A DNA stretch of 34,118 nt from Candidatus Roizmanbacteria bacterium RIFCSPHIGHO2_02_FULL_37_13b (GTDB taxonomy: Bacteria > Patescibacteriota > Microgenomatia > UBA1406 > HO2-37-13b): NCBI GenBank assembly GCA_001789395.1, contig MFZK01000007.1, forward strand, positions 1 to 34,118. Direction: 5' to 3'. Below, in pieces: positions 1-34,118 of this stretch (positions within the stretch are counted from its first letter, which is position 1; every line of letters starts with the position of its first letter). The translations under genes and the position numbers were made by a program. Under the pieces are notes generated by a model. The model was not told the DNA's origin, did not search any database, and saw only the letters and a program-made list of their open reading frames with translations.

Positions 1-3000
1 ATCTGTGGAGGTGGAAGTGATATCTGTGGGGTAGAAGTTAGAAATGGAGTCAGTGTTGGTCTTGTCACATCCGTTTGACATTGAGCATTGGTTCTACAAG
101 ACAATCCCGTCTTACTTCCGCAGTTATCATTACAATACATTTGTCCTCCTGGATAATTTTGATCTGTACAGCCACAGGCAGAAATAGCTGTAGTTGGTTT
201 CGGAATACTTGATTTCGGTTTAATCTCAAAATTCATTTCATTGTCTTGGCCGAATTTACCGTTAAAAAATTCATTTCTAATAGAATTTGTACACTCTATG
301 GGAAAACTCTGGCTAAACCAATACCCATGGGTCCAATCGAACTTTGGTGTGAATGTAAGCGAATAAGTTGTACTTTGACCGGTTTTTAATCTAAGATTTT
401 CACTTCTCGCAAGAATCTTATTTGCACGGGCCGGCGAATCATCATATGCATATATATGAATCGTACCATTGACTTCGAAACCCGGGCAATTATTTGTTAT
501 AGTTCCATGTACGGTCGTCTTGCCGGCGGGTAGGGTAGCCGTTCCACTATCAATGTTGAAGTTAACCGATCCTCTAAAACTAGCTAATTCACAAGCGGCA
601 AAACCACCCTGACAATCATTTGTAAGTCTATTTGTTATATTCATACTATTGTCATATACAGCGGCTTCAATACGATAGAGTTTCCCATTGGTAGGTACTT
701 TATCAAAGACTGATTGTTTTTTTGATATCGACTGATCATCGTATCTGTTGGTATAGATAAGATTGGGAGCGATCGCTTCAGATTTGTTATAGACACTAAT
801 CGTTGTCATCCATTTGGTTGCTTTAGTCGATGCTCCAATCAAGTTAACTGAGAGATTAGCCATAGGATAAGTTGGGATAGATGCACTACACCATAGGAAA
901 TCTTTAGAGACTTTACAAAGTTCCTTACAGATCCATTCACCGGGACTGCTTTTGCAGACAAAGTTTGGATCATTCCAAATCAGATTTTGAAGGAATTGGC
1001 TGATGTTATAACAGGTGCCGGTAAGATTGTGTGATTCAACAGTATCTGCCTTCGTTATTGTCAGATCAGGCAAGTTAAGATACATGCCTGACATTGCGCT
1101 TGAGCCAATAATTTTTCTAACATAAGTGGTATTCAATTTTAGACCATCAAGTACATAGGAGGCATGAACATTTGAAGTATTGTTGCCATTGTCTCTTAAG
1201 GAGAAAATGTCAAGATTGCGGCGAATGGTAGTCCCGCCACCTTTTGGTACCATTTCAAGATACCCCAAAGATCCTAAAGCAGAAGATAGGAACTTTCCAT
1301 CAATACCAAAGTTTTCACCATTTACAGGTATTGAATTTGGAGCTATGCAAAGGTCGAGATTGTAGGTGAACTTAACGCCGGTTGCTGGTACTGTCGGGAA
1401 TGGAGTCGGGGAGACAAATGGAGTCACCGGGACTTTTTTACCCGAACAGAAAACTAAAGCTTTTTGTTGTTCTGGACTTAGTGTTTTACAGAATGCTTTA
1501 CAAGTATCAGGTTGTCTGTTACAGATGAAAGATGGATCTGAAACAATCTGTAATGCTAAGTTGTTGGCTATTTCACCGATCTTGGCACATCTTCCGGTCA
1601 GATCATGTAGTTCAGACTTATTGCCAGATATGGTAATAGTCGGAAGATCTGTATAATATCCGCCTAAAAGACCGCTTCCTGTAATTTTCCTTTTGTATGT
1701 TTTACCTACTATCAGATTGTTGACAATATATGATCCTGAGACTTTTGTAAGATCGCCTGATTTTGTGCCTCTCCACATTCCAAGATCAACTGAGGCATTA
1801 TGTGTTCCATCAGTAGCTGTCATTTCGATAGTACCAAAGCTTGATATATGTTTATTCAATAGATTGAAATCAACTTCCCATTTCTGTCCGAACATGGTTA
1901 TGTATGAAGGAATGTAACAAAGATCTACATTGTAGGTGTAGGAGGCGGTTTTGCCGGAGGGAACGGATGATGGACTAAATGTTGGTGTAGGTGGCACCTT
2001 TTTATAACATTTTTTGGCTACTGCATCCCAATCCGGTCTTGATGTAGTACAGCAATATTGTGTTTTATCTCCTTGTTTACACCACGATAGCCCGCTTCCT
2101 GAGATACTTGTTGGTTGGCAATATGCACCGGGAGTACATGGGAGACCTTCTCTTGGACAACACCAATATCTCTTCGTGTTTTCTTGAACACACATTTTAT
2201 TAGGAGTATCTGCATAACATTCTGCTGGACACCTATTCTCAAATGGACCTTGGCAATTAGAATAGGGCTGTGCTTTTGCAATATCTTTTACACAACACTT
2301 TGCCATACCTTTATAGAGACATTCTTTAACTCCAAATTGAATTTCACCGGTTGTGCAATTTGTTCTACAAATTCCTCCAGTTCCACCAACTCCAGTAGAA
2401 CGTTCACATAGAGGTATGTGTCCGGGAGTTTGATCTTTACAGCAAGCTTTGCCAGTGGGACAATCTTTAGTACCCAGAGATTTATATTTAGTTCCATCAA
2501 TATCATTGACGCAGTAATCATTCAAAGCACAGACACCTCCTAAAGCATCGCACTGAGGATTAGCAATTGTTGGCATAGCTGGCGCACTTGTTACGCCTCC
2601 AGGAATTCCTCCGCTTTGAGTTGGTTTTGGAGTGCAGGCGGTGCAATCACTTTTACATGTTTTTCCAGCAGGGCATACCTGATATGTACATTTATTAATT
2701 TTACAAGTTTGATAAACTTTCTCATCTTCGTTTCGTGCGGAATATTCCTTTCGACAATAACCATTGGGGACATCAAATATTTTTCCATCGCGTTTTTCAT
2801 CTTTGCCACCACAACTTGGATTGCATCCTCCGGCAACATCACATTTATTTAAATTATCACAGTCCTGTCCCGCCTGACCTGCATCGCCTTTAGGGCAGGT
2901 CCCGCTAGAACTTCCTCCCGAGTTGCCACTACCGCTGTCTTCAGATCCCGGGACTTTACAACATGCATTAAAGACTCCTTTTTCATTATTTTTACACCAT

Positions 3001-5399
3001 CCTACCCATCGGTCTAAACCGGCAGCAGCACAATGCTCTTGGCCTTCGGCATTTGGAAGTTGTTTTGGAGCGTAATCACCGCTACATTTAAGTTCATTAG
3101 GTGGCCAGCAACCTCCCGCATCTCCACCACCGGATTTTGGATGACAACATATTAAGGCTCTACCAAGCTTAGGTCCACATTCCCCTTTGAAAGGTTCAGA
3201 ACCTTCTGATTTACATCCACTACAAGATGTTCTTGTATCGCATTCCAATCCCGGATCTTGCTTTAAAATCAATGCGACTTTAGTCTCTGCGCCGGCCATT
3301 ATCTCAAAATCATCATGACATTTGCTAGCTTGCGCAGTATATTTTGTATTCGGACCATCGATTTCCATTGCATATTTTCCGATAGGTAAATTATTGATAC
3401 GTCGATGTGCAGCACCAACTGGTTCTTTTGATCTATACTCCTTACCATCTTTATCAGTTAACGTTATCTCGAAAGGATCTGTGTAATATGAATAGTCTTT
3501 ATTTCCAGTTGCTAATTTTTGTTCGAGCGAAGCTCTATCACAGGAAGCAGGCTTTGCATCGGGCCAATAATATGCGACTAAAATTTCAAAATTACCAATT
3601 TGAGGAATAGTCGGTGTTGGTTCTGGCAATTTCTCCAACCACCAACCACCAACGACTTTTATATTACATGCAACTGGAGCATTATTGATGGAAAGGAAGT
3701 CTCCAGAGCCACCAGTATCTTTATTATATAAAGGAGACACTCCATTATGGCATTCATGGTCATCGAAAGTATCATAATTGCAAATTCTCAAATTATTGCC
3801 TTTAAGGACATATTCGGACGGATCATATTTTAATTCCCAAATATAGGGTGCAAAATCACCTGAGGAGGAGCGAGGAAAAATACCATATGAACTTCCAAGA
3901 TTTTTGCCACCTGTGGAATATTTCTTCTTACCATCTTTAAAAGTATCCCAACTAGTGGTATATGATTTACCATTGATGTTTGAAGTCGCGCGATATCCCC
4001 ATTTAGAAGGATTATTGACATTTTTGATCCAATCTTTAGTCGTATTGTCTGATATTTGAACAGCGGCTGAGTAGAGACAAGAACTTGGAGTAGGGCTGAG
4101 CGATCCTGATGGTCCAGGAGTTATTGTTAATCTCGGTGTGACCGTAGGAGTTGTATTACACGGTCTTCGCACGAGTGAATCTATCTGAGTATATTTACTT
4201 CCTCCTGCACAATCCATCAGCGTACCACCCGTGAACACAGATTGACCGTGAAATCGGCGAAAGATGGATGGATCATCAGCTTTTAACCAACCTGCAAACG
4301 TACCATCGCACCATAAAATTGCCGCATCACCACAATTGCCATTAGTTCGATCGGCATCAATGATCCCAAGCCAATCCGCTTGAATTGTCCATGTTGGGGT
4401 AGGTGTTGTTCCTGGTGGTGGCGTAGGTTGTTGCTGATCAGGTATATTTAACACAAATTCAACGTCCATTGTTTTTATGGTATTATCCGTGCTGATACAA
4501 CTGGTTTGGGCTTGGAAACTTGCTCCATTACATGATATGAATGTTTCAGAAGCGGCCTGTAATGATTTCAAAGTTCCAACTTTATCTCTATATTGTTTTA
4601 ACAATGTCATCTTGACCTTGATCGGATCAAATTGAAAAGAGACGTCATTAATTTGGAAATTGATGACGCGGTTTGATTCACTTAATGCAGTTACGTCTAT
4701 TTCTTTATTGGTTTGGGCTCTACGTCCTTCTGAAGTTTCACCTAAAATCGTGAATCTAATTTTATTCAATTGAGAATTGCCTGATGGTAGTGGGCCATTT
4801 ATTCGGATTCGGCCATTGAAATTGTAGTTTGCAACGGCTGGTGAGTCCGTTGGTGATTCTTCTGTGACTTGCGTTGGTTCGGGCTCCGTAGGTTCTTGTT
4901 CATCCGGAGCTGGTTCGACTTCAGTTGGAATTGGTGTTGGGGTCCGGGGTTCTTTACTTATGCATTTTTTATAATCCGGGCCCCTTTTGAAACTACAGAT
5001 GAGACTATTTAGACAGTCGCCGTTTCTGGCGCAGTCGCCACCTTCTGTGACTTTGCCATTAGTACAATAATACTTATATGTTAAATCACAGTATTGTCCT
5101 CGATTTCCATTTTCATCCGTATCCCACCAAATCATTTGATCGCTCGTATAATTTGGACAAATACTAGTTTTATCGACACAACGTAATTTTAGTGATCCTT
5201 CTGATTTTGTTGATCCATCGGGGGTACAAAGCCGACCGCAAAACGTACGAGGAGGAATTGCTTGAGGATTAGACTGAATTTTTTTAAGCAGTGTATTTCC
5301 TAGAAATAATCCGGCACTGATGAAAAGAAGTGAACCGAGCGCAAAAAGAGAGGCGATTTCACCTTTATTAAATAAATTATTTTTTTGACATCTACGCAT
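1..5399 (-). CDS. Giant Cys-rich membrane-anchored surface protein, C-terminus off the window
   Basis: The frame is open from an ATG at 5399 to the left edge, giving 1799 visible residues without a stop. Residues about 18-38 form one hydrophobic segment after a basic start (MRRCQKNN), so the protein is probably a type II anchored exterior protein. Order seen: Cys-rich stretch (44-145), Pro/Thr/Glu linker (150-180), beta-rich region (180-320), several short Pro/Thr linkers, an Ig/prealbumin-like stretch (about 597-710), many Cys clusters (710-1130, e.g. GTKDCPTGKACCK), a tandem pair of about 190-residue repeats (1131-1507), a further beta region, then another Cys cluster and a Pro/Thr linker at the edge. 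It starts 7 nt after the cohesin gene, so the two are probably co-transcribed. No catalytic motif was recognised. A role in adhesion or host contact is inference from architecture only. Confidence 0.85.
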   Translation of the reverse strand, partial: MRRCQKNNLFNKGEIASLFALGSLLFISAGLFLGNTLLKKIQSNPQAIPPRTFCGRLCTPDGSTKSEGSLKLRCVDKTSICPNYTSDQMIWWDTDENGNRGQYCDLTYKYYCTNGKVTEGGDCARNGDCLNSLICSFKRGPDYKKCISKEPRTPTPIPTEVEPAPDEQEPTEPEPTQVTEESPTDSPAVANYNFNGRIRINGPLPSGNSQLNKIRFTILGETSEGRRAQTNKEIDVTALSESNRVINFQINDVSFQFDPIKVKMTLLKQYRDKVGTLKSLQAASETFISCNGASFQAQTSCISTDNTIKTMDVEFVLNIPDQQQPTPPPGTTPTPTWTIQADWLGIIDADRTNGNCGDAAILWCDGTFAGWLKADDPSIFRRFHGQSVFTGGTLMDCAGGSKYTQIDSLVRRPCNTTPTVTPRLTITPGPSGSLSPTPSSCLYSAAVQISDNTTKDWIKNVNNPSKWGYRATSNINGKSYTTSWDTFKDGKKKYSTGGKNLGSSYGIFPRSSSGDFAPYIWELKYDPSEYVLKGNNLRICNYDTFDDHECHNGVSPLYNKDTGGSGDFLSINNAPVACNIKVVGGWWLEKLPEPTPTIPQIGNFEILVAYYWPDAKPASCDRASLEQKLATGNKDYSYYTDPFEITLTDKDGKEYRSKEPVGAAHRRINNLPIGKYAMEIDGPNTKYTAQASKCHDDFEIMAGAETKVALILKQDPGLECDTRTSCSGCKSEGSEPFKGECGPKLGRALICCHPKSGGGDAGGCWPPNELKCSGDYAPKQLPNAEGQEHCAAAGLDRWVGWCKNNEKGVFNACCKVPGSEDSGSGNSGGSSSGTCPKGDAGQAGQDCDNLNKCDVAGGCNPSCGGKDEKRDGKIFDVPNGYCRKEYSARNEDEKVYQTCKINKCTYQVCPAGKTCKSDCTACTPKPTQSGGIPGGVTSAPAMPTIANPQCDALGGVCALNDYCVNDIDGTKYKSLGTKDCPTGKACCKDQTPGHIPLCERSTGVGGTGGICRTNCTTGEIQFGVKECLYKGMAKCCVKDIAKAQPYSNCQGPFENRCPAECYADTPNKMCVQENTKRYWCCPREGLPCTPGAYCQPTSISGSGLSWCKQGDKTQYCCTTSRPDWDAVAKKCYKKVPPTPTFSPSSVPSGKTASYTYNVDLCYIPSYITMFGQKWEVDFNLLNKHISSFGTIEMTATDGTHNASVDLGMWRGTKSGDLTKVSGSYIVNNLIVGKTYKRKITGSGLLGGYYTDLPTITISGNKSELHDLTGRCAKIGEIANNLALQIVSDPSFICNRQPDTCKAFCKTLSPEQQKALVFCSGKKVPVTPFVSPTPFPTVPATGVKFTYNLDLCIAPNSIPVNGENFGIDGKFLSSALGSLGYLEMVPKGGGTTIRRNLDIFSLRDNGNNTSNVHASYVLDGLKLNTTYVRKIIGSSAMSGMYLNLPDLTITKADTVESHNLTGTCYNISQFLQNLIWNDPNFVCKSSPGEWICKELCKVSKDFLWCSASIPTYPMANLSVNLIGASTKATKWMTTISVYNKSEAIAPNLIYTNRYDDQSISKKQSVFDKVPTNGKLYRIEAAVYDNSMNITNRLTNDCQGGFAACELASFRGSVNFNIDSGTATLPAGKTTVHGTITNNCPGFEVNGTIHIYAYDDSPARANKILARSENLRLKTGQSTTYSLTFTPKFDWTHGYWFSQSFPIECTNSIRNEFFNGKFGQDNEMNFEIKPKSSIPKPTTAISACGCTDQNYPGGQMYCNDNCGSKTGLSCRTNAQCQTDVTRPTLTPFLTSTPQISLPPPQ
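880..2010 (-). repeat. Tandem intragenic duplication in the giant protein (two units of about 190 codons)
   Basis: Unit 1 runs from about 2010 down to 1440 and unit 2 from 1440 down to 880. Both open with KKVP and a Pro/Thr linker. Shared landmarks in order are YNVDLC / YNLDLC, GTIEM / GSLEM, TYKRKITGS / TYVRKIIGS, YYTDLPTITI / MYLNLPDLTI, LHDLTGRC / SHNLTGTC, DPSFIC / DPNFVC, and a closing CK..CK. Cysteine positions are kept, so these look like two copies of one folded, disulfide-bearing domain. The family was not recognised. Confidence 0.75.
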
Positions 5400-5406
5400 G
5401 TGTTCA

Positions 5407-6030
5407 TCATTTGACAATCTTGTAATTCGCTCCTAGAGTCGTCCCGACGGTATTTTTTCCATTTAATCCTGTGTATGTTTCCAAAGGATCAAAGCTGATC
5501 AGTGTTTTGGTGACTTCTTTTTTTGCCACAATGTCAAACGTGAAGACGGCTCCTTCTCTAAGATTGTCTTTATTATCTGGTTTTACGGCGGCATGAAAAA
5601 ATAATACGCCTGGTTCTGTTGTTCTTTTATCTTTTATTACGGTGTCAAATGCACTCCCAAGTTGGGGATTGGAGAGGGTAATGACAGCAGGATCATATGT
5701 CAAGCCAATATCAACTGCCGTGACTGGCATTTCACTAATATTGACCGAAGCAGTTTTCTTTTCACCAACCGTCAATGTATCTGTAGCTGGAGAGATATTT
5801 AACGTTGTATTATAAATCTTTTTAGTTGTAGGCGCCGGCTGACTAGTTTCCTCAGGAGTAAATGGGGTTGTATTAGTTTTCTTAAAGAAATAACCTCCGA
5901 CTAAAAAACTAATTATGAAAATAGTAATTAAAAGTGCAATTAGAAGAAATCGACGGTTGCTATCGAGTTTCTGGAGCTCAACTAAATCTTTTTTTAAACT
6001 GGTTTGTATTTTTGACACTAAATTATTCAT
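5407..6030 (-). CDS. Membrane-anchored single-cohesin protein
   Basis: 207 aa. A short cytoplasmic start is followed by a transmembrane helix at about 28-49, a Thr/Pro linker (52-70), then a cohesin-like beta-sandwich to the end. The typical cohesin pattern is visible: VGEKKTASVNI early, AVDIGLTYDPAVITL in the middle, and a late strand GAVFTFDIVAKKE. Cohesins bind dockerin domains; four dockerin proteins are encoded further along this window. The start at 6030 is supported by a promoter whose predicted transcription start lies at the ATG. The next gene, the giant Cys-rich protein, begins 7 nt downstream. The domain call rests on pattern recognition, not a search. Confidence 0.85.
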   Translation of the reverse strand: MNNLVSKIQTSLKKDLVELQKLDSNRRFLLIALLITIFIISFLVGGYFFKKTNTTPFTPEETSQPAPTTKKIYNTTLNISPATDTLTVGEKKTASVNISEMPVTAVDIGLTYDPAVITLSNPQLGSAFDTVIKDKRTTEPGVLFFHAAVKPDNKDNLREGAVFTFDIVAKKEVTKTLISFDPLETYTGLNGKNTVGTTLGANYKIVK

Positions 6031-6038
6031 ATAAGATC

Positions 6039-6068
6039 ATTCTAGGTATTTATAATTCAAATTGTCAA
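6039..6068 (-). promoter_or_regulatory. Sigma70-type promoter, leaderless, for the cohesin gene
   Basis: On the minus strand TTGACA (6068-6063), 18-nt spacer, TAGAAT (6044-6039). The -10 box ends 8 nt before the ATG at 6030, so the transcript should begin at or next to the start codon. Confidence 0.7.
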
Positions 6069-6115
6069 GTGGCAATTTTTTGCACGTTTTTGCAATGGGA
6101 AAAAAATGCCACGTA

Positions 6116-6184
6116 GATCCCGTAGATTCGCACCTGCGACGCGAGGACGAAGACCTCGGGAGCAGGGAAGAATTCTGCGGGATC
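6116..6184 (+). other. Cloverleaf-like structured element (tRNA-shaped, not a canonical tRNA)
   Basis: Nested arms read on the plus strand: GATCCC/GGGATC (6116-6121 with 6179-6184); TCGC-ACCT-GCGA (6128-6139); CGAGG, 7-nt loop, CCTCG (6142-6158); 3-nt gap; GCAGG, 7-nt loop, TCTGC (6162-6178) abutting the closing arm. The two 17-nt arms match anticodon-arm and T-arm geometry exactly. The T-loop (GAAGAAT) lacks TTC, the D-like loop lacks GG, position 33 would be C, and no CCA follows, so it is not a working tRNA by sequence. It could be a decayed tRNA, a structured RNA or a hairpin repeat. The rest of the gap 6031-6372 holds the two flanking promoters and the leader below. Confidence 0.45.
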
Positions 6185-6252
6185 AAGGGATATTCAACCC
6201 ATTCCAACTAGTATATACAATACAGGGGGAGGGTATATTATAATTTTACCAG

Positions 6253-6281
6253 TTGACAAATAAATAATAGTTATTGATAAT
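6253..6281 (+). promoter_or_regulatory. Sigma70-type promoter for the glutaredoxin-like gene
   Basis: TTGACA (6253-6258), 17-nt spacer, GATAAT (6276-6281). It leaves a 5' leader of about 85 nt before the ATG at 6373, unlike the leaderless promoters elsewhere in the window. Confidence 0.65.
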
Positions 6282-6298
6282 GAATTAAGACCAATGTT

Positions 6299-6364
6299 AT
6301 GCTGAATTTACCTGCCCGCCTCTGGAGGGTTTCAGCATCCTATGTCATTCTGGCTAGTCCAGAA
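6299..6364 (+). promoter_or_regulatory. Structured 5' leader with two hairpins
   Basis: Hairpin 1 pairs ATGCTGAA (6299-6306) with TTCAGCAT (6331-6338). Hairpin 2 pairs TTCTGG (6349-6354) with CCAGAA (6359-6364) around a 5-nt loop and ends 8 nt before the start codon. No known riboswitch was recognised. A role in controlling translation of the downstream gene is inference. Confidence 0.4.
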
Positions 6365-6372
6365 TCCAGATT

Positions 6373-7044
6373 ATGAAATCAACTATATATACAATCACTA
6401 ATTGTCCCTTTTGCAAAGCAGAAAAAGATTATTTAACTGCAAACAAACTTACATTTGAAGAAAAAAACTTAGAGGAACATCGAGAATTTTTAGCAGAGAT
6501 GCTTGATCTTTCTGAAAAATGGGCGGGCGTGCCTTTTACAGTCATTTTAAAAGATGATGGTTCTCAAGTTAAGCTGAAGGGATTTACCAAAGAGGAATTT
6601 GACAAAGCCTTTGGTCTTATTCCTACTGAAGAATCCAAATCAGCGGGAGCTCCAGCAGGAGCTGAAAAAACTACGCCACCGGCAAAGGACGTTGTAGTCC
6701 CAGATGAAAAACTACAAGGAGTTATGGATAATTTGACAAAAAAAGCAGTCGAACCTGCATTGATGTCAACGATGCCAAATGTTGCGACACCTCAAAATAT
6801 TACTGATACTGGATCGCCAGTTATTCCTCAATCTAACTTGCCATCAGAGGCTTTAGTTAATGGAATTGCGACTCCAGAACCGGCTAAGCCAGTTATGCCT
6901 CCTTCAACCGTTACCGAGTCAGCGCCATTAAATTCACCGGTTAATGAACCGATTAATCAACAGCCAGTTTCATCTGCTAGTTCATCACAAGCACCGGCAG
7001 CCGACCAAAACCCACATCCTGTAATCCCCGATTTACCACAATAA
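6373..7044 (+). CDS. Glutaredoxin-like domain with long Pro/Ala-rich tail
   Basis: 223 aa. Residues 1-85 are a glutaredoxin/thioredoxin-like fold: the redox motif CPFC at 11-14 follows the first beta strand, and GVPFT carries the expected cis-proline after the second helix. Glutaredoxins reduce disulfides. Residues about 86-223 are low complexity and rich in Pro, Ala, Thr and Ser, without predicted transmembrane helices, which is unusual for the family (normally about 80-90 aa in total). No signal peptide is visible, so it is probably cytoplasmic. The gene stands alone between two promoters and is preceded by a structured leader. The exact substrate is unknown. Confidence 0.8.
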   Translation: MKSTIYTITNCPFCKAEKDYLTANKLTFEEKNLEEHREFLAEMLDLSEKWAGVPFTVILKDDGSQVKLKGFTKEEFDKAFGLIPTEESKSAGAPAGAEKTTPPAKDVVVPDEKLQGVMDNLTKKAVEPALMSTMPNVATPQNITDTGSPVIPQSNLPSEALVNGIATPEPAKPVMPPSTVTESAPLNSPVNEPINQQPVSSASSSQAPAADQNPHPVIPDLPQ

Positions 7045-7080
7045 TTCACGTCCGCTACATTATTGATATATAAATGCTTA

Positions 7081-7110
7081 TTGACAACTATTTTTTAATA
7101 ATGTTATAGT
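7081..7110 (+). promoter_or_regulatory. Promoter for the first small/large module
   Basis: TTGACA (7081-7086) and TATAGT (7105-7110) with an 18-nt spacer. The predicted transcript starts about 9 nt before the ATG at 7127. Confidence 0.6.
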
Positions 7111-7126
7111 CAATAATATTGTAGTC

Positions 7127-7447
7127 ATGCAAAATCAATTAGTAGAAGCAAAGCGAGATCTTATAATTCATAAAATAACCGGTATTCTTCTTGACGCACT
7201 GCAAAATGATGATCTCGAACCTGAAGACGGAGCGATCATTGCCGGCTATCTCCTCGAGCGGAAGAAACAGATAACTGATGAAAAAAGCCTCAATCAATTT
7301 ATGAATGAAGTTGCCGAAAAACTGGATATATTTCGCGGATTTATAAATCTACAAAAGGAAAAAGATTCCCAGAACAGTCTTGATAACCAGAAATTGGAAG
7401 ACATTAAAAGTCAGTTAGTCGAATTAGCTAGAACGCAATCTAATTAA
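7127..7447 (+). CDS. Small helical protein, module family S (copy 1)
   Basis: 106 aa, all predicted helix, no signal peptide, no Cys. It is not a family I recognise. It aligns by eye with two other small proteins in this window (11712-12020 and 15854-16195): each has a hydrophobic helix of the LLLDxL type, then a YLL/YIL core (here GYLLERKKQITDE), then a second helix beginning after an IT-E/D turn. All three are encoded directly upstream of a large protein; here the gap is 2 nt. It is probably co-translated with, and a partner of, the 664-aa protein. A chaperone, adaptor or immunity-like role is inference. Confidence 0.75.
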   Translation: MQNQLVEAKRDLIIHKITGILLDALQNDDLEPEDGAIIAGYLLERKKQITDEKSLNQFMNEVAEKLDIFRGFINLQKEKDSQNSLDNQKLEDIKSQLVELARTQSN

Positions 7448-7449
7448 AT

Positions 7450-9444
7450 ATGGCAGCCACACCTGATATACAAATTTCCCGTCAAGCCGCCAGAGGTATT
7501 GCGGAAATGATGCCTCGTCCTGATGTGACTCCGACCATGATCGGTGGTATGGCAGCGGGGGATAGGGCAGTCTTTGAGGATGCTCGTAAGGCATTTGCGT
7601 CAGGTCAGGTTGAACAAGCACTTCATACTATTGCCGGTGATATCATTCCCTATAGTCAACAGGATACTGAAAGAACCATAATCACGAAGTTAAGTACTGC
7701 CCGTGATGCTGATGGTAGAAAAGCTAACCCAACTGATGCCAGAGAAATAACCCGTGTCAATACCGCAGGGACTGAGGTGGAACGGGTTCGGCAATTTGCC
7801 GAACAGGGAATTGTTGATCCCGTTATGGCCGACGAGCTGGTTAACTACATGCGGACCAATAATCCGATTATGAGAGAGGTACTGGATTCGTTGCCCACTG
7901 CCGCTGCCCGTCGTGCCTATATGGAGAGATATATAAGAGAGTCTCAGACTTTTAAAGCGGAAGCCATGCAACTATTTAAGGATAGATTAGCACCTGGTGA
8001 CGGACCAAAGAGCGAAGTTGATGTTATCCGACTCAGGCAACAGGTCGCAGATTTAACAGCGGAATTAGCCCTGGTTACTCCGAGAGGGGATTTAGATAGA
8101 GCTCGAAGAGCCCTTGATAGAGCTCAAGCAGCAAAAGTGGCACGTGCAGTTGAACAATCTCAACTTGAGGCTACCCAAAGACAACTTACCAACCTTGAAA
8201 GCCAAATCGGTTCGACAGATGCATCTCTTGCTAGATATGATGCTGAACATACTCGCATTGAAGCAGAGATAACTAATAGGAATAGCGATTTAGCATTAAT
8301 AACGGGCGCCGATCCAGCTGATGAAGCAAACAGAATAAGAATACGACGTGAAATAAATAGTCTTCAATCTAATCGAGCTTATGTTGAATGGGATCGAGCT
8401 CGAGGTATTAGAGATAACTATGATAATTTGCAGACGAGAGTCGCTGCATTAGCGCCTACACTTAATCCTCTTAATGAAGCGGTTGCGAGAAGAGAGGCAG
8501 AGGTTAAGAGGTTAGAAGAGCAAGTAAATCAAGGTTTATCACCACAAGATAGACTGAAAAAAGAATCGGAATTAAGAGTTGCTCAACAAAATCTTGCCGA
8601 TGCTCAAGATCGTCTTGAAGCGGAGATGATATCAATGCATCGCAATATAACCCACATCGCCCAAGATGCGATGACGACCGCGATCAATGGTTCTTTAGAG
8701 GATGCCAAGGGTAAATATTTGGAAAAAGCCCGTGAACAAGCCGGAAAGGACAAGACTGAAAAAGATCGGGTTGCCTTACTGGCTCAAGACAAACTGGCGA
8801 ATATCTGGAAGCGCCGCGATCGAGATTATGGCCGTTTTGGTTTAGGTCGCCGTTGGCTCGGAGCGACAACTTTGACTACTCTTCGACCCGATCTCAACCG
8901 GACGACCAGAAGAATGAATGTGCTTATGACCGGCGGTAAGGATGGACTGCTTCGCGACATTGAAGCAGTTCCAGACACCGAACTCATGGGGCGGGGAGTC
9001 GGGATGACCCAAGCAGAAGTGACCGCATTCCGTGATAAATTAAAAGACAGTCAGTTTAGAAGTGATTTAAGCAATCGGTTGTCAGGAGAATTAGCCACCG
9101 ATTATCTTCTTTCCGGCGGCAATTTCAACCAAGGTGTGGTTCGAGCCATGGCAGGATCACCACTCGGTGTTGAATTAATCAGAAGCGGGATTTCAAAAGC
9201 AGAACAAGTTTTGAGCCTTTATCCGGATTTGCAAGCTGATTTAGCCCATATCAGAAGTCTCGAAGGAACAAACCATTTTATGGCTGAGCTTTCCAGATCG
9301 CGTTTCGCCAGAATTGCTTCAATTCTTGCTGCTGTCGGGATTCTTGCAATTGGCCCGGTAACCGCAGTCCATGCCGCTGCAATCGGTGCGACCACGGTTG
9401 GTTCACCGCTTCTGAAACATCTGTTTTTATCCAAGTTAGCATAG
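7450..9444 (+). CDS. Large coiled-coil protein with C-terminal membrane segment, module family L (copy 1)
   Basis: 664 aa, rich in Ala, Arg, Glu and Gln. Residues about 195-420 read as long coiled coil with heptad-like Leu/Ala spacing. Residues about 420-620 look globular and contain TGGKDGLLRDI near 492-502, a motif shared with the 753-aa protein on the other strand (TSGKDGLHRVF). A hydrophobic stretch at about 622-650 could span or insert into the membrane. No N-terminal signal peptide, no catalytic motif and no Cys cluster. It starts 2 nt after the small helical gene, without a clear ribosome binding site, which suggests translational coupling. Function unknown. Confidence 0.8.
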   Translation: MAATPDIQISRQAARGIAEMMPRPDVTPTMIGGMAAGDRAVFEDARKAFASGQVEQALHTIAGDIIPYSQQDTERTIITKLSTARDADGRKANPTDAREITRVNTAGTEVERVRQFAEQGIVDPVMADELVNYMRTNNPIMREVLDSLPTAAARRAYMERYIRESQTFKAEAMQLFKDRLAPGDGPKSEVDVIRLRQQVADLTAELALVTPRGDLDRARRALDRAQAAKVARAVEQSQLEATQRQLTNLESQIGSTDASLARYDAEHTRIEAEITNRNSDLALITGADPADEANRIRIRREINSLQSNRAYVEWDRARGIRDNYDNLQTRVAALAPTLNPLNEAVARREAEVKRLEEQVNQGLSPQDRLKKESELRVAQQNLADAQDRLEAEMISMHRNITHIAQDAMTTAINGSLEDAKGKYLEKAREQAGKDKTEKDRVALLAQDKLANIWKRRDRDYGRFGLGRRWLGATTLTTLRPDLNRTTRRMNVLMTGGKDGLLRDIEAVPDTELMGRGVGMTQAEVTAFRDKLKDSQFRSDLSNRLSGELATDYLLSGGNFNQGVVRAMAGSPLGVELIRSGISKAEQVLSLYPDLQADLAHIRSLEGTNHFMAELSRSRFARIASILAAVGILAIGPVTAVHAAAIGATTVGSPLLKHLFLSKLA

Positions 9445-9451
9445 ACTATGC
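9439..9451. repeat. Palindrome carrying both convergent stop codons
   Basis: GCATAG A CTATGC is a perfect 6-bp inverted repeat. Each arm holds the last Ala codon (GCA) and TAG stop of one gene: the 664-aa gene on plus and the 753-aa gene on minus. The two coding regions are separated by one base. Confidence 0.6.
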
Positions 9452-11707
9452 AGTAATGGTATGTGGTGTACCCGGAGGATGACTGCGTGAGATATTCGCA
9501 TGAGATGAGGCAGGAGTATTAGTTCCTGCTCCGGAAGAGGTTGTTGAGGATATCTCGTTTTCCTCACGTGGTTTAATAAAGAATAATAAAGCCGTCAAAA
9601 GACCAAGATTAGAAATATCAATACCTTCTTCTTTCATTTCATCTTCCCATTGTTTGAGTTCTTCATACTGGACCCCGCCAGCTTTCAGTCCACCACGATG
9701 ATATTTGTACATCCGTCTCCATTCTGCAGCCGAGATCGCCAACGTTCCGACACCGTGTCTTTCTCCAAAGCTCTGGGCCTCCAGTAACCCGGCAGTGAAC
9801 TGAGTCGTAAAATTCGTTCCTTGTTGTTGAACCATGCGCTCCAGCATTTGTCCTGATTCAGTTTGAGCAAACGACTCAAGGTCCAAAGTTTGCCAAAGTT
9901 TGCTTTTGGCAACGGCCCATTGTTGATCAGGTGATCCGCCGCCGCAGTCACCGACCTGGGTGATAATGTCAGCACGACGTTCCGGAGGATAGATATTGTC
10001 AAAATTAACCAGTGGATTTTCTCCGCCAGATAATATCCGTAAAAATACGCGGTGTAAACCGTCTTTACCTGATGTAATGATATTAAAATCTTCAGCCATT
10101 CTTTGTTTGTCAGTACATCTGACACCGCGTCGGTCGAGAGGTGAGTATTCATCTTCTATACCATATGTCAACCGTCTGACCGCCCGGGCTTCGTTATTTC
10201 TATTCTCTTTTTCTAGTTGTTGGGCGTCAGCCTCTCCTTTTCTTCTGGCAGTGTCAGCCAAAAGTTGACTCCGTTCTCTCATGGTATCAATCATTGAATC
10301 GGACATAACTCCTTCATAATCTCCGAGCAATTTTTCCTGCTCGGTGGCTTGTTCAGCAGCCCGTTCAGATTTTGGTCGACTTCTTTCTTGACGAGTCAGT
10401 TCATCGACTTCTTGCTTCATGACGTCGAGTTCACTTTTAATACCGCCTTGTCGTTCACCTTTGGCATTAGCCCGGCCATAGACATCATCTTCAACTTCCT
10501 GATAAACTCGGGTATCTTTTTTTAAGTCACCGTCATAATCATCAACGTGTTTTTCAATTCTGATTTCGAGATTATCCCGTTGACTGGTAAGGCGCAAATT
10601 TTCAGCAGTCAATTCGGTTCTTTTTGTTTCTAATGATTGTCGTCTAGCAGATGTCAGACCGGTTCCTTTTAGTTCTGTATCTAATCCCGCTACAACCGCT
10701 TGATTTTCATTAATTTTAGCGTTTAAGCCTGTTGTTTCTCCTGTCAGAGAGACGATCTGTCTGACTGCGGTCGGATGACTGATACCACGTTCACGGCTGA
10801 GATGCAGTGTCATGTCTTCCATGACGTCTTCGACATTGCGTCCTTGTCGGAGCTGCTCCTCAGCATCTTCCAGATTAACTTTTTGACCGCTTTCAGAACT
10901 TAAACGTCGTTTGATTCTATCCTGAACACCTTTAATCCTATCGCCAGCAGCTGCTTCAGCTGAGGACTCGGTCGGTTTTAAACCTTGAGCTTGCAGCCGG
11001 AATTGTTCGACCCGGCCGGACATTGCCGCCTGAAAATCAGAAGTATCAGCAAATAATTGTTCAGCACGTCTCAGTTGTTGGTCTAGCGGTTGTTGAGCTA
11101 CATCGGGAAAAAGATTACGGAAAACTTCAGATTGAGTAAAGCGGGTGAGGACTCGTTGACGTAATTCCGTATATGTTGCAATGGTTCTCGCATCAGCATT
11201 AGCCAGACGCGGATCAACTTCTCTGAGGATAGTATTAAGTTGTTTGCTATTGTTGGCTGTTCTTGTGTGTAAGTCGATACCTTGTTCGGCAGCGCGTCGT
11301 GTCACTTCCGCATAAACTTGATAATCAACCACGGCATTATCAGCCCGTTGCAACCGTTCTTGTTGAGGCGCCTCAAATTTACTCCTAAGCGCTGTGGATT
11401 CTTCCGGTGTTTGCGGACGGATTCTGGGCCGGGACGCTTCGACCAAAACCTGTTCGGGTGTTTTATTTTGATGATACCAGTCAATAGTCCTTTGTGCGTT
11501 TGCATCGATGGTGATGCCGGCAGGTGCTTCTCCGGGTCTTAAACCAGCTGCAGCGATTTCTTGTGTGGAAAATGGTTTTTCCTGTTCGGGCGTTGCCGGC
11601 ACCACTTGCGTTCGAATCGGTTGTGCTCTTCCAAAAGCGCTTCTTCTTCCACCGAGTACCGGCCGGTGTGGCCGAGGCATAGATCTATTAATAATTGGTA
11701 TTCGCAT
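9446..11707 (-). CDS. Large coiled-coil protein, module family L (copy 2)
   Basis: 753 aa. The N-terminal 100 residues are basic and Pro-rich, without a signal peptide. Residues about 325-520 are coiled coil (many Glu/Arg/Leu heptads). A globular region follows and contains FNIITSGKDGLHR at about 538-550, matching a motif in the 664-aa protein. One short hydrophobic stretch (NLGLLTALLFFIKP) lies near the C-terminus, followed by a Ser/Thr-rich tail. The gene follows the small helical gene 11712-12020 by 4 nt. It is convergent with the 664-aa gene, the stops being one base apart. Family not recognised; its shared motif and shared partner suggest that it is a distant paralogue of the 664-aa protein. 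Confidence 0.8.
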   Translation of the reverse strand: MRIPIINRSMPRPHRPVLGGRRSAFGRAQPIRTQVVPATPEQEKPFSTQEIAAAGLRPGEAPAGITIDANAQRTIDWYHQNKTPEQVLVEASRPRIRPQTPEESTALRSKFEAPQQERLQRADNAVVDYQVYAEVTRRAAEQGIDLHTRTANNSKQLNTILREVDPRLANADARTIATYTELRQRVLTRFTQSEVFRNLFPDVAQQPLDQQLRRAEQLFADTSDFQAAMSGRVEQFRLQAQGLKPTESSAEAAAGDRIKGVQDRIKRRLSSESGQKVNLEDAEEQLRQGRNVEDVMEDMTLHLSRERGISHPTAVRQIVSLTGETTGLNAKINENQAVVAGLDTELKGTGLTSARRQSLETKRTELTAENLRLTSQRDNLEIRIEKHVDDYDGDLKKDTRVYQEVEDDVYGRANAKGERQGGIKSELDVMKQEVDELTRQERSRPKSERAAEQATEQEKLLGDYEGVMSDSMIDTMRERSQLLADTARRKGEADAQQLEKENRNNEARAVRRLTYGIEDEYSPLDRRGVRCTDKQRMAEDFNIITSGKDGLHRVFLRILSGGENPLVNFDNIYPPERRADIITQVGDCGGGSPDQQWAVAKSKLWQTLDLESFAQTESGQMLERMVQQQGTNFTTQFTAGLLEAQSFGERHGVGTLAISAAEWRRMYKYHRGGLKAGGVQYEELKQWEDEMKEEGIDISNLGLLTALLFFIKPREENEISSTTSSGAGTNTPASSHANISRSHPPGTPHTITA

Positions 11708-11711
11708 AATA

Positions 11712-12020
11712 TTATTTAACAGCTGTCAATTTTTTTAGCTTATCCTGAATTTCCAATAATTTTTCTTCATCTTCTTTAGCGACATCAACACTTTTAAAAT
11801 CAACAAATACTTTTTTATATGGTGCCCAATGATTCATCAGATCTTTCAAAAAAAGGACAAGTTCTTCATGGTTTTCCAGCATGTTTATGCTAGTGAGGAT
11901 GTAGCGGGCGGATTTTGACATTTCAGTTGAGGTCATTTCTCCACGTTCAAGTGCTGCAACCATCGCTGTCGTTAGCTGGTCATAAGCTTGTTTTTTTTCT
12001 TCGGGTAACAGCGGAGTCAT
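11712..12020 (-). CDS. Small helical protein, module family S (copy 2)
   Basis: 102 aa, helical, no Cys, no signal peptide. The core RYILTSINMLENHE matches the equivalent stretch in the other two small proteins, with a preceding VAALERGEM helix end. The C-terminus is highly charged. A leaderless promoter sits just upstream, so this is the first gene of a two-gene operon with the 753-aa protein (gap 4 nt). Function unknown; see the module finding. Confidence 0.75.
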   Translation of the reverse strand: MTPLLPEEKKQAYDQLTTAMVAALERGEMTSTEMSKSARYILTSINMLENHEELVLFLKDLMNHWAPYKKVFVDFKSVDVAKEDEEKLLEIQDKLKKLTAVK

Positions 12021-12026
12021 AAATAA

Positions 12027-12055
12027 ACTATATGAATATTATTTAGAGTTGTCAA
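12027..12055 (-). promoter_or_regulatory. Leaderless promoter of the second small/large module
   Basis: Minus strand TTGACA (12055-12050), 17-nt spacer, TATAGT (12032-12027), then 6 nt to the ATG at 12020. The transcript should begin at or beside the start codon. Confidence 0.7.
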
Positions 12056-12088
12056 GAGGGGTATTGGTTTAAGAATTATTAATCTCTT

Positions 12089-12107
12089 ATCAACCTCGGA
12101 GGTTGAT
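12089..12107. terminator. Perfect 9-bp palindrome, possible terminator
   Basis: ATCAACCTC G GAGGTTGAT. It lies between the excisionase-like gene (ending at 12240 on minus) and the promoter of the next minus-strand gene, and is followed by TTTT only on the plus strand. It could end transcription, but it lacks a U tract in the expected direction. Confidence 0.3.
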
Positions 12108-12239
12108 TTTGACTAGTGGTTTGGAAAGAAATAAAAGGATAAATCGTGTAATCAAAGTATGCGATTTCGGATCAAAAAAATTCGCAGCAATATTTTAGAT
12201 TCTAAATTCCTGAATTTGAAATTGTAAGATAAATATTTA

Positions 12240-12461
12240 TTATTCTCCTAAATCAATTCCAAGTAGGCGATTGATGACTTCTTTTTTATAGCGTCGGTCA
12301 CCGCGGGAATTGATTCTTATTGCCGGTAATTTTCCTCGCTTTCCCCAACGCTTTATTGTTAGGGGAGAGACTCTGAGGATATCGGCAACTTCGCGAATAG
12401 TAAGAAGATCAGGTAAGTCATCTAGTGATATTTTGTTTGTTTTTTTGTATCCTATTGACAT
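12240..12461 (-). CDS. Small excisionase/MerR-type helix-turn-helix protein
   Basis: 73 aa from the ATG at 12461. Residues about 18-68 form a winged HTH of the MerR/excisionase (HTH_17) kind: LLTIREVADILRVSP (helix 2), TIKRWGKRGKLPAIRI (recognition helix and wing), RRYKKEVINRLL (last helix). Such proteins bind DNA as small regulators or recombination directionality factors. No integrase is visible nearby, so a regulator is more likely. The frame can be extended upstream to 12503, but that would put the start codon upstream of a near-perfect promoter, so 12461 is chosen. It is a single-gene unit. Confidence 0.85.
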   Translation of the reverse strand: MSIGYKKTNKISLDDLPDLLTIREVADILRVSPLTIKRWGKRGKLPAIRINSRGDRRYKKEVINRLLGIDLGE

Positions 12462-12468
12462 AGTGCGT

Positions 12469-12497
12469 ATTATATAAGTAGTAGATGATCTTGTCAA
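12469..12497 (-). promoter_or_regulatory. Near-consensus leaderless promoter of the HTH gene
   Basis: Minus strand TTGACA (12497-12492), 17-nt spacer, TATAAT (12474-12469), then 7 nt to the ATG at 12461. Perfect -35 and -10 boxes at ideal spacing place the transcript start at the start codon. Confidence 0.85.
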
Positions 12498-12570
12498 GAG
12501 CATTGTATCAAGACGTTTTTAACTATGAAACATGAATCATGAAACATGTAGCATTTTTTATGATTTGATA

Positions 12571-12600
12571 TTGAATACTAAATACTTAATACTTTATACT
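12571..12600 (+). promoter_or_regulatory. Probable promoter for the small membrane protein
   Basis: TTGAAT (12571-12576), 18-nt spacer, TATACT (12595-12600), 11 nt before the ATG. The surrounding DNA is made of short A/T repeats (AATACT, AAACATGA), which weakens the call. Confidence 0.4.
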
Positions 12601-12611
12601 AAATACTAACT

Positions 12612-12908
12612 ATGTACCTTGGTCCTTTTTATTTTGATACCAAAGAAATTTTCTTAATTATTGCAGCTATTTTAATCGGATGCGCATGGTTTTTTGGTTG
12701 GCAATTATGGTGGTTTGATAAAGAAAAATTGTTGACAATAATTATACTGATATTGATTACCAAGGGATTGCTGCCTTCAATTCATAATGAAGCTTTTTTT
12801 ATTTTAGGGTTGGTGACAATTTTTTTAACCCTGTATCTTTCAGTATTTCAAATAGTTTTATTTTTCTTTATCTCCTTTTTACTCTTTCGGCTCTTGAAAG
12901 TGATCTAA
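12612..12908 (+). CDS. Small hydrophobic membrane protein, three or four helices
   Basis: 98 aa, mostly hydrophobic: helices at about 11-33, 41-51 (short), 60-76 and 77-95. It has aromatic-rich stretches (GCAWFFGWQLWWFD) and almost no charge apart from a few Lys and Asp. No family recognised. It is a single gene with a probable promoter just upstream; the next gene is on the other strand. Downstream, 12909-13000 holds two short direct repeats beginning CTTGACACCC. Confidence 0.6.
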   Translation: MYLGPFYFDTKEIFLIIAAILIGCAWFFGWQLWWFDKEKLLTIIILILITKGLLPSIHNEAFFILGLVTIFLTLYLSVFQIVLFFFISFLLFRLLKVI

Positions 12909-13000
12909 CGATCTTGACACCCGTCGGGTGGATTTACCTTGACACCCTACGGATTTTATCCTAATTTTTCCCTATTTAGGTTTAAAAAAATTTTGATAAA

Positions 13001-14428
13001 TTAACGGCAAAGGGAATATTGTGGGACATATACACACCACCAGGGTTTGTTACTTGGAGTAGGCGTTGGTGTAATTGTCGTTAAAGGAGTAGGTGAGGGA
13101 GTGGGACTTAAAATAATTGTTGGTGGTATTATTGTCGGTACTGGTGTCAATTCGACCGTTGGTGATATCAATACTATCGTTGGGCTTACCTCTGGAATTG
13201 AAGGTGTCGGAGTAATTTCGATAGCATCATTGACAGATCGAAAAGCATTTATTCTTCCATATCGCCAGTAGTTTCCAGTACCGGAAATATTATCAGCATT
13301 AATTTCGATCAATGATCTAATTTGCACATTGGAGAAATTATTATCCATAGATCTCAAAAGACCTGCTAAACCTGAAACATGAGGGGTTGACATCGAGGTA
13401 CCTGATAAATTTCCATAATTGATCGGTCCTATATTGTTCGTATGATTTGGCATAGTTGAATAAATATTTGTTCCAGGAGCTGCTACATCGACCCAACTTG
13501 CCCCATAAGTTGAAAAGGAAGCTTTAACATCATTTTTATCAATAGCGGCAACAGCAATACAATTGTCATATAGGGCTGGATATTGTGCCTTGCTTTTTCC
13601 AGTATTCCCGGCAGCGCAAGTAACAACTGCGCCTTTAGTCCAAGCATAGTCGATTGCATCTTTTAAAGTTTGTGTTCCGACCGATCCGCCGAGACTTAAA
13701 TTAACAACGGAAGCATTATTATCGACTGCAAAGCGTATACACTCTGCGATCCATGAATGATATCCTGAACCATGATTGTCAAGTGCTTTAGCGTTGATAA
13801 GTGAGCTATTATATCCCACTCCGGCAACGCCTAAATTGTTATTCGTTTCCGCAGCTGCTATGCCGGCTACATGAGTTCCATGACCATAAATATCATCAAT
13901 ACTTATCTCATCAGTACAATTTCTTTGAACAACAATTTTTTGACTAAGATCAGAATGGTTTTGATCGATACCGCTATCAACGATTGCAATTCTAGTTGAC
14001 GGCGACCCTTTTGTCGAAGTCCACGCCGATGTATCATTGCCAGCTGCTATGATTTTAAACATACCCCACTGGGCGTTGTTGATAATTCCAGGGTCATCAG
14101 TCAGCTCTAATGCTTGGACTTTGTAATCAGGTTCAATAAATTCAATCATCGGATCAGATTTTAAAAGTGAAACATACTGACTAATTTTGTTTGTTGGTAA
14201 TCCGACGCTGTATGTTTTCGGAATTTTCAATTGCCTGATAAATCGCAAATTTAGTCGTTTAGTCATCTCTTGGACTTTGGATATCGATTCGACCTGTCGG
14301 GTTCTGATTATTATACGATCCGTTGAATTAAGATTTTCTTTAAGATTGTTATCAAAGACTGCTTGAACTTGTGTGAATAAAACAAAATAGAGGAGGAGAA
14401 AAAAAACAACTATTACATTTTTTCTCAT
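13001..14428 (-). CDS. Secreted subtilisin-family (S8) serine protease
   Basis: 475 aa from the ATG at 14428. Signal peptide (residues 1-24), an I9-like propeptide (about 35-105), then the S8 catalytic domain: Asp151 in IVDSGID, His183 in GHGTHVAG, oxyanion Asn275 in AAGN and Ser345 in GTSMSTPHVSG. All catalytic residues are present. The C-terminus is a Pro/Thr-rich linker (about 400-460) ending in a short Trp/Cys-bearing tail (KPWWCVYVPQYSLCR), which may fold over or attach to the cell surface. An in-frame ATG at 14437 overlaps the -10 box and is rejected as a start. It probably acts outside the cell. It is a single-gene unit. Confidence 0.93.
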   Translation of the reverse strand: MRKNVIVVFFLLLYFVLFTQVQAVFDNNLKENLNSTDRIIIRTRQVESISKVQEMTKRLNLRFIRQLKIPKTYSVGLPTNKISQYVSLLKSDPMIEFIEPDYKVQALELTDDPGIINNAQWGMFKIIAAGNDTSAWTSTKGSPSTRIAIVDSGIDQNHSDLSQKIVVQRNCTDEISIDDIYGHGTHVAGIAAAETNNNLGVAGVGYNSSLINAKALDNHGSGYHSWIAECIRFAVDNNASVVNLSLGGSVGTQTLKDAIDYAWTKGAVVTCAAGNTGKSKAQYPALYDNCIAVAAIDKNDVKASFSTYGASWVDVAAPGTNIYSTMPNHTNNIGPINYGNLSGTSMSTPHVSGLAGLLRSMDNNFSNVQIRSLIEINADNISGTGNYWRYGRINAFRSVNDAIEITPTPSIPEVSPTIVLISPTVELTPVPTIIPPTIILSPTPSPTPLTTITPTPTPSNKPWWCVYVPQYSLCR

Positions 14429-14435
14429 AGTTAAC

Positions 14436-14463
14436 ATTATAGACTACATCCTCTTGATGTCAA
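14436..14463 (-). promoter_or_regulatory. Leaderless promoter of the S8 protease gene
   Basis: Minus strand TTGACA (14463-14458), 16-nt spacer, TATAAT (14441-14436), then 7 nt to the ATG at 14428. A second TTGACA lies directly upstream (14469-14464). The upstream ATG at 14437 overlaps the -10 box. Confidence 0.75.
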
Positions 14464-14504
14464 TGTCAAGATGGTTTTTTTGTAAAAAAGCTCATTGATG
14501 TAGT

Positions 14505-15857
14505 TTAATTATCAATTGGGGGTTCAGGAATAATTCCAGAAACTCTGATAAATTCAGGTTCTACTCCATGGGGGATAACGACTTCAGGATAAACAAACAT
14601 GCCCTCTTTATCAGATGGTTTTAGCCTTGAATATTTATCTAGTGTCAAAGCTCTGTCCCAATAATCTTGTGCAAATCCGCCATCGTCACCGTAATCACGA
14701 AGACCACGCGAGGCTTCTGTGTACACACCCTGGTCGGTGACGAGTGTTCCTGCAGGATCGACCTTCATCTCAACGACCACTGCTCCGGGTTTCCAGTTAC
14801 GTCCTCTTTTACTCTTATCATAAGGCATACCCTTATCAGGATAAGCGAAAACAGCATCTGCGCGAGAGAATCCTTCTGGAGCTTTTTCATCAACCACTCG
14901 ATCTGTTTTGGATCGATCGGGTGATTTATACTGCTCATCAGTGGGTAATAATCCCTTCTCGGCTATTTCCTCGAGGCGGGCTTCGGGCATTACAAAATAA
15001 ACACTTTGATATCCCTCTGGCACTTCCCCAAAATCCCGTCTAAGCAAAGGATTTTCCGGATGTCTTTGTTTTAAATCACTCAATAACGTTTTTTGTCCTT
15101 CATTACTTGTCGGAGTCTCAGCGCCATTATTCCAGGCTTCAACTTCTGCTGGAAGCGCCTCTACTACCCGTTCTACATAACCTACCGTTGCATCGACCAG
15201 ATCTAGGAGTGGCTCTTTACGAGAATACTTTTTACGTAATGCTTGTATTTTAGCCTGTAGTTCAGGAGAAGGAGTTTCTACTTGAGGATTGAAAGCTACG
15301 CGTAATAAATTATCCGGACCGATACCTGCTCCGTGTGGTAGTTGAATAACAATTCCGCCGGCCCTGACAGAATGATACATACTGATAAGTCGATCCTCAA
15401 CACGAAGATATGTCATAGCGGGATTTTGATCTGTGGCTGCAATACTGAGATCCCTAATAATTTCAGAAAGCTCTGAAGGAACTTCAGCAATAGGAGTATC
15501 GGCACCAGTTCTACTCATTCGATTCCTATTGATTTCATCAAGGTTAATTATATTAGTCAACGGTGTGACAAAGTTACTGCCACCCTCAGCTTCGGCAATA
15601 TTATGAATTCTGGAACTTGCCTGGTCCATTCTGTCTATAAGTCCTCGTTCTTCAATAGCTTCCAATACGTGTTTTGGCCCTTCAGGTTCTTGAGGAAGAA
15701 CTTCAGTTCTTTGTCTGTTAAGAAATTTGAATAAACCTCTGTTCCTCGGTTGTTCTGCTTGCGGTGTTTCCCTTACCGGATCTTTAAGGAGTTCTCCCTG
15801 AGGTCCGAAATGGGTTGCCTCAAATATTGCTCCGGTTGGAAGTGGTGCTTCATTCAT
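14505..15857 (-). CDS. Large protein of the third small/large module, C-terminal ART-like domain possible
   Basis: 450 aa, soluble, no signal peptide and no clear membrane segment. Residues about 1-60 are Pro-rich; 60-270 are mixed helix. The C-terminal 170 residues have a distinct pattern: GYQSVYFVMPEARLEEIAEKG, then AVFAYPD, then AVVVEMKVDP, and finally PEVVIPHGVEPEFI. This order (Tyr strand, helix ending in a Gly-Leu turn, aromatic strand, and a PE..VPxxxI end) recalls ADP-ribosyltransferase-like folds, but no firm catalytic triad could be assigned. Its ATG overlaps the stop of the small helical gene upstream (ATGA), so the pair is translationally coupled. Less coiled coil than the other two large proteins. 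Confidence 0.75.
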   Translation of the reverse strand: MNEAPLPTGAIFEATHFGPQGELLKDPVRETPQAEQPRNRGLFKFLNRQRTEVLPQEPEGPKHVLEAIEERGLIDRMDQASSRIHNIAEAEGGSNFVTPLTNIINLDEINRNRMSRTGADTPIAEVPSELSEIIRDLSIAATDQNPAMTYLRVEDRLISMYHSVRAGGIVIQLPHGAGIGPDNLLRVAFNPQVETPSPELQAKIQALRKKYSRKEPLLDLVDATVGYVERVVEALPAEVEAWNNGAETPTSNEGQKTLLSDLKQRHPENPLLRRDFGEVPEGYQSVYFVMPEARLEEIAEKGLLPTDEQYKSPDRSKTDRVVDEKAPEGFSRADAVFAYPDKGMPYDKSKRGRNWKPGAVVVEMKVDPAGTLVTDQGVYTEASRGLRDYGDDGGFAQDYWDRALTLDKYSRLKPSDKEGMFVYPEVVIPHGVEPEFIRVSGIIPEPPIDN

Positions 15858-16195
15858 AATGCTTTTTGCGTGATATAATTATTCATTAAATCAATTGATT
15901 GTTGAAGTTTGCCTTCGTGGATAAGCTTTTCTGCCTCTGTGATACCTAAATCTTTATCTAGCTCTTGTTTTAACATCAGATGCTTATGAACAATGTTACT
16001 TAACTCAACAAACTCATCATCCAGTATAGGAAGAATTTTATCTATCTGTTCATCAGTTATCGTGTCAGGAAGAGCGCGAAGTATATACTTTGAAATTTGG
16101 GCCGCGCGCTGTAGAGTGATTTGTTCCTTTTCGAGTCTGTCAAGCAGTAAACTCGCGACATCCGTTTCAAGATCATACAATTTTTGAGAGGTCAC
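15854..16195 (-). CDS. Small helical protein, module family S (copy 3)
   Basis: 113 aa from a GTG at 16195. The only nearby ATG (16197) is followed at once by TGA. It shares the core KYILRALPDTITDE and the preceding LLLDRLEKEQIT helix with the other two small proteins. The C-terminal third (ITEAEKLIHEGKLQQSIDL) is an extra helix pair absent from the other copies. It is first in a two-gene operon and its stop overlaps the start of the 450-aa gene by 4 nt. Confidence 0.75.
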   Translation of the reverse strand: MTSQKLYDLETDVASLLLDRLEKEQITLQRAAQISKYILRALPDTITDEQIDKILPILDDEFVELSNIVHKHLMLKQELDKDLGITEAEKLIHEGKLQQSIDLMNNYITQKAL

Positions 16196-16204
16196 ATTAT
16201 TTAA

Positions 16205-16232
16205 ATAATATAATAAAAATAATTCTAGTCAA
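16205..16232 (-). promoter_or_regulatory. Promoter of the third small/large module, leaderless
   Basis: Minus strand TTGACT (16232-16227), 16-nt spacer, TATTAT (16210-16205), then 9 nt to the GTG at 16195. Confidence 0.55.
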
Positions 16233-16288
16233 ACGGAAATAATTATCACACTCAAAGGTGATTAACCTCAAAATCTGATGCAAACTTT

Positions 16289-16319
16289 GAGCCTATCCAC
16301 CTCTAAGGTGGTTAGGCTC
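16289..16319 (+). terminator. Large hairpin upstream of rplJ, terminator or attenuator-like
   Basis: GAGCCTATCCACCT (16289-16302), 3-nt loop, AGGTGGTTAGGCTC (16306-16319): 13 pairs with one T/T mismatch, followed by a T-containing run (ACTTTTG). No plus-strand gene reads into it from upstream. It is therefore either an attenuator of a longer rplJ transcript or a barrier between divergent units. Confidence 0.5.
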
Positions 16320-16343
16320 GACTTTTGTATCGATTTTTTCCAC

Positions 16344-16371
16344 TTGCAATTTTGAGGTAGATATATATAAT
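16344..16371 (+). promoter_or_regulatory. Promoter of the rplJ-rplL operon
   Basis: TTGCAA (16344-16349), 16-nt spacer, TATAAT (16366-16371). The predicted transcript starts near 16378, leaving a leader of about 68 nt. Confidence 0.6.
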
Positions 16372-16380
16372 AGTAGGATC

Positions 16381-16417
16381 TCAAAGACCAAGGGTTCTCG
16401 CGATAAGATCGGAGGTA
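16381..16417 (+). promoter_or_regulatory. L10-leader-like autoregulatory RNA
   Basis: The leader contains TCAAAGACCAAGGG and, 11 nt on, TAAGATCGGAGGT. This resembles the CAAAGACC...AGG...CCGAGGT core of the known L10 leader, to which the L10-L12 complex binds to repress its own mRNA. The match is by memory and by eye; it lies directly upstream of rplJ, as expected. Confidence 0.5.
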
Positions 16418-16445
16418 AAATTAAATTCCTTTGCAAGAGAAAAAC

Positions 16446-16973
16446 ATGCCCAGTAAAATCAAAACGCAAAAAGTTGCTTCGATAGTTGACAAACTTCAAA
16501 AAACACCAAATTTTGTTTTAGTTGATTGTCAAACTACTACTCATAAAAAGTTGGAAGAATTGAGAAAAAAGCTTCACGACGGCCGCTCATCTGAAGATAG
16601 AAAGCCTTTTTTCGCTGTAAAAAATACATTATTCAAAATAGCCCTTCAAAGGGCAAAAAAAATAGATTTATCCGACGATTCCGCTCTAAGAGGCCAAACG
16701 GCCCTGTTGACTTTGCCTATGGATTGGAGCGACGACTTAAAAACTTTTTATACATTCGTAAAAACTGAAGGTACTCTCAAGTTTAAATTAGGACAAATTG
16801 ATGAAAAAATATATTACGAGCAAGATCTTTTGAGATTGGCACAATTACCGGGGAAAACCGAATTGATTACTAAGATTATTATGTCCTTTAAATCACCACA
16901 AACAAGATTGGTAAGATCGTTAAATCACAATATGACGAGGTTAGTATATATATTGAGAAATAAGGGAAATTAA
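16446..16973 (+). CDS. rplJ: 50S ribosomal protein uL10
   Basis: 175 aa from the ATG at 16446 (a TTG 15 nt upstream is in frame but unlikely). The L10 landmarks are present: FVLVDCQTTTHKKLEELRKKL near the start, VKNTLFKIAL, the GQTALLTLP strand, LKFKLGQIDE, LAQLPGKTELI, and a C-terminal helix that would bind L12 dimers (residues about 135-175). It builds the base of the ribosomal stalk and anchors bL12. It is first in the operon with rplL (31-nt gap), behind a probable L10 leader. The usual rplK-rplA genes are not directly upstream. Confidence 0.93.
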   Translation: MPSKIKTQKVASIVDKLQKTPNFVLVDCQTTTHKKLEELRKKLHDGRSSEDRKPFFAVKNTLFKIALQRAKKIDLSDDSALRGQTALLTLPMDWSDDLKTFYTFVKTEGTLKFKLGQIDEKIYYEQDLLRLAQLPGKTELITKIIMSFKSPQTRLVRSLNHNMTRLVYILRNKGN

Positions 16974-17004
16974 TAGTAACTCATAGAAATGGGGTGAAAA
17001 AAAG

Positions 17005-17493
17005 ATGACCGATACAAAAACTGAAGAAAAAAAATCCACCTCCGTTGAAGCTACTGTGGACAAGTCAACTTCCACTGAGGCTAAAGTAGAAAAGGGAACA
17101 AAGCTTTCTTCAAAAATTGACAAAATCGCAAAAGAGATCGAAGAATTAACAGCGATTGAACTTTCAGAACTGTCTTCATATCTTGAAGATAAGTTTGGAG
17201 TTTCTGCAATGCCGATGGCGATGGCTACACCGATTGCTGGTGGAGCACCTGCTGGGGCTACAGCAGAAGCAGAGGAGAAAACTACCTTTAATGTTATCTT
17301 GGCAGAAGCAGGAGCAAATAAATTAGCAGTCATTAAGGCAGTCCGGGAATTAAAACAAGATCTGGGACTAATGGATGCAAAAAAACTAGTTGAGTCAGCG
17401 CCAAAAGAACTTCTTACAGGAGTTAAGAAGGATGAAGCAGAAGCAGCCAAAAAAAAGCTTGAAGAGGCAGGAGCTAAGGTTGAATTGAAATAA
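17005..17493 (+). CDS. rplL: 50S ribosomal protein bL12 (L7/L12) with N-terminal extension
   Basis: 162 aa, against about 120-130 usually. The core is standard: dimerisation helices (about 38-70, [19 protein letters not shown]), an Ala/Gly/Pro hinge (about 72-92), and the factor-binding C-terminal domain ([50 protein letters not shown]). The first 35 residues are an extra Lys/Glu/Thr/Ser-rich stretch that looks disordered. A GGGGTG ribosome binding site lies 9 nt upstream of the ATG. Four or six copies of bL12 on uL10 recruit translation factors. Confidence 0.93.
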
Positions 17494-17522
17494 TGATAAT
17501 TGATGTAAGAAGTGTGATGTGG

Positions 17523-17571
17523 GAAGCTAGAAAATGAAGTGAGAAGTGTGAAAATTCCCACTTCTAGCTTC
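17523..17571. terminator. Hairpin after rplL
   Basis: GAAGCTAGAA (17523-17532) pairs perfectly with TTCTAGCTTC (17562-17571) around a purine-rich loop. No U tract follows. The sequence is of the same low-complexity kind (TTCCCACTTC, CTCATTTCCAA) as the block inserted in the deformylase gene. It may end the rplJL transcript. Confidence 0.45.
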
Positions 17572-17626
17572 AAAGTCTAACCTCTAATTTCCCACGTCTC
17601 ATTTCCAAATATTCTCCGCAATCCCC

Positions 17627-17654
17627 TTGACATTAATTCAAACGATATGATACT
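17627..17654 (+). promoter_or_regulatory. Promoter of the cohesin/dockerin operon
   Basis: TTGACA (17627-17632), 16-nt spacer, GATACT (17649-17654). The ATG at 17691 follows a leader of about 30 nt with no clear ribosome binding site. Confidence 0.5.
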
Positions 17655-17690
17655 CTTTAAATTAAATAGCCATTTTATTTTAAAAAAAAT

Positions 17691-18884
17691 ATGAAAAATA
17701 GGCCACAGGTTGTTGCAATGCTCTTATTCATTTTCTTAATTCTGGCAATCACTTTGACAATATTCTTCGCGACCAAAGAAGGTCGAGATGTTCGTTCTCG
17801 AGCACAAGCAGTCCCGCTTTGTACCGGCGCAGTGACAAACTTTGTCCCGAATGATCAATGTCCAAGTGCAGCTACCGATCAATACTTTAAATCAGCTACT
17901 ATTACCTGTGATACTGGAGAAACGCTGACGATTGGAGCCGCAAGTAATGTCACGGGGTGTATTTCAATTACTGCCCTTAAGGCTGAAGCTCAAGCCACAT
18001 GTCAAAAAAAATGTTTAATGCAAAGTTTGCCTTCAGGGTCACCAACAAGTGCAATATCTCCACTAGTTGTTACACCAACTCCTAAATGTGATTTCGGAAG
18101 TATGCAGGTGAGAGGCCTCTGTGGTACACCTGCACCAGCTATAGATCAAGTCAAAAGTAATTACGGTGATTATACATGTCTAAGTGGAGTGACTGGTACT
18201 GTCGGAGACGCCAACACATGTCGAAGTTTCGCTGAACTGGCAGTATTAGCTCGACAAGCATGTGTAGCTAATTGTACGACAACGAATGTGACACCAACTC
18301 AGATACCCGTACCGACAATTACTTGTAGAGAGGGTGTCAGGGAATCGCGTCAGGTTCTTTGTGATATGCCAACTCCTGAGCTCGTTGCGACAGTACCCCC
18401 ATTCACTGCCGCAGTGACGCCTGGAGCAAATACGACTATTCCAACTCCAATCCCTCCAATTTTAATCAAAGTTCAAGGGATGATATTTACCTGTCTTGAC
18501 GGGTCTGTAGAAAAGTATCCGACCGATATGTCACCATCAGCTTGCTATACTCCGGAAGAGTTTGCTAAACGACTAGATGAGTTAATGCGTGGCGGTTGGG
18601 TCCCATGCAAAGGCAAGTTGTCTCCAGCATGCGCTGCGCTTTCAGGTACGCCATCACCCACAGGATCATTGACTCCATTGCCCACAGGGCCGACATGTTC
18701 AAGTAAATCTAAAGGAGATTGTAATTGTGACACAAAGATGGATATTATTGATTTTGAATGTTGGCGTAAACAATATAATGGTGAAGCACTTTGTCAATCG
18801 GCTGATTTTAACAGTGATGCCAAATGCAATCTGAATGACTTTGAAATATTGCGTCAAAATCTGTTTAAAACGAGTACGAACTAA
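17691..18884 (+). CDS. Anchored Cys-module protein with C-terminal dockerin
   Basis: 397 aa. Transmembrane anchor at about 8-27, then three similar Cys modules separated by Pro/Thr linkers: each has a strand ending in TC (ATITC, DYTC, IFTC), a short loop to a second Cys, a helix (SITALKAEAQ, SFAELAVLAR, TPEEFAKRLD) and one or two closing Cys. The C-terminus is a dockerin with two calcium loops, GDCNCDTKMDIID and ADFNSDAKCNLND, each followed by a helix. Dockerins bind cohesins, which are encoded by the next genes. It is the first gene of a five-gene operon; the next ATG is 5 nt after its stop. One Cys module of the same type recurs in the M4 protease at the operon end. Confidence 0.85.
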   Translation: MKNRPQVVAMLLFIFLILAITLTIFFATKEGRDVRSRAQAVPLCTGAVTNFVPNDQCPSAATDQYFKSATITCDTGETLTIGAASNVTGCISITALKAEAQATCQKKCLMQSLPSGSPTSAISPLVVTPTPKCDFGSMQVRGLCGTPAPAIDQVKSNYGDYTCLSGVTGTVGDANTCRSFAELAVLARQACVANCTTTNVTPTQIPVPTITCREGVRESRQVLCDMPTPELVATVPPFTAAVTPGANTTIPTPIPPILIKVQGMIFTCLDGSVEKYPTDMSPSACYTPEEFAKRLDELMRGGWVPCKGKLSPACAALSGTPSPTGSLTPLPTGPTCSSKSKGDCNCDTKMDIIDFECWRKQYNGEALCQSADFNSDAKCNLNDFEILRQNLFKTSTN

Positions 18885-18889
18885 TATTT

Positions 18890-20464
18890 ATGTCTAAGGC
18901 GAGATTGGTTATCATCGGAATAGTTTTTATATTTTCAGTCGCTTTTTTTTTATTGCTTTTAAAAACTACAGTATTTAAGACCCAAGCAGCAGAAGACCCT
19001 GTTTATATTTTTTTTGATAAAGACGTTATAAAAACAGCTGAACTTACCGACACGCAAACTCCTGGTAGCCAACCCCAAATTCCGGTTAATATTTATTTCC
19101 AAACTAAACCGGAAAATAAAATTTCCGCCGGTAGTGTCCAACTTAAGTACGATCCGATGATGTTAACTGTTTTAAGTTCGACAGGTGGACAGATTGAAAC
19201 AACGTGTAAAAATAATGATCAGAGCTTAATCACTCAGGCTAAGTTTACTAATGATTCTACGGCCGGCGTTGTCACGATTTCTAATGTTTTATTGGATAAT
19301 GATAATACAAAACTACCACCCCATTTACCTTCAGGTATTTTCTGTATGACTACGGTATATTTTCAACCAAAATTTAACCCCCTTCTTTCTGCAGCAAAAG
19401 TCACCACAGTTTCACTAATGACTGATCCGGCCTCCTGTGAAGTAGTTGGTCCTAGTAAAACCTATGGCTGCAATTTTTACGCAGATAAAAAAAGTATTAC
19501 TATCGACTTAAATAATATATTACCAACGCCTTCAGCTGCTCTTGGGGTAAGTCCAACTCCGACTCAATCGGTAGTCGTCACATCTGCTGTGACTCCGACT
19601 GAAGGAGTAATTACACCAACGGTATCATTGGCTACACCATCAGCAACTCCAGCGACGACGACACCACCACCGCTTGGAGGTGCTTCCTATAAATTTATTC
19701 CAACGACAGTAAAGACAGGTCTTGGAGGGACTTTTGAGATAGCAATAGATGTTGACAGCGGTAAATATAAATTAGTTGGTGCTGATTTATTTTTGAAATA
19801 TGATTCGACTAAGTTAGCAGTTCAGCAGGTTAAATCAGGCAATTTCTTTGAATTTGCCACCTCTGATCTTTCAGTCCCGGGTTCTGCATATGTAGTTGGC
19901 GTCGTGACCAATCTTGATCAACTAAAGAGTGGCCGTGGTACATTAGCGACATTAGTTGTTAAGCCGCTGACTTTAGGAAATTCAACAATGACGGTGCAGT
20001 GTACACAAGGGCAGACAAATGATTCTAACATCGTTGATGGCAATGCTGAAGATGTTATTAATTGTAGTCTAAATGAAACGGTATCAGTAAACGTTTCGGA
20101 CACAGTACAAATCACACCTTCGGTTTCAGTTATACCTTCGATCACAACTCCAAATCCGACAAGCAGTTTGTGTCTCAAAAAAACAAACGGCGATTGTAAT
20201 TGTTCTGATAATATCGACATTGTTGATTTTGAGTTTTGGCGAAAAGAATATGCAAAAGAATTATCATCATTTAGTTGTGATTTTAATAACGACAAAAACA
20301 TTAATTTGACTGATTTCAATATTTGGCGGGTTGGTTACTTTAAAGATAAAGCAGTGACAGTGACGCCAAATATACCGGTTACGACGCTATCGGCATCACC
20401 GTCAGCTTTACCAATAATTAGTCCAACTGGATCAATAATAATTTTACAGAAAGATGAAATATGA
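18890..20464 (+). CDS. Anchored protein with two cohesins and a dockerin
   Basis: 524 aa. Transmembrane anchor (8-28), cohesin-like domain 1 (about 35-205, with GSVQLKYDPMMLTVLSS), Pro/Thr linker, cohesin-like domain 2 (about 263-405, with GGTFEIAIDVDS, GADLFLKYDSTKLAVQQV and GRGTLATLVVKPL), a second linker, and a dockerin (about 430-485) with loops GDCNCSDNIDIVD and CDFNNDKNINLTD. The C-terminus is another Pro/Ser/Thr stretch. A protein carrying both partners can link others in a chain, as scaffoldins do in cellulosomes. It overlaps the next gene by 4 nt (ATGA). Confidence 0.88.
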   Translation: MSKARLVIIGIVFIFSVAFFLLLLKTTVFKTQAAEDPVYIFFDKDVIKTAELTDTQTPGSQPQIPVNIYFQTKPENKISAGSVQLKYDPMMLTVLSSTGGQIETTCKNNDQSLITQAKFTNDSTAGVVTISNVLLDNDNTKLPPHLPSGIFCMTTVYFQPKFNPLLSAAKVTTVSLMTDPASCEVVGPSKTYGCNFYADKKSITIDLNNILPTPSAALGVSPTPTQSVVVTSAVTPTEGVITPTVSLATPSATPATTTPPPLGGASYKFIPTTVKTGLGGTFEIAIDVDSGKYKLVGADLFLKYDSTKLAVQQVKSGNFFEFATSDLSVPGSAYVVGVVTNLDQLKSGRGTLATLVVKPLTLGNSTMTVQCTQGQTNDSNIVDGNAEDVINCSLNETVSVNVSDTVQITPSVSVIPSITTPNPTSSLCLKKTNGDCNCSDNIDIVDFEFWRKEYAKELSSFSCDFNNDKNINLTDFNIWRVGYFKDKAVTVTPNIPVTTLSASPSALPIISPTGSIIILQKDEI

Positions 20465-22110
20465 TGAATGATGTTTCTAAAAAAAAGGTAGTGTTGTTGC
20501 TTGCTGTCGGAGTTTTGGCAGCTGCGTTATTTGGGTATTTTTTAAGCGTCTATGTCTTTAGGACAAGAGCAGTCACTGAACAAATAAATGTTACATTTTC
20601 TCCGGCATCTCTTTCTTCCGGCTTGAACGTGGAAAAACAAATAGATATAGTTCTTGCTGCTCCGCAGGCAAAAGGTATTTCCGGAGTTGATTTAACGTTA
20701 AATGCCCAGAATGCGAAGATCTTCGACTTGTCTAATGTCTCACCGCTCGGGAGCGATAATAAGAGCGTCTTCACCGAAGTTAAAAAAACAACCACAACTG
20801 ATGGTTCTTCATCCACTAAAGCATCAGTGACAATATCAGGTGATACTGATCTGCCCCAAATTGTCAGAATGAAGGTATCGTTTAAATGCTTGACTGCTGG
20901 GACCGCTAAATTATCAATAGACAAATCAAAATTAGAAGTTGTCGGTAATATTACAAACAATACCTACGATGTTGGTTCGGTAGAAGAAGCAACGATTACT
21001 TGTACCACAGATGTTTCTGTGACGCCAGGAATCCAGCCGACAGCATATACCGGCATTTTGCCCACATCTTCAAATTTTGCACCCGGAGTAAAAGCACCTT
21101 ATTACATGTTTTTTGCGATTGACAAGTCGACTACTACTTCATCTTCAGCAATATCAGCCGTCGACGTCAATTTGACTTTTGATCCTAAAATTGTAGAAAT
21201 ATCGGAGATTGGGGATTTAAAAGATTTTGGTACACTGATGCCAAATCTGCCGGCATCGCTATTACCGCTTGAAAATATCGTTGCGACTGCAACGCCTGAC
21301 ATCAGCACTTTGCCAGCTTTGCCATGTACTAAAATTGATCGGGCTTGGGATAATTCCACCGGCCAAATACACATTTCTTATGTTTGTGTCATGAGTGCTG
21401 ATAAACTACCGCAGTACCCGGTCATTTCTTTGACTCTCTTAGGAAAAGCACAGGGACAAGGAGAATTAGCTTATCAAAATGCCAAAATAACCGGAAATAT
21501 TCCACAAGATGCATATGTAGTGAAAACATCCAATGCAAAATATTATGTAGGTGATCAAACTCAAGGAAATGTCAAGCTTAATCTCAAGTTGAAGTTTCAA
21601 GGGATTGAAAACAAGCAGCCGGCTGAAAATTTAAGAAGCATGGTCGTAAAATGTAGTCTTTCTGATGGTGGTTTAAGTTCTATCCAAAGTCAATCGGCGA
21701 CATTTACTTCGGATGCAAATGGTATTTGGAGTGGTAGTTTAAGTTATGGCGTCCCCGCAGGATCTGGCTATAAAGTATTATGTAAAGGTCCAAAACACCT
21801 ACAAAAGAAGATTTGTGACGCAAAGCCGATAGAGACATACCCCGGCACCTACAGCTGCGATCATGGTCAAATCACTCTTAAAAGCGGAGAAAACAATTTT
21901 GACTTTAGTGGAATATATATGTTAGTTGGTGATCTACCACCCCAAAACGGTTTGGTCAATGCTTATGACTTGTCTTTGATAATTAATCTTCTAGACCGCA
22001 GTGATGCCGAATCAGTACGAGTCGCTGATTTGAATTTAGACAATAATGTCGGTGCTATGGACCAGTCTTTAGTCATTTCAGCTCTATCACATAAGCTAGA
22101 TGAGCAATAA
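20461..22110 (+). CDS. Anchored protein with two cohesins, a KFQG domain and a dockerin
   Basis: 549 aa (a second ATG at 20464 is equally possible). Transmembrane anchor (9-31); cohesin-like 1 (about 38-185, GVDLTLNAQNAKIFDLS); cohesin-like 2 (about 215-365, AVDVNLTFDPKIVEISEI); a beta-sandwich (about 370-480, LKLKFQGI ... GSGYKVLCKGPKHLQKKIC); dockerin (about 487-549). The first dockerin loop (GDLPPQNGLVNAYD) is one residue longer than usual and lacks the normal Asn/Asp ligands; the second (ADLNLDNNVGAMD) is canonical. The last 180 residues are clearly homologous to the end of the M4 protease two genes on. Confidence 0.88.
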   Translation: MMNDVSKKKVVLLLAVGVLAAALFGYFLSVYVFRTRAVTEQINVTFSPASLSSGLNVEKQIDIVLAAPQAKGISGVDLTLNAQNAKIFDLSNVSPLGSDNKSVFTEVKKTTTTDGSSSTKASVTISGDTDLPQIVRMKVSFKCLTAGTAKLSIDKSKLEVVGNITNNTYDVGSVEEATITCTTDVSVTPGIQPTAYTGILPTSSNFAPGVKAPYYMFFAIDKSTTTSSSAISAVDVNLTFDPKIVEISEIGDLKDFGTLMPNLPASLLPLENIVATATPDISTLPALPCTKIDRAWDNSTGQIHISYVCVMSADKLPQYPVISLTLLGKAQGQGELAYQNAKITGNIPQDAYVVKTSNAKYYVGDQTQGNVKLNLKLKFQGIENKQPAENLRSMVVKCSLSDGGLSSIQSQSATFTSDANGIWSGSLSYGVPAGSGYKVLCKGPKHLQKKICDAKPIETYPGTYSCDHGQITLKSGENNFDFSGIYMLVGDLPPQNGLVNAYDLSLIINLLDRSDAESVRVADLNLDNNVGAMDQSLVISALSHKLDEQ

Positions 22111-22126
22111 GCATGATTACTTTTAA

Positions 22127-23005
22127 ATGGAAAATGAAAACAGATTCTATCGACATAAATTCCAAGTTTTAATTCTCACAATCCTTATTTTAGGGCTCGC
22201 TTTTTTTCTATTACGACAATTTATAAGACCATCTGGTTTTTCATCAAAATCTAAGGAGGAGAAAAGGGAAGTGATATTGACTAAAACGCCGTCAGGAGTT
22301 ACTTTACCGGGGAAAATTAGCTTAAGGTTTAAAGATGACCAAAAATCCTACTCGATTAATGACAATGTTTATCTTTATGCATACGCTGATTCGCTGCAAA
22401 TACCAATAATCGGATATGATTTAGTACTTAAATACGATAAGGAAAGCTTGAAATTTGTACAAGTTAAATCACTTCAAGACGATTTTGTTGTCAGTTCATT
22501 TTCCACAGAAGATGCATTAAATATTACGGGCATTAAAAAACTATCGTCCTCTTATGGAACAATTTTTGATAATAATCAACTGTTAGAGCTGGTTTTTAAA
22601 CCAAAAAAAGAAGGAAGGGCTAATATAGAGATCGACTTTACACAGGGGAAATCTACAGATAGTAATCTGACAGATGAAAAAGCTACAGATATTTTGGGAA
22701 GTGTTGAACCAACATATTTTTACGTTGGAGAAAGGCTTGCATTATCACTAAACCAGGTAAAAAAAACCAAATCAGATTTACAAATTAAATTAGCAGAACT
22801 TATCGTTCCAGATGGGCAATGCATGGATTGTATCACAACTCTAAAACTGGATTTGATGAAGGGTGGTCAACGTGAAGTGGTGAATTATCAAACCGGTGGA
22901 ATTGCGGGTTCACTAAAGCTGACAAGTAATAATTTTGATAACCATATTGAGATAATGAAAATAAATAGCAGTGGGGCGGAATTGATAATAACAAAATTTA
23001 ATTAA
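22127..23005 (+). CDS. Anchored single-cohesin protein with C-terminal beta domain
   Basis: 292 aa. Transmembrane anchor (about 12-30), a Lys/Glu linker, a cohesin-like domain (about 58-200: VYLYAYADS, GYDLVLKYDKESLKFVQV, LLELVFKPKKEGRANIEIDF, then DSNLTDEKATDIL), and a further beta-rich domain (200-292). The cohesin is closest by eye to that of the gene at 26291 (DSSLIDTETQDIL). Part of the operon, 16 nt after the preceding stop. Confidence 0.85.
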   Translation: MENENRFYRHKFQVLILTILILGLAFFLLRQFIRPSGFSSKSKEEKREVILTKTPSGVTLPGKISLRFKDDQKSYSINDNVYLYAYADSLQIPIIGYDLVLKYDKESLKFVQVKSLQDDFVVSSFSTEDALNITGIKKLSSSYGTIFDNNQLLELVFKPKKEGRANIEIDFTQGKSTDSNLTDEKATDILGSVEPTYFYVGERLALSLNQVKKTKSDLQIKLAELIVPDGQCMDCITTLKLDLMKGGQREVVNYQTGGIAGSLKLTSNNFDNHIEIMKINSSGAELIITKFN

Positions 23006-23033
23006 GGAATTTTTTATACATCAAATTTCTATA

Positions 23034-23126
23034 ATGCAGGTGGCGCGACTGGGAGGGCTTCCCGACAGCGCGCAACGAAGTGAGCACTGGCGGGAAGGAA
23101 AGGCGCGACAGAATCTGCTTAAATTG
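23034..23126 (+). repeat. Dispersed structured repeat F, copy 1
   Basis: 93 bp, about 88% like 27691-27784 in the same orientation. The common core is GACAGCGCGCAACGAAGTGA. The ends GCAG/CTGC and an inner CTTCCCG/CGGGAAG pair. It lies in the 5' flank of the M4 protease gene, in a frame open to that gene. Confidence 0.7.
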
Positions 23127-23138
23127 ATGTATTTAACC

Positions 23139-25904
23139 ATGTTCAAACAAATTAAACAATTGTATAAAAAAGACCCGATAATCCCCATATATTTACTTGG
23201 TTTTATTTTACTAGGAATTATTTTATTTCTGGTTCTTCAATCCGTTTCAAGTCCCAAACCTACTATAACTACACAATCAAAAGCGGAAAATATGCAACTT
23301 CTTAACACTTCAGGATTATCGAGTTTATCAACAGCAAATATTCTCAGAAATGGTATAAAGAGTGATCTTTATCTAGAGCCCCAAAACTATGATGATCCTT
23401 TATATATTGCAAAAAGCGGTAAAGGATTAGCTGCGGTAAATGAATTTATAAATGCACAGTCGACCATACCTCAATCATTACTCGCAAATGAGCCAGAGCA
23501 GCAATATATTTTTCCAAAAGACTTCATATCTAATTCATATTTGAGACGAATGTATAAAGATGAAATGTCCAATAGTTATGGAACCATTGAGCGTTATTAT
23601 TTTAATCAGACAATTAATGGTCTAGAGGTTTTGGGAGCTGAAAGTCGTATTGATCTACAGAATAGTAATAAAATTGTAGGTTTGGAAAATGAACTTCTGA
23701 TGGACGAGAGTACTGAATATCCAGTATTCACACAATCTCAAGCAGAACAAGTGGCTTTGGATCAAGCTGAATCAACAAACAGCAATCTCGATTTTGTCTT
23801 TTGTGATCAAAAAAAAGAGAAACGGGTCATTGTGAATCGGCAATTTTTAGGGACGCAGCAGTTTGATAAAAATTGTATCTCTTTAGCAGTGGATATATGT
23901 AATAACGGCGATATTCCGCAAGTTAATACAACTTATTATGTTTGTTTATCCTCAGGTGAAGTCGTTTTCGAACGAAACAATCTTCCTTCTGCGTTGTCAA
24001 GGGAGATTAGCAATTGCTCAACTGGGAGCTGTATTAAATCACGGTCAGAAGGGCAAGCAGCTGTTGGAGATGCTGATGTAGATAATTCTTATGATATCTT
24101 GAGCGATGTCTATAAATATTATTTCGATACCTTCGGGCGTGACAGTTTCAATTCAAGAGGAGCTACCCTTCGAGCCAATGTTAAAGCAAGGTCTGTAGGG
24201 GGACGACCTTGCCCTAATGCCATGTGGGATGGGAGTAAGATGTGGGCGTGCAGCGGGATGGTAGCAACTGACGTTTGGGCTCATGAACTGACACATGGAG
24301 TCGTTCAATATACGGCCGGTCTTGGAACATTCTATCAATCCGGTGCATTAAATGAAGCATTTGCTGATGTATTTGGCTTCGGAGCCGACCCAGATGATTG
24401 GACAATGGGTGAGGATACTGTTATGGGAATATTGCGAAATTTTCAGAGTCCACCATCTAAGAGTTCCGGAATCGGTCCAATGCCGGACCGAATGTTCAGT
24501 CCAAATTTCTATTGTGGGTCTGCTAATGATAATGGTGGCGTACACCATAATAGTACAGTTATAACCAAATCTCTTTACCTAATGATTACTGGAGGGACAT
24601 TTAGGGATTGTAATATCACACCAATAGATCGGAGCAAAATTCTGGCGGTTTTCTATAAAGCATTAACGAGTTATTTGTCGTCGAATGCTAATTTCTTACG
24701 ATTTTATAACGATATGTTGAAAGCCTGTGGTGATTTATATGGATTAAGTTCTACGGAATGTACGTCAGTTAAAGCAGCGATGCAGTCGACAGAACTTAAT
24801 CAACAACTCTCAGGAAGTCAATACGGACCCAATTGTCCCGGTTCAAAAGCGACATATAAAACGCCAGAGTGTGCTGGACAGGCAGGTGCGCCGACTTCAA
24901 CTCCCGGACCTACAGGTGAGGATACTGAGCCAACGCCAACGACTTCACTTCGGGTAAGTCCGACTCCTGATGATGGTGAGCCGACTCCAACTGACGGCGA
25001 GTCACCCGCAGATACACCAAGTCCTACAGATGAAGAACCAACAGAAACGCCTTCGATTACACCGGAGATTAGTCCAACCCCAGTCGATGGTGAATTGACG
25101 CCGACTCCTTCGAGCAGTCAAGTCCATCCGGAGGTAAAAAATATTATTTATGAAGAGCCATGCGATACGCAATATTTTGGTGAGCCAGGGTGGGGTTCTT
25201 ATAGATATGCTCATTATCAGTGTAGCGATGGCCGGACAGGTTGGTCGGGTGATGGCGATTGCCGGTCAAGTGATGATTTGTTGGATGAGGCGGTAAGGAT
25301 TTGCAGCGGCGAATATCCGGAGCCCACTGAAGGACCAGAACCGACAGAACGACCAAATCCAACTCCGGGGAAATTACAGCTTTCGATAAGATTGAAGTTT
25401 CAGGGTGTCAATTATGATACAGCTATTATCGATGGTATGCCAATAAAAGTAGGGCTTATGACGCGTTTTTCTTCGCCGATTTTTAAAAAGACGACGTTTT
25501 ATCTTAACTCGGATAACACCTGGACCGGTTGGATCGATTATGATCCAAAAGACGAAGAAGGTTATTGTTTACTTATCAAAGGACCTTATCATATCCAACG
25601 GAAAGTTTGTCATCTAAAACCACAAGAAGAAATTCCCGGAAGTTATAGACCAAAAGATAATTTCATGACGCTTGAACCGGGTAATAATTCCTTGGATTTT
25701 TCCGGCATCACCCAATTTGTCGGAGATCTTGGCAATCAGGATGGAGTGGTCAATTCAATAGATTTTGGTGCATGCAAGTTTTTTTATGACAGAGATGATG
25801 ACCAGGCCTTACAGATCGCCGACAGCAATCTTGATGGAATAGTCAATACCTTAGATTGCGATTTGATTTATCAGGCGCTGAAATATAAATTTGATGAAGA
25901 ATGA
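23139..25904 (+). CDS. Membrane-anchored thermolysin-family (M4) metalloprotease with dockerin
   Basis: 921 aa from the ATG at 23139. Anchor helix (14-35), a propeptide region (about 60-290, FTP/PepSY-like), then the M4 catalytic domain: HELTH at 382-386 (zinc His382, His386; catalytic Glu383), Glu406 in GALNEAFAD as third zinc ligand, and His469 in GGVHHNS. A Pro/Thr/Glu linker follows (about 585-665), one Cys module (672-724), a KFQG beta domain (745-860) and a dockerin (about 862-921, second loop ADSNLDGIVNTLD). The frame is open up to an ATG at 23034, but those extra 35 residues are encoded by a dispersed repeat; 23127 is another possible start. Likely docked on the cohesin proteins of the same operon, acting on extracellular protein. 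Confidence 0.93.
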   Translation: MFKQIKQLYKKDPIIPIYLLGFILLGIILFLVLQSVSSPKPTITTQSKAENMQLLNTSGLSSLSTANILRNGIKSDLYLEPQNYDDPLYIAKSGKGLAAVNEFINAQSTIPQSLLANEPEQQYIFPKDFISNSYLRRMYKDEMSNSYGTIERYYFNQTINGLEVLGAESRIDLQNSNKIVGLENELLMDESTEYPVFTQSQAEQVALDQAESTNSNLDFVFCDQKKEKRVIVNRQFLGTQQFDKNCISLAVDICNNGDIPQVNTTYYVCLSSGEVVFERNNLPSALSREISNCSTGSCIKSRSEGQAAVGDADVDNSYDILSDVYKYYFDTFGRDSFNSRGATLRANVKARSVGGRPCPNAMWDGSKMWACSGMVATDVWAHELTHGVVQYTAGLGTFYQSGALNEAFADVFGFGADPDDWTMGEDTVMGILRNFQSPPSKSSGIGPMPDRMFSPNFYCGSANDNGGVHHNSTVITKSLYLMITGGTFRDCNITPIDRSKILAVFYKALTSYLSSNANFLRFYNDMLKACGDLYGLSSTECTSVKAAMQSTELNQQLSGSQYGPNCPGSKATYKTPECAGQAGAPTSTPGPTGEDTEPTPTTSLRVSPTPDDGEPTPTDGESPADTPSPTDEEPTETPSITPEISPTPVDGELTPTPSSSQVHPEVKNIIYEEPCDTQYFGEPGWGSYRYAHYQCSDGRTGWSGDGDCRSSDDLLDEAVRICSGEYPEPTEGPEPTERPNPTPGKLQLSIRLKFQGVNYDTAIIDGMPIKVGLMTRFSSPIFKKTTFYLNSDNTWTGWIDYDPKDEEGYCLLIKGPYHIQRKVCHLKPQEEIPGSYRPKDNFMTLEPGNNSLDFSGITQFVGDLGNQDGVVNSIDFGACKFFYDRDDDQALQIADSNLDGIVNTLDCDLIYQALKYKFDEE

Positions 25905-25914
25905 AAATATTAAG

Positions 25915-26010
25915 TAACAAGTAACAATCACCAAGAAACAAACAAATTCCAAATTACAATTTCCAAACAAGTTTGTTTTCTTGGAATTTGGTTATTGGTC
26001 ATTGTTTGTA
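25915..26010. repeat. Low-complexity inverted repeat after the cohesin/dockerin operon
   Basis: Arms rich in CCAAGAAAC / GTTTTCTTGG and CAAATTCC / GGAATTTG, ending in ACAATCACC / GGTCATTG. It probably forms a long imperfect hairpin that could end the operon transcript. It is the first part of the 386-bp gap 25905-26290. Confidence 0.5.
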
Positions 26011-26106
26011 ACCCCCGAGGTTAGACATGGGCAATGATGATAGTAACCGAGGCCATTAACCCCCGAGGTTAGACATGGGCAATGATGACAGAAACCTCGG
26101 GGGTTA
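26009..26106. repeat. 35-bp direct repeat pair with a shared inverted arm
   Basis: Copies at 26009-26043 and 26057-26091 differ at one base; both start TAACCCCCGAGGTT. The inverse arm AACCTCGGGGGTTA (26093-26106) pairs perfectly over 14 bp with either copy, so two alternative hairpins are possible. Two copies are too few for a CRISPR array. A TTGACA follows at 26122-26127 without a well-spaced -10 box. Confidence 0.7.
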
Positions 26107-26160
26107 AAAATGCAGTAGACCTTGACACTAAAAATATGTTATATTTTTCTTAATACGACT

Positions 26161-26257
26161 GTCATCGCGAGGAACGATAGTGACGAAGCGATCTCGTCAG
26201 ATGTTTTAGATTTGACAAGATTGCTTCTCCCGACGGGACCGTCGGGATCGCAATGAC
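26161..26257. repeat. REP/MITE-like palindromic element (GTCAT-GCGA type)
   Basis: 97 bp bounded by GTCATCGCGA and TCGCAATGAC (inverse, one mismatch). Inside, AAGCGATCT faces AGATTGCTT, and CCCGACG-GGAC-CGTCGGG is a perfect hairpin. Elements with GTCATTGCGAGG ends are widespread in bacterial genomes and carry no gene. It sits 34 bp upstream of the next start codon. Confidence 0.7.
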
Positions 26258-26290
26258 AATAATACAAATATAAGTTTTTTATAATAAAAA

Positions 26291-26902
26291 ATGGAACCTG
26301 AAAAACACGTCAACCAAAAACTTCTCATTTTAGGCTTAATAATCATTCTGATTGTATCCCTCTGGATCGCTATGACGATGTTTAAGGGTAAATCAGCGCA
26401 AGACATAGTGGAGCCTGAGACGTCAAATACAGAGACAAATCTGCAAACTCAAAATGCCGTACCTCAAACAGAAGTTTTTGGTTCTTCCCTTAAGATCCAA
26501 CTTGATAATCCAGCAAATGTCTTTAAGGTAAATACACCTGTGACGTTGACGGTCTATGGCACCGCGACAAAGCCGATTGTCGGGTTTGATGCTGTCATCA
26601 GCTTTAATGAAAAGGCAGCAGAATATAATTCTGCTAGTAGTATTAATGACAACTTTCAAGTCTGGCCAAAAGAGGAATTGGGTAAAGTTTATATCACAGC
26701 GGGTAAAAAATTATCGGTAACTGGGGCGGTGGAAATTAAAGATTCACCACTATTAAGTGTTGTGTTTACGCCGCTTCAAACCGGAGAAGTGGAGTTTAAC
26801 CTTGATTTTACTAAAGGGGATACAACTGATTCAAGTTTGATTGACACCGAGACGCAAGATATTTTGGAGCAGGTTTCCGGCATTAAGATTAATGTTCAGT
26901 AA
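26291..26902 (+). CDS. Anchored single-cohesin protein
   Basis: 203 aa. Short cytoplasmic start, transmembrane helix (about 10-31), a Thr/Gln-rich linker (35-55), and one cohesin-like domain to the end (about 58-203: VNTPVTLTVYGTA, GFDAVISFNEKAAEYN, LLSVVFTPLQTGEVEFNLDF, DSSLIDTETQDIL). Its closest relative in the window is the cohesin at 22127-23005. Its end overlaps the next gene by 11 nt, so the two are co-expressed. No dockerin. Confidence 0.87.
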   Translation: MEPEKHVNQKLLILGLIIILIVSLWIAMTMFKGKSAQDIVEPETSNTETNLQTQNAVPQTEVFGSSLKIQLDNPANVFKVNTPVTLTVYGTATKPIVGFDAVISFNEKAAEYNSASSINDNFQVWPKEELGKVYITAGKKLSVTGAVEIKDSPLLSVVFTPLQTGEVEFNLDFTKGDTTDSSLIDTETQDILEQVSGIKINVQ

Positions 26903-27584
26903 TTTCAGTAATGTGAAAAAAAAGACTCTCGCACAAATATTATCATTTTTGGTTGTTATCTTAATTTATCCGAGGTTGGTAGCGGCGGGTTTTTTGGAAT
27001 TTAGCAAGCCAATTATCAATGTTAAAGTCGGTGAACAGTTTACCATTGATGTTAATATTGACGCCGAATCAGACCAGGTACTGTCGACTGATGTAAGAGT
27101 AATCTATGATCCTAAATTGCTTCAGATAGTCGATATTAAAGCCGGTAATTATTTTCCCTCAGCACCAAAATTAGATTTTTCTCAATCCGGCAAAATCTAT
27201 ATCGCTGCTTTAGTTGAAAATCCTGGTGATTATCAATCAGGAGCTGGGACCGTTGCGACAATAACTGTTAAGGCATTAGCAAATGGGACAGGAACTTTGA
27301 CTTTTGTCTGTGAAGATAGGCAGACCGCGCAGGATTCCAATATTGCCAAAAACGATCTTAATGCGACTGATGTTATTGCTTGTAGTCAAAATGGCGATAG
27401 TGATATAAAAATTGGAAGTGGATCAACCGGCACGGGAAGTGGAACAAGCGGCTCATCAAGCACGACAAGGACGTCTTCTCCCTCGTCACTGCCAAAGTCT
27501 GGTATTGTCGATGATTTTTTCAAAGTAGCTATTCCGGGAATATTTTTATTAGCAATTGGCGTTGGTATTAGATTGTTGCTATAG
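26892..27584 (+). CDS. Secreted cohesin protein with LPKSG and C-terminal membrane tail
   Basis: 230 aa from the ATG at 26892; the frame extends upstream inside the preceding gene, but only this start gives a clean signal peptide (1-32, ending LVAAG). One cohesin-like domain (about 33-175: VGEQFTIDVNIDA, STDVRVIYDPKLLQIVDI, GAGTVATITVKAL), a Gly/Ser/Thr linker, LPKSG at 200-204 and a hydrophobic end (209-230). LPKSG followed by a membrane segment resembles a sortase signal (LPxTG), with Ser in place of Thr and almost no basic tail. No sortase gene is in the window. It would display a cohesin on the surface in the opposite topology to its neighbours. Confidence 0.87.
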   Translation: MFSNFSNVKKKTLAQILSFLVVILIYPRLVAAGFLEFSKPIINVKVGEQFTIDVNIDAESDQVLSTDVRVIYDPKLLQIVDIKAGNYFPSAPKLDFSQSGKIYIAALVENPGDYQSGAGTVATITVKALANGTGTLTFVCEDRQTAQDSNIAKNDLNATDVIACSQNGDSDIKIGSGSTGTGSGTSGSSSTTRTSSPSSLPKSGIVDDFFKVAIPGIFLLAIGVGIRLLL

Positions 27585-27690
27585 ATTGGTTAAAATTAGT
27601 TATAATTGGTCGAAGTTAGTTGAAATTAGTTTATAATACAATTGTAAAAAGCGAAGATATCAATTTTTGCAGGAGATGACCTTATTTTTT

Positions 27691-27784
27691 ATGCAGGTGG
27701 CACGATTGGGAGGGCGGTCCTGACAGCGCGCAACGAAGTGAGCACTGGCAGGAAGGAAAATCGTGACAGAATCTGCTGAAATTG
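27691..27784 (+). repeat. Dispersed structured repeat F, copy 2
   Basis: 94 bp, same orientation as 23034-23126. Here CACGATT pairs with AATCGTG, GTCCTG with CAGGA, and GCAG with CTGC. Relative to copy 1, a C-to-T change in one arm is matched by G-to-A in the other. It ends 12 bp before the next gene. Confidence 0.7.
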
Positions 27785-27796
27785 GATATTGAGCGA

Positions 27797-28441
27797 ATGA
27801 TTATGGAAAAAGATAGAATGACTCGAATTGCGGCAATTATCGTAGGTGTAATTTTAGCCCTGGTTTTAATTTTTTTTGGATTTCGAATTGTTCAACAGCG
27901 CTTTGGAAATGCTGCCGGTACCCCTACGGATATCGTTGGTTCCAATATTACCACCAATTCATTTGATGTTACGTTTGCTGTCTCTGACCAGTGTGATAAC
28001 TTTAAGGTGGTTTATGGACTTGATTGCACTCCTTCAGGGACCAATCTTTTTAGTCAATGTGCTGCGACGAATACTGATACAAGTGGTGTATCAGATTGTG
28101 GTTGTCCATTGACGCTTTTAAGTCCGAACACTACTTATCATTGGTATCTGGCTAACGGATCAAATACCTACAAAAATGCCAGTATCTGTTATACCTCGAC
28201 CACCAAAACAGAAGCAGAATCAACTACAACATCTATTACCCCGACACCAACCGCTGTAACCCAGACAGTTCCGACACCGACGGTTTTTTCAAACGCCACG
28301 GTCCAGCTTACTCCGGCAGACCAGGTGACTAATTGTCAATTCATCGAAGATCATCTGGGCGAGACACAGGGGAATATCAGTTACACTACATTAGACGTCA
28401 TGCGTTGTCGAACGCGCTTGACCCCAACTCCCACTCCATAA
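27797..28441 (+). CDS. Anchored fibronectin-III-like protein
   Basis: 214 aa from the ATG at 27797 (27803 also possible; a TTG at 27782 lies in the repeat and is rejected). Transmembrane anchor (about 10-30), then a fibronectin-III-like domain (about 40-135): GTPTDIVGSNITTNSFDVTF, a Cys pair region, and LSPNTTYHWYL, the typical tyrosine-corner strand. A Thr/Pro linker follows, and a short Cys-bearing tail ending in TPTPTP. No cohesin or dockerin is visible. The structured repeat F copy 2 lies immediately upstream. Likely a surface protein; partner unknown. Confidence 0.75.
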   Translation: MIMEKDRMTRIAAIIVGVILALVLIFFGFRIVQQRFGNAAGTPTDIVGSNITTNSFDVTFAVSDQCDNFKVVYGLDCTPSGTNLFSQCAATNTDTSGVSDCGCPLTLLSPNTTYHWYLANGSNTYKNASICYTSTTKTEAESTTTSITPTPTAVTQTVPTPTVFSNATVQLTPADQVTNCQFIEDHLGETQGNISYTTLDVMRCRTRLTPTPTP

Positions 28442-28483
28442 AAAACGTACCATCGAACCTTTGTTTCATATAATAATACAGTA

Positions 28484-28659
28484 TCAATCGAAGATGTTCG
28501 TTTCGAGAAACCTTGGGATTCCCCGTGTCGATCCGACTCCGCCGAAGGCGGAGACGAGATCGCACGAGGGAGGGAGCCCACTGGTTCGAGAAACGGACAT
28601 CGAGGTTGAATATTGCGCACTTGATGGGGAGGACAGAGTGGCAGAATCTGCTCAAATTA
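28484..28659. repeat. Long hairpin element, copy D (intergenic)
   Basis: Core hairpin 28484-28609: arms GATGTTCGTTTC / GAAACGGACATC, then CGTG-T-CGATC / GATCGCACG, then a perfect inner stem CTCCGCC-GAA-GGCGGAG. The tail to 28659 (GCAGAATCTGCTCAAATT) matches the end of repeat F. It lies between the fibronectin-like gene and the end of the convergent site-2 protease gene. Confidence 0.7.
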
Positions 28660-28668
28660 CAATTATTA

Positions 28669-29307
28669 TTACGGTACCAGAAGTTTGTAAAAGAATTTAA
28701 TTGTAGGTGATAAAACTATATCCAACATTGATCTATTCCCAAGAAACGGTATAAACATAAAAATCATAAAAAGCAGGCCATAGCGCTCCAGGCTATACCA
28801 TTCATGCGCTTGTGATTCCGGTAAAAATCCTCCGACAATTTTGAAGCCGTCAAGAGGGCCGATTGGTATTAAATTGAAAAGTCCTAAAATCAGATTAATT
28901 TGAATGGCAAACGCTAGGATTGGAGATATAAGTGGATAAAGGCTGTTTGCGCTTGTCGTTTTAAAGAAATAGATTAATATTGACAAGAGAATAGCCATTA
29001 AAAAATTAGACAGAGGACCGGCCAGCGAAATATATGCGCTATCACGGCGGGGATTTTTAAGATTATAAGGATCAAAGGGCACCGGTTTTCCCCAACCAAA
29101 GCCAAACATAAGGAATGCGATTGAACCAATGGGATCAAGATGCGCTAGCGGATTTAAAGTCAACCGACCGGCCAGTTGCGCCGTGGGGTCACCAAGTTCA
29201 TCAGCCACTCGGGCATGAGCATATTCATGAATACTGACAGTAAGAATAAGAATGGTTATATAAAAAACCGCCAATAATGGGTTAGACAAAAGACTTAATA
29301 ATAACAT
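28669..29307 (-). CDS. Site-2 protease family (M50) intramembrane metalloprotease
   Basis: 212 aa, four to six membrane helices. Zinc motif HEYAH at 27-31 in the first helix, LNPLAHLDPIGS in the following loop, a GWGKPVPFDP stretch, and NLIPIGPLDGFK (about 147-158), the NPxPLDG-type third-ligand motif. This matches the short, PDZ-less M50B subfamily. It would cleave membrane-bound substrates within the bilayer; the substrate is unknown. Divergent from rpmB. The intergenic space contains inverted GAAACATGAA / GTTTCATG repeats. Confidence 0.93.
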   Translation of the reverse strand: MLLLSLLSNPLLAVFYITILILTVSIHEYAHARVADELGDPTAQLAGRLTLNPLAHLDPIGSIAFLMFGFGWGKPVPFDPYNLKNPRRDSAYISLAGPLSNFLMAILLSILIYFFKTTSANSLYPLISPILAFAIQINLILGLFNLIPIGPLDGFKIVGGFLPESQAHEWYSLERYGLLFMIFMFIPFLGNRSMLDIVLSPTIKFFYKLLVP

Positions 29308-29444
29308 AATAAATTATGAAGCATAAAACTTGAAACATGAAACTCTTTTATATTGCGTTTGATATGGTTTTGTGATATTATACAAAAATATTAATAAATG
29401 TTTCATGCTTCATGCTTTAGGTTTCATGATGCGTGATAAGCATT

Positions 29445-29762
29445 ATGGCACATTGTTTTCATTGTGATAAAACTACTGTTTTAGGTCGTTCTCATACCCA
29501 TAAAAGGGGAGTCGCCGGTGGTAGGTGGAAAAAGCGCGCTCCAAAAACCAATCGCACTTTCAGAGCCAATATTCAACATGTCACCGCTATTATTTCTGGC
29601 GCCAAAAAGAGTATAAAGCTTTGTACAAAGTGTATAAAGAGGATAAAAAAGGATATTGTTGATGGTAAAAAGCCATTTCTTGAGTTGGCTCACTTATCAG
29701 CAAGTTCTAAATCCAAAATCCAAAGCTCAAATGTCAAATCAAGCTCAAAGCTCAAAATCTAA
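29445..29762 (+). CDS. rpmB: 50S ribosomal protein bL28 with repeat-derived tail
   Basis: 105 aa from the ATG at 29445. The N-terminus MAHCFHCDKTTVLGRSHTHKRGVAGGRWKKRAPKTNRTF is typical of bL28. Zinc-binding CxxC pairs lie at 4-7 and at LCTKC. The core ends near residue 86; the last 20 residues (SSKSKIQSSNVKSSSKLKI) are encoded by an AATCCAAA/AGCTCAAA inverted repeat and have no counterpart in the family. bL28 is normally about 60-80 aa. It binds 23S rRNA near the exit site. Confidence 0.92.
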   Translation: MAHCFHCDKTTVLGRSHTHKRGVAGGRWKKRAPKTNRTFRANIQHVTAIISGAKKSIKLCTKCIKRIKKDIVDGKKPFLELAHLSASSKSKIQSSNVKSSSKLKI

Positions 29763-29826
29763 AGAATTATGCAATTTATTTGGATATGGGATTTGATTTG
29801 AATTTTGGATTTTGACATTTGGATTT
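29709..29826. repeat. Inverted repeat spanning the convergent rpmB and def ends
   Basis: Left arm AAATCCAAAATCCAAAG..TGTCAAATC, right arm GATTTGAATTTTGGATTTTGACATTTGGATTT (in pieces). Long imperfect hairpin, probably a two-way terminator. Its left arm codes for the end of bL28. Confidence 0.55.
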
Positions 29827-29828
29827 TT

Positions 29829-30446
29829 TTAGATCTCATATCTCTCCAACTCCCCATTCTGTTCTCGATACAGTTTTCCTTTTTGCTCCAGCACTCGTTG
29901 TGTGAAAAGTGTTCCTGATAGGTGATCCATTTCATGTTGGATGATTATTGCTTCAAAGCCGGAAAACCATTTTTTTTGGTGTTTACCCTTTTCGTCCATA
30001 TATTCAAGTAACACCTTATCGGATCTGGTGACCCGTCCCCATATTTTAGGTATCGATAAGCATCCCTCAAGTTTCGTTTTTCTGTTTTTCCCCCCCGAGG
30101 AGTCCGTTCGGCCACCTCGTGGGTGGGTGGACGACTTCTTTTTCACATTTCCCATTTCAGTTTTCCCACTTCCAACCTCCATATCCAGTTTTTTACTTCT
30201 CATTTCCAACGTCAATATACTTGGGTTTATAAATACACTGATCTTGCTATCTGCTCTTGGTTTGATAATAAATATAGCCAGAGGTTTACCAATCTGAGGA
30301 GCAGCCAGTCCTACACCTTGAGGATCTGTTTGGTTTTCTAAAGCCACAATCATGTCCTTAATTATTTTTCGTATAGATAAATCAATGAGCTTGATTGGAA
30401 AAACCTTAGTCTGTAGAACCGGATTTGGGACCGTTACGATTTTCAT
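29829..30446 (-). CDS. def: Peptide deformylase with an in-frame insertion
   Basis: 205 aa. Removes the formyl group from nascent proteins. All three family motifs are present: GVGLAAPQIG (44-53), EGCLSIP (127-133, zinc Cys129) and QHEMDH (170-175, zinc His171 and His175, catalytic Glu172). Between motif 1 and motif 2, after NPSILTLE, about 40 extra residues (83-123, Lys/Ser/Gly-rich) are found where other deformylases have a short loop. They are encoded by a low-complexity block and a GC-rich palindrome. The catalytic core is otherwise intact, so activity is likely. A TAAAAT at 30458-30453, 6 nt before the ATG, suggests a leaderless transcript, though no good -35 is seen. Confidence 0.93.
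   Translation of the reverse strand: MKIVTVPNPVLQTKVFPIKLIDLSIRKIIKDMIVALENQTDPQGVGLAAPQIGKPLAIFIIKPRADSKISVFINPSILTLEMRSKKLDMEVGSGKTEMGNVKKKSSTHPRGGRTDSSGGKNRKTKLEGCLSIPKIWGRVTRSDKVLLEYMDEKGKHQKKWFSGFEAIIIQHEMDHLSGTLFTQRVLEQKGKLYREQNGELERYEI
30078..30200 (-). repeat. Repeat-derived insertion inside def
   Basis: The plus strand shows CCCATTTCAG, TTCCCACTTCCAACCTCC and CTCATTTCCAAC, the same kind of low-complexity sequence as after rplL (17554-17610), plus a G/C-rich block with CCCCCCGAGG and CCACCTCGTGGGTGG. It keeps the reading frame. Confidence 0.55.
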
Positions 30447-30480
30447 GACAATATTTTATCAGATTGTGGTAAAAAATCGA

Positions 30481-30570
30481 AGATGCCTGTTTTGAAGCGT
30501 AACTTGCCTGCCTGCCGGCAAGGCAGGGGTGACCCGTCGGGTGAATTTTGCGGAAAAACACGGCATCAAG
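30481..30570. repeat. 75-bp hairpin repeat family, copy C (with extra palindrome)
   Basis: Outer arms GATGCC/GGCATC and TGTTTT/AAAACA pair perfectly. The centre ACCCGTCGGGT is kept. An extra GCCTGCCGGCAAGGC-type palindrome is inserted in the left half. It overlaps the stop codon of the large membrane protein gene. Confidence 0.65.
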
Positions 30571-33500
30571 ATTTTTTTATTAAAAACACAATCACCATCA
30601 TCCCTAATAACCCCAGTCCGACAAACTCCAAATACTGCGGCCAAAAAACTATGACTAAATTGAGTTTTTTATCCTGAGCGGAGTCGAAGGACCAACCGTT
30701 TTCCCATCCATTCACCAACACATGCTCCTTCAACTCCTGACCAAAAATGAATGGGAAAATTTTAAAAAAGAAACTTTTGAATTTTGAACTTTGAGCTTTG
30801 AATTTGCTTTCATATGCTTTCCATCCTTCATTAAATGCTTGATTATTCGTGACGATTGATACAGCTCGTGATAAGCCATCCATTTTTTCCAGTCTGATTT
30901 CTTTTAACATGGCATAAGGCAAGCGATATAACTTTATTTCATAAAGATCATTGATTGTTTCATCTATTAATGAAATATTGTCAAGATGCAGATTGTAGCC
31001 AAGTCCAAATTCATTCATTGGCGGTATGATAAAATATTCAGCCGTCGCTGTTTTATTATGATTTAGTTCAACTTCAATATCAGCCTTTTTGGCCATATTA
31101 TTAATGACGGCGAATTTTAACGGCCGGCCCTTGACATTTTTGCTAACCACTTTTACCAAATATCCGGAAGAATGAGTCAAATCAGAGAGAACAATATCAT
31201 AACAGTTATGACTTTTGGAGGATATAAAACGTAATGTTTTTCCATCAATGATGTTTTGGTTAAATTTTCCTTTGAGATTATCACAAGCTTGAGGATTGCG
31301 GTCATAAAAAAATGGATCGGTTGTATTGTCATAAATAAGCTCAGCTGACTCAGACGCGATCTTAACCTCAAATTTATCTTGCTTTTTTCCCAGACTAAGA
31401 CTCAACTTTGTTGTGTCATTGTATTCTGACGGTAAAATGAGACGGTAACTGTCAAGCCCTTTAGGTATATCACTTGATATTGTTAACCCGTTATTTTCTG
31501 AAATTTTGATATTTTGCAAGCCCGTTCTGCCGGAAAACAATGTGCGGAAAGGGTAATATACGTCAAATTTTCGATTAGTGTCTGTGTAATACCGTCCATA
31601 TTTTTCATATGCGCTATCGAGATTGTTGAAATTAACATACGGGCCGATATTATAAGAGATGTCATTTGCATCCGAATTAAGAAATTTATCATTGTGATTG
31701 ACCTTATAAACCCGGATGGTATTGACGCTTGACAGCTCATCGTTGAATCTGGCCGCCAAACTGTATTTGACGGATTTTTTGATATATTCATCCAGTGCCT
31801 CTGAATAAAGGAAAGCCTTCGCCTGCGGGTAGGGGACTACATTTGGGTCAAACAAAATCCAGTCAATCTTGTATTTATCCATCAGCAGGTCAAAAAGATC
31901 AAATCTCTGACTATATATGGCATAATTTAACTCCCAGTAATAATTCTCATTCTGTCTGCCCCAGACATCGAAAGATCTATCCATTATCGGCTGCTCAATT
32001 CCATACCATAAAAATCCCGAACCCGAATAGCCCCATTTATACACGTTCCAACCCCAGTTCCAACCCTGCGGCATATTTGCGATCCGGCCTTGTCTATCCT
32101 GCTTTTTAAAATAGTCAAACAGATCCATGTACGCTTGTGGGATCTTTATTTTTGCCTCCGGGTAGATGAAATTGCCGGTGAACGCCGGAAAACCGAAATA
32201 AAATATTCCGCTAACAATAATTATTAAAGTTATTCCTTGGACGATTCTGACCAGAGATTTCTGAAAGATTGCCGATGCGATTTTAAGTAATAATACACAA
32301 CCTATTCCAAAATTAATTGCAAACAAAAAAGAATAGCCGATTGAAAATTTGGTGAAAGCTATTCTGAATGCTTGTTTGAAAATTGGGATTTTATGTAAAA
32401 GCACGGTGACATATGAAAAAGGAGGTGTATCTGTGACAAGGAGTGAAAATAGTAAAATAAAGCTTAAAGCAAAAGTAAAAAGCGCAGATACCCTTTTCGA
32501 AGCATAACTTGGGTTCACCCGTGGGGTGAAGTTTGCGAAGAAAAGTGGTATCAAGCGACGTATAAGAGTATACCCAATACTCAATATCGCAATCACAAAA
32601 AATCCATAACCGACGATATTGAATAGCGGATGCTGCATGTATTCAAGCCAGGTTAAAAATACCGGGACATTGGCTTTTTCAGCAGTCGTGTTTATCGTTT
32701 CGATGATAAATCCCTTGATCAACGCGGCATTACCAATCGTGCCATAAACCTTATTTTTGGCAATAAAATCCTCAGTAGATGATTGGTTATTATAAGCATG
32801 TAAATAATCGCTACTATTGGTGAAACTATAGTTCAAGACAGGTAATAACCAATATGCATTGATGGCGAAAGTGATAAAAAGCACGATCAGTGATCGTTTA
32901 AGGCGAGTTATAAAAGTGGGCGGGTCCTGTCGCTCAACAGCCCCATCAAGTGCTCGTTTATCAATTTCAAGCGTAGATGACCGTTTTATCGCGATTTGGG
33001 ATTCCCCGTCTCGACCCGACTTGCCCAAAGGGGAAGACGAGGTCGGACGAGGGAGGGTTCCCACTAGAGCAGAAAAACGCGTCATCAAGCGCCAAAACTG
33101 TGCGCTTGATGGGGCTCCCCGTTTCGCGCCACCCGCACCAGTTATTACATACACCAGCAAAAAGATCCCCAACAGCATCAAATACACCATAAAAAGCGGT
33201 GGTATAAAACCTTGAGTAGACGATAAAAGAGAAATCAAGGCAAAAATAAAAAGCGTTCGCCGATTCGGATTTTTAAGGTAATATATTAAACTTAAAAATA
33301 ACCAAGGTAAGGCAGCAAAATGGACGATAAATGCCTCAAGCTGAATATAAAAATTTTGCAGAGTGGATAAATTAACCAGATAAAATAGCGCCGCAAAAAA
33401 ACCGGCTTTATTTTTTAGATCTTCCTCTTCAAACGGCGCCACTTCACCCACAAGGAAAAATACACCATATACACCAACAAAAAGCATTAGAAAAGTAAAC

Positions 33501-33895
33501 GCCGCTCTAATGATGTTATCCGGCAAAACTATTGAGAGTAAAAAAGTGACAAAAGTATGAGGAAGTGTAGCTGCATAACCATGGCCGCCATAAGTACCTA
33601 ATCCCTGATATCCCTGCCACACAGCCATCAACCCCCGTTTGAAATTCAGGGCGAAATTAAATTCAGGATGAAGATTGTCCCATCCCGAAAACCACTCCTT
33701 TAAGGGAAAACTGAAAATAAGCAAGATTAGTAATATCAGGCTGAGAAGTAACAAATGATATGTTCTATTTGACGGATTTCTTAGCGCAGATACCCTTTTT
33801 GGAGCATAAATTGGGTTCACCCGTGGGGTGAATTTTGCGGAAAAAAGCGGTATCAAGGGATATATTTTCTTAAACCCCCGCCTTAGCCAGATCAT
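30566..33895 (-). CDS. Large polytopic membrane protein, YfhO/GT-C glycosyltransferase-like
   Basis: 1109 aa. About a dozen membrane helices in residues 45-560, starting after a loop with GWDNLHPEFNF (acidic first-loop residues as in GT-C enzymes), then a large exterior domain (about 560-1080) and one last helix near the C-terminus. GT-C proteins use lipid-linked sugars on the outer face; the specific role here is unknown. An AAAAGGAG ribosome binding site (33905-33912) supports the ATG at 33895, which overlaps the upstream gene by 26 nt. Four repeat blocks are read in frame: residues 13-37, 261-320, 447-471 and 1029-1041, each between or outside membrane helices; a further copy overlaps the stop codon. 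Confidence 0.8.
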   Translation of the reverse strand: MIWLRRGFKKIYPLIPLFSAKFTPRVNPIYAPKRVSALRNPSNRTYHLLLLSLILLILLIFSFPLKEWFSGWDNLHPEFNFALNFKRGLMAVWQGYQGLGTYGGHGYAATLPHTFVTFLLSIVLPDNIIRAAFTFLMLFVGVYGVFFLVGEVAPFEEEDLKNKAGFFAALFYLVNLSTLQNFYIQLEAFIVHFAALPWLFLSLIYYLKNPNRRTLFIFALISLLSSTQGFIPPLFMVYLMLLGIFLLVYVITGAGGAKRGAPSSAQFWRLMTRFSALVGTLPRPTSSSPLGKSGRDGESQIAIKRSSTLEIDKRALDGAVERQDPPTFITRLKRSLIVLFITFAINAYWLLPVLNYSFTNSSDYLHAYNNQSSTEDFIAKNKVYGTIGNAALIKGFIIETINTTAEKANVPVFLTWLEYMQHPLFNIVGYGFFVIAILSIGYTLIRRLIPLFFANFTPRVNPSYASKRVSALFTFALSFILLFSLLVTDTPPFSYVTVLLHKIPIFKQAFRIAFTKFSIGYSFLFAINFGIGCVLLLKIASAIFQKSLVRIVQGITLIIIVSGIFYFGFPAFTGNFIYPEAKIKIPQAYMDLFDYFKKQDRQGRIANMPQGWNWGWNVYKWGYSGSGFLWYGIEQPIMDRSFDVWGRQNENYYWELNYAIYSQRFDLFDLLMDKYKIDWILFDPNVVPYPQAKAFLYSEALDEYIKKSVKYSLAARFNDELSSVNTIRVYKVNHNDKFLNSDANDISYNIGPYVNFNNLDSAYEKYGRYYTDTNRKFDVYYPFRTLFSGRTGLQNIKISENNGLTISSDIPKGLDSYRLILPSEYNDTTKLSLSLGKKQDKFEVKIASESAELIYDNTTDPFFYDRNPQACDNLKGKFNQNIIDGKTLRFISSKSHNCYDIVLSDLTHSSGYLVKVVSKNVKGRPLKFAVINNMAKKADIEVELNHNKTATAEYFIIPPMNEFGLGYNLHLDNISLIDETINDLYEIKLYRLPYAMLKEIRLEKMDGLSRAVSIVTNNQAFNEGWKAYESKFKAQSSKFKSFFFKIFPFIFGQELKEHVLVNGWENGWSFDSAQDKKLNLVIVFWPQYLEFVGLGLLGMMVIVFLIKKS
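30774..30812 (-). repeat. Low-complexity repeat inside the membrane protein gene
   Basis: On minus it reads AAATTCAAAGCTCAAAG and on to TTCAAAATTCAAAAG, encoding SKFKAQSSKFKSF. It is the same kind of repeat as at the rpmB end (AATCCAAAGCTCAAATG). In frame, near residues 1029-1041. Confidence 0.5.
32482..32556. repeat. 75-bp hairpin repeat family, copy A (in frame inside a gene)
   Basis: About 91% identical to copy B (7 mismatches in 75). Imperfect palindrome: GATACC/GGTATC, CTTTTC/GAAAAG, AACTT/AAGTT, centre TTCACCC-GTG-GGGTGAA. On minus it encodes IPLFFANFTPRVNPSYASKR. Confidence 0.85.
32939..33116. repeat. Long hairpin element, copy E (in frame inside a gene), with terminal inverted repeats
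   Basis: Terminal arms AGCCCCATCAAGTGC (32939-32953) and GCGCTTGATGGGGCT (33102-33116) match at 14 of 15. Inner arms: GATGACCGTTTT / AAAACGCGTCATC, CGTC-T-CGACC / GGTCGGACG, and CTTGCCC-AAA-GGGGAAG. Same design and orientation as copy D at 28484. It codes for residues about 261-320 of the membrane protein. Confidence 0.75.
33783..33857. repeat. 75-bp hairpin repeat family, copy B (in frame inside a gene)
   Basis: Same 75-bp length as copy A. Arms GATACC/GGTATC, CTTTTT/AAAAAAG, AAATT/AATTT, centre TTCACCC-GTG-GGGTGAA. Encodes residues about 13-37 of the membrane protein (IPLFSAKFTPRVNPIYAPKR). Confidence 0.85.
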
Positions 33896-34118
33896 AAGCT
33901 TTCGCTCCTTTTCGATTTAATTTATAAGGTAGTATTAATTTACTGTAGGCTTGTTTGACTTCGGCATCGATCTTTTGATTTTCAGCGATTTTACGGCTAA
34001 GAAGTTTTAATTTATTTATATTTTTTGTTTTTTGAAGCTTGCCAATCAGACGTCTGAATGAATTAAACCCAGAAAACATTGGATATCTGGTGGTAATTCC
34101 GATTTTTTTACAAATATT
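33870..34118 (-). CDS. C-terminal end of an unidentified gene, N-terminus off the window
   Basis: The frame is open from the right edge (codons continue upstream of the first ATG at 34079) to a TAA at 33870, giving about 82 visible residues. The end is Lys/Leu-rich and helical (NKLKLLSRKIAENQKI, VKQAYSKLILPYKLNRKGAKAYDLAKAGV). The next gene starts inside it (26-nt overlap) with a good ribosome binding site, so the two form an operon. Too short to assign; the tail of a glycosyltransferase or another surface-polymer gene would fit the neighbour but is a guess. Confidence 0.6.
   Translation of the reverse strand, partial: NICKKIGITTRYPMFSGFNSFRRLIGKLQKTKNINKLKLLSRKIAENQKIDAEVKQAYSKLILPYKLNRKGAKAYDLAKAGV

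Follow-up and report, generated by a model that had tools for sequence, protein, structure and literature searches.

The DNA analysed here (the window, 34,118 nucleotides) is one entire contig from the 1.16-Mb genome of Candidatus Roizmanbacteria bacterium RIFCSPHIGHO2_02_FULL_37_13b, hereafter the source genome. It carries a gene for a multi-pass membrane protein, within and around which lie several hairpin-forming elements (Table 1). The host protein had no match in Pfam, but relatives were present in 32 of the 38 genomes searched; a search of genome contigs for orthologues of the host gene gave no match.

Table 1 Hairpin elements and their host gene in the window
Feature	Position	Strand	Remarks
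Host gene, multi-pass membrane protein, 1109 aa	30566..33895	-	
Copy A, 75-nt hairpin element	32482..32556	+	In frame, host-gene residues 447-472 (gene on -)
Copy B, 75-nt hairpin element	33784..33858	+	In frame, host-gene residues 13-38 (gene on -)
Copy C, 90-nt hairpin element	30481..30570	+	Provides the stop codon of the host gene
GC-rich 20-nt palindrome GCCTGCCTGCCGGCAAGGCA nested in copy C	30506..30525	+	
Third in-frame element, same terminal stem, larger apical arm	32970..33092	+	Host-gene residues 268-309
R1 outer hairpin enclosing the third element	about 32919..33147	+	Full insertion about residues 250-326
Related hairpin, GATGTTCGTTTC/GAAACGGACATC stem, large apical arm	about 28484..28610	+	Intergenic, borderline member
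R1 outer-type hairpin without inner element	23034..23126	+	Overlaps predicted M4 peptidase ORF start
Second R1 hairpin without inner element	27691..27784	+	89% identity to first R1 (23034)

A preliminary description of the window had reported two 75-nt copies lying in frame within one membrane protein, and a third copy overlapping its stop. Both statements proved right, except that copy B starts at 33784 and not at 33783. Copies A and B are 88% identical across 83 nt and share one reading frame within ORF 30566-33895(-), where they encode the peptides LIPLFFANFTPRVNPSYASKRVSAL and LIPLFSAKFTPRVNPIYAPKRVSAL. Since copy B begins 12 codons downstream of the ATG at 33895, which has AAGGAG 9 nt upstream of it, its sequence context suggests that it is probably translated. 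The TGA stop (30566-30568) falls inside the first arm of copy C, which reaches 90 nt because of the palindrome nested in it; a similar nested palindrome occurs at another locus (L099). All three copies fold more stably on the plus strand than their dinucleotide shuffles (z -3.2 to -4.5).

BLAST found six full or partial copies in the source genome, and a first covariance model built from these six added eight more with larger apical arms (E < 0.01). One in-frame element of the host gene had been overlooked in the preliminary description: the one at 32970-33092 scored E 7e-5 with the first covariance model and 2e-7 with a second, and it sits inside an R1 hairpin of a type that also stands empty elsewhere in the window. 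The intergenic hairpin at 28484-28610 was not among the covariance-model matches.

We aligned the host protein with 12 orthologues. In most of them both internal loops, including that which receives copy A, are only a few residues long, the residues of copy B are absent, and the full R1 insertion is missing. In the loop of copy A, one relative (L018) carries an inserted peptide of another kind, SSTEPVLSEVEG; a second relative (L023) has an insert of its own where the third copy lies. Loops that are short or missing in orthologues show that the inserted residues are no ordinary conserved part of the protein, in agreement with the preliminary description.

Several other stretches of the window also caught our attention. 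Near the C-terminus of the host protein, FDSAQDKK and SKFKAQSSKFKSF (window 30666-30700 and 30776-30826) look repeat-derived as well, the repeats there being a palindrome of the TCCTTCGACTCCGCTCAGGA type and a repeat shared with 29797-29847. An in-frame GC-rich stretch at 30070-30150, STHPRGGRTDSSGGKN, lies within the peptide deformylase gene (29829-30446) and may be another insertion. At 26009-26104 there is a tandem pair of 48-nt copies (TAACCCCCGAGGTTAGACATGGGCAATGATGA...) with arms CCCCGAGGTT/AACCTCGGGG. Finally, an R1 hairpin repeat contains the ATG predicted for a thermolysin-like ORF (23034-25904), whose real start codon may therefore lie farther downstream.

The element is about 57-132 nt long, with a core often of 57-90 nt, and follows a common plan. 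From outside to inside, this consists of a short outer stem, a G-N-A / R-A internal loop, a 6-bp stem, one bulged base, a further 6-bp stem and an exchangeable apical arm. The outer stem varies among copies (AGC/GCT, CCC/GGG, TTC/GAA, GGC/GCC), the first 6-bp stem reads GAYRYC/GRYRTC, the second is T-rich/A-rich, and the apical arm is variable. The preliminary description had listed paired changes between the arms of copies A, B and C. These proved real; in copy C the AACTT arm has lost its partner through one mismatch. Across the six copies found by BLAST, 5 of 25 pairs had changed on both sides, compared with 1.8 in shuffles, and none of 500 shuffles reached 5; when the partner was slid by 1-3 columns in an independent MAFFT alignment of the six, 0 or 1 both-sided pairs remained.

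The covariation was borne out in a wider set. In an alignment of 115 copies fitted to the covariance model (A3), 99.0% of stem cells were paired, and 10 of 12 pairs showed both-sided changes, amounting to 171 cells against 34 ± 7 in shuffles that leave relatedness in; slid pairings gave 2 to 20 such cells. Within single genomes, 2 to 5 pairs showed at least two Watson-Crick types. Unpaired positions were kept as well: the one-base bulge was present in 97 of the 115 copies (a C in 77), the left loop was G[A/C/T]A in 107 and the right loop GA or AA in 114, and the G/A position of the internal loop was Watson-Crick in only 2%. Stem mismatches were strongly skewed, with a G.T:A.C ratio of 66:7, or 39:7 when collapsed per genome and pair and 8:1 in the 30 best copies, although these counts are not fully independent and the G-U preference of an RNA model may explain part of the excess.

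Paired changes of this kind would also arise if copying through the fold kept the two arms alike, each being corrected against its partner by template switching during replication, without any selection on the hairpin; the outer flanks of intergenic copies, which are partly complementary too, fit such a process. Arm correction should, however, erase mismatches, yet the internal loop and the bulge remain, and it leaves the excess of G.T over A.C unexplained. We therefore consider it unlikely as the whole explanation. The preliminary description had proposed either selection on the folded form or copying through it, and the data support that proposal while favouring its first part: since G.T mismatches far outnumber A.C and the bulge and internal loop are kept, the folded form of one strand seems to be selected. 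Taken at face value, then, the kept feature seems to be the fold of one strand, as RNA or as single-stranded DNA.

Within the same order, the covariance model matched 49 of 83 genomes; class-wide it matched 21 of 233, 16 of the 21 belonging to that order, and, under stricter filters, it matched 2 of 380 genomes sampled over the phylum. All records matching in a pattern search were Ca. Roizmanbacteria; the source genome belongs to the same order as these records but to another family. The highest copy number was 20, in genome G050. Intergenic and in-gene copies were both present, dispersed within single genomes. We also considered a phage origin and set it aside: the exact element pattern was absent from viral contigs, and a plasmid search returned no match.

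Of 114 distinct copies, 31 (29 without two doubtful ORFs) were embedded in an open frame that extends for at least 40 codons to either side, compared with 65% of random positions. These in-gene copies occur in both orientations, and more than one of their reading frames is used. Their hosts include DHFR, LeuRS, a tyrosyl-type tRNA synthetase, MiaB, MurD, NAD synthetase, DprA, a P-type ATPase and an M16 peptidase, together with TGT, QueA and TatD, the latter two each hit at the same site in two genomes, and AcsA, which has two insertions apiece in two genomes; the families of ten of the host proteins were confirmed by Pfam and the remainder were named from sequence. Pfam domains run across the insertion in QueA, TGT and TatD. 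In DHFR, matches to solved structures lie on either side and break exactly at the insertion, where 28 residues replace 7. A search for genes interrupted by a copy, with at least 80 codons to either side, found none, and at the 83 other copies no two long frames of the same strand both ran into the element.

Hairpin insertions in essential genes are known that are bypassed in translation, as cited in PMC6649704 for the mitochondrial byps of Magnusiomyces, and the in-gene copies could in principle be ribosome-skipped, or spliced out, in a similar manner. Skipping or splicing needs no open frame, yet the in-gene copies are open in frame and split genes were not found; of the alternatives considered here, we regard this as the least probable. 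The copies would be translated as added loops. Other inserted peptides occupy the same loops of QueA, TatD, TGT, MurD, CopA and NadE in other species of the genus, so these loops either receive insertions repeatedly or are the only ones that tolerate them.

Some of these neighbouring inserts are worth recording. In QueA, TatD, TGT and CopA of other species (L191-L198, L171, L186, L200 and L201), other families of apparently palindrome-encoded peptides, FLSQRGPxxPESEKNL and FVTRESHHP..SKVKNL among them, occupy the loops used by the element. The QueA gene of genome G054 (L195) has, with IARQHVFSSATQLSLL, an apparently internally deleted copy of the element at the same site as in L064 and L134.

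The in-gene copies also bear on what maintains the fold. Watson-Crick pairing in the stem stands at 96% for in-gene copies and 93% for the others. Because in-gene stems are kept equally well, whichever way the copy faces relative to the gene, stem conservation is unlikely to be due to selection in the host mRNA. More generally, the hairpins might serve the host as RNA, as transcription terminators or regulatory structures: they are stable, many are intergenic with A-tract and T-tract ends, and G.T is tolerated on one strand. The genes around intergenic copies, on the other hand, are arranged as in the background (48 tandem, 17 divergent, 10 convergent), about 30 copies are in genes, with 16 antisense and 13 sense in the stricter count, and the element matched none of the curated families in Rfam. 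A role as host RNA is thus very improbable, though marginally less so than skipping or splicing. For terminators in particular, the candidate was rejected, as convergent genes were not preferred around intergenic copies.

We consider it likely that copies A, B and C and the third copy are short, non-autonomous mobile hairpin elements, found mainly in a single patescibacterial order, the one to which Ca. Roizmanbacteria belongs. We infer movement from dispersal; a near-identical pair of occupied and empty sites was not found, and the element ends had no obvious direct repeats. Dispersal, nesting and conservation of shape are consistent with a non-autonomous element whose mobilising activity recognises a folded single strand. 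The spreading step would act on one DNA strand in its folded single-stranded form, or on RNA of that strand, and paired changes would survive because this step reads the fold. Insertions in genes would persist only where the frame is kept and a tolerant loop is hit, and a persisting insertion is predicted to be translated as an extra peptide of 25-40 residues.

The candidate enzyme for this step would be a transposase of the Y1 (HUH) type, which is known to process the hairpins of REP and IS200/IS605, although the link is weak. Y1 transposases act on the folded single strands of such hairpins (PMC6006769). The source genome has nine Y1 genes, and over 83 genomes the number of Y1 genes correlated weakly with copy number (Spearman 0.36, kinship uncorrected). 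In G050, whose genome is 81% complete, a Y1 gene was not detected. No Y1 gene was found to share ends with the element. As a flanking partner, the Y1 transposase was rejected: of eight loci examined among the nine genes of the source genome, seven had no nearby copies, and at one the element lay about 1.2 kb away. Separately, the Y1 gene at L008 (source genome C3) has CAATCCCGGGATTG palindromes on both sides (1226-1279 and 1941-2022), as expected for a REP/RAYT unit distinct from the element studied here.

To our knowledge, no enzyme has been assigned to the mobilisation of Rickettsia palindromic elements (RPE) or of the Wolbachia palindromic elements. RPE insertions also occur in RNA genes. 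RPE are palindromes of 105-146 bp; they occupy intergenic sites and also, in frame, 19 genes, one tested gene product being active (PMC2229807). The element resembles RPE and the Wolbachia elements in being a palindromic repeat that is present in intergenic DNA and, inserted in frame, in conserved protein genes (PMC2229807); specifically, it is a dispersed long stem-loop palindrome, in frame in conserved genes and absent from orthologues. It differs in belonging to another phylum and in its core, often 57-90 nt rather than 105-146 nt. Moreover, RPE copies are said to lose their repeat identity over time (PMC6649704), whereas the element keeps its fold order-wide, with fixed bulge and internal loop and with compensated changes. 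By analogy of features and published descriptions rather than of sequence, we regard the family as protein-coding palindromic elements that would work like RPE.

Other systems are less close. With REP/REPIN and their RAYT (Y1 HUH), the element shares a short imperfect palindrome, conserved unpaired bases and a strand-specific shape, and many genomes that carry it have Y1 transposase genes. However, the element flanks none of the Y1 loci examined (8 of 9 in the source genome), as REP copies would flank their own RAYT gene. REP are also 20-40 bp and mainly extragenic (PMC3733652), whereas the element is longer and also in genes. Bacterial MITEs (ERIC, YPAL, Correia) are likewise small non-autonomous repeats with terminal inverted repeats and some in-frame gene fusions (PMC2229807), but a MITE would be expected to show a target-site duplication and an autonomous parent transposon sharing its ends; the ends of the element had no obvious direct repeats, and none of the Y1 genes was seen to share them. 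Nematomorph coding palindromes and the Magnusiomyces byps are also hairpins within coding sequence; unlike the element, the former are mitochondrial perfect inverted repeats and the latter are mitochondrial and skipped in translation (PMC6649704). Searches of open-access papers turned up none that describes such elements in Patescibacteria.

Until now, protein-coding palindromic elements have been a curiosity, reported chiefly in Rickettsia and Wolbachia. With a second lineage, many species and strong covariation, it can now be asked which part of the hairpin movement needs and which strand folds, and also how DHFR, LeuRS, MiaB and other enzymes tolerate 25-40 extra residues. There is a consequence for annotation as well: peptides repeated among the proteins of these bacteria can stem from mobile DNA and are no evidence of homology. 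We put forward more tentatively, as a reading with somewhat less than an even chance, that what members of this family inherit as their identity is mainly a strand-specific fold, and that they spread through single-stranded DNA or RNA, exchange and nest apical modules, and have added translated loops to many conserved enzymes throughout an order of ultra-small bacteria.
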